Below are positions 1 to 64,000 of a stretch of DNA of 64,000 bases, one piece after another. The stretch is from positions 62,001-126,000 of the forward strand of contig NZ_LT592170.1 of NCBI RefSeq assembly GCF_900088825.1. The letters run 5' to 3'. A program made the translations under genes and the position numbers. The stretch's first letter is position 1, and each line of letters starts with the position of its first letter. Below the pieces are notes generated by a model. That model saw nothing but the letters and a program-made list of their open reading frames with translations. It had not been told where the DNA came from and made no database searches. Origin of the DNA: Thiomonas delicata. GTDB lineage: Bacteria; Pseudomonadota; Gammaproteobacteria; Burkholderiales; Burkholderiaceae_C.

Positions 1-35
1 CAGAAAACGGGGGTGAGAAAGGACTCCAACGGCAA
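1..35 (-). CDS. Probable TerC-family membrane protein, first codons only (partial)
   Basis: Only about 11 codons are visible before the gene leaves the left edge. Reading from a TTG at 35 the peptide is MPLESFLTPVF. A GGAG at 43-46 lies 7 nt upstream of the TTG. TerC-type integral membrane proteins often begin with a similar segment before their first membrane helix, and from memory a terC gene follows sucD in many Burkholderiales. Both the TTG start and the family are inferences from very little sequence. An alternative in-frame start is the ATG at 88, which has no ribosome binding site. Confidence 0.35.
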   Translation of the reverse strand, partial: MPLESFLTPVF

Positions 36-199
36 GGGAAGACTCCACTCGATGCGCAACGCGGCAACAACCGCAACGAGGTGCAGCATAACGGGAGGCC
101 GGCAAAAAAGCTGCCCTCGTCAAACGCAACGGCCCCCGCTCGACTCCCTGTGGCGTGATTCAGACGACGCTTGCCGCCGGCTCCGGCACGAAACTCTCT
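36..199. other. Intergenic region downstream of sucD
   Basis: About 160 bases between the sucD stop and the presumed next gene. I see no convincing terminator, RNA gene or strong promoter here. The short plus-strand open frame in this stretch has no homology that I recognise. Confidence 0.4.
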
Positions 200-1096
200 T
201 CAGCCCAATTTTTTCTGGATGAGTTTGCCCATTTCGGAGGGGTTTCGGGTGACGGTGAAGCCGCAGGCGTGCATGACCTCGAGCTTGGCCTCGGCGGTGT
301 CGGCGCCGCCCGAGATGAGGGCGCCGGCATGGCCCATGCGCTTGCCCGGCGGGGCGGTGACGCCGGCGATGAAGCCCACGATGGGCTTGGTCATGTGCTC
401 CTTGGCCCAGCGCGCCGCCTCGGCCTCGTCGGGGCCGCCGATCTCGCCGATCATGATCACCCCGTCGGTGTCGGGGTCGTCGTTGAACAGCTTGAGCACG
501 TCGATGTGCTTGAGGCCGTTGATGGGGTCGCCGCCGATGCCCACCGCGCTGCTTTGCCCCAGCCCCAGCTCGGTGACCTGGCCCACCGCCTCGTAGGTCA
601 GCGTGCCCGAGCGCGAGACGATGCCGATGCGCCCCTTGCGGTGGATGTGCCCGGGCATGATGCCGATCTTGATTTCCCCGGGCGTGATCAGCCCCGGGCA
701 GTTCGGCCCCAGCAGCAGGGTCTTCTTGCCGCCGGCGGCCTCCTTGGCGCGCATCCTGGCGCGCACTTCCATCATGTCGCGCACCGGAATGCCCTCGGTG
801 ATGCAGATGACCAGGTCCAGGTCGGCCTGCACCGCCTCCCAGATCGCCGCGGCCGCGCCGGGGGGCGGCACGTAGATGACGGAGACGGTGGCCCCGGTGG
901 CCGCACGGGCTTCGGCCACGCTGGCGTGGATGGGGATGCCCTCGAAGTCCTCCCCGGCCTTCTTGGGGTTGACCCCGGCGACGAAGGCGGCGCGCCCGTG
1001 GGCGTAGTCGCGGCACATGCGGGTGTGGAACTGGCCGGTCTTGCCGGTGATGCCCTGGGTGATGACTTTGGTGTGCTGGTCGATGAGGATGGACAT
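200..1096 (-). CDS. sucD: Succinyl-CoA synthetase (ADP-forming), alpha subunit
   Basis: This is the alpha subunit of succinyl-CoA ligase in the TCA cycle, which interconverts succinyl-CoA and succinate with substrate-level phosphorylation. The 298-residue length is normal. The N-terminal half is a CoA-binding Rossmann domain ([11 protein letters not shown], residues 11-21). The phosphorylated active-site histidine is H256 in the [10 protein letters not shown] loop. The ATG at 1096 is preferred over one 18 bases upstream because GAAAGG stands 5 nt before it and the protein then begins MSILID, as homologues do. It lies downstream of sucC, separated by a structured 144-nt gap. Confidence 0.97.
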
Positions 1097-1109
1097 ACAA
1101 GCCTTTCGT

Positions 1110-1148
1110 CGCAAAGTTTCAGTCGCTGCGCTCCTGCGATACTTTGCG
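1110..1148 (-). repeat. Inverted repeat (hairpin 1) between sucC and sucD
   Basis: CGCAAAGT at 1110-1117 pairs perfectly with ACTTTGCG at 1141-1148. It lies just upstream of the sucD ribosome binding site. The right arm can also pair with GCGCAAAA of the neighbouring hairpin, so alternative folds are possible. No U-run follows. Confidence 0.5.
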
Positions 1149-1161
1149 CCGGCTTGGCCAG

Positions 1162-1196
1162 CGCAAAAAGCTTGGGGCGGCCCTGCGCTTTTTGCG
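1162..1196 (-). repeat. Inverted repeat (hairpin 2) between sucC and sucD
   Basis: CGCAAAAAGC at 1162-1171 pairs perfectly with GCTTTTTGCG at 1187-1196: a 10-bp stem around a 15-base loop in the sucC-sucD intercistronic RNA. It may stabilise or process the sucC message. There is no terminator U-run. Confidence 0.55.
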
Positions 1197-1240
1197 AATG
1201 ATGTGGATGAGGGGTCAAAGACTGCGGAGGGGATGTGGGC

Positions 1241-2401
1241 TCAGGCCGCGGCGGTGACGACTTTCTGGGCGGCTTCGGCCAGGGTCTCGGCGCTGATGAT
1301 GGGCAGCCCGGAGTCGGCCAGCATGCGCTTGCCCAGGTCTTCGTTGGTGCCTTTCATGCGCACCACCAGGGGCACGTTCAGGGCCACGGCCCGGCTGGCG
1401 GCGATGAGCCCCTCGGCGATGACGTCGCAGCGCATGATGCCGCCGAAGATGTTGACCAGGATGGCTTTGACCTGGGGGTTGTGCAGCATGATCTTGAACG
1501 CGGCGGTGACCTTCTCGGCGGTGGCGCCGCCGCCGACGTCGAGGAAGTTGGCGGGCTCGCCGCCGAACAGCTTGATGGTGTCCATGGTGGCCATGGCCAG
1601 GCCGGCGCCGTTGACCAGGCAGGCGATGTTGCCGTCGAGCTGGATGTACGACAGGTCGTGCTTGGAGGCTTCGATCTCGGCGGGGTCTTCTTCGTCGAGG
1701 TCGCGCAGGGCCACGAGCTCGGGGTGGCGGAACAGGGCGTTGTCGTCGAAGTTGAACTTGGCGTCCAGCGCCTTGACGCTGCCGTCGCCTTGCACGATGA
1801 GGGGGTTGATCTCGGCCAGCGAGGCGTCGTTGTCCCAGAAGGCGCGGTACAGCCCTTGCAGGGCGGCGGCGCCCTGGGCCCGGCTGGCCTCGGGCAGGCC
1901 GATCTTGGCGCACAGGGCCAGCGCGTCGGCCTCGGGCAGCCCGCCCAGGGGGTCGACCCAGACTTTGTGGATCTTCTCGGGGGTGTGGGCGGCCACGTCT
2001 TCGATGTCCATGCCGCCTTCGCTGGAGGCCATGACGACCACGCATTGCGCGGCGCGGTCGATCACCAGCCCGGCGTAGTACTCCTGGCGAATGTCGGCGC
2101 CTTCTTCGATGAGCAGCCGCCGCACGGTCTGCCCGCCGGGGCCGGTCTGGTGCGTCACCAGTTGCATGCCAAGCATCTGCCCGGCCAGCGTGCGCACCTC
2201 GTCCACCGAGCGCGCCAGCTTGACGCCCCCGCCCTTGCCGCGCCCGCCCGCATGAATCTGCGCCTTGACCACCCACACCGGCCCGCCCAGCTCTCGCGCC
2301 GCGTGCTCCGCCTCGTCCACCGTGTACGCCGCCTCCCCGCGCGGTACAGGAACCCCTCGCTCTCGCAAAAGCGCCTTGCCTTGGTATTCGTGAATCTTCA
2401 T
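1241..2401 (-). CDS. sucC: Succinyl-CoA synthetase (ADP-forming), beta subunit
   Basis: This is the beta subunit of succinyl-CoA ligase; it carries the nucleotide-binding ATP-grasp domain and the succinate/CoA-ligase domain. It starts [12 protein letters not shown], the standard start for the family, and is 386 residues long (usual 386-389). Visible motifs include the ATP-grasp [16 protein letters not shown] near residues 46-61, NPLIV around 200, and the glycine-rich [10 protein letters not shown] and [10 protein letters not shown] in the C-terminal ligase domain. It is first of the sucC-sucD pair and lies downstream of the DUF2889 gene. Confidence 0.97.
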
Positions 2402-2449
2402 GGTGTCGTCTCTCCGGTCACTATGGGAATAAGGCCGCTGCGTAGCGGA

Positions 2450-3049
2450 TCAAGTCGATTCGAATTGGGGTTGCGTTTGCGTCGCGGCGCCTGAGTTCGC
2501 TTGCGCCGGCGGCTTCGCCCAGCGCGGGTAATAGCGCATGACGGCGGGGCCATCGAGGCGCAAAGCATGGCAACGATCGAGCTGGAAAGGCTGCTGCTCG
2601 TCGCTCGCCTGCGGGCGTATCACTTCGCCGGCAAAAGCCTGGATGGCGGCAGTCGGCAGCACGCGCGTGAGTTCGGTGATGTGGGTGCAAGCCAGAACGC
2701 CATGCAGCCGCTGCTTGACGGCATGGCTAAAACCACGCAGCAGGTTCAGGCCGATCAGGCTGCGGTACGCCTCGCCATAGTCTTCGCAATACCCGGGATA
2801 GGGCGCGGCCAGGGTCCGGGCGCTGGCATCGACCACGTTGAATTCGGTATCGATGGTCAGCCGCAGGAGCATGCTGTGGATGGGCTGGCCGGCACGGCGC
2901 GGGCCGGTGGCGAGTTCGAACTCGCGGGTCTTGGTGTCTTCGAGCGTGGCGTCGAGATCCCATAGCAGGCCATCGTGATGCGCGAAGACCTGCACGTCAA
3001 TGGCCCGCCGATGTACCAGACGGCGGCCAGGTGGGTTCTTGTCGATCAT
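2450..3049 (-). CDS. DUF2889 family protein
   Basis: A protein of unknown function of about 200 residues. The sequence has the hallmarks of DUF2889: an N-terminal RRLVHRRAIDVQVF strand, DGLLWDLDATLEDTKT, then HSMLLRLTIDTEFNV, and a small C-terminal region with conserved Cys/His (CEDY, CTHITEL). This family is commonly found beside recX/recA and sucCD in betaproteobacteria. I chose the ATG at 3049, which has CAGG 6-7 nt upstream. A GTG at 3100 would add 17 residues but has no purine-rich site. The C-terminus is Pro/Ala/Gln-rich and probably disordered. Confidence 0.8.
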   Translation of the reverse strand: MIDKNPPGRRLVHRRAIDVQVFAHHDGLLWDLDATLEDTKTREFELATGPRRAGQPIHSMLLRLTIDTEFNVVDASARTLAAPYPGYCEDYGEAYRSLIGLNLLRGFSHAVKQRLHGVLACTHITELTRVLPTAAIQAFAGEVIRPQASDEQQPFQLDRCHALRLDGPAVMRYYPRWAKPPAQANSGAATQTQPQFEST

Positions 3050-3164
3050 GGAAGAACCTGAAATTGGAACCCCGGCGTGTGGGGTATCGGTCAGGGGCAC
3101 GGGAATTGATGCGGCGCAAAAAACAGAGTTTAGCAGCGCATCGGCGCCCGACGAATGGATCGGA

Positions 3165-3677
3165 TCAAACCGAGGTGTGATCGTCCGGATCGTCGCCTGG
3201 ATCGAAGTCGGCCTGCGCGCCCCCGCGCTGCTTCATCGCCTGCCGCACCACGTCGGATGAAAAACCGCGGGCCTGCAAAAAACGCTGCTGCCGGGCGCGT
3301 TCCTGGGCGTTCGACGGCGCTGCGGGATGGCGCTTGCACAAGATACGCAACGCGCGCGCCACGTCGTCCGCCTGCCGCGCGATCAGCGGTGCGATGACCT
3401 CGGCAGTCAGCCCATGCGTCCGCAACTCCTGCTCGATGCGCTGGCTGCCGTACTTGACCTGGCGCCTGCGCACCAGGGACTCTGCAAAACGTCGCTCATC
3501 GAGCAGGCCCAGGGCCTGCAGTTCGTCCAGCAATATGCCGAGCGCGGTGGCGTCGGGCGGCTCCTGGCCCGGCTTTCTCACGCGCGAGAGCTTGCGCTCC
3601 AGTTCGGCGCGGCTGTGCTCGCGCAAGGCCAGCAAGCGCAGGGCGCGTGCCTTCAGGCTGGGCGTTGTCGTTTGCAT
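3165..3677 (-). CDS. recX: Regulatory protein RecX
   Basis: RecX binds RecA filaments and modulates recombinase and coprotease activity. The 170-residue protein is helical with repeated three-helix units typical of RecX: ALRLLALREHSRAELERKL at the N-terminus, then GLLDERRFAESLVRRRQVKYG in the middle, and RFLQARGFSSDVVRQAMKQ near the C-terminus. The start at 3677 (MQTTTPSLKARAL) fits homologues; longer in-frame extensions run into the recA 3' side. It lies 73 bases downstream of recA on the same strand and is probably co-transcribed with it. Confidence 0.93.
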   Translation of the reverse strand: MQTTTPSLKARALRLLALREHSRAELERKLSRVRKPGQEPPDATALGILLDELQALGLLDERRFAESLVRRRQVKYGSQRIEQELRTHGLTAEVIAPLIARQADDVARALRILCKRHPAAPSNAQERARQQRFLQARGFSSDVVRQAMKQRGGAQADFDPGDDPDDHTSV

Positions 3678-3750
3678 GTGCACCCGCCCGAGATGCGCTG
3701 CCTCGCCCCCGCATCGTCGTGCGAGGGGCGCCGGGGGCTGGCGCGCGGGC

Positions 3751-4800
<1,050 letters not shown>

Positions 4801-4845
4801 TTGTCCAGCCCCGTCTGTTTGGAGATGGGTCGCAATTTATCACAG

Positions 4846-4857
4846 CTGTATATAAAA
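4846..4857. promoter_or_regulatory. recA-proximal half of the disrupted LexA (SOS) box
   Basis: CTGT at 4846-4849 followed by ATATAAAA (4850-4857). Joined to the ACAG at 5959-5962 on the far side of the insertion sequence, with one copy of the 8-bp duplication, this restores CTGT-ATATAAAA-ACAG. That is a perfect match to the CTGT-N8-ACAG LexA operator of beta/gammaproteobacteria. The half-site is 46 bases upstream of the recA start. A -10-like GATAAA (minus strand) lies just downstream of it. Confidence 0.85.
4850..4857. repeat. Left target-site duplication of the IS (ATATAAAA)
   Basis: An 8-bp direct repeat flanking the left inverted repeat. It is identical to 5951-5958. Eight base pairs is the duplication size expected of the IS1595 family. 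Confidence 0.93.
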
Positions 4858-4883
4858 AAGGGGTATCCACTTAGCTCCAGTGA
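4858..4883. repeat. Left terminal inverted repeat of the IS
   Basis: A 26-bp end, the exact reverse complement of 5925-5950. Confidence 0.93.
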
Positions 4884-4940
4884 CGCTTGGATGCTGGATA
4901 AATACCCAGTACATGCATTCTATGGCCGTCACCCAAACAT

Positions 4941-5909
4941 TCAAGCCTTTCGCACCACATCGCGGTAGGTCACCGGTGCAGTGGCGACGGCTTGTTGCAG
5001 CAACCGGTAGAACAACAGGCCCCGCGAGTTGGACGTGCGGCGGTTGAAACGGAACACGAACTCGTCCAGATAGGCATCCAGGTGTTCGGGCTGCACCGAG
5101 CCATGGTGGGTGCCCAGAATCCAGCGTTGCACCAGAGCGGCCACCCGATGCACTCCTGCCATCGAGACATGGGCGGGGACATCGGAGCCCAGCATGACCG
5201 TGCGCTGATGGATGAAGCCCAACTCCGTCAACGACCGATAGGCGGCCGAGCCGTCCGTGCGCACCTGTGCGCCTGGCTCGATGACCTCCTGCACGAACGG
5301 CATCACACACGAGGCGCAATCGTTGGCAATGCGGCGCAGGCGGATGCGGCCAAACCCCTTGGGCTCCAGCATCTCCACTGCCATCACCACCAGCACCTTG
5401 CTCGTGCTGCTCTTGCGCCCTTTGGGAGAGATGGGGGCTTGTCTGTCCGTGATGGACAGGTAGGTCTCGTCAACTTCGACCAACCCCCTGAGTTGCTCGC
5501 GGCCCGGGCGAACCATGGCACGACGCAGTCGGTGCAGCATGGTCCACGCGGTCTGGTAGCTGCCCAGCCCCAGCACGCGCTGCAACCCCAAAGCGCTCAC
5601 ACCTTGCTTCTGGTTGGTCAGGTACCAGGCCGCAGCCAGCCACACGCGCAGTGGCGTGCGGGTCTTGTCGAAGATGGTGCCGGCGGTCACCGAACTCTGG
5701 TGCTGGCAGCTCGGGCACATCAGCCGGCCACGCGTGGCGCGATAGGCCTGCCCAGCGCAGCCGCAGCGTGGGCAAACAAATCCGCTGGACCAGCGCAATC
5801 GTTCCAGGTACGTCAGACACGCCTCTTCGGTGCCAAACCAGTCGAGGAACTCGTTCCAGGTCTGTGGGTAGTCTTTTCCGGGCGTTGGCGCTAAAGTCTG
5901 GATATCCAT
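4941..5909 (-). CDS. IS1595-family (ISXO2-like) transposase
   Basis: A 322-residue DDE-type transposase. The N-terminal zinc ribbon uses C46/C49 (CPRC) and C65/C68 (CPSC). It is followed by a helical DNA-binding segment (residues 85-130). The ISXO2-like catalytic domain shows VEVDETY (D147) and VRTDGS (D219). The C-terminal signature HLDAYLDEFVFRFNRR (about residues 276-291) is typical of the family. The frame is full length with no stop or shift, so the enzyme is probably active. The ATG at 5909 lies 15 bases inside the right inverted repeat. Confidence 0.95.
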   Translation of the reverse strand: MDIQTLAPTPGKDYPQTWNEFLDWFGTEEACLTYLERLRWSSGFVCPRCGCAGQAYRATRGRLMCPSCQHQSSVTAGTIFDKTRTPLRVWLAAAWYLTNQKQGVSALGLQRVLGLGSYQTAWTMLHRLRRAMVRPGREQLRGLVEVDETYLSITDRQAPISPKGRKSSTSKVLVVMAVEMLEPKGFGRIRLRRIANDCASCVMPFVQEVIEPGAQVRTDGSAAYRSLTELGFIHQRTVMLGSDVPAHVSMAGVHRVAALVQRWILGTHHGSVQPEHLDAYLDEFVFRFNRRTSNSRGLLFYRLLQQAVATAPVTYRDVVRKA

Positions 5910-5924
5910 CCAGCTATTCTGCCT

Positions 5925-5950
5925 TCACTGGAGCTAAGTGGATACCCCTT
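5925..5950. repeat. Right terminal inverted repeat of the IS
   Basis: A 26-bp end, the exact reverse complement of 4858-4883. Confidence 0.93.
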
Positions 5951-5962
5951 ATATAAAAACAG
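5951..5962. promoter_or_regulatory. Distal half of the disrupted LexA box, with right target duplication
   Basis: ATATAAAA (5951-5958, second copy of the duplication) followed by ACAG (5959-5962). This half of the operator has been pushed about 1.1 kb away from recA by the insertion sequence. Confidence 0.85.
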
Positions 5963-5983
5963 CCATGGAAAAAGCTTGCCGCA

Positions 5984-6005
5984 TAAAAAAAGGGGCTTGC
6001 GCCCC
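5984..6005 (-). terminator. Intrinsic terminator of the ompW-like gene
   Basis: On the minus strand GGGGC-GCAA-GCCCC is followed by a run of seven T. It lies about 50 bases after the stop of the OmpW gene. Before the insertion it would have insulated recA from that gene. Confidence 0.8.
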
Positions 6006-6057
6006 ACGTCAATGATGCGGAGCCGCCGATCGACGGCGGGCTGCGCGCCGGCAATGC

Positions 6058-6783
6058 TCAGAAACTGTAGCCCACGGCGAGCGTGTACACGATGGGATGG
6101 AAATTGATGTGCGTCTTGGACTGCGACGTGATGAGCGATGGGTTGGACGGGGAATACGAGGTGGTCGTCAGATCGCTTTGCACATCCGCCACGGCGATGG
6201 TTCCCACCACGGCCCAGCGCGCGTCGATGTGGTAGATCAAGCCCGCATGCGCTGCCGCGCCCCAGGAATCCGACAGGCTGATGTCGGTCGGGCCGAGGTG
6301 GCTGGTGAGGGAACTCAAGGCCTTGGTGTTGGTGAACCGCGTGTAGTTGATCCCCAGCCCGACGAACGGATACCACTTCGCGTCATGGCCCCAAAAGTGA
6401 TAGTTGATGAAGGCCGTGGGCGAAACGGCGTCAACGTCGGTGATGCCGGTGCCGGGCTGGATGCCGAGCTTGGCCCAGTTGGCCCCCATCGCATCGGTGC
6501 GCACGCGCGGCGGATAGCCCAGCGCCAGCTCGAAGCTCCACGGCCCCGGCAGGTCGCGCACATAGGTCAGTCCCAGCGTCGCGGCATTGCCCACGTTCAG
6601 GTTCAGGCCCGGCGGCGTGTTGTAGCCGGACAGGTCGGGCAGGCTCGAATGGTTTTGCATATAGGCCACGCCAACGTAAACGGTGTTGGGCGTGGACCCA
6701 TCTGCGTAAGCCACCGGCCCTGCCAGCCCCAGGGCCGCAGCGAGCGGCGCGACACGCCAGATCTTGCGCAGAAATGTAGTCAT
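6058..6783 (-). CDS. OmpW family outer-membrane protein
   Basis: A 241-residue outer-membrane beta-barrel of the OmpW/AlkL type, an eight-stranded barrel for small hydrophobic solutes. A signal peptide (residues 1-27, ending AYADG) is followed by alternating amphipathic strands, the PTAFINYHFWG and WYPFVGLGINYTRF segments characteristic of OmpW, and the C-terminal aromatic signature VGYSF needed for BAM insertion. AAGGAG lies 7-8 nt before the ATG. It is about 35 bases downstream of the GDSL lipoprotein gene and may be co-transcribed with it. Substrate unknown. Confidence 0.9.
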   Translation of the reverse strand: MTTFLRKIWRVAPLAAALGLAGPVAYADGSTPNTVYVGVAYMQNHSSLPDLSGYNTPPGLNLNVGNAATLGLTYVRDLPGPWSFELALGYPPRVRTDAMGANWAKLGIQPGTGITDVDAVSPTAFINYHFWGHDAKWYPFVGLGINYTRFTNTKALSSLTSHLGPTDISLSDSWGAAAHAGLIYHIDARWAVVGTIAVADVQSDLTTTSYSPSNPSLITSQSKTHINFHPIVYTLAVGYSF

Positions 6784-6817
6784 GAGAGGTCTCCTTGTCG
6801 TTGTGTGTCGGCGCGCG

Positions 6818-8083
6818 TCACTGCGCCCAGCCGAAGCCCTTCATGGCCTGCAGGGTTGCGTTGGCGATGACCTGATAGCCGGCGGGTGTGGGGTGGACCG
6901 AGTCGGCGAACAGCCAGCTTCCGAGGTTGGCGGTACTCGCCCCAGCCGCGGCGAAGGGCGTATTCACATTGCAGAGCAAGGAGCTGGTCGTGGCCGGATC
7001 GCACCACGGTGTCGTCACGTTCGTGAAGCCGAATTGCGCGGGATTCGCCATCTCCTGATTGAGCAGGCTGTAGCCATCGAGCACCTTCACCGGCTGGCCC
7101 TGCAGATCGTTGAGCAGGCGCTGGTTGAACAGCTGGACCAAATTGGAAAGCAGGTAACAGGGCTGGGATGGGTCCAGGTTGTTGCACACATAGCCGGCAG
7201 GCGGCGCGGCGGGCGGCGTGGCGCCGGTATAGGGCAAGCCGCGGCCGAAGGGTGTCAGCGACGAATCCGGCAAGGTATAGACCAGGACGTACTTGCCGCC
7301 CTTGGCCAGAATGCTCTGCACTACGCCGGCAAGCTGGTCGGCCGCCAGCCCGACGGCAGCCTGCGCCTGGGCCACGGCCGTGGCTTGCGGCACGCCCTGG
7401 GCGAGCTGGGCGCTGACCGTGCCCAGCGCGGTGAAGATATCGTTGTTGCCGGCCAGCACCGTGACCAGTTGGCCGCTGTTGAAGGTGGTGAACTGGGTCA
7501 GGTAATTCTGCACCTGCTGCGTCACGGGGATGGTCATCGCGCCGCCGCTATGGCCGATGCCATTGGGGTTGCTGACCATCGAGCCGCCCTGGGCGAAACC
7601 AAAGCAATTCGACTGCACACCAAAAGGACAGTACACGGGCGATGTACTCGGAGCAGGCGCCGTTGACGGGTTGAAATAGTTCCCTGCGTAACCAATCACG
7701 TTTGGCGTGATCGGCAACTGCAAAGCTGACGACAAATCACCAATCCAGTTGCCGGTAGACGCGCCATTGACGGTGAACTGCCCGCCACCAGCGTAAGGCG
7801 TTGGTGGCGACCAAGTAGGAATATTGCTGTTGTACTGCGGCGAGGCCGGATTGCCGTAGACACTATATGCAGCCAGGGTGTAACTCCCTATATCCGACAA
7901 GCTGTCGCCGAAAGACACCACGGCCTTGAATCCGCCCGAAGGTGGCGCGGTCGGTGCCGTGCTTTGTGCGTTGACGCTGCTGACCGTGGCCAGCGTGGGC
8001 GCGCTGGGGTTGCCCCCGCCCCCGCAACCCGCCAGCAACACAGCGCTGGCCAGTGCCAGCGCAGACCCATGGATGTATCGCAT
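6818..8083 (-). CDS. GDSL-family lipase/esterase, lipoprotein
   Basis: A 421-residue secreted hydrolase. The N-terminal signal has a lipobox LLAGC with lipidated C20, followed by a flexible Gly/Ser/Pro linker. The SGNH/GDSL catalytic blocks are present: block I FGDSLSD with nucleophile S61, block III GNND, and block V DSVHPT with D394 and H397. It probably hydrolyses esters at the cell envelope; substrate unknown. Two Cys-rich loops (CPFGVQSNC and CNNLDPSQPC) suggest disulfides. The OmpW gene follows on the same strand. Confidence 0.92.
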   Translation of the reverse strand: MRYIHGSALALASAVLLAGCGGGGNPSAPTLATVSSVNAQSTAPTAPPSGGFKAVVSFGDSLSDIGSYTLAAYSVYGNPASPQYNSNIPTWSPPTPYAGGGQFTVNGASTGNWIGDLSSALQLPITPNVIGYAGNYFNPSTAPAPSTSPVYCPFGVQSNCFGFAQGGSMVSNPNGIGHSGGAMTIPVTQQVQNYLTQFTTFNSGQLVTVLAGNNDIFTALGTVSAQLAQGVPQATAVAQAQAAVGLAADQLAGVVQSILAKGGKYVLVYTLPDSSLTPFGRGLPYTGATPPAAPPAGYVCNNLDPSQPCYLLSNLVQLFNQRLLNDLQGQPVKVLDGYSLLNQEMANPAQFGFTNVTTPWCDPATTSSLLCNVNTPFAAAGASTANLGSWLFADSVHPTPAGYQVIANATLQAMKGFGWAQ

Positions 8084-8316
8084 GCCTCTGTCTCCAAATC
8101 TGTAGGGAATGGTCTGCGCGGCGTTGACATGAGCCCGGCAGTTTGACGGGGTCGCGGCAAAAATAGAACGACCGTTCGTGCAAAGCCTAAACCTGTTTCA
8201 AGCCCTCCCGCAAGCTCGATAAACCCCTGACTTGCCAAGTTCATGGAATTTTTGCAACAAATAGTTTCCACGCGATGTATTTTGGGCGCCCGCCGCGCGG
8301 CATCCCCTCCGCCGGA
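8084..8316. other. Intergenic region between sua5 and the GDSL lipoprotein gene
   Basis: About 230 bases of lower GC content than the flanking genes. It presumably carries the promoter of the lipoprotein gene. I see no RNA gene or clear terminator. Confidence 0.4.
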
Positions 8317-9390
8317 TCAGCGCGAACCGGCTGCCGCGCGTCGCAGGCGATCGTGCACCGCGTCCCAGGCAAAGCCCTCGGGCGGAATTTCGGCCCAGAT
8401 CTCGGCCAGCCCCTGCGCGTCGAGATCGCGCAGGGCCGCGTACAGGCCATGGGCATAGCCCGCCGCATCGGCGGGCAGCGCAAGCCAGACCGCCCGGGCA
8501 TTGGCCGCCGGCTGCGCGCGGGGTGCCAGCACACCTACCCGTCGCGCCGCCGGCCAATCGGCATCGACAGCGGCGGCGCAGCGCAGCAGCAAACGGGTCG
8601 CGGGCGCGTAGTGCGAAGCCAGCGCCCCCGGCACACGAGGAACCGCGTGCGCCGCGCCATCGTCAGACACGTCGCCCCCGCCCCTGGTTTCATCCGGCGA
8701 CTCGGCCGACCGATCTGCTGCCAGCCCGCGTTGAAGCTGCTCGGGCCTGCAGCCGAGAACCGCCGCGATCTCCGCCGCGCCCAGCCCGCCGGGACGCAGG
8801 ATGCGCGGCAAGCCGGTGGCGCCGAGATGGGAGCAATCGACGATGGTGCTCTCGACCCCCACCGAGCAGGGGCCGCCGTCCAACACCAAAGCCACGGCAT
8901 CCCCGAGTTCGGCGCGCACGTGCGCGGCCGTGGTCGGGCTGATGCGCCCGAAGCGGTTGGCCGAAGGCGCGGCCAAGCCGCCCTGCCCGCCCTTGAACAG
9001 GGCCAGCACGACCTGCGCCACCGGGTGATCGGGGCAGCGCAGCGCGATGGTGTCCTGGCCTGCGGCGCACGCCTCGGCCATGCCGGGGCGGCGCGGCAGC
9101 ACCAGGGTCAACGCGCCGGGCCAGAAGGCCTCGATCAGCTTGCGCGCGACGTCCGGCAACGCGGCGGCCCAGCGCAAGGGGTCGGCATTGCGGTGCAGAT
9201 GGACGATGACGGGGTGATCCGGCGGGCGGCCCTTGGCGGCGTAGATCTTGGCCACCGCCCGCGGGTTGTCGGCGTCCGCGGCCAGGCCGTACACGGTTTC
9301 GGTCGGCAGACCGACGAGTTCCCCAGCCTCCAGCAGGCGCGCCGCCTGCACGATCTCGTCCGGAGACACCGGCGCCTGCGTGACCCGCAT
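8317..9390 (-). CDS. L-threonylcarbamoyladenylate synthase (Sua5/YwlC type)
   Basis: This enzyme makes threonylcarbamoyl-AMP from threonine, bicarbonate and ATP, the first step of tRNA t6A37 synthesis. The N-terminal YrdC domain (about residues 10-200) shows GLPTETVYGLAADA, KGRPPDHPVIVHL and APSANRFGRISPT. The C-terminal Sua5 domain follows a low-complexity linker (about 235-255). At about 357 residues it is the long Sua5 form. The ATG at 9390 begins one base after the purK TGA, so translation is probably coupled. tsaB, another t6A gene, lies elsewhere in the window (22344-23114). Confidence 0.93.
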   Translation of the reverse strand: MRVTQAPVSPDEIVQAARLLEAGELVGLPTETVYGLAADADNPRAVAKIYAAKGRPPDHPVIVHLHRNADPLRWAAALPDVARKLIEAFWPGALTLVLPRRPGMAEACAAGQDTIALRCPDHPVAQVVLALFKGGQGGLAAPSANRFGRISPTTAAHVRAELGDAVALVLDGGPCSVGVESTIVDCSHLGATGLPRILRPGGLGAAEIAAVLGCRPEQLQRGLAADRSAESPDETRGGGDVSDDGAAHAVPRVPGALASHYAPATRLLLRCAAAVDADWPAARRVGVLAPRAQPAANARAVWLALPADAAGYAHGLYAALRDLDAQGLAEIWAEIPPEGFAWDAVHDRLRRAAAGSR

Positions 9391-9391
9391 G

Positions 9392-10558
9392 TCAGAACGG
9401 CGCGAGGCCGAGCGCCGCACAGGCCCGCAAGGCCCGCGCCCGTGCCTCGTCGGCCTGCTGTGCGGTGAAGGTCAGATGCCCCATCTTGCGGCCGGGACGC
9501 GGCTCGCGTTTGCCGTATAAGTGCAGATGGGCGCCGGGCAACGCCAGAACGGCCTGCCAGTCCGGCTCGCGCAGACGGCCCCCGGCGTCGAACCACAGCT
9601 CGCCCAGCAGATTGAGCATGACGGCGGCGCTGTGCTGGCGCGGCTCGATCAGCGGCGCGCCGACGAGCGCGCGCACCTGCAGGTCGAATTGGGACTGGTC
9701 GCAAGAATCGATGGTGTGGTGGCCGGAATTGTGCGGACGCGGCGCCATTTCATTGGCCACCAGGCTGCCGTCGCCCAACACGAAAAACTCCACGCACAAC
9801 ACCCCCACATACTCCAACCCCTGGGCGATGGCATGCGCCGCGTCGATCGCTCGGCACACCGTGGCTTCGTCCAGCTCCGCGCCCGGCGCGAAGCTGGCGA
9901 ACAGGATGCCGCCGCGGTGCAGGTTCTGCTGCGGCGGATAGTGCACGATGCGCCCGTCGCGCCCGCGCGCCAGCACCACGGACAACTCGAGTCGCAAGAC
10001 CAGGCGCTGTTCCAGCACGCAGGTCACGCCCCCCAGCGCATTCCAGGCCTCGGCCAGTTCGGCCAGGGTTCGCACGCCGACCTGCCCTTTGCCGTCGTAG
10101 CCCATGCGCGCGGTCTTCAGGATGCCGGGCAACAAGCTTGCCTGCCTGGGGTCCCGCGCGTCCTGCTCGCACGCGATCACGGCATGCGGCGCACACGGCA
10201 CGCCCAGCCGCGTGAACAAGGCCTTCTCGGCGGCGCGGTCCTGGCACACGGCCACGGCCGGCGCGTGCGGCGCGAGTTGCACATGGGCATCCAGCCATTC
10301 CAGCGCTGAAGCCGGCACGTTCTCGAACTCCAGCGTCACCGCGGCAGCCGCGCGGGCGAGCGCATGAAGCGCATCGGTGTCGTCGTAGGCCGCGCGAAGA
10401 TGGGTGGCGGTGACCTGGGCCGCCGGCGCATGCGCGTCGGGCTCCAGAACATGCACCTGGTAGCCGGCCTCCTGGGCCGCCTGGGCGAACATGCGGCCCA
10501 GCTGGCCACCCCCGAGCACGCCCAGACTGGAGCCGGGCGCAATGTAGTCAATCGTCAT
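9392..10558 (-). CDS. purK: 5-(carboxyamino)imidazole ribonucleotide synthase (ATPase subunit PurK)
   Basis: PurK uses ATP and bicarbonate to carboxylate AIR to N5-CAIR in purine synthesis. The 388-residue ATP-grasp protein begins with SSLGVLGGGQLGRM, the family's nucleotide-binding start. It contains KTARMGYDGKGQ and the C-terminal NEMAPRPHNSGHHTIDSC signature. The ATG at 10558 gives the standard N-terminus; the longer open frame upstream overlaps purE out of frame. It is between purE and sua5 in a minus-strand operon. Confidence 0.97.
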   Translation of the reverse strand: MTIDYIAPGSSLGVLGGGQLGRMFAQAAQEAGYQVHVLEPDAHAPAAQVTATHLRAAYDDTDALHALARAAAAVTLEFENVPASALEWLDAHVQLAPHAPAVAVCQDRAAEKALFTRLGVPCAPHAVIACEQDARDPRQASLLPGILKTARMGYDGKGQVGVRTLAELAEAWNALGGVTCVLEQRLVLRLELSVVLARGRDGRIVHYPPQQNLHRGGILFASFAPGAELDEATVCRAIDAAHAIAQGLEYVGVLCVEFFVLGDGSLVANEMAPRPHNSGHHTIDSCDQSQFDLQVRALVGAPLIEPRQHSAAVMLNLLGELWFDAGGRLREPDWQAVLALPGAHLHLYGKREPRPGRKMGHLTFTAQQADEARARALRACAALGLAPF

Positions 10559-10631
10559 GGCAAACAGAGGTCTGCATCCAGTCAGGCAAACGCAACGCGG
10601 GCGCGGGCCCGCAAAACGCATGCGCACATGC

Positions 10632-11114
10632 TCAGAGCGCGACGCGCGTGGCTTCGGCCTGCGCGGTCTGCTCGGCGCGAAACGCGTCGAGCCGGGCTTG
10701 CAGGGCCGCGTCCCCGGCGGCCAGCATCGCCACGGCGAACAGCGCGGCGTTCGCCGCACCGGCCTCGCCGATGGCGAAGGTGGCCACGGGAATGCCCTTG
10801 GGCATTTGCACGATGGACAGCAGCGAGTCCTCGCCCCGCAGGTATTTGCTCGGCACGGGCACGCCCAGCACGGGCACCGTGGTCTTGGCGGCGAGCATGC
10901 CGGGCAGATGCGCAGCGCCACCCGCGCCGGCGATGATGGCCGCCAGCCCACGCCGGCGCGCCTGTTCGGCATAGGCGAACATCGCATCGGGCATGCGGTG
11001 CGCCGAGACCACGCGGGTTTCGTGCGGCACGTCGAAACGCGCGAGGATTTCCGCCGCATGCCGCAGCACGTCCCAGTCCGAACTCGAACCCATCACCACG
11101 CCGATCATGGCCAT
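10632..11114 (-). CDS. purE: N5-carboxyaminoimidazole ribonucleotide mutase PurE
   Basis: PurE converts N5-CAIR to CAIR. The 160-residue protein shows the class I signatures MGSSSDW (residues 8-14), VVSAHRMPD with the catalytic His, and [16 protein letters not shown] stands 8 nt before the ATG at 11114; a second ATG two codons on is an alternative. purK follows after 73 bases. Confidence 0.97.
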
Positions 11115-11264
11115 CGCCCGCTCTCCGCAAAACCCGGCATTTTACGGGGGCCGGTATGCTTCGCGATGATGCCGTGCAGCGACCGGCCGAGCCCGGTGAA
11201 TTCTGCTCCGACACCCTGGAAATACGCCACCGCGTCCCCACATCGCGTTTTTGGAGAACCCATC

Positions 11265-12161
11265 ATGATCGACGCAACCCTTGCCAATTTCGAAACCGAG
11301 GTGGTCGAAACCTCGAAGACCTTGCCCGTGCTGGTGGATTTGTGGGCCCCGTGGTGCGGGCCCTGCCGCAGCCTCGGGCCGGTGCTGGAAAAGCTCGAGA
11401 CCGCATACGCCGGCCGCTTCAAGCTGGTGAAAGTCAATACCGAGGAGGAGCAGGACCTGGCGGCAGCCTTCGGCGTGCGCAGCATCCCGATGGTGGTGCT
11501 GATGAAGAACGGCCAGCCGGTGGACGGTTTCGTCGGCGCCTTGCCCGAAGCGCAGATTCGCCAATTCCTGGACAAGCATGTGCCCAGCGCAGCGGAACAG
11601 GAATCGGCCGGGGACGACACCGAGGCGCTGGACGCCCTGGCCGCCGAAGACCCCGATTCGGCCCTTGAAAAGCTGCAGCAGGCCCTGGCCACGAACCCAG
11701 CGAACGACGTCGCGCGGGCCGACTATGTGAAGCTGCTGCTGCAGCAGGACCGCATCGACGACGCGCGCCGCGCCTTCGAGCCGCTGGCCGGCAAAGTCGC
11801 CATCGACGCCCGCGCCAATGCCCTGAAGCATTGGCTGGACGCGATCGAGGCCGCCGCCCAGGCTCCCGACGAAACCGCGCTGCAAGCCCGGATCGCCGCC
11901 GACAAGCGGGACTTTGCCGCACGCTTCCAACTCGCCCAGCGCCACATGGCGGCGCAGCGCTGGACGGCGGCCATGGACGAACTGCTGGAAATCCTGATGC
12001 GCGACAGAACCTGGAACGAGGAAACCGCGCGCAAGGCCTACATCGCCATTCTCGAACTCATCGCCCCGCCCGCAGCCAAGCCGGCGGAAGGACAAGCCCC
12101 GGCCACGGACCCTACCGTGGAGAGCTACCGCAGGCGCCTCAGCATGGTCGTGCTGAGCTGA
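11265..12161 (+). CDS. Thioredoxin-domain co-chaperone, YbbN/CnoX type
   Basis: The 298-residue protein has an N-terminal thioredoxin fold (residues 1-108) with active site WCGPC and the cis-Pro segment SIPM. It is followed by a helical tetratricopeptide-like region: PDSALEKLQQALATNPANDVARADYVKLLLQ..., and a second unit containing AARFQLAQRHMAAQRWTAAMDELLEILMRD. This is the architecture of YbbN/CnoX, a chaperedoxin that hands oxidised clients to DnaK/GroEL. GGAG at 11253-11256 precedes the ATG. Oddly, it is transcribed against the purE/purC genes that flank it. Confidence 0.9.
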   Translation: MIDATLANFETEVVETSKTLPVLVDLWAPWCGPCRSLGPVLEKLETAYAGRFKLVKVNTEEEQDLAAAFGVRSIPMVVLMKNGQPVDGFVGALPEAQIRQFLDKHVPSAAEQESAGDDTEALDALAAEDPDSALEKLQQALATNPANDVARADYVKLLLQQDRIDDARRAFEPLAGKVAIDARANALKHWLDAIEAAAQAPDETALQARIAADKRDFAARFQLAQRHMAAQRWTAAMDELLEILMRDRTWNEETARKAYIAILELIAPPAAKPAEGQAPATDPTVESYRRRLSMVVLS

Positions 12162-12164
12162 TCC

Positions 12165-12182
12165 GCGCGGCACGGGCCGCGC
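12165..12182. terminator. Hairpin between convergent ybbN-like gene and purC
   Basis: GCGCGGC at 12165-12171 pairs with GCCGCGC at 12176-12182 in the 39-base gap between the two converging stop codons. There is no T-run, so any terminator function is weak or Rho-assisted. Confidence 0.4.
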
Positions 12183-12200
12183 GCCGCGCGAAACCCAGGC

Positions 12201-13091
12201 TCAAATCCGGGCGGTGAGCCGGTCCAGTGCTTCGCGGTATTTGGCCGCCGTCCCCTCCAGCACCTCGGCGGGCAAGGGCGGGGGCGGGGGCTGCTTGGTC
12301 CAGCCTGGCACGGTTTCCAGCCAGTCGCGCAGGAACTGCTTGTCGAAGCTGGGCGGGGAGATGCCCTCGCGCCATTGATCGGCGGGCCAGAACCGGGACG
12401 AATCGGGCGTGAGGGCCTCGTCCATCCACACCAGTCTGCCCTGCGCGTCCAGGCCGAACTCGAATTTGGTGTCGGCCAGGATGATGCCGCGGGCCTGCGC
12501 ATGCGCGGCTGCCCGGTTGTAGATTTCCAGGCTCACATCGTGCACCTGGGCGGCCAATTCGACGCCGACGAGGCGCACCATCTGCCCGAAATCGATGTTC
12601 TCGTCATGCTCGCCTAGCTCGGCCTTGGTGGCTGGCGTGAAGATGGGGTGCGGCAGACGCGCGGCCTGTTGCAAACCCGCCGGCAGGCTCACGCCGCAGA
12701 CCTTGCCGCCGGTCTGATAGTCCTTCCAGCCCGAGCCGGCCAGATAGCCGCGCACGACGGCCTCCACGGGCAGCGGCTTGAGTCGCTTGACCACCAGCGC
12801 CCGACCGCGCACCTGCTCGCGTTCGCCGGGCGCCACCACGCTCGCGGGGTCGATGCCGGTGAGGTGGTTGGGCACCACGTCCTCGAGCAGACCGAACCAG
12901 AAGCAGGAGATGCGCGTCAGCATTTCCCCCTTGCCCGGGATGCCCTGATCCATCACCACGTCGAAGGCCGAGATGCGGTCGGTGGCGACCATCAGCAGCA
13001 AATCGTCGCCCACTGCGTAGTTGTCGCGCACCTTGCCGCGCGAGAGCAATGGCAAGGATGTGATGTTGGTCGAAAGCAGTGTGGGGGTCAT
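12201..13091 (-). CDS. purC: Phosphoribosylaminoimidazole-succinocarboxamide synthase
   Basis: SAICAR synthetase joins CAIR and aspartate with ATP. The 296-residue long form is typical of betaproteobacteria. It shows [32 protein letters not shown] near the start, the [15 protein letters not shown] motif and [11 protein letters not shown]. It is separated from purE by the oppositely transcribed ybbN-like gene, so unlike in many relatives it cannot share a transcript with purEK. Confidence 0.97.
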
Positions 13092-13598
13092 GCGTGTCGA
13101 AGGTCGCGAACGGTAAACCTTTCAATTGTAGGCCCCGCCCTCGACGCCGCCGCGGGCCGAGCCAGCCGCCGCAATCGGGCGGATGATCGATCTCGAGGCC
13201 CAGCAGTGCGGCGAGGGTTTTTCCCATGAGCACAAACCCCGTGACGATCGAAATGCTTCGACACAGCCGATACATGAGCGCAACAACTACTCCACCAAGT
13301 ATTGGCTAGATTGCATTGCAGCCATGACTCGCTCTCCTCGTTGCCATGGTCAGGTGCGGCAACCAGCCCAGCAGCCCGTTGCCGTGCCGCCCCCGAATCA
13401 AGCCGCGCCCGGCGAGAGCCAGGAGACATTCCCCAAGAACAACGGGACAAGCCGAGCGCGACGAAGCATTTCATGCGGCGGTTTCCACGACGCGCCGCGC
13501 GGAAGAGGAGTCGGCCTGGATCCCTGCACACGGGCCGACACACGCATGCGTGATCCTGGATGCAGTCAGAGCGTTTTGAACCGAGGAGGAGATGACAA
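13092..13598. other. Intergenic region, purC to the rhodanese gene
   Basis: About 500 bases between the divergently transcribed purC and rhodanese genes, presumably holding both promoters. It contains several short open frames on both strands. None has a good ribosome binding site or a protein I recognise, and base composition is irregular (a lower-GC patch around 13225-13330). I see nothing else I can support. Confidence 0.4.
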
Positions 13599-14579
13599 AT
13601 GAAACTCAAACAATGGATAGGAGCGAGCGTGCTGGGCCTGGGGCTTGCCGCCGCACAGGGCGCCATGGCCATGGACGTGCCTGGCCCGCTGGTCACGCCG
13701 CAATGGCTGCATGCGCACCTCAAGGACGTGACGGTGGTCGACATCCGCGGCGGCGGCAGCATGAAGCTGTTCACCGCGCAGCCGCAGTTCGGCAAGGAGC
13801 ACAGGCTGGAGCGCACCGGCGGTCACATTGCCGGGGCCATCCTGGTGAACTTCAACGACATCCGTGAAACGCGGACGGTCGACGGTGTGAAGCTCAAGGC
13901 CATGATGCCCACCGCCGAAGACTTCACCAAGGTGATGGACAACGCCGGCCTCGACACCGGCAAGCCCATCGTCATCGTGCCCACCGGCAACGCCGTCTTC
14001 GCGATGGACCGCGGCACGCGTCTGTACTTCCAACTGCGCTATTTCGGCGTGCCGCACGACCAGATCGCCATCCTCAATGGCGGCACCAATGCCTGGATCA
14101 ATGCGGGCTATCCGGTGAGCAGCAGTCCCGCCCCCAAGACTGCGGGCGACTGGAAGGCCAGCGGCGAAGACAAGGCCATCCTCGCCTCCATGCAGGACGT
14201 CAAGGACGGACTGCGCAGTGGCTCCGAGCAGTTCATCGATGCCCGGCCGACCGCGCAATTCCTCGGCATCGCCAAGAAGCCGATCAACAAGACGGCCGGT
14301 CATCTGGCTGGCGCGAAGTCGTTCCCCATCGACGCCATCGTCAAGGATGACCACGGTGCGGCGATGTTCATGAGCGCGGCCGACTACAGGAAAATCTTCC
14401 ACGACTTCAACATCAGCCCCAACACGCCGACCACCACCTACTGCAACACCGGCCACCTGGCATCGGGCGCCTGGTTCGTGGTGCACGAGATCATGGGCAA
14501 CAAAAACTCCAAGCTCTACGCCGGATCGATGAACGAGTGGACCAATCTGGGCAATCCGACCGTTGGTCTGCCGGGCTGA
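13599..14579 (+). CDS. Periplasmic tandem-rhodanese sulfurtransferase
   Basis: A 326-residue exported protein with two rhodanese domains. A signal peptide ends near AMAMD (cleavage about residue 24). Domain 1 (about 30-175) lacks the catalytic cysteine: its loop reads VPTGNAV with T129. Domain 2 (about 190-326) has the active loop YCNTGHLASGAWF with C282. This is the usual layout of thiosulfate sulfurtransferases. Export suggests handling of thiosulfate or polysulfide in the periplasm. GAGGAGG about 8-10 nt upstream supports this ATG. A strong terminator follows. Confidence 0.9.
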   Translation: MKLKQWIGASVLGLGLAAAQGAMAMDVPGPLVTPQWLHAHLKDVTVVDIRGGGSMKLFTAQPQFGKEHRLERTGGHIAGAILVNFNDIRETRTVDGVKLKAMMPTAEDFTKVMDNAGLDTGKPIVIVPTGNAVFAMDRGTRLYFQLRYFGVPHDQIAILNGGTNAWINAGYPVSSSPAPKTAGDWKASGEDKAILASMQDVKDGLRSGSEQFIDARPTAQFLGIAKKPINKTAGHLAGAKSFPIDAIVKDDHGAAMFMSAADYRKIFHDFNISPNTPTTTYCNTGHLASGAWFVVHEIMGNKNSKLYAGSMNEWTNLGNPTVGLPG

Positions 14580-14615
14580 AACGACAGCGCGCAAGTTTCC
14601 GAGTGACTGACCTTA

Positions 14616-14638
14616 CCCCGCCTCGCGCGGGGTTTTTT
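14616..14638 (+). terminator. Intrinsic terminator after the rhodanese gene
   Basis: CCCCGC-CTCGC-GCGGGG followed by TTTTTT; 36 bases after the stop codon. Confidence 0.92.
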
Positions 14639-14699
14639 CATGGCGCCGTCATGCCGCAAGCGCGGCGACGAACCAGGCCGCGAACGCGTGAAGAGCCGG

Positions 14700-14909
14700 T
14701 CAAGACGCGATGCGATCCACCAGCGCGATCAGCGTCACGACGATGATCGCCGCGACGACGATCCCGGCCACCACCACATGCGCCAGCTTCAGGGTGGCGA
14801 AGTCCTTCTCGCGGTCCTGCCTGCGGCGCAACCCCACCATCGCCGTGGCCACAGCGCCCAGCGCGCGCAAAGTGCCGCGCAGGAACGACGTTTGCGGCGC
14901 GGAGTCCAT
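14700..14909 (-). CDS. DUF2970 family small membrane protein
   Basis: A 69-residue protein with a basic amphipathic N-terminal half (FLRGTLRALGAVATAMVGLRRRQDREKDF) and one C-terminal membrane helix (about residues 45-65). This matches DUF2970, a family of short inner-membrane proteins in betaproteobacteria with no known function. Its ATG lies 8 bases after the aroG stop, so it is probably translated from the aroG message. It is too short to be noticed inside the longer out-of-phase frame that overlaps it. Confidence 0.8.
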   Translation of the reverse strand: MDSAPQTSFLRGTLRALGAVATAMVGLRRRQDREKDFATLKLAHVVVAGIVVAAIIVVTLIALVDRIAS

Positions 14910-14917
14910 GCCCGGAC

Positions 14918-16111
14918 TCACTTGCGCTTGCGCCGTGCCTTGACGCCGGCCGCCAGCGCATCGATCAGATCCACCGAGGTATCCCACGGCAGGCAGCCGT
15001 CGGTGATGCTCTGGCCGTAGGTCAGGCAGGCGGGATCGTCCTTGCCGGGGGTGAATTTCTGAGCCCCGGCGACGAGGTGGCTTTCCGCCATGACGCCGAA
15101 AATGCAGCGCTCCCCGCCCGCAAGCTGCGCCGCGATATTGCGCGCCACGTCGAGTTGCTTCTCGGGCTGCTTCTCGCTGTTGGCATGCGAGCAGTCGATC
15201 ATCAATCGGCACTCCAGCTTGGCCGCCTCCAGCGCCGCGCAGGCGCCGCGCACATGCTCCGCGTCGTAGTTGGGCGTCTTGCCGCCGCGCAGGATCACGT
15301 GGGTATCCTTGTTGCCGCGCGTCTGCACGATGGCCACCTGTCCGCTCTTGTGCACCGAGAGGAAGGAATGCGGGCGACGGGCGGCCTGGATCGCGTCGAT
15401 CGCGATGCGCAGATTGCCGTCGGTGCCGTTCTTGAAGCCGATCGGCGCCGACAGGCCCGAGGCCAGTTCGCGATGCACCTGACTCTCGGTGGTGCGCGCG
15501 CCGATGGCGCCCCAGGAGATGAGGTCGCCGATGTATTGCGGCGAGATCACGTCAAGGAATTCGCTGCCGGCCGGCAGCCCCATGCGGTTGATGTCGATGA
15601 GCAGCTCGCGCGCTATGCGCAGCCCCTCGTCGATGCGGTAGCTCTGGTCGAGGTAAGGGTCGTTGATCAAGCCCTTCCAGCCCACCGTGGTGCGGGGCTT
15701 CTCGAAATACACGCGCATGACGATCTCGAGTTCCCCCGCGTGCTTGCGGCGCTGCTCGACCAGGCGCTGGGCGTATTCGCGTGCAGCCTTGGGATCGTGG
15801 ATGGAACAGGGGCCGATGATCAGCAGCAGCCTGTCGTCCTCGCCCTGCACGATGCGGCGCACCGCCTTGCGCGCATCCTGGATGAAGCGCTCCACCGGCG
15901 TTCCGGCGATGGGGAAAAAACGAATCAGATGCTCGGGAGGCGGCAGCGGCATGACGTCCTTGATGCGCTCATCGTCGGTGGCGGAGGTCTTCTCGGACGG
16001 GGCGGCGCGCCACTCGGGCATCGGGGCGGACGGCTTCGAGGGCATGACGGGCTCTCCTGGCTTGGTGGACGGCTGAAGTGTCGGGATCGGGGTCGGGGTG
16101 TCGTCGAACAT
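14918..16111 (-). CDS. aroG: 3-deoxy-D-arabino-heptulosonate 7-phosphate (DAHP) synthase, class I
   Basis: This enzyme condenses phosphoenolpyruvate and erythrose-4-phosphate, the entry to aromatic amino-acid synthesis. It is a class I (AroFGH-type) enzyme of about 397 residues. Motifs include LLIIGPCSIHDP, MRVYFEKPRTTVGWKGL, GARTTESQVHRELASGLS, GFKNGTDG and IDCSHANSEK. Two starts have good sites: ATG 16111 (AAGGA upstream, used here) and ATG 16045 (AGGAG 6 nt upstream), which removes a Pro-rich 22-residue leader. Expression is almost certainly controlled by the leader-peptide attenuator immediately upstream. DUF2970 follows. Confidence 0.95.
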   Translation of the reverse strand: MFDDTPTPIPTLQPSTKPGEPVMPSKPSAPMPEWRAAPSEKTSATDDERIKDVMPLPPPEHLIRFFPIAGTPVERFIQDARKAVRRIVQGEDDRLLLIIGPCSIHDPKAAREYAQRLVEQRRKHAGELEIVMRVYFEKPRTTVGWKGLINDPYLDQSYRIDEGLRIARELLIDINRMGLPAGSEFLDVISPQYIGDLISWGAIGARTTESQVHRELASGLSAPIGFKNGTDGNLRIAIDAIQAARRPHSFLSVHKSGQVAIVQTRGNKDTHVILRGGKTPNYDAEHVRGACAALEAAKLECRLMIDCSHANSEKQPEKQLDVARNIAAQLAGGERCIFGVMAESHLVAGAQKFTPGKDDPACLTYGQSITDGCLPWDTSVDLIDALAAGVKARRKRK

Positions 16112-16136
16112 GGTGGGCTTCCTTGCCGGCCCGGCC

Positions 16137-16170
16137 AAAAAAAACCGCCGGGCTGGGCCGGCGGTTTTTT
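16137..16170 (-). terminator. Attenuator terminator in the aroG leader
   Basis: Read on the minus strand: CCGCCGG (16164-16158), a 6-base loop, CCGGCGG (16151-16145), then eight T (16144-16137). The AAAAAA before the stem also pairs with the U-run. It lies 15 bases after the leader-peptide stop and 26 bases before the aroG ATG. It is therefore placed to stop transcription before aroG rather than after a gene. Confidence 0.9.
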
Positions 16171-16185
16171 CGGGATTCGTTTCAA

Positions 16186-16263
16186 TCAGGCTGCAAGCCG
16201 CCCTCTCCCTCCGCCGGTGCGGTGCGAGAACCAAAAGTAAAAGCTGAAACCGGCGTGGTACAT
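16186..16263 (-). CDS. aroG leader peptide (aromatic-rich, attenuation)
   Basis: A 25-codon open frame begins at ATG 16263 and ends with TGA at 16186. The peptide contains FSFYFWF: six aromatic residues (four Phe, one Tyr, one Trp) within seven codons, followed by HRTGGGRGRLAA. Ribosome stalling on these codons would report scarcity of Phe, Tyr or Trp. The segment encoding TGG (CCGGCGG, plus-strand 16211-16217) is perfectly complementary to the 5' arm of the terminator and forms the antiterminator. The ribosome binding site is weak. Function is inferred from this architecture. Confidence 0.85.
   Translation of the reverse strand: MYHAGFSFYFWFSHRTGGGRGRLAA
16211..16217 (-). promoter_or_regulatory. 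Antiterminator segment of the aroG attenuator
   Basis: The RNA sequence CCGGCGG here, inside the leader-peptide coding region 22 bases after the Trp codon, is exactly complementary to the CCGCCGG 5' arm of the terminator stem (16158-16164). Pairing of the two would prevent the terminator. A ribosome that reaches the stop codon would mask this segment. Confidence 0.75.
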
Positions 16264-16289
16264 GGCTGTTTGCAGAAAATCGTGGGACA

Positions 16290-16319
16290 AGTGTAGCGGC
16301 AAAAGTTTCCGCCCGGCAA
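16290..16319 (-). promoter_or_regulatory. Candidate sigma-70 promoter of the aroG leader transcript
   Basis: On the minus strand TTGCCG (16319-16314), an 18-base spacer, then TACACT (16295-16290). Transcription would start near 16283, about 20 bases before the leader-peptide ATG. Each hexamer matches consensus at four of six positions. Confidence 0.5.
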
Positions 16320-16442
16320 GCCGACGCGCCAAACCCGGTTGTTCAAGTCGGCGCAAGATGCGTTCTCCCCCGCCACCGGCCCCATCGCGGCCGCGCAGTC
16401 CACGCTTACCATGCACTTTTGTTCGCGACACGCGTCACGTCC

Positions 16443-17264
16443 ATGGACAACCTCAAGAATCTCGAGCAACTCGGCTTCGCACCGAAATCAGCGCCGCGCC
16501 TCGATAAGCGCGACACCGCCGTCGACCTTCCCGAATACCAGGACAAGAACGGCGTGGAAATCGAGTTGGCTGCGCTACGTCAGCGCATCGGCGAGATGCA
16601 GGACCGCATGTTCACACGCAAGGAGCTGGCGCTGCTCGTCATCCTGCAAGGCCTGGACTCCGCCGGCAAGGACAGTACCACGCAGGCCGTGTTCACCGGC
16701 GTCAACCCGCTGGGCATCCGCGCCGCCTCGTTCAGCTTCCCCACGCCGACCGAGCAGCGGCACGACTTCCTCTGGCGGGTGCACGCGCAAGTTCCGCCCA
16801 GGGGCTGCATCGGCGTGTTCAACCGCAGCCATTACGAGGACCCGGTGATCAACCGGGTGCATGGCAGCATCGACAAGAACGAATTCGAAGCGCGGCTGGC
16901 GCAGATCGCGGACTTCGAGCGCATGCTCGCGGAAAGCGGAACGACCCTCGTCAAATGCTTCCTGCATCTCGGCAAGGACGAACAGCGCGAGCGTCTGCAG
17001 GAGCGGGTCGACAACCCGAAAAAACACTGGAAGTTCGACCCTTCCGACCTGAGCGAACGCAAGCTGTGGGACGACTACCACGCCACCTATGAAAGCGCGT
17101 TGCAGCTGACCAATGCCAAGCATGCGCCCTGGTACGTGGTGCCGGCGGACCGCAAGCCCATCCGCAACCTGCTGGTGGCGCGGCTGGTGCTGCAGGCCCT
17201 GGAGTCCATGCCGATCAAGGATCCGAAGCCGAAACCCGAACTCAGGGCGTTGAAGGTGATTTGA
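16443..17264 (+). CDS. ppk2: Polyphosphate kinase 2 family protein (class III type)
   Basis: PPK2 enzymes transfer phosphate between polyphosphate and nucleotides. The 273-residue protein has a P-loop kinase fold: Walker A GLDSAGKDST, the lid-type FNRSHYEDPVINRV, and LVKCFLHLGKDEQRERLQER followed by WKFDPSDL. Length and sequence pattern resemble class III PPK2 (able to phosphorylate AMP and ADP), which is an inference from remembered family members. The ATG at 16443 (MDNLKNLEQLGF) is preferred; an upstream TTG would extend it by 8 residues. It is divergent from aroG. Confidence 0.88.
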   Translation: MDNLKNLEQLGFAPKSAPRLDKRDTAVDLPEYQDKNGVEIELAALRQRIGEMQDRMFTRKELALLVILQGLDSAGKDSTTQAVFTGVNPLGIRAASFSFPTPTEQRHDFLWRVHAQVPPRGCIGVFNRSHYEDPVINRVHGSIDKNEFEARLAQIADFERMLAESGTTLVKCFLHLGKDEQRERLQERVDNPKKHWKFDPSDLSERKLWDDYHATYESALQLTNAKHAPWYVVPADRKPIRNLLVARLVLQALESMPIKDPKPKPELRALKVI

Positions 17265-17315
17265 GGGGGGCCAAACCGGCTCGGGCACGCTGCGCTGCCT
17301 GGGCCGACGCGTGGA

Positions 17316-17858
17316 TCAGCGCCTCCAGGACACCAGGATGCGGCGCATCGTGCCGTCGCGCAGAACCACCTCGTGGTAGGCCGTGGCCAGCACGTGCAGG
17401 CCGATGAGCACCAGCAGACCGATGGCCACGGCCTGGTGCACATCGCCCATCTCATGCCCCCAGGACGAACCGCTCGGCGACAGCGCGGGCAGCGGAATCA
17501 AGCCCAGCAGCTTCACGTCCCAGCCGCGCGACGAAGCATTCATCCAGCCCAGCAGCGGCAGGACGATGAAGCCGAGATAGAGCAGCCCATGGGTGAACTT
17601 GGCCGCGACGGCCTGCCACTTCGGCATGGGCAATTCCGGCGGCGCCCTGCGCGAAGCCCGCCACAGCACACGCAGCAACATGGCGGCCAGGATCAGGGTG
17701 CCGAAGAAGATGTGCCAGGCAATCAGTCCGTGGGGCAAGGTGTCGCGGCGCACGTCGGGCATGGTCCACGCGATCGGGAATTCGATGAGCAGCAGGATGA
17801 AAATCGCCCAGTGGAAAAAGCGTGTGGGTGCGCTGTAGGACGGCTGTGGTCGGTGCAT
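17316..17858 (-). CDS. Cytochrome b561 family protein
   Basis: A 180-residue di-haem membrane cytochrome with four hydrophobic helices (about residues 13-33, 44-65, 88-106, 138-160). Candidate haem ligands are H16 (RFFHW), H43/H49, the His of KFTHGLLYLGF and those of GDVHQAV and GLHVLATAYHEV. Bacterial b561 proteins pass electrons between quinones and acceptors such as superoxide. It converges on ppk2 and stands downstream of tldD with its own short upstream gap. Confidence 0.9.
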   Translation of the reverse strand: MHRPQPSYSAPTRFFHWAIFILLLIEFPIAWTMPDVRRDTLPHGLIAWHIFFGTLILAAMLLRVLWRASRRAPPELPMPKWQAVAAKFTHGLLYLGFIVLPLLGWMNASSRGWDVKLLGLIPLPALSPSGSSWGHEMGDVHQAVAIGLLVLIGLHVLATAYHEVVLRDGTMRRILVSWRR

Positions 17859-17982
17859 GGTGTGGTGGTCGTCATGGGTGAAGCGGGCTGGCCGCGTGTA
17901 TCAAGCTAAACGCGCAGGCTTAGCGACGGCTTAGGCGCCATGCGCGCAGGCAGCCCCCGCGATCTGCGCCGGGTCCGGCGCC

Positions 17983-19446
17983 TCAGCCCGTTCCGCCGAC
18001 GGTCATCTTGTCGATGCGCAGGGTCGGCTGGCCGACGCCGACGGGCACGCTCTGCCCCTCTTTGCCGCAGGTGCCCACACCCGGGTCGAGCTGCAGGTCG
18101 CGCCCGATCATGCTCACGTGCGTCAAGGCGTCCGGCCCGTTGCCGATCAGGGTGGCGCCCTTCACCGGATATTGCAGTTTGCCCTTCTCCACCCACCAGG
18201 CTTCGCTGGCGGAGAACACGAACTTGCCGCTGGTGATGTCGACCTGGCCGCCGCCGAAGTTCACCGCGTAAAGGCCGCGGTCGAGGCTGGCGACGATCTC
18301 CTGCGGGTCCTTGTCGCCCGCCAGCATATAGGTGTTGGTCATGCGCGGCATGGGCACATGCGCGTAGCTTTCGCGCCGCGCGTTGCCGGTGGGCGCGCGC
18401 TTCATCAGGCGCGCGTTGAGGGTGTCCTGCATGTAGTCGACCAGAATGCCGTCTTCGATCAGCACGGTGCGCTGGGTGGCATTGCCCTCGTCGTCCACGT
18501 TCAAGGAACCGCGCCGGCGCTCGAGGGTGCCGTCGTCCAGCACGGTCACGCCCTTGGACGCCACGCGCTGGCCGAGGCGTCCGGCGAAGGCGCTGGAGCC
18601 CTTGCGGTTGAAGTCCCCCTCCAGACCGTGGCCGATGGCCTCGTGCAGCAAGATGCCGGGCCAGCCGGAGCCCAGTACCACGCTCATCTCGCCGGCCGGA
18701 GCCGGGCGCGATTCGAGGTTGAGCAGCGCCTGGCGCACGGCCTCGTCCACATGATGTTCGACGGTCGCGGCGTCGAATTCGCTCAAGGGATAGCGCCCGC
18801 CGCCGCCCGACGAACCGGTTTCGCGCCGGCCGTTCTGCTCGGCGATGACCGAAACGTTGAAGCGCACCAGCGGGCGCACGTCGGCGGCGAGCACGCCGTC
18901 GGAGCGCATCACCATCACCACGTCGTACTCCCCGGACAAACTGGCCATGACCTGCGCCACACGCGGGTCCTTGGCGCGTGCCAACGCATCGGCCCGCTTG
19001 AGCAGTTCGACCTTGGCGATGGAATCCAGCGCCGCCAGCGGGTCGATGGCGTCATACAGGGCGCGGCCGTCGGCCGGGTTCGCCCCGCCGCCCAGCTTGA
19101 CGCGCCCGCGCCCCTGGCGGGCAATGCCGCGCACGGTTCCCGCCGCCTCCATCAGCCGCGCCTCGGAAATGTCGTCCGAGTACGCAAAAGCGGTCTTGTC
19201 GCCCTGCACGGCACGGATGCCGAAACCCTGCTCGATGCCGAAGGAGCCCGACTTGACCAGCCCCTCCTCCAGACTCCAGCCCTCGGAGCGCGTGTACTGC
19301 ATGTAGATGTCGGCATAGTCGAGCTTGTGCTCGAAAGCCCGCGCCAGCGTGCGCTGCAAGGTGGATTCGTCGATGCCATACGGCGCCAGCAACAAGCGAC
19401 GGGCTTCATCCAGGCGCAACAGCGTGTGATCGGTCAGGGTGTTCAT
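17983..19446 (-). CDS. tldD: Metalloprotease TldD
   Basis: TldD forms a heterodimeric zinc protease with TldE/PmbA that degrades unfolded peptides and matures modified peptides. The 487-residue protein shows the metal-binding LLHEAIGHGLEGDFNRKG (HExxxH) and C-terminal NFGGGQVDITSGKF and GVGTCGKEGQ segments. The ATG at 19446 (MNTLTDHTLL) gives the standard N-terminus. The tldE partner is not in the window. Confidence 0.95.
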   Translation of the reverse strand: MNTLTDHTLLRLDEARRLLLAPYGIDESTLQRTLARAFEHKLDYADIYMQYTRSEGWSLEEGLVKSGSFGIEQGFGIRAVQGDKTAFAYSDDISEARLMEAAGTVRGIARQGRGRVKLGGGANPADGRALYDAIDPLAALDSIAKVELLKRADALARAKDPRVAQVMASLSGEYDVVMVMRSDGVLAADVRPLVRFNVSVIAEQNGRRETGSSGGGGRYPLSEFDAATVEHHVDEAVRQALLNLESRPAPAGEMSVVLGSGWPGILLHEAIGHGLEGDFNRKGSSAFAGRLGQRVASKGVTVLDDGTLERRRGSLNVDDEGNATQRTVLIEDGILVDYMQDTLNARLMKRAPTGNARRESYAHVPMPRMTNTYMLAGDKDPQEIVASLDRGLYAVNFGGGQVDITSGKFVFSASEAWWVEKGKLQYPVKGATLIGNGPDALTHVSMIGRDLQLDPGVGTCGKEGQSVPVGVGQPTLRIDKMTVGGTG

Positions 19447-19534
19447 GGGGCGATTGTAGGAACGGGGCTTGTCCCCTGGGTGGGCATGGGTGCACAACAA
19501 CTGATATTGGGTGCCGCCGTCACCCTGCAAGAGC

Positions 19535-20041
19535 CTAGGGCGACGGCGGTTCGGCCTGCCAATGTCCGCTCTTGCCACCGGCCTTCTCGAGCAGGCGGAT
19601 GTCGGTCATCAGCATGCCGCGGTCCGCGGCCTTGCACATGTCGTAAACGGTGAGCAGGCCGACCTGGACGGCGGTGAGGGCCTCCATTTCCACGCCGGTG
19701 CGGCCGCGCGTTTCGGCGCGCGCGGTGCAGTGCACGCTGCTGTGGTCCGGGTCGATTTCGAACTTGACCGTCACGCGCGTGAGGGCGATGGGGTGGCACA
19801 AGGGAATGAGATCGGCGGTGCGCTTGGACGCCATGATGGCGGCGATGCGCGCCACGCCGAGCACGTCGCCTTTCTTGGCGCTGCCGGACTGGATCAGCGC
19901 CAGCGTGGCGGGCCGCATGCGAATGGTGCCGGCGGCCACGGCCACGCGCTGGGTTTCGGCCTTGTCGCCCACGTCCACCATATGCGCCTGGCCAGCGTGG
20001 TCGAAGTGGGTGAGCGGGGATGAAGCGGGAGTTTCGGGCAT
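19535..20041 (-). CDS. moaC: Cyclic pyranopterin monophosphate synthase MoaC
   Basis: MoaC converts the MoaA product to cyclic pyranopterin monophosphate in molybdenum-cofactor synthesis. The 168-residue protein contains [43 protein letters not shown] and [10 protein letters not shown], all family hallmarks. It starts 14 bases after the pyrF stop, so the two are probably co-transcribed. A molybdopterin enzyme is encoded at 39072-41162. Confidence 0.96.
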
Positions 20042-20055
20042 GGGAGGACAGGTCT

Positions 20056-20892
20056 TCAGACCGGCAGCGCGGCGGCGATGGCCTGGCGCAACCGCGCGGC
20101 CTCGGTGCGCGCGGCCGATGCATAGTCGGCGTCGGCGCTGGCATAGAGCACGCTGCGCGAGGCGTTGATCAGGAAGCAGCGGCGTGCGGCGCCGACGGTG
20201 GCTTGCAGGTCGCCGCCCTGCGCGCCGATGCCGGGAATGAGCAGGGGCGCGTCCGGCGCGATGGCGCGGATGCGGGCGATGTCGTCGGGCCGCGTGGCGC
20301 CGGTGACGAGGCCGATCTGCCCGCTGCGGTTCCACGGGCCGGTGGCCAGGCGCGCGACGCGCTCGAACAGGCGCTCGGCGCCGAGGTGGGGATGCGGCCC
20401 GCCGTCGGCGAGTTGCAGCGCCTGCAAATCCTCGCTGCCGGGGTTGGATGTGCGGCACAGCACGAACAGGCCCCGGTCCGGGTGGCTGTCGATGTACGGG
20501 TCGAGCGAATCGGAACCCATGAAGGGCGAAACGGTCAGCGCGTCGGCGCCGTAGCGCTCGAAGGCTTCGCGCGCGTAGTGCCGCGCCGTCGAGCCGATAT
20601 CGCCGCGCTTGGCGTCGAGGATCACCGGCACGCCGGGCGCATTGCGGTGGATGTGGGCGACCAGGCGCTCGAGCTGGGCCTCCGCGCCCACGGCGGCGAA
20701 GTGCGCGATCTGAGGCTTGAAGGCGCAGACCAGATCGGCCGTGGCATCGACGATGGCGGCGCAGAAGTCGTACAGCCGCGTGGTGTCGTGGGTCCAGGGA
20801 GCGGGCAGGCGCTCGGGTTCCGGGTCCAAGCCCACGCACAGGCTGCTGGCGTTGCGGCGGGCAGCCTGCTGCCATTGGTCGATGAATGTCAT
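20056..20892 (-). CDS. pyrF: Orotidine 5'-phosphate decarboxylase (type 2)
   Basis: This is the last step of UMP synthesis. The 278-residue protein belongs to the longer type-2 subfamily: [13 protein letters not shown], then [18 protein letters not shown] with the catalytic Asp-Lys-Asp set, [10 protein letters not shown] and [11 protein letters not shown]. It overlaps no neighbour; the UDG gene ends 10 bases upstream and moaC follows. Confidence 0.96.
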
Positions 20893-20902
20893 GGGCGGTA
20901 TT

Positions 20903-21814
20903 CTAGGAAGCGGTCGTGGCGGGGGCTTGGCGAGGCGAGGCCAGCGTGTCCTGGGCGAAGCACAGGTCGGCCCAGGCCTTCGACTTCTCCAGTGGGCTGC
21001 GCAGCAGGTAGGCCGGGTGGTAGCTCACCACCACGGGGATGCCCTGGTAGTCGAACACGCGCTGGCGCAGGCGGCCGATCGGCTCCTGGCTGCCGGTCAT
21101 CGTCTGCGCGGCGAAACGTCCCAGCGCCAGCAGCAGGCGCGGGCGGACGAGTTCGATCTGCCGCTTGAGAATGGGCTCGCACTGGGCGATTTCGTCCACT
21201 TCCGGGTTGCGGTTGCCGGGCGGGCGACACTTGATGACGTTGGCGATGAACACCGTGCGCGCGGGATCGTCGCCACTTCGCGCAAGCCCGACGGACCGCA
21301 GCATGTTGTCGAGCAGCTTGCCGGCGGCGCCGACGAAAGGCTCGCCCAGACGGTCCTCCTCGGCTCCTGGGGCCTCGCCGACCACCATCACCTGGGCCTG
21401 GGCATGCCCGACGCCGAACACGGCCTGGTGGCGCAGGCCGCCCAGCTTGCAGGCCCGGCAGTCATGCGTGAAAGCGCGCAGGCCGTCCATGTCCAGCGCG
21501 GCGATCTGGTCGGCACGCGGGCCGGTGAGCGGCGGGCGCACGACGCGCGGCTGCGGTTCGATCGGCATCGTGGGCATGGCCTTGGGCGGACGGGAATCCG
21601 GCGCGGGGCTCGGCGCCTGAATCCGCGCCTGCGGCGCTGTCGGGACAGGCGCACGCGCCGCCTGCGCGCCGGCCTCGACCGCCCAGCCGGGCAACTCCGG
21701 CAGCAGGCCGGCCAAGGCATGCGGGCTCAGCAGGCTGCGGCGCACGTACGCCACGGGCAGGCCCAACGCCCGCAGCATGGCCAGGCGGTTCGGGTCGAGA
21801 ACGGGATGCTCCAT
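20903..21814 (-). CDS. Uracil-DNA glycosylase, family 4 (iron-sulfur type)
   Basis: Removes uracil from DNA. The 303-residue protein has a variable Pro/Ala-rich N-terminal half (about residues 30-105) and a C-terminal family-4 UDG domain. Motif A is GEAPGAEEDRLGEPFVG and motif B is SYHPAYLLRS. Four Fe-S ligands are expected from CRACKLG, CRPPGNRNP and CEP. The ATG at 21814 (MEHPVLDPNR) was chosen over the longer frame, which overlaps rimI. Confidence 0.9.
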   Translation of the reverse strand: MEHPVLDPNRLAMLRALGLPVAYVRRSLLSPHALAGLLPELPGWAVEAGAQAARAPVPTAPQARIQAPSPAPDSRPPKAMPTMPIEPQPRVVRPPLTGPRADQIAALDMDGLRAFTHDCRACKLGGLRHQAVFGVGHAQAQVMVVGEAPGAEEDRLGEPFVGAAGKLLDNMLRSVGLARSGDDPARTVFIANVIKCRPPGNRNPEVDEIAQCEPILKRQIELVRPRLLLALGRFAAQTMTGSQEPIGRLRQRVFDYQGIPVVVSYHPAYLLRSPLEKSKAWADLCFAQDTLASPRQAPATTAS

Positions 21815-21828
21815 GGTGCCCCCGGGCG

Positions 21829-22347
21829 TCAATTCACGCCGCGGCGCTCGCGCAGCACATCCACCGGGGCCGACATCACCAGTGCGTCCTCCTTGCTGGG
21901 CTGGCCGTAGGCGTCGAGCGCCGGATAGTAGTTGCGGCGCTTGGCCACGGCGTGGAAGCCGTAGCGTTCGTACAGCCGGATGGCGCGGCGATTGCTCGGC
22001 CTGACCTCCAGCCACAGCAGGTGCGCGCCGTGCATCACGGCGGCCAGCAACACGCCATCGAGCAGATGCAGACCCAGGCCGCGGCCGTGCAGGGCCGGAT
22101 CGACCGTGATGTTGAGGAGGTGCATTTCCTCCACCCCCGGCATGGCGACGAAATAGCCCAGCACGGTGCCGTCCGGCAGCGCCATGACCTGCACCACGTA
22201 GCGCGAGTTGAGCGAATCCGCGAAATTGCCGCGACTCCAGGGGAATTCATAGGCGCGCGTCTCGATGGAGACGACCCCGCGCAGGTCGGACTCGGTCATG
22301 TCGCGCAGCGCGGCTTGCCGCAAGGGATCGTCGACCTGCGCGCTCAT
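21829..22347 (-). CDS. rimI: [Ribosomal protein bS18]-alanine N-acetyltransferase
   Basis: A 172-residue GNAT acetyltransferase. The acetyl-CoA binding motif is VDPALHGRGLGLHLLDGVL, and LEVRPSNRRAIRLYERYGF is the RimI signature. The start ATG overlaps the tsaB stop in the ATGA arrangement, indicating translational coupling. tsaB-rimI pairing is common in proteobacteria. Confidence 0.92.
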   Translation of the reverse strand: MSAQVDDPLRQAALRDMTESDLRGVVSIETRAYEFPWSRGNFADSLNSRYVVQVMALPDGTVLGYFVAMPGVEEMHLLNITVDPALHGRGLGLHLLDGVLLAAVMHGAHLLWLEVRPSNRRAIRLYERYGFHAVAKRRNYYPALDAYGQPSKEDALVMSAPVDVLRERRGVN

Positions 22348-23114
22348 ATGAGCCCCCGGCGCTGCGCGCCGACTTCCGCGAGGGCTTCGCGCTCGACGGT
22401 GGTCAGCGCCACCTTGTTGCGCACGTAGACGGGCTGCGCCATGGCTGCCGGCAGCGCCTCGCCGCGCGCATGGGCGGCGCGCGCCAGCGCCGCAACGGCA
22501 GCCGCGGACGGAGCGACCGTGCGCGCCGCCGCGAGGGCGGGCGCCCACCCGGCGGGCAAACTGGCGGCAAGCGTGGCGCGGTGCGCGTCCCACGCATTGC
22601 CGCAAAGCGTCAGCGTGGATGCGGGCGCAGCGCCCAGTTCAAGGCTCCAGGCCGCAGCCGCGGCCGCAGGAGCATCCACGCGCGCCGCGCCTTGCAGGCG
22701 CCAGGTTGCGTCCGCTCGGACGCATCGAGCCCAGTACAACTCGCCCATGCGGGCGTCGTTGGCGACGAGCACATCTGCAGCATTGGGCAATTCGGCCGAA
22801 GCCGCCACGGCCAGCAGCGTATGCACGGGAACCACGGCAACGCCCAACCCGAACGCCAGCCCTTGCGCGGCCGCACATGCGGCGCGCAGTCCCGTGAACG
22901 CGCCGGGGCCGGCGCCAAAGCCGATGAGTCCGATCTCGCGCAGGGCGATGCCGGCCTCGGCCAGCAGTTCCTGCACCAAGGGCAGCAGGCGCTGCGAGGC
23001 TCGCGCGCCGCCCGGTTCGGTGCGTGCGACAACCCGGCCCTGCCCGAGGTCGAGCGCGACCGACAGCCACTCGGTACTGGAGTCGAAAGCGAGCACGTGC
23101 AGGGGGGAGGTCAT
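22344..23114 (-). CDS. tsaB: tRNA threonylcarbamoyladenosine biosynthesis protein TsaB
   Basis: TsaB is the scaffold partner of TsaD in t6A formation. The 256-residue ASKHA-fold protein starts LHVLAFDSSTEWLSVAL and has the IGFGAGPGAFTGLRAACAAAQGLAFG signature around residues 72-97. It works downstream of the Sua5 product encoded at 8317-9390. The ATG at 23114 gives the family N-terminus. Confidence 0.94.
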   Translation of the reverse strand: MTSPLHVLAFDSSTEWLSVALDLGQGRVVARTEPGGARASQRLLPLVQELLAEAGIALREIGLIGFGAGPGAFTGLRAACAAAQGLAFGLGVAVVPVHTLLAVAASAELPNAADVLVANDARMGELYWARCVRADATWRLQGAARVDAPAAAAAAWSLELGAAPASTLTLCGNAWDAHRATLAASLPAGWAPALAAARTVAPSAAAVAALARAAHARGEALPAAMAQPVYVRNKVALTTVEREALAEVGAQRRGLI

Positions 23115-23368
23115 GCGGTCGGGCGGGCGTGGAAGGCGGGAACCGTTGGGGCGGCCCATGGGCGCGGCGCGGTGGAATGCGAGCGAGTTTAGCCGCCCCC
23201 TGTTTCACCTTCAGCGCCCCAGCCATGCGACCGCCCGATCCGCGCTCGCCGCGGCGATGCGATGCACGGCGCCCGCGCTGCGCGCCGAGGGGTTCAGGCC
23301 GGCTTCAGCCAGGGCGCGGACAACGGCCTTAGCATGCTCCGCTGATCTGCGCCCCCCAGCCTTTGCCC

Positions 23369-24826
23369 ATGAATCCGACCCGCCGCGCCTTGTGTTCGAG
23401 CCTGGCCCTGGCCGCCCTGCCCCTGGGCCTTCCTGCGGCCGCGCGAGAGCGCCCCCGACACCCCGCAGCGCCCCCCACCCGCTTGCCGACGGCCGTGGCC
23501 AGCGCCCTGGCGCAAGCGCGCATTCCCGCCTCGGCCTGCAGCTTTGTCGTGCAGGCGCTGGACGAGGCGCGGCCGAGCCTGGTCTTCAATCCCGCGCAGG
23601 CCATGAACCCCGCCTCGGTGATGAAACTCGTGCCCACCTACGTCGCGCTGAACATGCTGGGGCCCTCGTACCGCTGGAAAACGCCGGTCTATGCCGTCGG
23701 CCCCCTCGAGGACGGCGTGCTATCGGGCGACCTGGCCTTCGTCGGCAGCGGCGATCCGCATTTGATGGCCGACAACCTCTGGACCCTGGCGCTGCGCCTG
23801 CGCGACCTCGGGCTGCGCAAGCTCGACGGCAACGTGCTGGTCGACCGCAGCGCCTTCGACCTGCCCCCGCACGACCCCGGCGGCTTCGACGGCGACGCGC
23901 TGGCGCCCTACAACGTGGGGCCGGATGCGTTTCTCGTCAACTTCAAGGCCATGCGGCTGGGCTTCCAGCCCGCGGCCCAGGGCGGCGCGGTCGACGTGAC
24001 GGTGGAGCCGCCGATGGCCGGCTACGCGGTCCGACACCCACCACGGCTCGACCAGGGCGCATGCGGCGCCTGGAAGGACCGGCTGGGCGCGGACTTCAAA
24101 CAGCCTTTCGCCCCCAGCTTCGACGGCCGATATGCCGCGTCCTGCGGCGACCAGACCTGGAACATCGCCGCGCCGATGCCGGCCGACACCTTCGTCCAGG
24201 GCATGCTGGCCGCGCTGTTCGCCCAGGTCGGCATTCAATGGCATGGGCAAGTCGTCTCTGGCCGGCTGCCGGCCAGCGCCACGCTGCTGACCACCTGGGA
24301 CTCGCCCCCGCTGGCCGTGGTGGTGCGCGACATCAACAAATACAGCAACAACGTGATGGCCCAGCAGGTGTTCCTCACGCTGGCGTTGCAGACCTATGGC
24401 CCCCCGGCCGATTTCGCCAAGGCCGCACAGGCCACCACCCAGTGGCTGGATACGCATGGCCTGCCCATGCCAGACCTGGTGCTGGACAACGGCTGCGGGC
24501 TGTCGCGCATCGCGCGCATCTCGGCCGACGACATCAACCGCCTGCTGCGGGCCGCCTGGGCCAGCCCGGTGATGCCCGAGTTCATCGCCTCGCTGCCGCT
24601 GGCCGGCGAGGACGGCACGCTCAAACGCCGTTTCGACGGCAGCCCCGAAGCCGGCCTGGTGCATGCCAAGACCGGCAGCCTGCGCAATGTGCTGAGCCTG
24701 GCCGGCTATGTGCAGTCCCCAGGCGGACGGCGCTCCACCGTGGTGGCGCTGATCAACGATCCGCGGGCGGCGGGCGGTTGGGGCGCCATCGAGGCCCTGC
24801 TCGACGTGGCGCTGCGCACGGCTTGA
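23369..24826 (+). CDS. dacB: D-alanyl-D-alanine carboxypeptidase/endopeptidase (PBP4, peptidase S13)
   Basis: A periplasmic penicillin-binding protein that trims peptidoglycan peptides. The 485-residue product has an N-terminal export signal (RRALCSSLALAALPLGLPAAA). The three catalytic motifs are present: SVMK with nucleophile S83 and K86, YSNN, and HAKTGS. Inserted domains between SxxK and SxN are of the usual size. The ATG at 23369 is used; a TTG two codons upstream is possible. It is divergent from tsaB. Confidence 0.94.
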   Translation: MNPTRRALCSSLALAALPLGLPAAARERPRHPAAPPTRLPTAVASALAQARIPASACSFVVQALDEARPSLVFNPAQAMNPASVMKLVPTYVALNMLGPSYRWKTPVYAVGPLEDGVLSGDLAFVGSGDPHLMADNLWTLALRLRDLGLRKLDGNVLVDRSAFDLPPHDPGGFDGDALAPYNVGPDAFLVNFKAMRLGFQPAAQGGAVDVTVEPPMAGYAVRHPPRLDQGACGAWKDRLGADFKQPFAPSFDGRYAASCGDQTWNIAAPMPADTFVQGMLAALFAQVGIQWHGQVVSGRLPASATLLTTWDSPPLAVVVRDINKYSNNVMAQQVFLTLALQTYGPPADFAKAAQATTQWLDTHGLPMPDLVLDNGCGLSRIARISADDINRLLRAAWASPVMPEFIASLPLAGEDGTLKRRFDGSPEAGLVHAKTGSLRNVLSLAGYVQSPGGRRSTVVALINDPRAAGGWGAIEALLDVALRTA

Positions 24827-24910
24827 CGCCGCGATGGTGCAGCGCAACCGGGCCTGGCCGCCCGATGCACGCGCCACCGGGCAGATGATCGAGGGGTGCG
24901 AATATATTCT

Positions 24911-25021
24911 GATTAATAATCTATAAAACTATAGTAATTTGAAATTATATCTGTTTATTTTGGGTTGAAATTGTCTTACAATTTAGTTTGTAATGATTTC
25001 TCGCCACAAGTCTCGCTTGTG
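24911..25021. repeat. Cluster of six short dyads in the AT-rich island
   Basis: Successive perfect inverted repeats: GATTA-A-TAATC (24911-24921), CTATA-N4-TATAG (24921-24934), TAATTT-G-AAATTA (24935-24947), AAATTG-N5-CAATTT (24968-24984), TTACAA-N6-TTGTAA (24976-24993) and CACAAG-N5-CTTGTG (25005-25021). The fourth and fifth overlap each other and the promoter spacer. They look like operator sites for one or more regulators. Confidence 0.6.
24965..24994 (+). promoter_or_regulatory. Candidate sigma-70 promoter of the gpsA-ggpP-ggpS operon
   Basis: TTGAAA (24965-24970), an 18-base spacer, TGTAAT (24989-24994): four and five matches to the consensus hexamers. Transcription would start near 25001. 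Two overlapping dyads fill the spacer, suggesting repression or activation at this site. Confidence 0.6.
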
Positions 25022-25248
25022 AGTACGCGGCGGTCACGCTAACCCAGTTTCGCGCCTTCCGGGCGCGACGCAACATCCGGCGCCAGACCGCGCGCCGCGA
25101 TCTTCCCGCCATCCAGGCGCGCCCTGATGCGCGCGCCTTCGGTGCCGTGCGGCCCAACGCACGGCCCACCCAAGTCGCCATGGCCGGCACAAGACGGCCA
25201 TCCTGCAACGGGTGCGCTCCAACAGCCACCCACGACTGAGGAGATGCG

Positions 25249-26436
25249 ATGTACGCGATCATCGACACCTTTGACGCCCCCATCGGCCAGGTGGACGGCG
25301 CCTGCCCGCCGCCCATCGCCAGGGTTGCCGTCCTGGGCTCGGGGGCCTGGGGTACGGCGCTGGCAGTCGCCCTGCGCCGCAGCGGCGCCCGCGTGGCGCT
25401 GTGGACCCGGCGCGCCGATCTGGCGCATGCCATTCAGACCCAAAACCGCAATCCGCGCCATTTGCCCGGCATCGACCTTCCGGCCGGGCTGCGTGCGGAC
25501 ACCGACATGGCCAAGGCGCTTTGCGATGCGGATTGCGTGATCATCGCCGTGCCGTGCGCGGCCCTGCGCCAGGTGGCCCGGCGCGCCGCGGGCCTGCTGG
25601 GGCGGCATCGGGTGCCGGTGCTGGCCGCATGCAAGGGCATCGAGCACGGCACGGGCGCTCTGATGACCGAGGTTCTGCGCGAGGAACTGGGCCGCGGCAC
25701 GCCGGTCGGGAGTCTCGGCGGGCCGAGTTTTGCCCATGAGGTGGCCCAGGGCCTGCCCACCGTCCTGACGCTGGCCATGCCAGCCTTGAACGCCGCAAGT
25801 CCGGATGCCAGGCTTGCGCGCGACTTCGCCCGCAAGCTGCACCGCCAGCTGGCCCCGGCCGGGATTGGACTGGAGTTGACCGACGACGCCGTGGGCGCCC
25901 AGGTGGGCGGTGCGCTGAAGAACATGATCGCCATCGCCTGCGGCATGGCCACGGCCCGCGGCCTGGGCGAGAACGCACGCGCGGCCATCGTCACGCGCGG
26001 CCTGGACGACATGCGCCGCCTCACCGTCGCCCTGGGCGGCCGGGTCGAAACCCTGTTGTCGAGCTGCGGCGCGGGCGACTTGTTCCTCACCTGCTCCAGC
26101 GAACAGTCGCGCAATACGCGTTTGGGCCTGCGCCTGGGACGCAACCAGGCCGCGGGCGACACCGAAGAGCTTGCGGAAGGCGTCGCCAGCAGCGTGTCGG
26201 TGCGGGTGCTCGAACAACGCCTCGGGCTGCGGCTGCACGTGGCCCGCGCGGTGCGTGACGTGCTGATGCAGCACGTCACGCCGGAACGCGCCCTGGAGCG
26301 CCTGATCCATGCCGCGCCTGCCGATCAAACCAAGATGACGATCGCCCAGGCCCTGACGTCGGCGCCGAAGACGGCACACGAAACCGGCACGCTGCGTCCG
26401 GCGGCGCAGCGCCAGCCCTGCCTTCACGCGCAATAA
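25249..26436 (+). CDS. gpsA: NAD(P)-dependent glycerol-3-phosphate dehydrogenase (GG operon copy)
   Basis: Reduces dihydroxyacetone phosphate to sn-glycerol-3-phosphate. The 395-residue protein has a GpsA core: nucleotide-binding VLGSGAWGTALA (residues 28-39), CKGIEHGTGALMTEVL, LGGPSFAHEVAQGLPT, and GALKNMIAIACG with catalytic K224. A 24-residue N-terminal and a 30-residue C-terminal extension make it longer than housekeeping GpsA (about 330-340), hinting at a specialised paralogue. GAGGAG stands before the ATG. As first gene of the operon it presumably supplies glycerol-3-phosphate to GgpS. Confidence 0.9.
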   Translation: MYAIIDTFDAPIGQVDGACPPPIARVAVLGSGAWGTALAVALRRSGARVALWTRRADLAHAIQTQNRNPRHLPGIDLPAGLRADTDMAKALCDADCVIIAVPCAALRQVARRAAGLLGRHRVPVLAACKGIEHGTGALMTEVLREELGRGTPVGSLGGPSFAHEVAQGLPTVLTLAMPALNAASPDARLARDFARKLHRQLAPAGIGLELTDDAVGAQVGGALKNMIAIACGMATARGLGENARAAIVTRGLDDMRRLTVALGGRVETLLSSCGAGDLFLTCSSEQSRNTRLGLRLGRNQAAGDTEELAEGVASSVSVRVLEQRLGLRLHVARAVRDVLMQHVTPERALERLIHAAPADQTKMTIAQALTSAPKTAHETGTLRPAAQRQPCLHAQ

Positions 26437-26445
26437 GGGCGGACC

Positions 26446-27216
26446 ATGGAACAGACCATCCTCGCCACCGATCTGGACGGCACCTTTCTCGGCGGCAGCC
26501 CTGCGCAGCGCGCCGCGCTGTACGACTGGATCGCCCGCCACCGCGCGCGCATCGTGCTCATCTTCGTCAGCGGCCGCGGCCAGGACTTCATGCGCCAGCT
26601 GGCCAACGAGCTCCCGGTCCGGCCCGACCACCTGATCGGCGACGTCGGCACCAGCGTGGCCGTCGGCCCGGCCTACGCGCCGCTGCCGGCGGTGGAGCGA
26701 TGGCTCGATGCCCGCTGGCCCGCGGATGCCGGCGCGCAGATCGACCGCGTCATGCGGCGGCATCCAAACCTGCGCCCGCAGTCGGTCGTCAGCGGGCGCA
26801 GGCGCTCCTACGACTACGAAGACCCGGCGCACGCGCTGCAGGCGTGCGGCGACGTGCAGCGCCTGGGCTTCGACACCCTGCTTTCCGACGGCCGCTTCTT
26901 CGACGTGCTGCCGCGCGGGGTGCAAAAGGGACCGACCCTGCTGCGCACCCTCGCCGCGCTTGGGCTTCCCGCCCGCCGCACTTTGGTCGCCGGCGACACG
27001 CTCAACGACCTGTCCATGTTCCAGACCGGCCTGGCCGGCGTGGCCGTGGCCAACCGGGAAGCCGCGCTGGACGCCGCGATCCGGAACAGCAACAACGTCT
27101 ACCGCAGCCCGCACCCGGGCGCAGCCGGCGTGCTCGACGCCTTGCGGCGTTTCCATCAACCGGGGGATGCAAATGGCTTCATCGCTGGTCATCGTCTATC
27201 ACAGGCAACCGTATGA
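26446..27216 (+). CDS. ggpP: HAD-family phosphatase, probable glucosylglycerol-3-phosphatase
   Basis: A 256-residue HAD hydrolase of the sucrose-phosphatase/Cof type. Motif I is TDLDGTFLGG (nucleophile D9, D11), motif II VSGRG, motif III Lys in RGVQKGPTLL, motif IV AGDTLNDLSMF. It resembles the phosphatase half of the fused GgpPS proteins of Pseudomonas/Stenotrophomonas rather than OtsB. By context it removes phosphate from glucosylglycerol-phosphate. It starts 9 bases after gpsA, and its 3' end overlaps the start of ggpS. Exact substrate is an inference from the operon. Confidence 0.78.
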   Translation: MEQTILATDLDGTFLGGSPAQRAALYDWIARHRARIVLIFVSGRGQDFMRQLANELPVRPDHLIGDVGTSVAVGPAYAPLPAVERWLDARWPADAGAQIDRVMRRHPNLRPQSVVSGRRRSYDYEDPAHALQACGDVQRLGFDTLLSDGRFFDVLPRGVQKGPTLLRTLAALGLPARRTLVAGDTLNDLSMFQTGLAGVAVANREAALDAAIRNSNNVYRSPHPGAAGVLDALRRFHQPGDANGFIAGHRLSQATV

Positions 27217-28678
27217 GGAAGACGTCGAGAACGGCAAGACCGTCCTGAGGGAAAACGCCAGCCCCAACGGCATCGTCCCCGCGCTCAAGGGCTTCATCGG
27301 CCGGGTCGCGCGGGCGAGCTGGATCGCGTGGAAAAAATCGCCGGCGGGCAAGCCGCCGAAATTCGAGCGCCGCATCGGCATCACCGACAGCTTCGGCAGC
27401 TACGACGTGGTCCGCCTGCCGCTGTCGGCCGAGCAAGTGCACCAGTTCTATCACGTCACGTCCAAGGAGGCGTTATGGCCCATCCTCAACGCCTTCCCCA
27501 GCTTGTACAGCTCGGCCAACACCGATTGGGCCACGTTCCGCGAAGTCAACCGCCTGTTCGCGCAAGCCGCGTGCGAGGAAGCCGCGCCGGGCGCGGTGGT
27601 CTGGGTGCACGACTACAACCTGTGGCTGGTGCCGCGCTTCGTGCGCGAACTACGCCCGGACGTGCGCATCGCGTTTTTCCATCACACGCCGTTTCCGCCG
27701 CCCGATGTGTTCAACGTGCTGCCGTGGCGCGACGAAATCCTCGACAGCCTGCTCGCGTGTGACCTCATCGGCTTTCACATCCCGCGCTACGCGCGCAACT
27801 TCGCGGCGCTGGCGCAGAGCCTGCGGACTGTGGACGACATCGTCGAGCGCGACGTGCCGGCCGAACTGCGCGGCGGCCGCACCGCGCTGGCCGAACCCCG
27901 CACGCCGGTGTGCATACGCTTGCGAGGGCACTCCGTGCACATCGACGCCACCCCGATCGGCACCCATGCCGAGCTGATTCGCGCCACGGTGCAACGCCCG
28001 GAGAACCTGGCGCGCGCCGCCCAGATCCGCGCCGAACTCGGCGCGGACAAACTCATCGTCTCGGTCGGCCGGGTGGATTACGCCAAGGGCACGCGCGAGC
28101 AGCTCGCCGCTTTCGAGCGCCTGCTCAAGCGCCGCCCCGAGTGGCTGGGCCGCGTCAAGCTGCTGCTCACCGCAGTCGCACCCGCCGAAGGCATGACCGC
28201 GTACCGCGCCACGCAGACCACGATCGAACAGCTGGTCGGCCGCATCAACGGGCATTTCGGCACCCTGAGCTGGCAGCCCATCGTGTTCTCCACCACGTCC
28301 ATGCCGTTCACCGAAACCCTGTGCCACTACCGCGCCGCCGATATCGCGTGGATCACGCCGCTGCGCGACGGGTTGAACCTGGTGGCCAAGGAATTCGTCG
28401 CCGCGCACGTCAACGACAGCGGGGTGCTGGTGCTGTCGGAGTTCGCCGGCGCCGCGGTGGAGCTGGCCGACGCCGTGCTGGTCAACCCCAACAGCATCAG
28501 CCAGATGGACGCCGCGATCGACCGCGCGCTCGACATGCCGATCAACGAACAACGCCAGCGCATGCAGCGCCTGGACGCCGTCGTCTGCCAGCGCGACATC
28601 GGACACTGGACCCGGCACATGCTCGCCGCCTTCGGCGCCCTGCGGCGCCCGCAAGGTGGGAAAGCCAAGGCCGCCTGA
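27173..28678 (+). CDS. ggpS: Glucosylglycerol-phosphate synthase
   Basis: A GT20-family glycosyltransferase that joins ADP-glucose and glycerol-3-phosphate. The 501-residue length matches GgpS (about 500). The N-terminus (SSLVIVYHRQPYEEDVENGK, then RENASPNGIVPALK) follows cyanobacterial GgpS and not OtsA, whose acceptor loop differs. Catalytic-site segments are WVHDYNLWLVP (H146, D147), GRVDYAKGT (R300, K305) and DGLNLVAKEFV. The ATG at 27173 has GGGGG 6 nt upstream; an ATG two codons earlier is possible. It overlaps ggpP by 44 bases, implying tight coupling. Confidence 0.87.
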   Translation: MASSLVIVYHRQPYEEDVENGKTVLRENASPNGIVPALKGFIGRVARASWIAWKKSPAGKPPKFERRIGITDSFGSYDVVRLPLSAEQVHQFYHVTSKEALWPILNAFPSLYSSANTDWATFREVNRLFAQAACEEAAPGAVVWVHDYNLWLVPRFVRELRPDVRIAFFHHTPFPPPDVFNVLPWRDEILDSLLACDLIGFHIPRYARNFAALAQSLRTVDDIVERDVPAELRGGRTALAEPRTPVCIRLRGHSVHIDATPIGTHAELIRATVQRPENLARAAQIRAELGADKLIVSVGRVDYAKGTREQLAAFERLLKRRPEWLGRVKLLLTAVAPAEGMTAYRATQTTIEQLVGRINGHFGTLSWQPIVFSTTSMPFTETLCHYRAADIAWITPLRDGLNLVAKEFVAAHVNDSGVLVLSEFAGAAVELADAVLVNPNSISQMDAAIDRALDMPINEQRQRMQRLDAVVCQRDIGHWTRHMLAAFGALRRPQGGKAKAA

Positions 28679-28682
28679 GGCG

Positions 28683-28820
28683 ATGGGCGCGGCCACGGCA
28701 CTCCACACACTGGATTGGGCGGCGATCCGCGCCTGGCTGCCGCGGCTTCCGGCCGACACCTGGGCCTGGGCCGCGCTCGTCGCGCTGGCGATCGTGGCGA
28801 TCCTGTGGGTGTTTCGATGA
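28683..28820 (+). CDS. Small single-helix membrane protein (hypothetical)
   Basis: A 45-codon open frame begins 4 bases after the ggpS stop. The peptide has a Trp/Ala/Leu-rich first half and one strongly hydrophobic C-terminal helix (residues 28-44) ending in Arg. GAGG overlaps the ggpS stop codon only 2 bases before the ATG, so translation would depend on re-initiation. The next gene, mscS, starts 13 bases downstream. No family recognised; it could be an accessory subunit of the channel or simply a spacer. Confidence 0.45.
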   Translation: MGAATALHTLDWAAIRAWLPRLPADTWAWAALVALAIVAILWVFR

Positions 28821-28833
28821 GGCGCGCACGGCC

Positions 28834-29964
28834 ATGAACGATCGCGTTGCGCCGCTGCTGCAAGCCCTGGCCTGGGCCACGTCACACCGGCCTGAAACCC
28901 TGGCGATGGCGCTGGCCCTGTTGGCGGCCCCCGCATGGCTGCTGCTGGAGCAGCTCGTGCGCAGGCCGCTGCGGCGGCACCCGGTCGCGCTGGCCTTGGC
29001 GCAGCGCCTGCGCTGGGCGCTGCGCGCGCTGTGGCTGGCGCTGGTGTTGCGCGCCGAGGTCGTGCTGCTGCACGCCCATCTGCGAGAACTCGACTGGCTG
29101 CCGCCGCTGATGCGCCTGTTGCCCATCGGCGTGCTCACCTGGCTGACGATCCGCCTGGTGCAAGCCGCCGGCGAAGTGGCGCTGCTGCGCCGCGGCGGCG
29201 TGCAACTGCCCGACGATCCCCGGCTGCTCGACGTCGACCTTCACGCCCGCGGCGCGATCACGCGGGCGCGCGTGTTCACCCGCGTGGCCAGCCTGCTCAT
29301 CGCGCTGGTGGGTCTGTCGGGGATGCTCATGAGCATCCCCGACGTACGGCAGATCGGCACCAGCCTGCTGGCCTCCGCCGGCATCGCCGGGGTGGTGGTG
29401 GGCTTTGCCGCGCGGCCGGTGCTCAGCAACCTGCTCGCCGGCCTGCAGATCGCGCTGACCGAGCCCATCCGCATCAACGACGTGCTGATCGTCCAAGGCC
29501 AGTGGGGCCGGGTGGAGGAAATCACCGGCACTTACGTGGTGTTTCGCATCTGGGACGAGCGGCGCATGATTTTTCCGCTGCAGTGGTTCATCGAAAACCC
29601 GTTCGAGAACTGGACGCGCACCAGCGCCAGCCTGCTGGCGAGCGTGTACGTCTGGGTCGATTACGCGATGCCCATCGAGCCCATCCGCGCCGAGTTGCAG
29701 CGCCTTTGCGCGCAAGACCCGGACTGGGACGGACGGCTGACCAAGGTGCACGTCACCGACGCCAACCAGTTCGGCCAGCAGGTGCGCCTGCTGGTGAGCG
29801 CCGCCAACTCGGCGCGCTCCTGGGAGCTGCAGTGCCGGGTGCGCGAAGGGGTGATCGCCTACTTGCAGCAGCACTGGCCGCAGCATCTGCCGCGGCATCG
29901 GCTGCAACTGCAACCGGACGCGCCCGGCCCGCACGATCCTCCCGGCCCGCGACCCGTTGATTGA
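28834..29964 (+). CDS. Mechanosensitive ion channel, MscS family
   Basis: MscS channels open under membrane tension to release solutes during hypo-osmotic shock. The 376-residue protein has several N-terminal hydrophobic helices (about residues 20-40, 55-78, 88-108, 142-163). The pore helix and beta-domain signature GIAGVVVGFAARPVLSNLLAG (about 179-199) is followed by TEPIRINDVLIV, GRVEEITGTYVVFRIWDERRMIFP and NWTRTSASL. The Pro-rich C-terminus is unstructured. Placement after ggpS suggests it lets glucosylglycerol out or protects during down-shock. Confidence 0.93.
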   Translation: MNDRVAPLLQALAWATSHRPETLAMALALLAAPAWLLLEQLVRRPLRRHPVALALAQRLRWALRALWLALVLRAEVVLLHAHLRELDWLPPLMRLLPIGVLTWLTIRLVQAAGEVALLRRGGVQLPDDPRLLDVDLHARGAITRARVFTRVASLLIALVGLSGMLMSIPDVRQIGTSLLASAGIAGVVVGFAARPVLSNLLAGLQIALTEPIRINDVLIVQGQWGRVEEITGTYVVFRIWDERRMIFPLQWFIENPFENWTRTSASLLASVYVWVDYAMPIEPIRAELQRLCAQDPDWDGRLTKVHVTDANQFGQQVRLLVSAANSARSWELQCRVREGVIAYLQQHWPQHLPRHRLQLQPDAPGPHDPPGPRPVD

Positions 29965-30111
29965 TGTCGTTCAAAGGATCTGCGCGTCGAAAGGCAGCCT
30001 GCGGACTGGGGATCGCAGTTTCGACGTGTTCGGGCGCCGCGCGGGACCACGGTGTCCCTAGAATCAACCTCACATGACCCGCCAAGCGGCACCCACAACG
30101 AGGAGACAGCG

Positions 30112-30801
30112 ATGCGCATCCTGATCGCCGAAGACGACCAGGTCCTGGCCGACGGCCTGACCCGGTCGCTGCGCGCCAGCCACTATGCCGTCGATCAGGT
30201 CGCCGACGGCGCGGCGGCGGACTCGGCCCTGCAGACCAGCGAGTTCGACATGCTGATCCTCGACCTCGGCCTGCCACGCCTGTCCGGCTTCGAGGTCCTG
30301 CGCCGCCTGCGCAGCCGCGGCAGCCTGCTGCCCGTGCTCATCCTCACCGCGGCCGACAACGTGGAAGACAAGGTGCGCGGCCTCGACCTCGGGGCCGACG
30401 ACTACATGGCCAAGCCTTTCGAGCTGGCCGAGCTGGAAGCGCGCGTGCGGGCGCTGACCCGCCGCGGCATGGGCGGCGCCAGCTCCATGATCCGCCACGG
30501 CCCCCTGAGCGTGGATCTGAGCGGGCGCGTGGTGATGCTGGACGACCGCGTGGTGGACTTGTCCGCGCGCGAACTGGCCCTGCTCGAAGTGCTGCTGCAA
30601 CGCGCCGGTCGCCTGGTGAGCAAGGACCAGTTGGTCGACCACCTCTGCGTGTGGGGCGAGGAAGTCAGCACCAATGCGATCGAGGTCTATATCCACCGCC
30701 TGCGCAAGAAGATCGAGGTCGGTCCGGTGCATATCGCCACCGTGCGCGGCCTGGGTTACTGCCTGGAAAAAATCCCGGGCAACCCGCAACAGACCGCCTG
30801 A
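30112..30801 (+). CDS. Two-component response regulator, OmpR/PhoP family
   Basis: A 229-residue regulator. The receiver domain (1-118) has acidic pocket E7/D8/D9, phospho-acceptor D51 in LILDLGLP and K in YMAKPFEL. The C-terminal winged helix (about 128-222) contains ELALLEVLLQRAGRLVSK and the recognition region SNAIEVYIHRLRKKIE-like segment with RGLGYCLE. It is of the QseB/TctD subtype. AGGAGA precedes the ATG. The partner kinase follows 4 bases after its stop. Confidence 0.95.
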   Translation: MRILIAEDDQVLADGLTRSLRASHYAVDQVADGAAADSALQTSEFDMLILDLGLPRLSGFEVLRRLRSRGSLLPVLILTAADNVEDKVRGLDLGADDYMAKPFELAELEARVRALTRRGMGGASSMIRHGPLSVDLSGRVVMLDDRVVDLSARELALLEVLLQRAGRLVSKDQLVDHLCVWGEEVSTNAIEVYIHRLRKKIEVGPVHIATVRGLGYCLEKIPGNPQQTA

Positions 30802-30805
30802 ACCG

Positions 30806-32383
30806 ATGGCGGTCAGCGCCGCCAACCCACCAGCCCGAACCATGGCGAGCCTGCCCAAGACCACCGAGCATGGCGATGCGCCGCCAAACACCGCGCCGCT
30901 CGATGAAGTCGCGCATCCGCGGCGCAGGCCCAGGCAACGCTCGTTGTTCGGTGAAATCCTGGACTGGATGCTGGTGCCGCTGCTGCTGGTGTGGCCACTG
31001 TCCATCGGCATCACCTACCTGGTGGCGCAGGCCATCGCCACCCATCCCTTCGACCAGGGCCTGGAGCGCCGCGTAGCCGTCCTGGCGGAACTGGCGCAGC
31101 GCAGTCCCGCGGCCGCGCTGCCGCTGCTGCGGCGCACGCAAACCGATGCCCTGTCCAGCGGCGATCGGGTCTTCATGCAGCTGCGCGGCGCGGGGGGACA
31201 GGTCTTGGGCGGCGACCCGGCCATCCCGCCGCCGCCCGACGCCGCCGCGCCATGGACGGGAGGCGTGCACATGCGCGACGCCGAGGTGGGCGGCCGCACG
31301 CTGCGCATCGCCTGGCGCTGGATCCCCGCCCCCGCGGCACGCACGGCAGGAGCGGCAAGCCCCGCGCCGGCCTTGCTGCTGGTTCAGGTTGCCGAGGGGC
31401 TGGAAAGCCGAACGGCGCTGGCACGGGAGATCGTGCGCGGGGTCATCCTGCCCCAGTTCGTCATCGTGCCCATCTCGATTCTGCTGGTGTGGTTCGGCCT
31501 CGGCCAGGGCATCGTGCCGCTCAATGAACTGCAGGCCCGCATCCGCCGGCGCCAGCCCGGTGACCTCAGCCCCATCGACCAGTGCGAGGCGCCCGAGGAA
31601 ATCGCGCCGCTGGTGGACTCGATCAATGGCCTGCTCGGCCGGCTGGAGCAATCCATCCTCACGCAAAAGCGTTTCATCGCCGATGCCGCGCACCAGCTCA
31701 AGACGCCGCTGGCGGGACTGCGGATGCAGGCCGAGCTTGCGGCGCGCCAAACCGATCCGCAGGAATTGCGCGCCAGCCTGCGCCAGATCAGCCTCTCGGT
31801 GGTGCGAACCACGCGACTGGTGAACCAGTTGCTCCTGCTTGCTCGCGCCGAAAATCAAGGTGTCGCGGCACTCGGCGCATCGGCCACGCTGGATCTGCGC
31901 CGCCCGGTGCGCGACGCGGTGCAAGAACTGGCGCCGATGGCCCTCGACAAGGGCCAGGACCTGGAGTTCGACGCCCCGGACGCGCCGCTCTGGATACGCG
32001 GCCACGCCTTGCTGCTGCACGAGCTCACCAAGAACCTGCTCGACAACGCCATCGCCTACACCCCGCGCGGCGGCAGCGTGACCGTGCGCCTGCAGGCCGA
32101 TGTCGCGAACTGGCGCGTCGAACTGAGTGTGGAAGACAGCGGGATGGGCATCGCGCCCGCCGAACGCGAACGGGTGTTCCATCCGTTCTACCGCGTCCTC
32201 GGCACCGGCCACGACGGCAGCGGCCTGGGGCTGTCCATCGTGCAGGAAATCGCGCGCCAGCACGGAGCCGGCGTCGAACTCGGCGACAACCCGGCCTGCG
32301 CGGGGCGGGAGGCGCCTGGGCTGGTCGTGCGCTTGCGTTTCGCCGCGGCCGACCCGGCAGAACTGGGACGGCGCACGATCTAG
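30806..32383 (+). CDS. Two-component sensor histidine kinase (TctE/QseC type)
   Basis: A 525-residue membrane kinase. A cytoplasmic Pro-rich N-terminus (1-48) leads to TM1 (about 53-74), a periplasmic sensor region (about 75-200, Pro/Ala-rich) and TM2 (about 213-233). HAMP, then the dimerisation helix RFIADAAHQLKTPLAG with phospho-acceptor H296, and the ATPase domain with N box ELTKNLLDNAIAYTPRGG, G1 DSGMGI and G2 GSGLGLSIV. Signal unknown; the neighbouring osmolyte operon and MscS channel make an osmotic or envelope cue attractive. It converges on topB. Confidence 0.93.
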   Translation: MAVSAANPPARTMASLPKTTEHGDAPPNTAPLDEVAHPRRRPRQRSLFGEILDWMLVPLLLVWPLSIGITYLVAQAIATHPFDQGLERRVAVLAELAQRSPAAALPLLRRTQTDALSSGDRVFMQLRGAGGQVLGGDPAIPPPPDAAAPWTGGVHMRDAEVGGRTLRIAWRWIPAPAARTAGAASPAPALLLVQVAEGLESRTALAREIVRGVILPQFVIVPISILLVWFGLGQGIVPLNELQARIRRRQPGDLSPIDQCEAPEEIAPLVDSINGLLGRLEQSILTQKRFIADAAHQLKTPLAGLRMQAELAARQTDPQELRASLRQISLSVVRTTRLVNQLLLLARAENQGVAALGASATLDLRRPVRDAVQELAPMALDKGQDLEFDAPDAPLWIRGHALLLHELTKNLLDNAIAYTPRGGSVTVRLQADVANWRVELSVEDSGMGIAPAERERVFHPFYRVLGTGHDGSGLGLSIVQEIARQHGAGVELGDNPACAGREAPGLVVRLRFAAADPAELGRRTI

Positions 32384-32389
32384 GGCCTG

Positions 32390-34945
<2,556 letters not shown>

Positions 34946-34961
34946 GAGGGACCTAGAAAAA

Positions 34962-35406
34962 TTAGAGGTGCTTGGCGATGCCGGCGATATCTTCCGGGAA
35001 GATCTCGCCGGACTCGGCCATCTTGACCCGGCCGTCCCGCCCGATGACGATGGTCACCGGCAGTCCTGGCGGCTTGGGCAATGTCTTGGCCAGTTCGGGC
35101 GACAGCCAGGCGACCGGGAAGGTCGTGCCGCGCTGCTTGACATAGGGCAGCACATCGGCGGCTTTCTTGTCGATGGACAGCCCCAGCACCACCAGGCCCT
35201 GCTTGTGGTGCTGGGCGTACAGCTTCTGCATGTGGGGCATCTGCCTGGCGCAGAACGGGCACCAGGTGGCCCAGTATTCCAGCACCACCACCTTGCCCTT
35301 GAGGTCGTGCGCCGAAAGCGTCCTGCCATCGATCAGTTCGATGCTCGGCGGCCGCGGCAACGCCGCCGGCAAGGGCCTTGAGATGCAAACGACGCTGCTG
35401 ACGCAT
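34962..35406 (-). CDS. TlpA-like thiol-disulfide protein with an apparent N-terminal frameshift
   Basis: The mature domain (SIELIDGRTLSAHDLKGKVV onward, to the stop at 34962) is a TlpA/ResA-like thioredoxin with active site WCPFC and a cis-Pro GLPVTIVI. Its own frame has no ATG or GTG near the right place. The ATG at 35406, with a perfect AGGAG 7 nt upstream, starts MRQQRRLHLKALAGGVAAAA, an evident export signal, but in the other frame. One base must be skipped around 35345-35390 to join them. This is either a real frameshift that destroys export, or a sequencing error in a GC-rich repeat. It lies 16 bases upstream of topB. Confidence 0.7.
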
Positions 35407-35593
35407 GATGGTGCTCCTACAATTCCAGCGCAAGAAGCGCCGGCACTCCTGTCTCCCGCGGGTAGCCCGCACCGCGCCGGCACGGCGCCGCTGCATGGCG
35501 CCGCAGTGCCGCGGCCGATCTCCCACTCCTTTTTTTACTTTAACCAGTTTCCCGTCGCAGGTGAAACCGCAAGGCCGCGACATCCTTCTTCCC

Positions 35594-36082
35594 ATGCCTC
35601 CAACCAAGACCGCCCCTGCCTCGAAGGTTCCCTCCCATGGCCCGCGCACCGAGGTGCGATCGTCCCCCGTGCACGGCAAGGGGGTGTTCGCGCGCAGGCC
35701 CATCGCCGCCGGTTCGCGCATCCTCGAATACCGCGGCGAGCGCATCGCCTGGAAAGAGGCCCTGCGCCGCCACCCGCACGACCCGGCCCAACCCCATCAC
35801 ACCTTCTATTTCTCGCTCGACGACGGCCGCGTGATCGACGCCAACGTCGGCGGCAACAGCGCGCGCTGGATCAACCACGCCTGCGCGCCCAATTGCGAGG
35901 CCAGGCAGGAAGGCGAACGGGTCTACATCCACGCGCTGCGCGACATCGCTCCCGGCGAGGAGTTGTTCTACGACTACCGCCTGAGCCTGGACGCCCGCTA
36001 TACCCCCAAGCTCAAGCGCGACTATGTCTGTCGCTGCGGCGCCGTCGCCTGCCGCGGCACCATGCTCGCGCCCAAGCGCTGA
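35594..36082 (+). CDS. SET domain-containing protein (putative lysine methyltransferase)
   Basis: A 162-residue bacterial SET protein. Motifs in order: SPVHGKGVFARRPI, RILEYRGERI, the knot-forming RWINHACAPNCEA, GEELFYDYRL, and a post-SET zinc motif CRCGAVACRG with the upstream Cys of the NHxCxPNC segment. Such proteins use S-adenosylmethionine; targets in bacteria are mostly unknown. Start is uncertain: ATG 35594 is used, but a GTG at 35561 is in frame. Neither has a strong ribosome binding site. Confidence 0.87.
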   Translation: MPPTKTAPASKVPSHGPRTEVRSSPVHGKGVFARRPIAAGSRILEYRGERIAWKEALRRHPHDPAQPHHTFYFSLDDGRVIDANVGGNSARWINHACAPNCEARQEGERVYIHALRDIAPGEELFYDYRLSLDARYTPKLKRDYVCRCGAVACRGTMLAPKR

Positions 36083-36087
36083 ACGCC

Positions 36088-36918
36088 ATGACCGCCCCCC
36101 CATCGCGCCTCGCCGATGATCCGCAGCACGCGCAGGCCTTGCAGGCCGCGCTCGCGGCCCAGAACCTGCGCTGCGCCGTCGCCTGGACGCCCGAGACCGC
36201 ATCGACCAACGCCGATCTGCTCGAGCGCGTGCGCAGCGACAACTGCGCGCTCGACCCCCAGTTGCGCGTGGCCGGGCACCAGACCGCCGGACGCGGGCGT
36301 CAGGGCCGGCCCTGGCTGGATGGCAAGCGTGACGGCAGCTTGTTGTGCTCGCTGGCGTGGCCCTTCGCGCCCGGCACGCCCATTGCCGGCCTGAGCGTGG
36401 CGGTGGGAGTCTGGCTGGCGCAAAATCTGCACGCGCTGGGCGCCTCCGGCGCGCAGCTGAAGTGGCCCAACGATGTGCTGCTGCAAAACCGCAAACTTGC
36501 CGGAATCCTGGTTGAACTGGCCGATACCGCGCAGGCGCGCTGGGCCGTGATCGGCATCGGCCTGAACCTGCAGACCCCGCCCGAATGGCCCGAGGCCGTC
36601 GGCCTCGATGCCTGCGGACTGCGCACCAGCCGCTGGGACATGCTGCGCCTGCTCGCCCCCGCCATGCTCGCCGGTCTTCCGATCTACGCCCAAACCGGCT
36701 TCTCGCCCTGGGCCGAGGCCTGGAACCGGCTGCATGCCTGGCGCGGCGAGAGCGTCGCGGTGCTGGACCACGGCGAGCGGCATACGGCGGGGCTGGCATT
36801 GGGCGTCGACGACCAAGGCTGCCTCTTGCTGCAAACACCGCAAGGACTGCGACGCGTGGCCAGCGGCGATGTTTCGCTGCGCCGCGCGGCGGACCTGCGA
36901 ACGACCACCCCGTCCTGA
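36088..36918 (+). CDS. birA: Biotin--[acetyl-CoA-carboxylase] ligase
   Basis: Activates biotin as biotinyl-AMP and attaches it to BCCP. The 276-residue protein has the catalytic domain only: the N-terminal DNA-binding domain of E. coli BirA is missing, so it is not a repressor. Motifs are TASTNADLLE, GRGRQGRPW (biotinyl-AMP loop), LKWPNDVLLQNRKLAGILVE and the C-terminal SH3-like GESVAVLDHGERHTAGLALG. The ATG lies 5 bases after the SET gene stop. Confidence 0.93.
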   Translation: MTAPPSRLADDPQHAQALQAALAAQNLRCAVAWTPETASTNADLLERVRSDNCALDPQLRVAGHQTAGRGRQGRPWLDGKRDGSLLCSLAWPFAPGTPIAGLSVAVGVWLAQNLHALGASGAQLKWPNDVLLQNRKLAGILVELADTAQARWAVIGIGLNLQTPPEWPEAVGLDACGLRTSRWDMLRLLAPAMLAGLPIYAQTGFSPWAEAWNRLHAWRGESVAVLDHGERHTAGLALGVDDQGCLLLQTPQGLRRVASGDVSLRRAADLRTTTPS

Positions 36919-36960
36919 GCCACAATCCACCCATCCCGCCGGTCCCATGCCATTTCCACC

Positions 36961-37719
36961 ATGCTGCGTTCCTTCGTCCTGCTGCTCATCCTGGCCAATC
37001 TGGCGTTCTATGCCTGGTCGCACGGCTACTTGCGCGCTGCGGGTCTCGGCCCGCACGACGTGGCCGAACCCCAGCGCTTGACGCAACAAATCCACCCGGA
37101 GCGGCTGGTGATCGCCGCACCCGAATCGGGCGCCTCGGCCCCCGCGTCGAGTCCGGCATCCGGCGCCGCGTCCGCCGCCTCTGCGCCTGCGCCGCCTTCC
37201 GCCGCTTCGGCGGCGAAACCCGCCGCATCAAACGCGGTGAGCGCCGCCGCGGGGCCGAAGCTCTGCCTGCAAGTCGGTCCCTACCTGACCGCCGGCCCTG
37301 AGGTCGGCGCGGCGCTGCGCGCAGCCGGCCTGGCTCCCGTGGAAAAACAGCAAGCACTCGGCCCGCAATGGATGGTGTTCATGGGCCCCTACCCGGACGC
37401 GGCGGCCCTCAAGAGCAAGCTGGCCGAATTGCAGCGCCTGGAACTTAAGGAAGGCAGCTACGGCGCCGTCACCGACCGTCCACGGTATATGCCGGGCATT
37501 TCGCTGGGCATTCTGCCCACGCAAGCCGCCGCGCAACAGCAATTGAAGTTGATGCAGGCCAAGGGCGTGAAGAGCGCGCAGGTGGTGCCGCGCAATGCCG
37601 GCATGTCGGCGGTGGTCTGGGTCCTCGACGGTCTGACGCCGGCACAGGCCGCAACCCTGCGCCGGCTGGATCCCGCCCTGCTGAAGGACCAGAAGCCGCA
37701 AGCCTGCAAGACGGGTTGA
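36961..37719 (+). CDS. SPOR domain-containing membrane protein
   Basis: A 252-residue protein. An N-terminal membrane anchor (residues 3-20) is followed by an Ala/Ser/Pro-rich linker (about 55-95) and a C-terminal region with SPOR-like repeats: CLQVGPYLTAGPEVGAALRAAGL and MVFMGPYPDAAALKSKLAELQRL. SPOR domains bind denuded peptidoglycan at division sites. Its place after birA is common in Burkholderiales, where coaX usually lies between; coaX is absent here. Confidence 0.82.
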   Translation: MLRSFVLLLILANLAFYAWSHGYLRAAGLGPHDVAEPQRLTQQIHPERLVIAAPESGASAPASSPASGAASAASAPAPPSAASAAKPAASNAVSAAAGPKLCLQVGPYLTAGPEVGAALRAAGLAPVEKQQALGPQWMVFMGPYPDAAALKSKLAELQRLELKEGSYGAVTDRPRYMPGISLGILPTQAAAQQQLKLMQAKGVKSAQVVPRNAGMSAVVWVLDGLTPAQAATLRRLDPALLKDQKPQACKTG

Positions 37720-37738
37720 TGCCGAGACGGCGGCGACC

Positions 37739-38932
37739 TCAAGCTTGCGCCAGCCACCGCCGGCTGAGTTCGACCCAGAAGCTCGCGCCCAGGGGAATGA
37801 TGTCGTCGTTGAAGTCGTAGCTGGCGTTGTGCAGGGTGCAGGGACCGGCGCCGTGGCCGGGGCTGCGATGATCCCCGCCGCCGTTGCCGATGATGACGTA
37901 GGCCCCTGGGCGCTTCTCCAGCATGAAAGCGAAGTCCTCGGCCCCCATCGAAGGTTCGAATTCGTGGATCGCCTCCTCCCCCACCAGTTCGGCCATGACG
38001 CGATGCGCGAAAGCGGTTTGCGCGGCGTGGTTCACGGTGGGCGGGTAGTTGCGCACGAACTCGAAATCGCATTGCACGCCAAAGGCGGCCGCGATGTGCG
38101 TGGCGATTTCGCGCATGCGGGTTTCGATCAGGTCCAATAGGGCGGTGGTGAAGGTGCGCACAGTGCCCTGGATCTCGGCCGTGTCGGGCACGACGTTGGT
38201 GGCTTCGCCGGCATGGATCATGGTCACCGAGATGACTCCGGCCTCCTGCGGGTTCTTGTTGCGCGTGAGGATGGTCTGGAAGCCCTGCACCATCTGACAG
38301 GCCACGGGCACCGGGTCCAGACCCAGGTGTGGCATGGCGGCGTGCGAGCCCTTGCCGCGCACGACGATGCGGAACTCGTTGCTGGAAGCCATCACCGGCC
38401 CGGCCTTGAGCGCGAAATGCCCGGCCGGCAGTCCGGGCCAGTTGTGCATGCCGAACACGGCATCCACCGGAAACTTCTCGAACAAACCGTCCTTGATCAT
38501 CTCGCGCGCACCCCCGCCGCCCTCCTCGGCCGGCTGGAAGATGCACACCACGCGACCGGCGAAATCCCGGTTCGCGCACAAGTGGTGGGCTGCCGCCAGC
38601 AGCATCGCGGTATGGCCGTCGTGCCCACAGGCGTGCATCTTGCCCCGGTGGACGCTGGCGTGGGCGAAGGTGTTCTTCTCGGTCACGGGCAGGGCGTCGA
38701 TGTCGGCGCGCAAGCCGATGCTGCGCCCTGGTCCGCGCGAGCCGGAAATCACGCCCACCACGCCGGTCTTGCCCAGCCCGCGATGCACGTCGACGCCCCA
38801 TCCGGCCAAGAGCGCGGCGATGGTGTCGCTGGTGCGGACCTCCTCGAAGCACAGTTCGGGATGCGCATGGATGTCGCGCCGGATGTCGCGAAAGCGCGCC
38901 GCCTCGGTGGCGATGGAATCGATGATCTTCAT
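37739..38932 (-). CDS. M20 family amidohydrolase (hippurate hydrolase-like)
   Basis: A 397-residue metallo-amidohydrolase of the M20D group, which cleaves N-acyl amino acids or related amides. Metal-binding and catalytic segments: RRDIHAHPELCFEE, MHACGHDGHTAMLL, FQPAEEGGGGA, MHNWPGLPAGHF and the C-terminal SMGAEDFAFM. AGGGG lies 7 nt before the ATG at 38932; an ATG 36 bases upstream is less likely. The natural substrate cannot be read from the sequence. Confidence 0.92.
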   Translation of the reverse strand: MKIIDSIATEAARFRDIRRDIHAHPELCFEEVRTSDTIAALLAGWGVDVHRGLGKTGVVGVISGSRGPGRSIGLRADIDALPVTEKNTFAHASVHRGKMHACGHDGHTAMLLAAAHHLCANRDFAGRVVCIFQPAEEGGGGAREMIKDGLFEKFPVDAVFGMHNWPGLPAGHFALKAGPVMASSNEFRIVVRGKGSHAAMPHLGLDPVPVACQMVQGFQTILTRNKNPQEAGVISVTMIHAGEATNVVPDTAEIQGTVRTFTTALLDLIETRMREIATHIAAAFGVQCDFEFVRNYPPTVNHAAQTAFAHRVMAELVGEEAIHEFEPSMGAEDFAFMLEKRPGAYVIIGNGGGDHRSPGHGAGPCTLHNASYDFNDDIIPLGASFWVELSRRWLAQA

Positions 38933-39071
38933 GGTTGTCCCCTGCTTTGTCGCGTCGGTCCGTGGCATTTTCGCCCAAGCCTCGCCCGTCTGCCGAAAGC
39001 CTGCGCCGCCGCCATGGGCTGAGGCGGCCTAAACTCGACCTGTGCTTCAGCCCAGCCATCCGACGAACCCC

Positions 39072-41162
39072 ATGCCCAACGCCACCGCCCCCGAAACCAT
39101 CGTCCGCGCGGCCTGCCCGCACGACTGTCCGGACACCTGCGCCCTGCTCGTCACCGTGCGGAATGGCGTGGCGGTTTCCGTCCGCGGCGACCCGGAACAT
39201 CCCACGACCCATGGCGCGCTGTGCACCAAGGTCTCGCGCTACACCGAGCGCACCTACCACCCGGACCGCTTGCTGCACCCGCTCAAGCGCAGCGGGCCCA
39301 AGGGCAGCGGGCAATTCGTGCAGGTGGGCTGGGACGAGGCGCTGGACGACATCGCCGCCCGGCTCCGGACGATTGCCGCGCGCGATCCGCAGGCCATCGT
39401 GCCCTACAGCTACGCCGGCACCATGGGCCTGGTGCAAAGCGAATCGGTCGCGTCACGTTTTTTCCACCAGCTCGGCGCGAGCCGGCTCGACCGCACCATC
39501 TGCTCGGCCGCGGGCGGCGCCGGCCTGGGGACGGTTCTCGGTGGCAAGGTGGGCATGGACGTCGAGCAGTTCGAGCACAGTCGGCTTATCCTGATCTGGG
39601 GCAGCAACAGCATCACCAGCAACCTGCATTTCTGGACCTACGCGCAGCGCGCCAAGCGCGCCGGCGCCAAACTGGTGTGCATCGATCCCTGGCGCAACGA
39701 CACCGCCGAGAAATGCCATGAGCATGTGCAGCTGCGCCCCGGTACCGATGCCGCGCTGGCCTATGCGCTGATGCACGAACTCATCACCCACGACTGGCTG
39801 GACCACGATTACATCGGGCGCCATACCCTGGGTTTCGACGCCCTGCGCGAGCGCGCGCTGCAATGGCCGCCGCAGCGCGCGGCGTCCTTGTGCGGCGTGC
39901 CGGCCGAGCAGATCCGCGCCCTGGCGCGCGACTACGGCACCACGAAGCCTGCGGCCATTCGCGTCAATTACGGCCTGCAGCGCGTGCGCGGCGGCGGCAA
40001 TGCCGCGCGCGCCATCGCCTGCCTACCCGCGCTCGTGGGCGCATGGCGCGACGCGGCAGGGGGCTTGCTGATGTCCGCGTCCAGCCATTTCGCCGTGAAC
40101 GGCAAGGCGCTGGAGCGGCCTGACCTGCTCGCCGGGCGCATGCCGCGCACCATCAATATGGTCACCATCGGCGACGACCTGCTGCGCGACTCCAGTGCTG
40201 CGTTCGGACCGAAGATCGAGGCGCTGATCGTCTACAACAGCAACCCGGTCGCCGTGGCTCCCGAGAGCGCGAAAGTCGCGCAGGGCTTCGCCCGCGAAGA
40301 CCTCTTCACCGTGGTGCTCGAGCATTTCCAGACCGACACCGCCGACTACGCCGACTACGTGCTGCCGGCCACCACCCAGCTCGAGCACCTGGACGTGCAC
40401 AAGGCCTACGGCCACCGCTACTGGCTGGCGAACAACCCGGCCATCGCCCCGCTGGGGGAGGCTCGGCCGAATAGCCGGATTTTCCGCGACCTCGCGGCGC
40501 GCATGGGGTTCACCGCCCCCTGTTTCGCCGAGACCGACGCGCAGATCGCGGCCCAGGCCATCGCGGCCGATGCCCGCAACGGCAAGATCGATTTCGACAC
40601 CTTGCGCGAGAAAGGCTGGATGAAGCTCGCCGTGCCCGACGCACCCTTTGCCGCGGGCGGATTCCCCACCGCCTCGGGGCGTTGCGAATTCTGGTCGGCC
40701 GGCGAACAGGCCGCCGGACGCGATCCCCTGCCCGAGGTGCTGCTGCCCTATGAATGCGCCGAAACCGCGCCCGAGCTGGCGGCGCGCTTTCCCCTTGCGA
40801 TGATCTCGCCGCCGGCGCGCAACTTTCTCAATTCCAGCTTCGTCAACGTGACCTCGCTGCGCCAGGCTGAGGGCGAGCCGCTGCTGCTCATCCACGCCGA
40901 CGACGCCGCGCCGCGCGGCATCGTCGACGGCGCCATGGTGCGCTGTTTCAACGAGCGCGGCAGCTATCGATGCCGGTCGCGCATCAGCGACCGCACCCGC
41001 GCCGGCCAGGTGGTGGCGTTCGGCATCTGGTGGCGCAAGCTCTCGCCGGCCGGCGTCAACGTCAACCAGCTCACCCATCAACACCTGACCGACCTCGGTG
41101 CCGGCCCTTGTTTCTACGACTGCCTGGTCGAGGTCGCCCCGGCCGACACCGACGCCGCCTGA
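39072..41162 (+). CDS. Molybdopterin-dependent oxidoreductase (DMSO reductase superfamily)
   Basis: A 696-residue molybdopterin enzyme. The N-terminal 4Fe-4S motif is CPHDCPDTC...GALC. Cofactor-binding regions follow, including IWGSNSITSNLHFWTY, CIDPWRNDTAEKC, YNSNPVAVAPES and the C-terminal molydopterin dinucleotide-binding domain (FPLAMISPPARNFLNSSFVN). There is no twin-arginine signal, so it is cytoplasmic. Substrate unknown; related proteins are often annotated as anaerobic dehydrogenases. The ATG at 39072 is preferred over a GTG at 39042. moaC is elsewhere in the window. Confidence 0.9.
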   Translation: MPNATAPETIVRAACPHDCPDTCALLVTVRNGVAVSVRGDPEHPTTHGALCTKVSRYTERTYHPDRLLHPLKRSGPKGSGQFVQVGWDEALDDIAARLRTIAARDPQAIVPYSYAGTMGLVQSESVASRFFHQLGASRLDRTICSAAGGAGLGTVLGGKVGMDVEQFEHSRLILIWGSNSITSNLHFWTYAQRAKRAGAKLVCIDPWRNDTAEKCHEHVQLRPGTDAALAYALMHELITHDWLDHDYIGRHTLGFDALRERALQWPPQRAASLCGVPAEQIRALARDYGTTKPAAIRVNYGLQRVRGGGNAARAIACLPALVGAWRDAAGGLLMSASSHFAVNGKALERPDLLAGRMPRTINMVTIGDDLLRDSSAAFGPKIEALIVYNSNPVAVAPESAKVAQGFAREDLFTVVLEHFQTDTADYADYVLPATTQLEHLDVHKAYGHRYWLANNPAIAPLGEARPNSRIFRDLAARMGFTAPCFAETDAQIAAQAIAADARNGKIDFDTLREKGWMKLAVPDAPFAAGGFPTASGRCEFWSAGEQAAGRDPLPEVLLPYECAETAPELAARFPLAMISPPARNFLNSSFVNVTSLRQAEGEPLLLIHADDAAPRGIVDGAMVRCFNERGSYRCRSRISDRTRAGQVVAFGIWWRKLSPAGVNVNQLTHQHLTDLGAGPCFYDCLVEVAPADTDAA

Positions 41163-41166
41163 ATGC

Positions 41167-41195
41167 GAAGAGACCCGCACAAGGCGGGTCTCTTC
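41167..41195. terminator. Bidirectional hairpin between the molybdoenzyme gene and dsbD
   Basis: A perfect 12-bp stem (41167-41178 with 41184-41195) around ACAAG, lying between two converging stop codons. The U-run is lacking on both strands. Confidence 0.65.
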
Positions 41196-41217
41196 AAGGC
41201 TTTCGTACAGGCTGAGT

Positions 41218-43200
41218 TCAGACGCCGGCGCGCTGCATGGAATTCAGGAACGTCTTGGCGTCCTCGAAGCCGACCACCCTCCCGACCTCCTTGCCGCCCT
41301 TGAAAAAGATGATGCCGGGCGGACCGAACAACTCGAAACGCTTGAGCAGTGCCTTGTCGTCGGCGTTGTTGGCGGTGACGTCGGCCTGCAGCAGCGTCAT
41401 GCCCGCCATCTGCTGGATCACGGCAGGATCGGTAAAGGTGAAATGCTCCATCTCCTTGCACGACACGCACCAGTCGGCATAGAAGTCCAGCATCACGGGC
41501 TTGCTGCTGTTGGCGACGATCTGGTCCAGTTCCGCGACGGTTTTCACGCGCTGAAACTGCGGTGTCACGCCTTCCTGTGCGACAGCGCCCCCCGCCATTC
41601 CGCCCATGCCCGCCAAGGGCTGCAGCAAATTGGTGCTGCCGCCTGCCAGGCCCACCACCAATACGGCTCCCACCAGCGCCAACACCACGCCAAAGCCCTT
41701 GAACAAGCGCCGCCAGCCCGACGCATCGTCCGGAAGACGGTCGAAGGCATGGAGATAGGTGGCGCTGACGATGAACAGCGCGGCCCACGCCAGCATCAGC
41801 AGCCAGCCTGGCAGCACGGGGGCGACCATATACAGCGCCGTGGCGAGCAGGAGCACGCCGAAGAAGTATTTCACGCCGTCCATCCAGCCGCCGGCTTTGG
41901 GCAGCAAAGCCCCCGCGCTCCAACCCGCCAGCAGCAGCGGCACGCTCATGCCCGCGGCCAGCGAGAACAGCGCGATGCCGCCGATCACGGCATTGCCCGT
42001 CTGGCTGATGTAGAGCAGGGCGCCTGCCAACGGTGCCGCGACGCAGGGGCCGACGATCAGCGCCGAAATACCGCCCATGATGAACACGCCGGCGAAATGG
42101 CCGCCGTGCAGTTTTCCCGACGTGGCCGACAGCTTGCTTTGCCAGCTGGCGGGAATCTGCAATTCGTAAAAACCGAACATGGACAACGAGAGCAACACCA
42201 GCAACAAGGCGAACACCGACAGCACCCAGGGGTTCTGCAGCGACGCCGCGAGCCCTTGGCCGAGCAGCCCGGCGGCGACGCCGAAGGCGGTATAGACGAG
42301 TGCCATGCCCAGCGAATACACGGCCGCCAGAAACAGCCCGCGCAGGTGCGAAACCTTTTCGCCGTGCCCGACGATGATGCTGGAGAGAATGGGGATCATG
42401 GGCAGCACGCAGGGCGTGAGCGCCAGCAGCAGGCCGAACACCAGGAACATGGGCACGATCGTGATGAGACTGCCGGATTTGAGCGCCGCACCGATACGCG
42501 ATGATTCTCCGCTGGTGGCCACTCCCGTCGCGGCTGGAGCCGGAGCCGCCGTTGCAGGACTCGACGCCGTGGTCGCCGCGCTCGGCGAGGACGCCGCGCC
42601 GCTTGGCCCTGCGCCCATCAGCCGGCCCAGCAAGCCCCCGGAGGCTGCCGCCGTGGACTGCCCCTCGTCACCTTCGATGCTGGCGGTGCCCTTGCCACCA
42701 AAACCCTGCAGACTGACGTCGACGGTTTTGTCGATGGGCGGATAGCACAGCCCCGCGTCGGAGCAGCCCTGATAGGTCACCTGCAGCTTGAAATCCGCCG
42801 GAGCGGCCTCCACCGGCAAGGGAAACACCACCTGATTGCGGTAGTGGAACACCTCGTGCCCGAGGTTCTTGTCGAACAACTTCTCCGCCGGGGGAAAACC
42901 CGGCTTGCCCAAGGTCACGCCAGGCGTTTGCGGCTCGAAGTGGAACCGCTCCTGGTACATGTAATAGCCCTTGGCGATGTTGAACGTCAGCAGCAGGGTC
43001 TTGGGGCCTTGCGGCTTGATGCTGAACTGGAACGCCTGGTCGGGTGGGAGGAATTTCCCATCCTGGGCCTGGGCGGGCCAGGCGCCGAACAGCGTGACCA
43101 ACAGCACGACCACGCCACCGAGCCGACCCCACAGGGATCGGGCGGCGAGCGTGCGCAAGGCATGGAACCGGCAGCGCGCGGCGTGCTGGGAAGGATTCAT
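41218..43200 (-). CDS. dsbD: Thiol:disulfide interchange protein DsbD
   Basis: DsbD carries electrons from cytoplasmic thioredoxin to periplasmic DsbC/DsbG and cytochrome maturation proteins. The 660-residue protein has all three parts: a signal peptide (to about AQAQD) and periplasmic alpha domain with Cys pair in QGCSDAGLCYPP; an Ala/Ser-rich linker; eight membrane helices with redox cysteines in ALTPCVLPM and IVGPCVAAPL; and a C-terminal thioredoxin-like gamma domain with DWCVSCK. CAGGAG precedes the ATG. Confidence 0.97.
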   Translation of the reverse strand: MNPSQHAARCRFHALRTLAARSLWGRLGGVVVLLVTLFGAWPAQAQDGKFLPPDQAFQFSIKPQGPKTLLLTFNIAKGYYMYQERFHFEPQTPGVTLGKPGFPPAEKLFDKNLGHEVFHYRNQVVFPLPVEAAPADFKLQVTYQGCSDAGLCYPPIDKTVDVSLQGFGGKGTASIEGDEGQSTAAASGGLLGRLMGAGPSGAASSPSAATTASSPATAAPAPAATGVATSGESSRIGAALKSGSLITIVPMFLVFGLLLALTPCVLPMIPILSSIIVGHGEKVSHLRGLFLAAVYSLGMALVYTAFGVAAGLLGQGLAASLQNPWVLSVFALLLVLLSLSMFGFYELQIPASWQSKLSATSGKLHGGHFAGVFIMGGISALIVGPCVAAPLAGALLYISQTGNAVIGGIALFSLAAGMSVPLLLAGWSAGALLPKAGGWMDGVKYFFGVLLLATALYMVAPVLPGWLLMLAWAALFIVSATYLHAFDRLPDDASGWRRLFKGFGVVLALVGAVLVVGLAGGSTNLLQPLAGMGGMAGGAVAQEGVTPQFQRVKTVAELDQIVANSSKPVMLDFYADWCVSCKEMEHFTFTDPAVIQQMAGMTLLQADVTANNADDKALLKRFELFGPPGIIFFKGGKEVGRVVGFEDAKTFLNSMQRAGV

Positions 43201-43385
43201 GTAGGCGTCTCCTGATCCGTCTTGATGCATCGCTTGACGCGGGGGCAAGCACCCCGCGTTGGGAAAAGGCGAGGCATCGACGTATCGTGAAATATAAGCT
43301 GAGATCGATATTCCCATACGCTGTGAGCCCTTCGGGCCACTGTCGTTCCCCGCGTCCGGGCGAATTCCGAGCTCTAAAGCCACGA
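43201..43385. other. Upstream region of dsbD
   Basis: About 185 bases between the ABC permease stop and dsbD, all genes on the minus strand. It holds the presumed dsbD promoter in a lower-GC patch (43280-43320) and an 8-bp hairpin in the dsbD leader (separate entry). A small GCCC-TTC-GGGC hairpin at 43326-43336 may weakly terminate the ABC operon. Confidence 0.5.
43237..43259 (-). repeat. Hairpin in the dsbD 5' leader
   Basis: ACGCGGGG (43237-43244) pairs with CCCCGCGT (43252-43259): a perfect 8-bp stem with a 7-base loop, 36 bases before the dsbD start codon. There is no U-run. Confidence 0.6.
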
Positions 43386-44213
43386 TCAGGCCGCGAACCG
43401 GCGGTGTGTCAGCCAGCGGGCGATGAACCAGCCTGCCGCCAGATAGGCCAGCAAGACGGCGAGATGCTGCGGTGCGTGGGCGTCCCAACGACCGAAGAAC
43501 AACGGGCGCACGAGTTGCACCGCGGCCTGCAGCGGCAGTACGCGCGCCAGATCCTGCAACCAGCTTGGCATGGCCGACAAGGGAAAGAAGATGCCCGACA
43601 GAAAGGTCATGGGCGTCAGCACCAGCGTGAAGTAATAGGTGAAGAAGTCATAGGACTTCGCCAGGGCGTTGATGATGAGTCCCAGCGCCGAGAACATCAT
43701 CCCCACGAGCGCCAGCAGGGGCAGAACCGCGAGCAATGTGGGTTCCCGGCTGATCCCCAGCAGCGCCACGACCGCCACCAGCGCCACGCCGCTTGTCAGC
43801 GCCTTGGTCGCGGCCCAGAGCAACTCGCCGAACAGCACGTCGTCCAGCCCGGTAGGTGTCAGGAGTATCGCATCCCAGGTCTTTTGCACATGCATGCGCG
43901 AGAACGCGGAATACAAGGCCTCGAAGCTCGCCGAATTCATCACGCTCATGCTGACCGTGCCCGAAGCCAGGAACAGGATGTACGGCACCCCATCCACGCT
44001 GCCGACCAGCGAGCCGACACCCCAGCCAAAAGCCGCAAGGGTCAGCAAGGGCTCGGCGATATTGCCCAGCAGACTGGGCAATGCGAGCTTGCGCCAGACC
44101 AGGGCATTGCGCCGCCATACCGGCCAGAAGCGCCAGCGCGGCAAGACAAGCTCCGGTTCGGGCGCGTCGGCGGATGGTCCGGCCGGTGTGCGCTGTGCAG
44201 GGTCCGCGTTCAT
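43386..44213 (-). CDS. ABC-2 type transporter permease (NodJ-like)
   Basis: A 275-residue membrane protein with about six hydrophobic helices and the ABC-2 signatures GTVSMSVMNSASFEALYSAFSRM and TPMTFLSGIFFPLSAMPSWLQ. It is most like the NodJ permeases that pair with NodI-type ATPases for export of lipids, polysaccharides or drugs. The ATPase gene lies just upstream on the same strand. Cargo unknown. Confidence 0.92.
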   Translation of the reverse strand: MNADPAQRTPAGPSADAPEPELVLPRWRFWPVWRRNALVWRKLALPSLLGNIAEPLLTLAAFGWGVGSLVGSVDGVPYILFLASGTVSMSVMNSASFEALYSAFSRMHVQKTWDAILLTPTGLDDVLFGELLWAATKALTSGVALVAVVALLGISREPTLLAVLPLLALVGMMFSALGLIINALAKSYDFFTYYFTLVLTPMTFLSGIFFPLSAMPSWLQDLARVLPLQAAVQLVRPLFFGRWDAHAPQHLAVLLAYLAAGWFIARWLTHRRFAA

Positions 44214-44295
44214 GTCGTGGGCAGTGTGGGGAAGCGGGATCTTGGGAAGGGACGCGAAAACCTCGTCCGTGAAGCACGGGGCATCTGCGAGGGCC

Positions 44296-45267
44296 TCAAT
44301 CGCGCAATTGCCGGCCGGTCAGCTTGAGGAACACATCCTCCAGATTCGCCGACCGATGCAGGATGCGCAAGCCGTCCGCCAGCGGCTGCACGGCGGCCAG
44401 CACGGGCGTGGCGTCATGCGCGTAGGCGAACAGGGTGTCGCCGCTGCGCTCCAGGCGATGGGCATGCGCGGACGCCAGCGCTTCGGCCTCATCGACACGC
44501 GGCCCGTACATTTCGATAACCTCGGGTTCGACATGGCGCGAGATCAGAGCCAGAGGCGCATCTTCGTCCAGGCTCAGCCCATGATCCAGCACCAGCAGGC
44601 GTTGGCACAGCCGTTCGGCCTCGTCCATGAAATGCGTCGTCAGGAGAATGGATTTGCCTGCCGCCACCAGGGATTTCAGCCTGTCCCAGATGAGGTGACG
44701 CGCCTGCGGGTCCAGCCCCGTGGTCGGCTCGTCGAGAAACAGGATGTCGGGATCGTGAATCAATGCGCGCGCCAGGCTCAGCCGTCGCTTCATGCCCCCC
44801 GAAAGCTCGGCAATGCGCGCCCTGGCCTTGCCCTCCAGGGCGGCAAACGCGAGCAGGCTCGCAATACGCGGCTGCATCTGCCGAACGGACATGCCAAAGT
44901 AGCGCCCGTAGATCAGCAAATTCTCCTCGACGGTGAAGTCCGGATCGAGGCTGTCGAACTGGGTCACCACCCCCACGCGCATGCGCGCCAGCCTGGCGTC
45001 CCGAGGAATGTTTCGCCCCATCAAGGCGATGCTGCCGGCATCCGGCGTGGCCAAACCCAGGCAAAGACGGATGGTGGTGGTTTTCCCGGCGCCGTTGGGA
45101 CCGATGATTCCGTAGCATTCGCCGGCCTTGATATGGAAGCTCAGCCCACCCACCACCTCCTGGGCGCCATAGCGCTTGCGCAGATCGCGCACGTCCAACA
45201 GCGTCCGCCCGGCTTGCGCTTGGGATTGCGCCCGGGGTGCGGGCGCAAGCGGCGTTGTCGTGCTCAT
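44296..45267 (-). CDS. ABC transporter ATP-binding protein (NodI-like)
   Basis: A 323-residue ATPase. Walker A GPNGAGKTT, the signature LSGGMKRRLSLARAL, Walker B ILFLDEPTTGLDPQAR and the switch His in LLTTHFMDEAE are all intact. Its C-terminal 100 residues are the extension seen in NodI/DrrA-type exporters. It pairs with the ABC-2 permease that follows. The ATG at 45267 is chosen because upstream in-frame sequence is the rplQ terminator. Confidence 0.93.
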   Translation of the reverse strand: MSTTTPLAPAPRAQSQAQAGRTLLDVRDLRKRYGAQEVVGGLSFHIKAGECYGIIGPNGAGKTTTIRLCLGLATPDAGSIALMGRNIPRDARLARMRVGVVTQFDSLDPDFTVEENLLIYGRYFGMSVRQMQPRIASLLAFAALEGKARARIAELSGGMKRRLSLARALIHDPDILFLDEPTTGLDPQARHLIWDRLKSLVAAGKSILLTTHFMDEAERLCQRLLVLDHGLSLDEDAPLALISRHVEPEVIEMYGPRVDEAEALASAHAHRLERSGDTLFAYAHDATPVLAAVQPLADGLRILHRSANLEDVFLKLTGRQLRD

Positions 45268-45329
45268 GCGCGTATTCGTTGATGGTTGTGCGGACGGGTT
45301 AGATGGCCACGGCGCGCCAGGCACAAATG

Positions 45330-45370
45330 AAAAAACCGGATCGAGCCCGAGATGAGGCCGGATCCGGTTT
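45330..45370 (-). terminator. Intrinsic terminator after rplQ
   Basis: On the minus strand CCGGATC (45367-45361), an 18-base loop with further pairing, GATCCGG (45342-45336), then six T (45335-45330). It lies 36 bases after the rplQ stop and ends the ribosomal supercluster. Confidence 0.9.
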
Positions 45371-45405
45371 GCCGGCAAGCTCCGCGGAGCTTGTCATGGG
45401 CGGTC

Positions 45406-45810
45406 TTACTCGCCTTGGGATGCTGCCTTGTCCGCGCCTGTCGCGGTTTCGTCGGGACGATCCACCAGTTCGACCAAGGCCATGGGAGCGTTGTCGCCCA
45501 CGCGGTAGCCAAACTTCAGAATGCGCGTGTAACCACCCGGGCGCGTCTTGTAGCGCTCGCCGAGTTCGCCGAACAGTTTGACCACGGAGTCGCGATCGCG
45601 CAGGCGATCGAAAGCCAGGCGGCGATTGGCGAGCGACGGCTTCTTGCCCAGTGTGATCAAGGGCTCGACGACCCGGCGCAGTTCCTTCGCCTTGGGCAGC
45701 GTGGTCTTGATGGCCTCGTGGGCAATCAGCGAGTTCGCCATATTGCGCAACATGGCCAGCCTGTGGCTGGATGTGCGGTTGAGTTTGCGTAAACCGTGTC
45801 CGTGACGCAT
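45406..45810 (-). CDS. rplQ: 50S ribosomal protein L17
   Basis: 134 residues beginning [17 protein letters not shown], the universal L17 start. Last gene of the alpha operon, 132 bases downstream of rpoA. The gap contains a CGGCATG-N7-CATGCCG hairpin (45874-45894). Confidence 0.97.
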
Positions 45811-45942
45811 GGTGCTTTCCTTTCTTTATCGAGATGGGCCAGCCGGATCAGGTACTGGCCTTGCACTGTACGGCGGCATGAGCAAACCATGCCGACCGCG
45901 GTTGACGTGAAGAACCTTGCACAACAAGGCCCGACACAACAA

Positions 45943-46935
45943 TCAGCTGGCGCGCTTTTCCAGTTCCGCGGGCGGCCAGCTTTCCAGCTTCATGCCCAGG
46001 GTCAGGCCACGCGCGGCCAGAACTTCCTTGATTTCGTTGAGCGACTTGCGCCCCAGATTCGGGGTCTTGAGCAGCTCGGTTTCGCTACGCTGGATCAAAT
46101 CGCCGATGTAATAGATATTCTCGGCCTTGAGGCAATTGGCCGAACGCACGGTGAGTTCCAGATCGTCCACGGGACGCAGCAGAATGGGGTCGAACTGCTG
46201 GGCGCTGGCCGAACCGCCCGTTTCCAGCGTCTTCTCGGCACCTTCCAGGCTGGCGAACACCGATAGCTGTTCGACCAGAATGCGCGCGGAGGTACGGATG
46301 GCTTCTTCGGCACTGATGGAGCCGTTGGTCTCGATCTCCATCACCAACTTGTCCAGGTCGGTGCGTTGCTCGACACGCGCGTTTTCCACGGCGTAGCTGA
46401 CGCGGCGCACCGGCGAGAATGACGCGTCCAGCACGATGCGACCAATGGTCTTACCGCCCTCGTCGGCATAGCGGCGCAGATTTCCAGGAACGTAACCACG
46501 CCCCTTCTCGACCTTGATCTGCATGTCGATCTTGCCCTGCTGGGACAGATGGGCAATCACGTGCTCGGGATTGATGATTTCCACGTCATGCGGCGTCTGA
46601 ATATCGGCCGCGGTGACCACGCCTTCGCCTTCCTTGCGCAGCGACAGGGTGACTTCATCGCGGTTGTGGAGCTTGAACACGACGCCCTTGAGGTTGAGCA
46701 AGACGGCGATGACGTCTTCCTGCAGGCCATCGACCACCGAATACTCGTGCAACACGCCGTTGATACTGACTTCGGTGGGCGCGTAGCCCACGAGCGACGA
46801 CAACAGCACACGCCGCAAGGCGTTGCCAAGCGTATGGCCGTAGCCGCGCTCGAACGGCTCAAGCGTGACCTTGGCGCGCAAGGGGCCCAGGGCTTCGACT
46901 TGGATGGATTTGGGGCGCAACAATGCAGTTTGCAT
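45943..46935 (-). CDS. rpoA: DNA-directed RNA polymerase subunit alpha
   Basis: A 330-residue alpha subunit. The N-terminal assembly domain ([20 protein letters not shown]) and the C-terminal DNA/activator-binding domain ([15 protein letters not shown], then [14 protein letters not shown]) are complete. It lies 114 bases downstream of rpsD, a gap that contains a terminator-like hairpin, so it may have its own promoter. Confidence 0.98.
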
Positions 46936-46997
46936 GAATTTCCTTTCAAGACCCTCCGCTCGTTACACGGATAAGGCTGATGGAGTCAAAAGACAAA

Positions 46998-47014
46998 GGG
47001 CGCTTGAAGCGCCC
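46998..47014 (-). repeat. Hairpin in the rpoA 5' leader
   Basis: GGGCGCT-TGA-AGCGCCC, a perfect 7-bp stem with a 3-base loop, directly behind the rpsD terminator. Confidence 0.6.
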
Positions 47015-47019
47015 GGGCG

Positions 47020-47042
47020 AAAAACCCGCCGCAAGAGGCGGG
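47020..47042 (-). terminator. Intrinsic terminator between rpsD and rpoA
   Basis: On the minus strand CCCGCC-TCTTGC-GGCGGG followed by TTTTT; it starts 7 bases after the rpsD stop. Position inside the alpha operon suggests a partial terminator that lowers rpoA relative to ribosomal proteins. Confidence 0.75.
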
Positions 47043-47049
47043 TCGAACT

Positions 47050-47673
47050 TTAGCGGGAATACAGCTCGACGATGAGCGATTCGTTGATGTCGCTGCCGAA
47101 CTCGTCGCGGTCCGGAGTCTTCTTGAACACACCTTCCATTTTGCTGGCGTCAACCTGGACCCAGGCGGGAAAACCGTTGCCTTCGGCGAGCTTGAGCGCG
47201 TCGGCGATGCGCAACTGCTTCCTGGCCTTCTCGCGCACGGACACGGTCTGGCCCGGCATCACGCGGGCGGACGGAATGTCCAGCACCTGACCGTCGACCA
47301 AGATGGCCCGGTGGCCAACCAACTGGCGCGCCTCGGCGCGGGTCGAGGCGAAGCCCATGCGGTAAACCACGGTATCCAGCCGCGACTCCAGCAAGGTCAA
47401 CAGATGCACACCGGTATTGCCACGCAGGCTCTGCGCCTTCTCGTACGTGCGGCGGAACTGCTTCTCCAGCACACCGTACATGCGCTTGACCTTCTGTTTC
47501 TCACGCAGCTGGGTTGCGTAATCGGATTGCCGCGCACCCGATGTGCGGCCATGCTGGCCAGGCTTGGTATCGAATTTGGCTTTTGATTCGATACCGCGAC
47601 GCGCGCTCTTGAGAAAGAGGTCGGTGCCTTCGCGGCGGGAAAGTTTGGCCTTCGGGCCTAGATAACGTGCCAC
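47050..47673 (-). CDS. rpsD: 30S ribosomal protein S4
   Basis: 207 residues. [20 protein letters not shown] at the start, and the S4 RNA-binding domain with [20 protein letters not shown], are typical. There are no zinc cysteines. In many bacteria S4 represses its own operon; a TGCGGG-N8-CCCGCA hairpin lies in the rpsK-rpsD gap (47711-47730). Confidence 0.97.
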
Positions 47674-47764
47674 TTTCTTGTCCTTTCAATTAACTGCCGC
47701 AACACGAAATTGCGGGAGCTGGAGCCCGCAGGCTTCAGCAGTGGGCTTTGCGATGCAGAGATTA

Positions 47765-48169
47765 TTAGATACGCCGGCGCTTCGGAGGACGGCAGCCGTT
47801 GTGCGGCACAGGCGTGACGTCGGCAATCTGAATCACCTTGATGCCGAGGCCATTGAGCGCGCGCACCGCTGATTCACGACCAGGGCCGGGGCCCTTGATG
47901 CGCACTTCGAGCTGCTTGATGCCGCATTCGATGGCCTGGCGACCGGCGTTTTCCGCGGCCACCTGCGCAGCGAACGGCGTGGACTTGCGCGACCCCTTGA
48001 AACCCTGGCCACCGGACGAAGCCCAGGACAACGCATTGCCTTGGCGGTCGGTGATGGTGATGATGGTGTTGTTGAACGATGCATGCACGTGCGCAATACC
48101 GTCCGCAACATTCTTGCGAACCTTCTTGCGCGCGCGCTGCGCGGAACCTTGAGTTGGGGCTTTAGCCAT
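47765..48169 (-). CDS. rpsK: 30S ribosomal protein S11
   Basis: 134 residues with the S11 core [21 protein letters not shown] and the C-terminal [13 protein letters not shown]. It follows rpsM by 17 bases. Confidence 0.97.
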
Positions 48170-48186
48170 GACTATTCCTTGTGTCC

Positions 48187-48552
48187 TTATTTCTTCAACG
48201 CCACGCCGCCCTTGCGTGGTCCCTTGCGGGTGCGCGCGTTGGTGCGCGTGCGCTGACCGTGGACCGGAAGGCCGCGGCGATGGCGCATGCCGCGGTAGCA
48301 GCCGAGATCCATCAGGCGCTTGATATTGATCGACACCTCGCGCCGTAAATCACCTTCGATCACGTATTGACCAACCTGCTCGCGAACCCGCTCCAGTTCG
48401 GCGTCGGTGATGTCCTTCACCTTGGTCGAATACGCGATACCAGCTGCTTCGCAGATTTTGCGCGCCGTGGTACGGCCAATGCCATAAATCGCAGTCAGAC
48501 CGATCTCGGCGTGCTGATGCGGTGGAATGTTGATACCAGCAATACGGGCCAT
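48187..48552 (-). CDS. rpsM: 30S ribosomal protein S13
   Basis: 121 residues, [19 protein letters not shown] start, [19 protein letters not shown] and a basic tail [11 protein letters not shown]. It is 27 bases after rpmJ. Confidence 0.97.
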
Positions 48553-48579
48553 GGAATTCCTCGTCTCAGATTAGGCCGA

Positions 48580-48693
48580 TCAACCCTGGCGCTGCTTGTG
48601 GCGCGGGTCTGTGCAGATTACGCGAACGACGCCTTTGCGGCGAATGATTTTGCAATTTCTGCACATCTTTTTGATGGACGCACTAACTTTCAT
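48580..48693 (-). CDS. rpmJ: 50S ribosomal protein L36
   Basis: A 37-residue protein: [15 protein letters not shown], then [21 protein letters not shown]11, C14, C27 and H32 form the zinc site of the C-plus form. It lies between infA and rpsM. The gene is too short for ordinary gene finders. Confidence 0.96.
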
Positions 48694-48705
48694 GATTTAC
48701 CTCGT

Positions 48706-48924
48706 TTATTTGGCGCGGAATACAATCCGCGCTCGCGTCAAATCGTAGGGCGTCAGTTCAACGGTGACCTTGTCGCCCGGCAAAATACGGATGTAATGCA
48801 TACGCATCTTTCCCGATATATGGCCGAGCACAACATGGCCATTCTCGAGCTTGACGCGAAACGTCGCATTGGGGAGATTTTCCAAAATCTCACCCTGCAT
48901 TTGAATGGCATCGTCCTTGGACAT
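48706..48924 (-). CDS. infA: Translation initiation factor IF-1
   Basis: A 72-residue S1-fold protein: [19 protein letters not shown] and [20 protein letters not shown]. Its position between secY and rpmJ is typical of betaproteobacteria. Confidence 0.97.
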
Positions 48925-48940
48925 AGATTCTTTTTTGGGC

Positions 48941-50260
48941 TCAGCGCAAGGTCATGCCACTTTTGAAATTCGCACGCTTCAGCAAAGCATCGTATTGATG
49001 CGACATGGCATAAGCCTGCACCTGCGCCATAAAATCCATGGTCACCACCACAATGATCAACAAGGACGTGCCGCCAAAATTGAACGGCACGTTGTACTTC
49101 AAAACGAGAAATTCAGGCAGGAGACAGACCAAAGTGATATAGAGGGCGCCCGCCAAGGTGAGACGCATCAAAATTTTATCAATGTAGCGGGCAGTCTGGT
49201 CGCCAGGTCGAATACCAGGAATGAAAGCTCCGCTCTTTTTCAAATTATCCGCGGTTTCACGGCTGTTAAAAACCAAGGCTGTGTAGAAAAAACTGAAGAA
49301 AATGATCGCGGTCGCGTACAGCGCGATATAAATTGGCTGTCCGGGCGATAGCAGCGCCGCAGCATCCTTCAACCAATTCATGCCCGGGCTCGAACCAAAC
49401 CAGCTCACGACGGTCGCGGGCAGCAGAATGATGGATGACGCGAAAATCGGAGGAATGACGCCCGACATATTCAACTTTAGTGGCAAATGCGAGGATTGCC
49501 CGCCGTAGACCTTGTTGCCGACCTGACGCCGTGCGTAATTGACCAGAATCTTGCGCTGGCCCCGTTCGACGAAGACAACAAAATAGGTCACCGCCACCAC
49601 GATGGCCAAGACGAAAATGGAAACGAGAATACTCATTGCGCCGGTGCGGACCAACTCCAGCAACCCCCCTAGCGCGGTCGGCAATCCCGAAGCAATGCCC
49701 GCGAAAATAATGATGGAAATACCATTCCCCAATCCGCGCTCCGTGACCTGCTCACCCAGCCACATCAGAAACATCGTCCCTGCCGTCAGGCTGACCACCG
49801 CCGTCAGTGTGAAGCCAAGCCCGGGGTTGATCACCAAACCCTGCGTGGACCCCAGCGCGACAGAAATGCCAAGCGATTGAAAAACCGCGAGCACAAGCGT
49901 GAAATATCGCGTGTATTGCGTGATCTTGCGCTGTCCGGCCTGTCCCTCTTTTTTCAGGGCCTCCATCGATGGGATGACATAAGTCAGCAACTGCATGATG
50001 ATGGAAGCCGAGATATAAGGCATGATCCCCAGCGCAAAGACCGTGAATCTAGACAACGCCCCGCCAGAGAACATATTGAACAACCCGAGGATGCCCCCGG
50101 AATTATTCTGGAATAACTGCTGCAACTGCTGAGGGTTGATGCCCGGCACAGGGATATGCGCGCCAATCCGGAACACAATCAAAGCGCCCAGCAGGAACAC
50201 GAGACGCTTGGTCAGGTCCCCGTACTTCCCACCTCCGAGTGCGCTGGATTGATTGGCCAT
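48941..50260 (-). CDS. secY: Protein translocase subunit SecY
   Basis: The 439-residue channel subunit of the Sec translocon, with ten membrane helices. Hallmarks: [13 protein letters not shown] after helix 1, [14 protein letters not shown], and cytoplasmic loops [19 protein letters not shown] and [23 protein letters not shown]. It is the penultimate segment of the spc operon, following rplO. Confidence 0.98.
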
Positions 50261-50274
50261 GAGTGAACTCGGTC

Positions 50275-50718
50275 TCAGTCCTGCTGCGCGACGATACGAC
50301 CGCCCGCCGCCTCAATGGCGGCGCGTGCCCCGCGGGTCACGAAAACGCCGGATACGGTGAAGGCGCGAGACACTTCGCCGGAGGCAAAAATTTTCGCCGA
50401 TTGCGCCTGATCGGAAATCAGCCCGGCAGCCTTCAGCGTCAACAAATCCACTTGATCGCCTGCAACAGCAGCAAGCTCGGACAAACGCACCTCGGCCTTG
50501 AATTTTGCCGATAACGACTTAAAACCGCGCTTCGGCAAACGGCGCTGCAAAGGCATTTGACCGCCCTCGAAACCAACTTTGTGGTAACCGCCCGAACGTG
50601 ATTTCTGGCCCTTGTGGCCGCGCCCCGCAGTTTTCCCTAGACCTGAGCCGATCCCCCGCCCAACGCGCTTATTGCTATGGCGTGAACCTTCCGCAGGTTG
50701 AATGGTGTTGAGTTGCAT
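50275..50718 (-). CDS. rplO: 50S ribosomal protein L15
   Basis: 147 residues from [20 protein letters not shown], with the Gly-rich [20 protein letters not shown]. The longer upstream frame adds a non-homologous stretch and was trimmed. Confidence 0.97.
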
Positions 50719-50755
50719 GCTGAATCTCACAAATAGAGGGCGGCAATATGCCAGT

Positions 50756-50941
50756 TTAGGCAATGACCTTAACCAAGTAATCGACCTTACGGATCATGCC
50801 ACGCACCGAGGGCGTATCTTCCAAAGTGCGCTCATCACGAATATGGCGCAAGCCGAGGCCGCGCACTGTATCGCGGTGATCAGCACGTGTGCCGATCACA
50901 CTCCGCACCAACTTCACTTTGACGACATTCTTGTCTTGCAT
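50756..50941 (-). CDS. rpmD: 50S ribosomal protein L30
   Basis: 61 residues: [20 protein letters not shown] and [20 protein letters not shown]. The ATG at 50941 is chosen over one 12 bases upstream because GAGG lies 6 nt before it. Confidence 0.95.
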
Positions 50942-50949
50942 GATGTGCC

Positions 50950-51468
50950 TCAACCGAGTATTTCTTCGAGAGTCTTGCCGCGCTTCATGGCGATTTCCGA
51001 CGGCGTATTCGCCTTGGTCAACCCGTCCAGCGTTGCGCGAACCATGTTGTACGGATTCGTTGAGCCATGGCTCTTGGCGACCACATCGGTGATGCCGACG
51101 ACCTCGAAAATGGCGCGCATGGGGCCGCCCGCGATGATGCCCGTGCCCTGCGGCGCAGGCGACATCATGACGTCGGAAGCGGCATGGCTGCCATACACCT
51201 GGTGATGCAAGGTGCCATTCTTGAGTTTGATCTTGATCATGTTGCGCCGTGCCTGATCCATCGCCTTCTGGACAGCCACAGGCACTTCGCGCGCCTTGCC
51301 CTTGCCCATGCCGATACGGCCATCGCCGTCGCCAACCACGGCCAGCGCAGCGAAACCAAGAATGCGACCGCCCTTGACCACCTTGGTCACACGGTTCACG
51401 GCGATCATTTTTTCCCGCAACCCATCATCACGGGCTTCGGTATTCATCTTTGCTTGGACTTTGGCCAT
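50950..51468 (-). CDS. rpsE: 30S ribosomal protein S5
   Basis: 172 residues. [20 protein letters not shown], then [18 protein letters not shown], and the C-terminal [20 protein letters not shown]. It ends 8 bases before the rpmD start. Confidence 0.97.
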
Positions 51469-51475
51469 CTCAACC

Positions 51476-51835
51476 TCAGAATTTCAAACCGGCTTCACGA
51501 GCGGCTTCAGCCAAGGCTTTGACGCGGCCGTGATACTGAAAACCAGAGCGATCGAAAGCCACTTGCTCGATGCCTGCGGCACGGGCCTTCTCAGCGATGC
51601 GTCGACCGACGATTTGCGCCGCACCGACGTTCCCACCCGAGCCTTGCAGCTGCTGACGCACCTCGGCTTCTGCGGTCGATGCCGTCATCAGGACACGGGT
51701 GCCATCATCGGAAATGATGCTGGCGTAGATGTGGGCATTCGAGCGATGCACAGCCAAACGCGTCACATGCATGCGTGCAATGTGCGAACGGGTGGCCTTG
51801 GCGCGGCGCAGACGGGCTTGCTTCTTGTTCAACAT
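51476..51835 (-). CDS. rplR: 50S ribosomal protein L18
   Basis: 119 residues: [20 protein letters not shown] and a C-terminal [20 protein letters not shown]. It binds 5S rRNA. Confidence 0.97.
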
Positions 51836-51846
51836 GTCACAACCCC

Positions 51847-52380
51847 TTATTTCTTCTTGGTTTCCTTGATCACCACGACCTCATTGGCGTAGCGCACACC
51901 CTTGCCCTTGTAAGGCTCGGGGGGACGGATCGCGCGAATATCCGCAGCGACTTGACCGACAAGCTGCTTGTCAACGCCCTTGAGCACGATTTCAGTCTGC
52001 GTTGGCGTTTCGACCTTGATCCCCGCGGGCATGTCGCGAATGACCGGGTGCGAAAAACCCAGCGACAGATTGAGCTTGGCCCCCTGGACTTGAGCCTTGT
52101 AACCCACCCCGACCAAGGTCAGCTTCTTTTCGAAGCCCTTGTCCACTCCAGCCACCATGCCGGCAACCAGCGCACGGTAGGTACCGGACAGGGCATGCGC
52201 CTCACGGCTCGCATCAGACGGAGCGAATGTCAGAGCACCGCTCTGCAACTCGACCTTCACCAAGGGGTTCAAGGGACGCTCGAGACGACCCAGACCGCCC
52301 TTCACGGCAATCTGCTCCTGCGTCAAGGACACCTCAACGCCTTTGGGCACGACTATAGGATTTTTGGCGACACGCGACAT
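51847..52380 (-). CDS. rplF: 50S ribosomal protein L6
   Basis: 177 residues; [16 protein letters not shown] start and the C-terminal [20 protein letters not shown] signature. Confidence 0.97.
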
Positions 52381-52393
52381 GGCCAGCCCTCAA

Positions 52394-52789
52394 TTAGGCA
52401 ACATAGCAAAGGACCTCACCGCCAACACCCACTTGACGGGCCTTGCGATCGGTCATCACGCCTTGCGGCGTGGAAACAATGGCGACACCCAACCCGTTGA
52501 GCACCTGTGGGATGGCGTGACGCCCGCGGTAAATTCGAAGCCCGGGGCGACTGACACGCTCAATGCGCTCGATGACCGGACGCCCGGCGTAATACTTGAG
52601 CGCAATCTGCAGGTCCGCCTTGGCTCCGTCGCGCAACAGCTCGAAGCCGTCGATATAGCCCTCGTCTTGCAGCACTTGCGCAATGGCAGCCTTCAACTTG
52701 GAGGCCGGCATCCTGACCGTAGCCTTCTCGACAAGCTGCGCATTTCGAATGCGAGTCAGCATATCGGCAATGGGATCACTCATGCTCAT
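52394..52789 (-). CDS. rpsH: 30S ribosomal protein S8
   Basis: 131 residues; [15 protein letters not shown] start and the C-terminal [20 protein letters not shown]. In E. coli S8 represses the spc operon at rplE. Confidence 0.97.
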
Positions 52790-52822
52790 TGAAATATTCT
52801 CCGGTGAGTTCCGATAGCCGCA

Positions 52823-53128
52823 TTACCAGCTTGACTTGGTGACGCCAGGGATTTCCCCGCGGAACGCCAACTCACGAATCTTGTTGCGTGCCAGCCCGAA
52901 CTTGCGAAACGTGCCGCGCGGACGACCTGTCAGGGCGCAGCGGTTACGCAGACGCGTGGGATTCGCATTGCGGGGCAATTGCTGCAGGGCCAGGCGCGCT
53001 TGCAAATGTTCCTCATGCGACTTGGCCGAATCGGCAATGATGGCCTCCAGAGCGGCGCGCTTGGCTGCAAATTTTTGAACCAGCTTCTCGCGCTTCTCTT
53101 GCCGGTTGATCAGTGAAAGCTTTGCCAT
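52823..53128 (-). CDS. rpsN: 30S ribosomal protein S14 (zinc-independent form)
   Basis: 101 residues from [20 protein letters not shown] to [11 protein letters not shown]. There is no CxxC pair, so this is the long C-minus form. The start is trimmed from a longer frame that overlaps the rplE stop. Confidence 0.96.
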
Positions 53129-53135
53129 GGCGATC

Positions 53136-53675
53136 TCAATTCTTGAAAGGAAAGCGAAAAGCGGAAAGCAGCGCCTTGCACTCATCGTCGGTCTTGGCGG
53201 TCGTGGTGATGCTGATATTCAAGCCCCGCAGAGCATCCACCTTGTCATACTCAACCTCAGGGAAAATGATCTGCTCTTTCACGCCGATGTTGTAATTCCC
53301 GCGCCCATCGAAGGCCCGCGACGAAACGCCACGAAAGTCGCGCACCCGCGGCAGCGCCACGGTCACGAGGCGGTCAAGAAATTCGTACATGCGGCGACCG
53401 CGCAAGGTGACAGAGCAACCAATCGGCATGCCCTCGCGCACCTTGAATGCGGCGATTGCCTTCCTGGCCTTGGTCACGACGGGCTTTTGCCCCGCGATCT
53501 TGGTCAAATCCCCCACCGCATGCTCGATGACCTTCTTGTCAGCCACCGCCTCGGATACGCCCATGTTCAGCGTGATCTTGGTAATGCGCGGAACTTCCAT
53601 GACCGACGCATAGCCGAACTGCTTTTGCAGACCCGGCACGACTTGACCTGTGTAAAACTCTTGCAAGCGCGACAT
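53136..53675 (-). CDS. rplE: 50S ribosomal protein L5
   Basis: 179 residues. [20 protein letters not shown] and the C-terminal [20 protein letters not shown] are characteristic. It binds 5S rRNA. Confidence 0.97.
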
Positions 53676-53686
53676 AACGCCCCCAG

Positions 53687-54004
53687 TTAGACCTTGATCT
53701 CTTCACCACTCGAACGGAACACGCGCACCTTGTTCCCATCCGAGAGCAAACGAACACCAACACGATCGGCCTTGCCGGATGCCGGATTGAAAATGGCCAC
53801 ATTGCTTTGATGGATCGGCATCTCCTTGGAAACGACACCGCCCGGCTGGTTTTGCATCGGATTGGGCCGGGTATGCCGCTTCACCAGGTTCACACCCTCG
53901 ACGAGCACATGCTCATCACCATGGCGAGCCAGCACTTTCGCACGACGCCCCTTATCCGCACCAGCAATCACGACGACCTCGTCGCCCTTATGGATTTTGT
54001 TCAT
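53687..54004 (-). CDS. rplX: 50S ribosomal protein L24
   Basis: 105 residues; KOW motif [20 protein letters not shown] near the N-terminus and [15 protein letters not shown]. Confidence 0.97.
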
Positions 54005-54014
54005 GACTTACCTC

Positions 54015-54383
54015 TCAAAGCACTTCCGGCGCGAGGGAAACAATTTTCATGAAGCGCTCGGTGCGCAACTCGCGCGTGACCGGGCCAAAAATGCGCGTGC
54101 CGATCGGCTCAAGCTTGGCATTGAGCAACACCGCAGCATTGGCGTCAAACTTGATGAGCGAGCCATCCGCACGCCGCACGCCCTTGGCAGTACGCACCAC
54201 GACGGCATTGAAAACCTCGCCTTTCTTCACGCGCCCACGCGGAGCCGCCTCTTTGATGCTGACCTTGATCACATCCCCAATGCCAGCATAGCGGCGCTTG
54301 GAGCCGCCGAGCACCTTGATGCACATAACGGTTTTTGCGCCAGTGTTGTCAGCAACATCCAGCCTTGATTGCATCTGAATCAT
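54015..54383 (-). CDS. rplN: 50S ribosomal protein L14
   Basis: 122 residues beginning [20 protein letters not shown], the universal L14 start. An upstream in-frame ATG at 54401 is not used. It is the first gene after a 243-base gap that holds a promoter candidate, so it probably opens the spc transcription unit. Confidence 0.97.
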
Positions 54384-54483
54384 GTGGAATCCTTTTCCCA
54401 ACTTGCCCGCAGCATCAAGCAGCGGCGTGCAGTCTTGGGCCCAGCTCGTGGGTCAATGAAGCGCCAAAATGGCGAACTTGTAA

Positions 54484-54511
54484 TTTTTACCGAAAAAAAT
54501 CAGGCCGTCAA
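54484..54511 (-). promoter_or_regulatory. Candidate spc promoter upstream of rplN
   Basis: On the minus strand TTGACG (54511-54506), a 16-base spacer, then TAAAAA (54489-54484). It lies in the only large gap between the S10 and spc parts of the cluster. A GC-rich stem-loop (CCGCCGC-type arms near 54531-54556) stands just upstream of it on the RNA. Confidence 0.5.
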
Positions 54512-54626
54512 GACCTGTTTTGATCTTCTTGCCCGCCGCCACAGTCTAGAAGTGCGGCGGCAGACGATCTGAAGATCGGCGCGACTGTGCGCCAGACTGC
54601 GCACGCGCGCCGACAACGCCTGGCGT

Positions 54627-54896
54627 TCAAACGAGCGTCGATTTCTCAAGAAGTCGGGTGACAACCCAGGACTTCGTCTTGGAGATCGGACGCGACTCAG
54701 CAATCTCGACCAGATCGCCAAGATGGAATTGGTCCTGCTCATCATGCGCACTGTACTTCTTCGAGCGCACGATGTACTTGCCATAAAGCGCATGTTGCAC
54801 GCGGCGTTCGACAAGCACGGTAACCGTCTTGTTACGCTTGTCGCTCACCACACGCCCCGTCAACACGCGGGTCAAACTCTCAGCTGCCGACATCAT
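54627..54896 (-). CDS. rpsQ: 30S ribosomal protein S17
   Basis: 89 residues: [20 protein letters not shown] and [20 protein letters not shown]. Its ATG overlaps the rpmC stop in an ATGA arrangement. Confidence 0.97.
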
Positions 54897-55093
54897 GACT
54901 CCTGCATAGTGTTTTGGCGAATGAGCGTACGGATTCGCGCGATATCGCGGCGCACCTTCGTCAATTGGCTGGTGTTTTGCAACTGTTGCGTTGCCTTTTG
55001 CATGCGCAGGCCCATGTGCGCCTTGAGCAAAGCATTGAGCTCATTTTGCAAACCAGCCGCGTCCAATTTGCGCATCTCTTCTAGATTCATCAT
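54893..55093 (-). CDS. rpmC: 50S ribosomal protein L29
   Basis: 66 residues (65 if the second ATG is used; GAGG lies 4 or 7 nt upstream respectively, favouring the second). [18 protein letters not shown] and the C-terminal [15 protein letters not shown] are typical. Confidence 0.95.
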
Positions 55094-55099
55094 CTCACC

Positions 55100-55516
55100 T
55101 CAAAGGCCAAAGCGGCGACCGACGAAAACCGTGCGAAACGGCAGCTTGGCTGCCGCGAGCTCGAAAGCTTCGCGCGCCAGTTGCTCGGGCACACCGTCAA
55201 TTTCGTACAGGACCTTCCCCGGCGTGATTTCAGACACGTAATACTCGGGGTTGCCCTTGCCGTTACCCATACGCACTTCCGCGGGCTTGATTGAAATGGG
55301 TTTGTCCGGGAACACACGGATCCAGATGCGCCCACCACGCTTGACATGCCGGGAGATGGCGCGACGCGCAGACTCGATCTGGCGCGCGGTCAAGCGTCCG
55401 CGTGTCGTCGCCTTCAAACCATACTCACCGAAAGCCACCGAGGCGCCGCGTGTTGCAACGCCCTTATTTCGGCCCTTTTGCTCCTTGCGGTATTTACGAC
55501 GCGCAGGTTGCATCAT
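55100..55516 (-). CDS. rplP: 50S ribosomal protein L16
   Basis: 138 residues: [19 protein letters not shown] and [20 protein letters not shown]. Its start overlaps the rpsC stop by 4 bases. Confidence 0.97.
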
Positions 55517-56370
55517 GACGATTCTCCTTGCTTGCTCGGCACGGCGGCCGGCGATTCAGGTTTACTGACTTTGCGTACACGCTTTTCGGGCGCTGCTGCA
55601 GGTGCTGCGGCCGCAGGAGCCGCATGTGCGTCACCACGTCCGGAATCTGCACGACGGTTACGGCGTGGATTGGTTTTGTCGTCACGACGGGGGCGGCGCT
55701 CGACTTCTGCGGCTTCAGCCGGCTTTTGCGCCAAAGCGCCACGCCCCAGGGTGTCGCCCTTATAGACCCAGACCTTGACACCGATGACGCCATAGGTGGT
55801 CTTCGCCTCCGAAAATCCATAGTCAATATCGGCGCGCAAGGTCTGCAGCGGAACACGGCCTTCTCGATACCATTCGGTACGGGCGATTTCGATACCATTG
55901 AGCCGCCCCGAAGACATGATCTTGATGCCCTGGGCACCAAGGCGCATGGCGTTCTGCATCGCGCGCTTCATCGCACGGCGGAACATGATGCGCTTTTCCA
56001 GCTGCTGGGTGATGGAGTCGGCGATCAGCTTCGCATCGATTTCGGGCTTGCGCACCTCTTCGATGTCGACCGCCACGGGAACCCCCAGCCGCTTGGTCAG
56101 TTCGGCCTTGAGCGCCTCGATGTCCTCACCCTTCTTCCCGATCACGACACCAGGCCGCGCACTGAAAATCGTGATCCTTGCATTCTTCGCGGGGCGCTCG
56201 ATCACAATGCGCGAAACCGACGCCGCCTTCAGCTTTTTCGCAAGAAATTCGCGAACTGCAATATCCTCATTGAGCATTTTGGCGAATTGCGCTCCGCTGG
56301 CGTACCAGCGCGAGGTCCAATCATGCGTGACCGCCAGCCTAAAACCGGTTGGGTTAATTTTCTGTCCCAT
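55513..56370 (-). CDS. rpsC: 30S ribosomal protein S3 with long Ala/Pro/Arg tail
   Basis: A 285-residue S3. The KH domain ([20 protein letters not shown]) and C-terminal domain ([18 protein letters not shown]) are normal. After about residue 212 a 70-residue low-complexity tail follows, first Arg-rich, then Ala/Pro-rich, then Lys/Ser. E. coli S3 has about 233 residues. Tails of this kind occur in some betaproteobacteria. Confidence 0.97.
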
Positions 56371-56379
56371 CTCGTGTCC

Positions 56380-56709
56380 TTAGTTCCCAACGGTGATATA
56401 GATATGGCAGGTCGGCTTCACGATCCGATTGCCTCGCCCTTTGGCCCGCGCCGAAAAACGCTTCAATGAAGCGCCGCGCTCGACCATGATGGACTTCACC
56501 TTCAACTCGTCGATATCGGCGCCATCGTTGTGCTCGGCATTCGCAATCGCAGACTCGAGGACTTTCTTGATGATTTGGGCGGCCTTCTTCGGCGTGAAAG
56601 CCAATGTATTGAGGGCATGGTCGACCTTTTTTCCCCGGATGAGGTCAGCGACCAGACGGCCTTTTTGCTCTGACAAGCGGACGCCGCGCAGAATTGCTCG
56701 TGTTTCCAT
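56380..56709 (-). CDS. rplV: 50S ribosomal protein L22
   Basis: 109 residues: [20 protein letters not shown] and the tunnel-loop region [20 protein letters not shown]. Confidence 0.97.
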
Positions 56710-56715
56710 GGTTTC

Positions 56716-56994
56716 TTACCTCTTGGCAGCCTTCTTGTCCGCGGGATGGCCCTTGAACGTCCTGGTCAGGGCAAACTCACCGAGTTTGTGGCCCACCATC
56801 TGGTCCGTGATGTAAACAGGCACATGTTGACGTCCGTTGTGTACGGCAATGGTGACGCCAATGAACTCGGGCAACACCGTGGAACGGCGCGACCAGGTTT
56901 TGATGGGCTTCTTATCTTTCGTGGCGACAGCGCTTTCGATCTTCCGGATTAGATGAAGATCGCAAAACGGGCCTTTTTTGAGAGAACGAGTCAT
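56716..56994 (-). CDS. rpsS: 30S ribosomal protein S19
   Basis: 92 residues: [19 protein letters not shown] and [20 protein letters not shown]. Confidence 0.97.
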
Positions 56995-57007
56995 AGTGGC
57001 CTCTTAC

Positions 57008-57832
57008 TTACTTCTTGCGACGCGAGACGATCATGCCCTGCGTGCGCTTGTTCTGGCGCGTGCGGTAGCCCTTAGTCGGCGTGCCCCATGGGCTGACAGG
57101 GGTGCGACCTTCACCGGTCTTACCCTCGCCGCCACCATGGGGGTGATCGACCGGGTTCATTGCCACACCGCGTACCGTGGGACGTATGCCCTTCCAGCGC
57201 TTGGCGCCGGCTTTGCCATATTGGCGCAGGCTGTTTTCCTCGTTGCTCACCTCGCCAATCGTGGCGCGGCACTCGACGTGGATTTTGCGCACCTCGCCGG
57301 AACGCAAACGGACCTGGGCATACACGCCTTCGCGCGCCATCAGGACCGCCGAGGATCCTGCCGATCGAATCATTTGCGCCCCCTTGCCAGCCAAAATCTC
57401 GACGCAGTGTATGGTCGAACCCACGGGGATGCTGCGGATCGGCAAGCAATTGCCGACCTTGATCGGCGCCTCAGAGCCACTCACAAGAGTCGCCCCGACT
57501 TCGACTCCTCGCGGAGCGATGATGTAGCGCCGCTCGCCATCGGCGTAACACAACAAAGCGATGTGCGCCGTGCGGTTCGGGTCATATTCGATGCGCTCGA
57601 CCTTGGCAGGGATTCCATCCTTGTCACGACGGAAATCGATCACGCGGTAGTGCTGCTTGCTGCCGCCGCCACGATGGCGCACCGTGATATGGCCGTTATT
57701 GTTGCGGCCGGCATTCTGCTTCTGCGGCTCCAGCAGGCTCTTTTCCGGCGCGCCCTTGTGCAGATGCTTATGCACCACCTTCACGACAGCGCGACGCCCG
57801 GCCGAAGTGGGCTTGACTTTGACGACAGCCAT
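57008..57832 (-). CDS. rplB: 50S ribosomal protein L2
   Basis: 274 residues. [20 protein letters not shown] and the C-terminal [20 protein letters not shown] (peptidyl-transferase centre region) are complete. Confidence 0.98.
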
Positions 57833-57834
57833 GG

Positions 57835-58149
57835 TTAGACACCCTCCTGGGCGAAATTCAATTCCTGTCCTGCAGCCAAGCTGACATAGGCCTTGCGGAC
57901 GTTATTGCGATGGCCCACGCCGCGCGCCGTGCGCTTGACCTTGCCTTTCTGGTTCAGAACCTGCACACAGGTCACCTGGACCTTGAAAAAAGCTTCGACG
58001 GCCGCCTTGATCTCCTCCTTGCTCGCGTCCTGGCGGACACGGAAAGCAACTTGGTTACGCTTCTCGGCAAGCATGGTGGCTTTTTCAGAAATGATGGGCG
58101 CAAGCAGCACCTGCATCAGGCGCTCTTCACGTGTCTGTTGCTGGTTCAT
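57835..58149 (-). CDS. rplW: 50S ribosomal protein L23
   Basis: 104 residues. The conserved core starts at [20 protein letters not shown]; the ATG used is 11 codons earlier and overlaps the rplD stop as ATGA. The later ATG (58116) is an alternative. Confidence 0.95.
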
Positions 58150-58769
58150 GACAGCATCTCCTGCAGCTTGGCAAGCGCACCCTTGGCGATCAAGACTTTC
58201 TTGTAATAAATCAGGGAAAGCGGGTCCATATAGCGTGGCTCGACCAGCAAAACATTGGGCAGATTGCGCGCCGCCAGCATCAAGGTGTCATCGATGTCAT
58301 CGGCGATGTAGAGCACCGAATCCAGACCCATGGCGCGAAGCTTGGTCGCCAGAAGCTTGGTTTTGGGAGCCTCGACGGCCAGCTCGTCGACCACCATGAC
58401 CCGCCCCTCCCGCGCCAATTGGGACAGGATCGAGCGCATGCCGGCCCGATACATTTTCTTATTGATCTTCTGCGTGAAATTCTCATCCGCAGAATTCGGG
58501 AAAATACGCCCGCCCCCACGCCACAGAGGTGAACTGGTCATTCCAGCGCGGGCGCGACCCGTGCCTTTTTGGCGCCACGGCTTACGCGTGGAATGCTTGA
58601 CTTCGGCGCGGTCTTTCTGCGCACGATTGCCTGCCCGCGCATTGGCCTGGTAGGCAATCACGATTTGATGGATCAAAGCCTCGTTGTACTCACGACCGAA
58701 AATCGTATCGGGCGCCTCAAAAGCAGGGCCTTGCGCGCCATCCGCAGCAACGTAGTAGAGCTGAGTCAT
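58146..58769 (-). CDS. rplD: 50S ribosomal protein L4
   Basis: 207 residues: [20 protein letters not shown] and [20 protein letters not shown]4 represses the S10 operon in E. coli. The start overlaps the rplC stop by 4 bases. Confidence 0.97.
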
Positions 58770-59428
58770 GACTGAACCCCCGCCTTCTTCACAGCCGGCC
58801 GGACCGTCACGCAGCCCGAATCCGCACCAGGGATGGACCCCTTGACCATGATCAGATCGCGAGCCTCGTCGACACGCACAACCTCAAGATTCTGGACCGT
58901 GACATTCACGCCGCCGAGCCTGCCGGACATACGCTTGCCCGGAAAGACGCGCCCGGGATCCTGAGCCATACCGATGGAACCCGGCGCACGCGTCGTGACG
59001 GAGTTGCCATGAGATGCGCGGTTAGACGAAAAATGATGGCGCTTAATTGCACCGGCATAACCCTTACCGATCGTGACGCCACGCACATCAACCCGCTGCC
59101 CGACCGCAAACAGCGTCGCCGGCAGCTTGGCACCGGACTGATAGTTGGCGGCGACCTCTGCGGGAACGCGGAACTCGCACAGAACCTTGGCGGGCTCGAC
59201 GGCCGCCTTGGCCAAATGCCCGGCCTCGGCCTTGGTCAAAGAGGAGGATTTGGCCGCACCGAAGGCAACCTGAATGGCGCTATAGCCATCCTTATCGGCT
59301 TGGCGAATTTGCGCCACAGCATTGCGGGACACGTCCAAAACGGTGACCGGGATCGAGACCCCATCGGCCGTGAACACCCGCATCATGCCGACCTTGCGCG
59401 CAACAAGGCCGAGTGCTTGCGTACTCAT
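58766..59428 (-). CDS. rplC: 50S ribosomal protein L3
   Basis: 220 residues from [19 protein letters not shown]; a GGAG 6 nt upstream supports this ATG rather than the one 12 bases earlier. [20 protein letters not shown] with the modified-Gln region [18 protein letters not shown] is complete. Confidence 0.97.
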
Positions 59429-59536
59429 TGTTTTCTCCATGCCAGCTGCGATTGGCTGGCGTCATTTGATCATTGGAGTGAGCCCCCGACCCCGCAAGGC
59501 CGGACCACGCACTTCAGTTTTGCACCCAGCGCAAGT

Positions 59537-59542
59537 TGTCAA
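59537..59542 (-). promoter_or_regulatory. Perfect -35 hexamer (TTGACA) between rpsJ and rplC
   Basis: TTGACA on the minus strand, 109 bases upstream of rplC. A good -10 is not obvious: AAAACT at 15-base spacing is the best I see. It could start transcripts for rplC onward. Confidence 0.3.
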
Positions 59543-59564
59543 ACAAGGCGCCGCGATGCGGAAA

Positions 59565-59600
59565 AGCCAAGCAGTATAACGAGACGCGAACTGCTTGGCT
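59565..59600 (-). repeat. Perfect 11-bp stem-loop between rpsJ and rplC
   Basis: AGCCAAGCAGT (59565-59575) pairs exactly with ACTGCTTGGCT (59590-59600) around a 14-base loop. On the RNA it begins 5 bases after the rpsJ stop. There is no U-run, so it is more likely a processing, stability or protein-binding element than a terminator. Confidence 0.65.
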
Positions 59601-59605
59601 AGTGC

Positions 59606-59917
59606 CTACTGCAACTTAATTTCAACATCCACGCCTGCGGGCAGATCCAGCTTCATCAGCGCATCCACGGTCTTGTCCGTCGGATCGACAATGTCCATCA
59701 AGCGCTGATGTGTGCGGATCTCGAACTGATCGCGCGAACTCTTGTTCACATGGGGTGAACGCAGAATATCGAAACGCTGCAGCCGCGTCGGCAGGGGCAC
59801 CGGTCCCTTGACGATGGCACCGGTGCGCTTGGCTGTTTCGACGATCTCCAGCGCGGATTGGTCGATGAGTCGGTAGTCGAAGGCTTTGAGGCGAATTCGG
59901 ATTTTTTGACTTTGCAT
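59606..59917 (-). CDS. rpsJ: 30S ribosomal protein S10
   Basis: 103 residues: [20 protein letters not shown] and the [20 protein letters not shown] loop. It follows tuf and opens the S10 segment. Confidence 0.97.
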
Positions 59918-59958
59918 TGCAGTTCCAAAGAGCGAGGAAGACGAGGCGCGCCTCGGAT

Positions 59959-61149
<1,191 letters not shown>

Positions 61150-61186
61150 GATGAATGCCTCTAGAACTTGGAAAGAATCAACTGAA

Positions 61187-63292
<2,106 letters not shown>

Positions 63293-63307
63293 CATGAGCC
63301 CCGAAAA

Positions 63308-63778
63308 TTAAAACCGGAAATGCGAGAAAGCCTTATTGGCTTCGGCCATGCGATGCACCTCATCGCGACGCTTCATGGCCGCCCCGCGCCCCTCCGACGC
63401 TTCCACCAATTCATTGGCAAGCCGCTGCGCCATGGATTTTTCCCCACGCTTCTTGGCTGCTTCCCGAATCCAACGCATTGCCAATGCCGCACGTCGCTGA
63501 GGCCGCACCTCGACGGGAACTTGATAATTGGCACCGCCAACACGGCGCGACTTGACCTCGACCATAGGCTTGACGTTACTCAAGGCCTGACTGAAGATTT
63601 CAATCGGGTCTTTACCCGTCTTGTTTTGAATGGCTTCGAAGGCGCCGTAGACGATGCTTTCGGCGATGGCCTTTTTGCCAGACAACATCACCACATTCAT
63701 AAATTTGGCAACATCGAGATTACCAAATTTCGGGTCGGGAAGAATTTCGCGCTTGGCGATAACACGACGGCGAGACAT
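63308..63778 (-). CDS. rpsG: 30S ribosomal protein S7
   Basis: 156 residues: [20 protein letters not shown] and the C-terminal [20 protein letters not shown]. In E. coli S7 represses the str operon by binding the rpsL-rpsG gap, and three stem-loops are present in that gap here. Confidence 0.97.
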
Positions 63779-63799
63779 AGCAGTTCCTTATTTTCAGTC

Positions 63800-63861
63800 G
63801 GGCAAAATGCCCAAGCCCCGGCAAAGCCGGGGCACTTACTCAACTCCACGTGCAGGAGTTG
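63800..63861 (-). promoter_or_regulatory. Three tandem stem-loops in the rpsL-rpsG gap (possible S7 site)
   Basis: In RNA order: CAACTCC-N7-GGAGTTG (63861-63841), GCCCCGGC-N3-GCCGGGGC (63833-63815), GGGC-N5-GCCC (63812-63800). None has a U-run. The 101-base gap is similar to the structured rpsL-rpsG spacer where S7 acts in E. coli; equivalence is inferred from position only. Confidence 0.5.
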
Positions 63862-63879
63862 AACAGGATGGCCAATAAA

Positions 63880-64000
63880 TTATTTCTTGGGTCGCTTGGC
63901 ACCATATTTGGAGCGGGATTGCTTGCGATCCTTCACACCTTGCAAATCGAGAGAGCCGCGCACGATGTGATAGCGGACGCCAGGAAGATCCTTCACACGG
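63880..64000 (-). CDS. rpsL: 30S ribosomal protein S12 (C-terminal part only)
   Basis: The last 39 codons are visible, from [20 protein letters not shown] to the C-terminal KYGAKRPKK and TAA at 63880. The [10 protein letters not shown] segment, where some streptomycin-resistance changes occur, is the standard sequence. The gene continues beyond the right edge. Confidence 0.96.

Follow-up and report, generated by a model that had tools for sequence, protein, structure and literature searches.

The recA locus and its split operator

The window, that is, the whole stretch of 64,000 nucleotides of Thiomonas delicata DNA that was analysed, carries recA and recX on the minus strand, with an insertion sequence (IS) upstream of recA. 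The half-sites and repeats listed below were read from the sequence, and at the recA-proximal half-site an intact box occupies the equivalent position in all 12 other genus genomes sampled.

3165-3818, minus strand: recX
3751-4800, minus strand: recA, owner of the split operator (TIGR02012, 1.4e-172; Pfam RecA, 2.5e-145)
4846-4849: CTGT, recA-proximal half-site of the split LexA operator
4850-4857: ATATAAAA, recA-proximal copy of the 8-bp target duplication, equal to the operator spacer
4858-5950, minus strand: ISCsp2-like IS1595-family insertion sequence, 1093 bp, with two more near-identical copies in the genome
4858-4883: terminal inverted repeat on the transposase 3' side, 26 bp
4941-5909, minus strand: transposase, 322 aa, same direction as recA
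5925-5950: terminal inverted repeat on the transposase 5' side, 26 bp
5951-5958: ATATAAAA, distal copy of the 8-bp target duplication
5959-5962: ACAG, distal half-site of the split LexA operator

When the element is removed and the flanks are joined, CTGT-ATATAAAA-ACAG is obtained; CTGT-N8-ACAG is given as the LexA box consensus in a passage of PMC13393415. An earlier note on this DNA had claimed that the same 8 bp flank the element, that excision of the element with one repeat leaves a perfect CTGT-N8-ACAG box, and that the duplication coincides with the operator spacer, parting the half-sites by about 1.1 kb. This description proved right to the base: the repeats at 4850-4857 and 5951-5958 are exact, the rejoined box is perfect, and the element measures 1093 bp. 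The distance of 46 bp from the nearest half-site to recA, also given there, is true for the ORF start at 4800 (minus strand); translation may in reality begin at 4782, with the in-frame ATG of MVNAEKAK.

The comparison of recA upstream regions that the note had proposed as a check bore the event out. The box is uninterrupted in all 12 other genus genomes sampled (11 with CTGT-N8-ACAG and one with CTGT-N8-CCAG), and in the nearest relative, G1400, it is identical to the rejoined box, CTGTATATAAAAACAG. The sequence split by the element is thus a CTGT-N8-ACAG box just upstream of the SOS gene recA and conserved in relatives. G1400 also has intact boxes at its orthologues of the two other loci hit in this genome, CTGTGTTTTTATACAG before the radical-SAM gene and CTGTATACAAACACAG before the Y-family polymerase gene. 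The element itself was sought in three other genus genomes (G032, G158, and G240) with no match reaching E 1e-30; the remaining genus genomes were compared at the recA site alone.

The element and its copies in the genome

The IS1595-type assignment made in the earlier note agrees with the domain content of the transposase, which contains PF12762 (DDE_Tnp_IS1595, 1.5e-37) and an N-terminal PF12760 (Zn_ribbon_IS1595, 1.2e-14) and scores 188 bits against NCBIfam NF033547 (cut-off 75). The layout agrees as well: there is a single transposase gene, the 26-bp terminal inverted repeats of the window element are perfect, and 8-bp duplications are found at all three copies. Target duplications of 8 bp, a single transposase gene, and terminal inverted repeats are described for the IS1595 family in a passage of PMC8101967. 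The transposase is 82% identical to annotated ISCsp2 copies, found on plasmids such as pCNB, and the ends are similar. By the ISfinder convention copies of the same named IS share about 98% protein identity, and the window element is a related, distinct element. A profile search of solved structures with the transposase gave nothing convincing.

The genome contains three near-identical copies with six ends in all, and no solitary ends were found with up to three mismatches allowed. Each of the three copies interrupts a CTGT-N8-ACAG sequence precisely at its 8-bp spacer, and the three spacers differ. The second copy occupies CTGT-TCATTTAT-ACAG, with a PA0069-family radical-SAM gene 15 bp downstream, and the third occupies CTGT-ATAAATAA-ACAG in front of a gene for a Y-family DNA polymerase. 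A lexA gene with tandem boxes CTGGATAAAAATACAG and CTGTGCAGGATGACAG is present. Uninterrupted CTGT-N8-ACAG sequences number 13, which is not above the reversed control pattern; 12 of them, including the second lexA box, have at most 4 AT of 8 in the spacer, and the thirteenth is AT-rich there (6 of 8). Together with the three split boxes this makes 16 sites, 4 of them AT-rich, and all three insertions are among these 4 (p 0.007). Since the 12 GC-richer matches were not hit, CTGT-N8-ACAG is insufficient as a target, and an AT-rich spacer or bound LexA also matters. The sole remaining intact site with an AT-rich spacer is CTGTACAAAAACACAG (G000:C4:1353828-1353843), and the gene downstream of it is presumably mraZ, as named from its translation.

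Target sites across the clade

Copies were gathered by transposase similarity with the flanks disregarded, from a genome collection (80 loci, covering 80 of 106 relatives), from plasmids, and from whole-genome searches, and the element ends were placed from the element's own sequence. Of 91 items, two duplicates (L042 and L149) were dropped to leave 89 unique insertions, and L079 has no resolved end, leaving 88. Five loci (L011-L014 and L143), taken as the same contigs as L055, L052, L057, L071, and L077, were left out of the counts; the other Sphingobium places (L126-L130), L203, and some further plasmid matches also stand outside them. The clade in question is the ISCsp2 group and its kin, with transposases about 65-100% identical to that of the window element.

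We observed that 85 out of 88 resolved insertions have at most one mismatch per resolved side to CTGT or ACAG, and 61 of the 88 are perfect. Among the 44 two-ended insertions, scored over the eight CTGT/ACAG bases, 29 are perfect, 14 have one mismatch, and one has three; the 44 one-ended insertions, scored over four bases, comprise 32 perfect cases, 10 with one mismatch, one with two, and one with three. A perfect 8-bp duplication is present in 32 insertions, every one of which fits (21 perfect and 11 with one mismatch). The three misfits are L084, which has a decayed end and adjoins a PA0069-type gene, L096, a truncated element adjoining an error-prone dnaE, and L120, where the left side is perfect and the right end misassigned. 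A matrix of 35 reconstructed sites gives the target consensus TACTGTATATATATACAGTA, with an AT-rich spacer and TA flanks, which equals the consensus of LexA operators. Spacers have at least 5 AT of 8 in 78 of the 88 insertions, with a mean AT content of 78%, and CTGG and CCAG half-sites are tolerated. In the flanking host DNA (376,705 positions) there are 3 perfect sites and 85 within one mismatch (2.3e-4); under this background rate the perfect two-ended matches have a log10 P of about -136.

Repeated hits within single genomes and at single operators show the same pattern. All five copies in Polaromonas sp. P2-4 are perfect on both sides, and in Comamonadaceae PBBC1, with one side seen per copy, four of five are perfect and one has one mismatch. 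The operator of a DNA polymerase II gene was hit in both orientations in two Acidovorax records (L073 and L082), as was the operator of an IS91-type transposase on plasmids, at L120 (left side) and L124 (right side). Copies of ISCsp2 are likewise found at CTGT/ACAG boxes, on the left side in L120, the right side in L124, and both sides in L149.

Other IS1595 elements with clean duplications do not fit (0/21, with 4 to 8 mismatches of 8); among these 21 are plasmid copies in Methylocella, Methylomagnum, and Legionella. Box targeting by the IS1595 family as a whole is ruled out by these insertions of distant members, whose transposases are about 30-53% identical. The suggestion in the earlier note that AT-rich operator spacers are natural targets of the IS family thus stands in part: the target is the whole LexA-type operator (85 of 88), and it is that of one clade. 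We concluded that one clade inserts precisely and repeatedly into LexA-type operators, and the ISCsp2 group and its kin are very probably target-specific for LexA operators.

Several further observations were made in the survey. L044, kept in the insertion counts and absent from the 35-site matrix, lies at a contig start; its two flanks are exact reverse complements of each other, with a second element end after a box-like sequence; this is probably an assembly fold-back and possibly a nested insertion into an internal box. In G433, four copies (L133, L136, L138, and L139) of a non-targeting element about 52% identical, with similar ends (AAGGGGTATCCATG), lie in unrelated targets, and this element should be useful for mapping the residues behind target choice. 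In eight plasmids of varied hosts (H38-H45) the best match is a 311-base stretch from the 3' end of the element, with about 94% identity to ISCsp2; it could be a leftover or a small mobile derivative. Three loci come from viral contigs (L203, L204, and L205), of which L204 served as a tree and alignment row. There was no match in E. coli genomes searched with the DNA of the Enterobacter copy, or in phages searched with the window's transposase.

In a first transposase tree with 5 non-targeting rows, the box group forms one side of a branch (99/97). A tree with 29 non-targeting rows requires two changes for targeting when it includes L015, a degenerate row without the DETY catalytic motif. With L015 omitted one change is enough, and 54 clade members of the 82 rows lie on one side of a branch with SH-aLRT 99. 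Five rows with ends unresolved were labelled by similarity only, L079 as box and L141, L142, L145, and L204 as nobox. The clade elements outside subclade A, the subclade of the window element, are not one group on the tree: L086 and L131 are sisters of subclade A.

Genes next to the insertions

Neighbours were taken as genes reading away from the box with a start within 450 bp, and were named by Pfam, NCBIfam, and local clustering; a part was scanned, and some labels come from clustering with a scanned member. At least 45 of the 89 insertions have a neighbour from SOS control, DNA repair, or the IS91-type transposases reading away from the box, and in five of these an IS91-type transposase is the sole such neighbour. 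The genes include recA, lexA, UmuD-type peptidases, SRAP, PA0069-type radical-SAM proteins, and ImuA; Y-family polymerases (including dinB), error-prone DnaE, and DNA polymerase II; and DinG, a UvrD-type helicase, RadA, topoisomerases, DNA ligase, and integron integrase. Scanned neighbours without an SOS or repair link occur too (an OsmC-like protein, an aminotransferase, and antitoxins).

Two insertions, L059 and L131 (left sides), are at a lexA operator, with lexA ORF starts 28 and 11 bp from the element end; insertion there should change the autoregulation of the entire SOS regulon. The left sides of L081 and L056 lie before integron integrase genes, L056 by clustering only. Integron integrases are reported to be under SOS control (PMC3108266), and LexA binding at three ISCR promoters was shown by gel shift according to an excerpt of PMC13393415. 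The hand-assigned client gene in subclade A is only on the transposase 3' side in 15 cases, only on the 5' side in 3, and on both sides in 3 (p 0.0075). ISCR elements are relatives of IS91. Without the one-sided L120 and L124 the ratio is 14 to 2 (p 0.004), and when L044, L047 (whose client is a DUF5131 gene without a known SOS link), and two own copies are also omitted it is 10 to 2 (p 0.039). Clade elements outside subclade A are split 5 to 5, which does not differ significantly from subclade A (p 0.09). The bias of client genes to the transposase 3' side in subclade A is post hoc and suggestive only.

Internal LexA-like boxes and the control of recA

With a matrix built solely from target sites, two LexA-like boxes were found inside the element, and a promoter-like site faces recA.

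4894-4909: internal LexA-like box CTGGATAAATACCCAG (minus-strand 20-mer TACTGGGTATTTATCCAGCA), 19.8 bits, the element's best match to the target-only matrix
4917-4944, minus strand: outward promoter-like site TTGAAT-N16-TAGAAT toward recA, one found against 0.4 expected by chance
5898-5913: second internal LexA-like box CTGGATATCCATCCAG, covering the transposase start codon at the mirror position of the first, 8.8 bits

As a yardstick, the host's better lexA box scores 12.0 bits against 19.8 for the box at 4894-4909. In subclade A the look-alikes have the form CTGG-N8-CCAG or CTGG-N8-ACAG and lie about 37 bp inside each end. Among the 22 subclade-A elements scored, three own copies included, the right box (-51 to -53 relative to the right end) ranks first in 21 and second in L053; the left box (+37 relative to the left end) ranks first or second in 20. 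The other clade elements scored have neither box, save the left one in L086 and L131. Because 0.4 promoter-like sites are expected by chance, the case for this site rests on conservation: hexamers and spacing are kept in L043, L044, and L045 with different spacer letters, and L040, L041, and L046 have hexamer variants, while the site is not seen in the rest of subclade A. Its first hexamer overlaps the stop codon.

The earlier note had suggested that the strain probably lost direct LexA repression of recA. A simple loss of LexA control is doubtful, because the LexA-like box at 4894-4909 lies just downstream of the promoter-like site that reads toward recA from 4944 to 4917 on the minus strand. 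By bringing such a box behind such a site, the element may re-supply damage control. The native LexA box is destroyed and expected to be non-functional; recA would now probably be transcribed in part from the element's outward promoter-like site, through the element's LexA-like box, with the surviving downstream promoter half and read-through from the transposase gene as further expected sources. Judged from this arrangement of sites, recA may not have escaped LexA, and some SOS control of it may persist.

How the operator may be recognized

The geometry suggests an 8-bp staggered cut at both edges of the 8-bp operator spacer. Such a cut would turn the spacer into the target duplication and part the CTGT and ACAG half-sites. 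What guides the cut can be read in several ways, and we lean toward the transposase itself reading operator DNA as a palindrome. Direct reading is favoured by the internal look-alikes at mirror positions, by the tolerance of CTGG and CCAG half-sites, and by the site of L147. This element, a 66% relative on an IncC plasmid of Enterobacter hormaechei near mer genes, sits at CTGG-ACGAGAAG-ACAG, which scores 5.1 bits; from the translation the insertion reads as lying within an ISL3-like transposase frame, and would be the clearest non-operator insertion. Direct recognition draws mainly on L147 and the look-alikes, the latter being missing in other elements that hit the same sites, and at that strength it is somewhat probable.

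The main rival is guidance by LexA, in which the transposase senses operator-bound LexA, or LexA bridges the internal boxes and the operator; we regard it as possible. It would account for a target consensus that reproduces the complete LexA operator, AT-rich spacer and TA flanks included, and for the avoidance of GC-rich matches in the own genome, where the three insertions fall within the AT-rich sites. Precedents exist: res-hunter transposons are said to sense resolvase-occupied sites, and the authors of the ISAjo2 study suggest that XerC sitting on a dif-like site is contacted directly (passage of PMC10132070). Among 398 phylum genomes the matches outside the own genome are three, about 53% identical, which weakly favours guidance; this absence says little, because in the class sample also just 2 of 369 genomes beside the own carry the clade. 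Against guidance stand the L147 site, within an ISL3-like transposase frame and with its poor match to the target matrix, and a steric point: LexA contacts operator half-sites, and there, beside the points of strand transfer, it could hinder attack. Copies in Sphingobium and Rhodanobacter, hosts with another type of LexA box, would form a natural test of LexA dependence. At four of the five places on the Sphingobium plasmid the left flank is that of the copies next to an IS91-type transposase gene, and at the fifth a left end is missing; by the shared flank these copies look carried in and thus give no verdict. The Rhodanobacter copy (L103) has one end only.

A further reading is that the element finds the SOS regulon through LexA or its operator, splits the operators, and mimics them, its own LexA-like operators near each end, one of them behind an outward promoter, keeping the hit genes under SOS-type control and making the transposase damage-inducible. 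This is a conceivable reading, put forward with reserve.

It is very unlikely that the pattern reflects survivorship, that is, wide insertion after which only SOS-operator insertions persist as deregulated repair genes help the host. Many targets are indeed repair genes, and derepression of some could be beneficial; the register, accurate to a single base in 85 of the 88 resolved insertions, the sites at IS91-type transposase and integron integrase genes, and the 0/21 of other IS1595 insertions speak against it. Chance, or a plain preference for AT-rich 8-mers that met the recA spacer by accident, would agree with the mean spacer AT of 78% and was rejected as practically negligible on the background rate (log10 P about -136 for perfect two-ended matches) and the 3/3 own copies, the CTGT and ACAG outside the duplicated 8 bp being nearly fixed.

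Relation to known systems and meaning

With 85 of 88 resolved insertions placed precisely at one protein's binding site, the window clade works like the target-site hunters, without membership since its transposase family differs. ISAjo2 of the IS1202 family (dif and pdif hunters) is likewise a small IS with a precise site, beside that of XerC, but has another transposase type, a 5-bp duplication, and a fixed orientation 5 bp beside the site (passage of PMC10132070), whereas the window clade cuts inside the site, splits the operator, and inserts in either orientation. The Tn5053 family (res site hunters) also inserts at sites of a DNA-binding protein, with a recombination site as target and not a transcription operator. 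REP-targeting IS elements share a palindromic extragenic target (PMC1525189). The LexA-controlled ISCR transposases are IS elements tied to CTGT-N8-ACAG LexA boxes; there the box regulates the IS (excerpt of PMC13393415), whereas the window clade inserts into the box, in some cases at IS91-type transposase genes. In the relevant passage of a paper that names ISCsp2 (PMC8406286) the target is not mentioned, and the word LexA is absent from it. Among the matches listed in an open-licence library of 5.39 million papers there was no report of LexA or SOS boxes as an IS target.

Tn5053-family transposons are larger and carry multiple genes, and REP sequences are not known to act as operators of a regulon. 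That IS elements can target protein-binding sites is known in kind from the dif and res hunters, and what is new is the sort of target, a transcription operator; the reported targets found for site-specific IS are recombination sites or repeats. By landing in a transcription operator, a mobile element is linked to the circuitry for sensing DNA damage, which also drives mutagenesis and gene exchange. If the LexA-mimic reading is true, this would be a transposon specialised to inhabit and mimic the regulon of one transcription factor. The clade provides a natural set of regulon rewirings and a test case for transcription-factor-guided transposition, since the element can rewire recA, lexA, error-prone polymerases, integron integrases, and other transposases, operator by operator.
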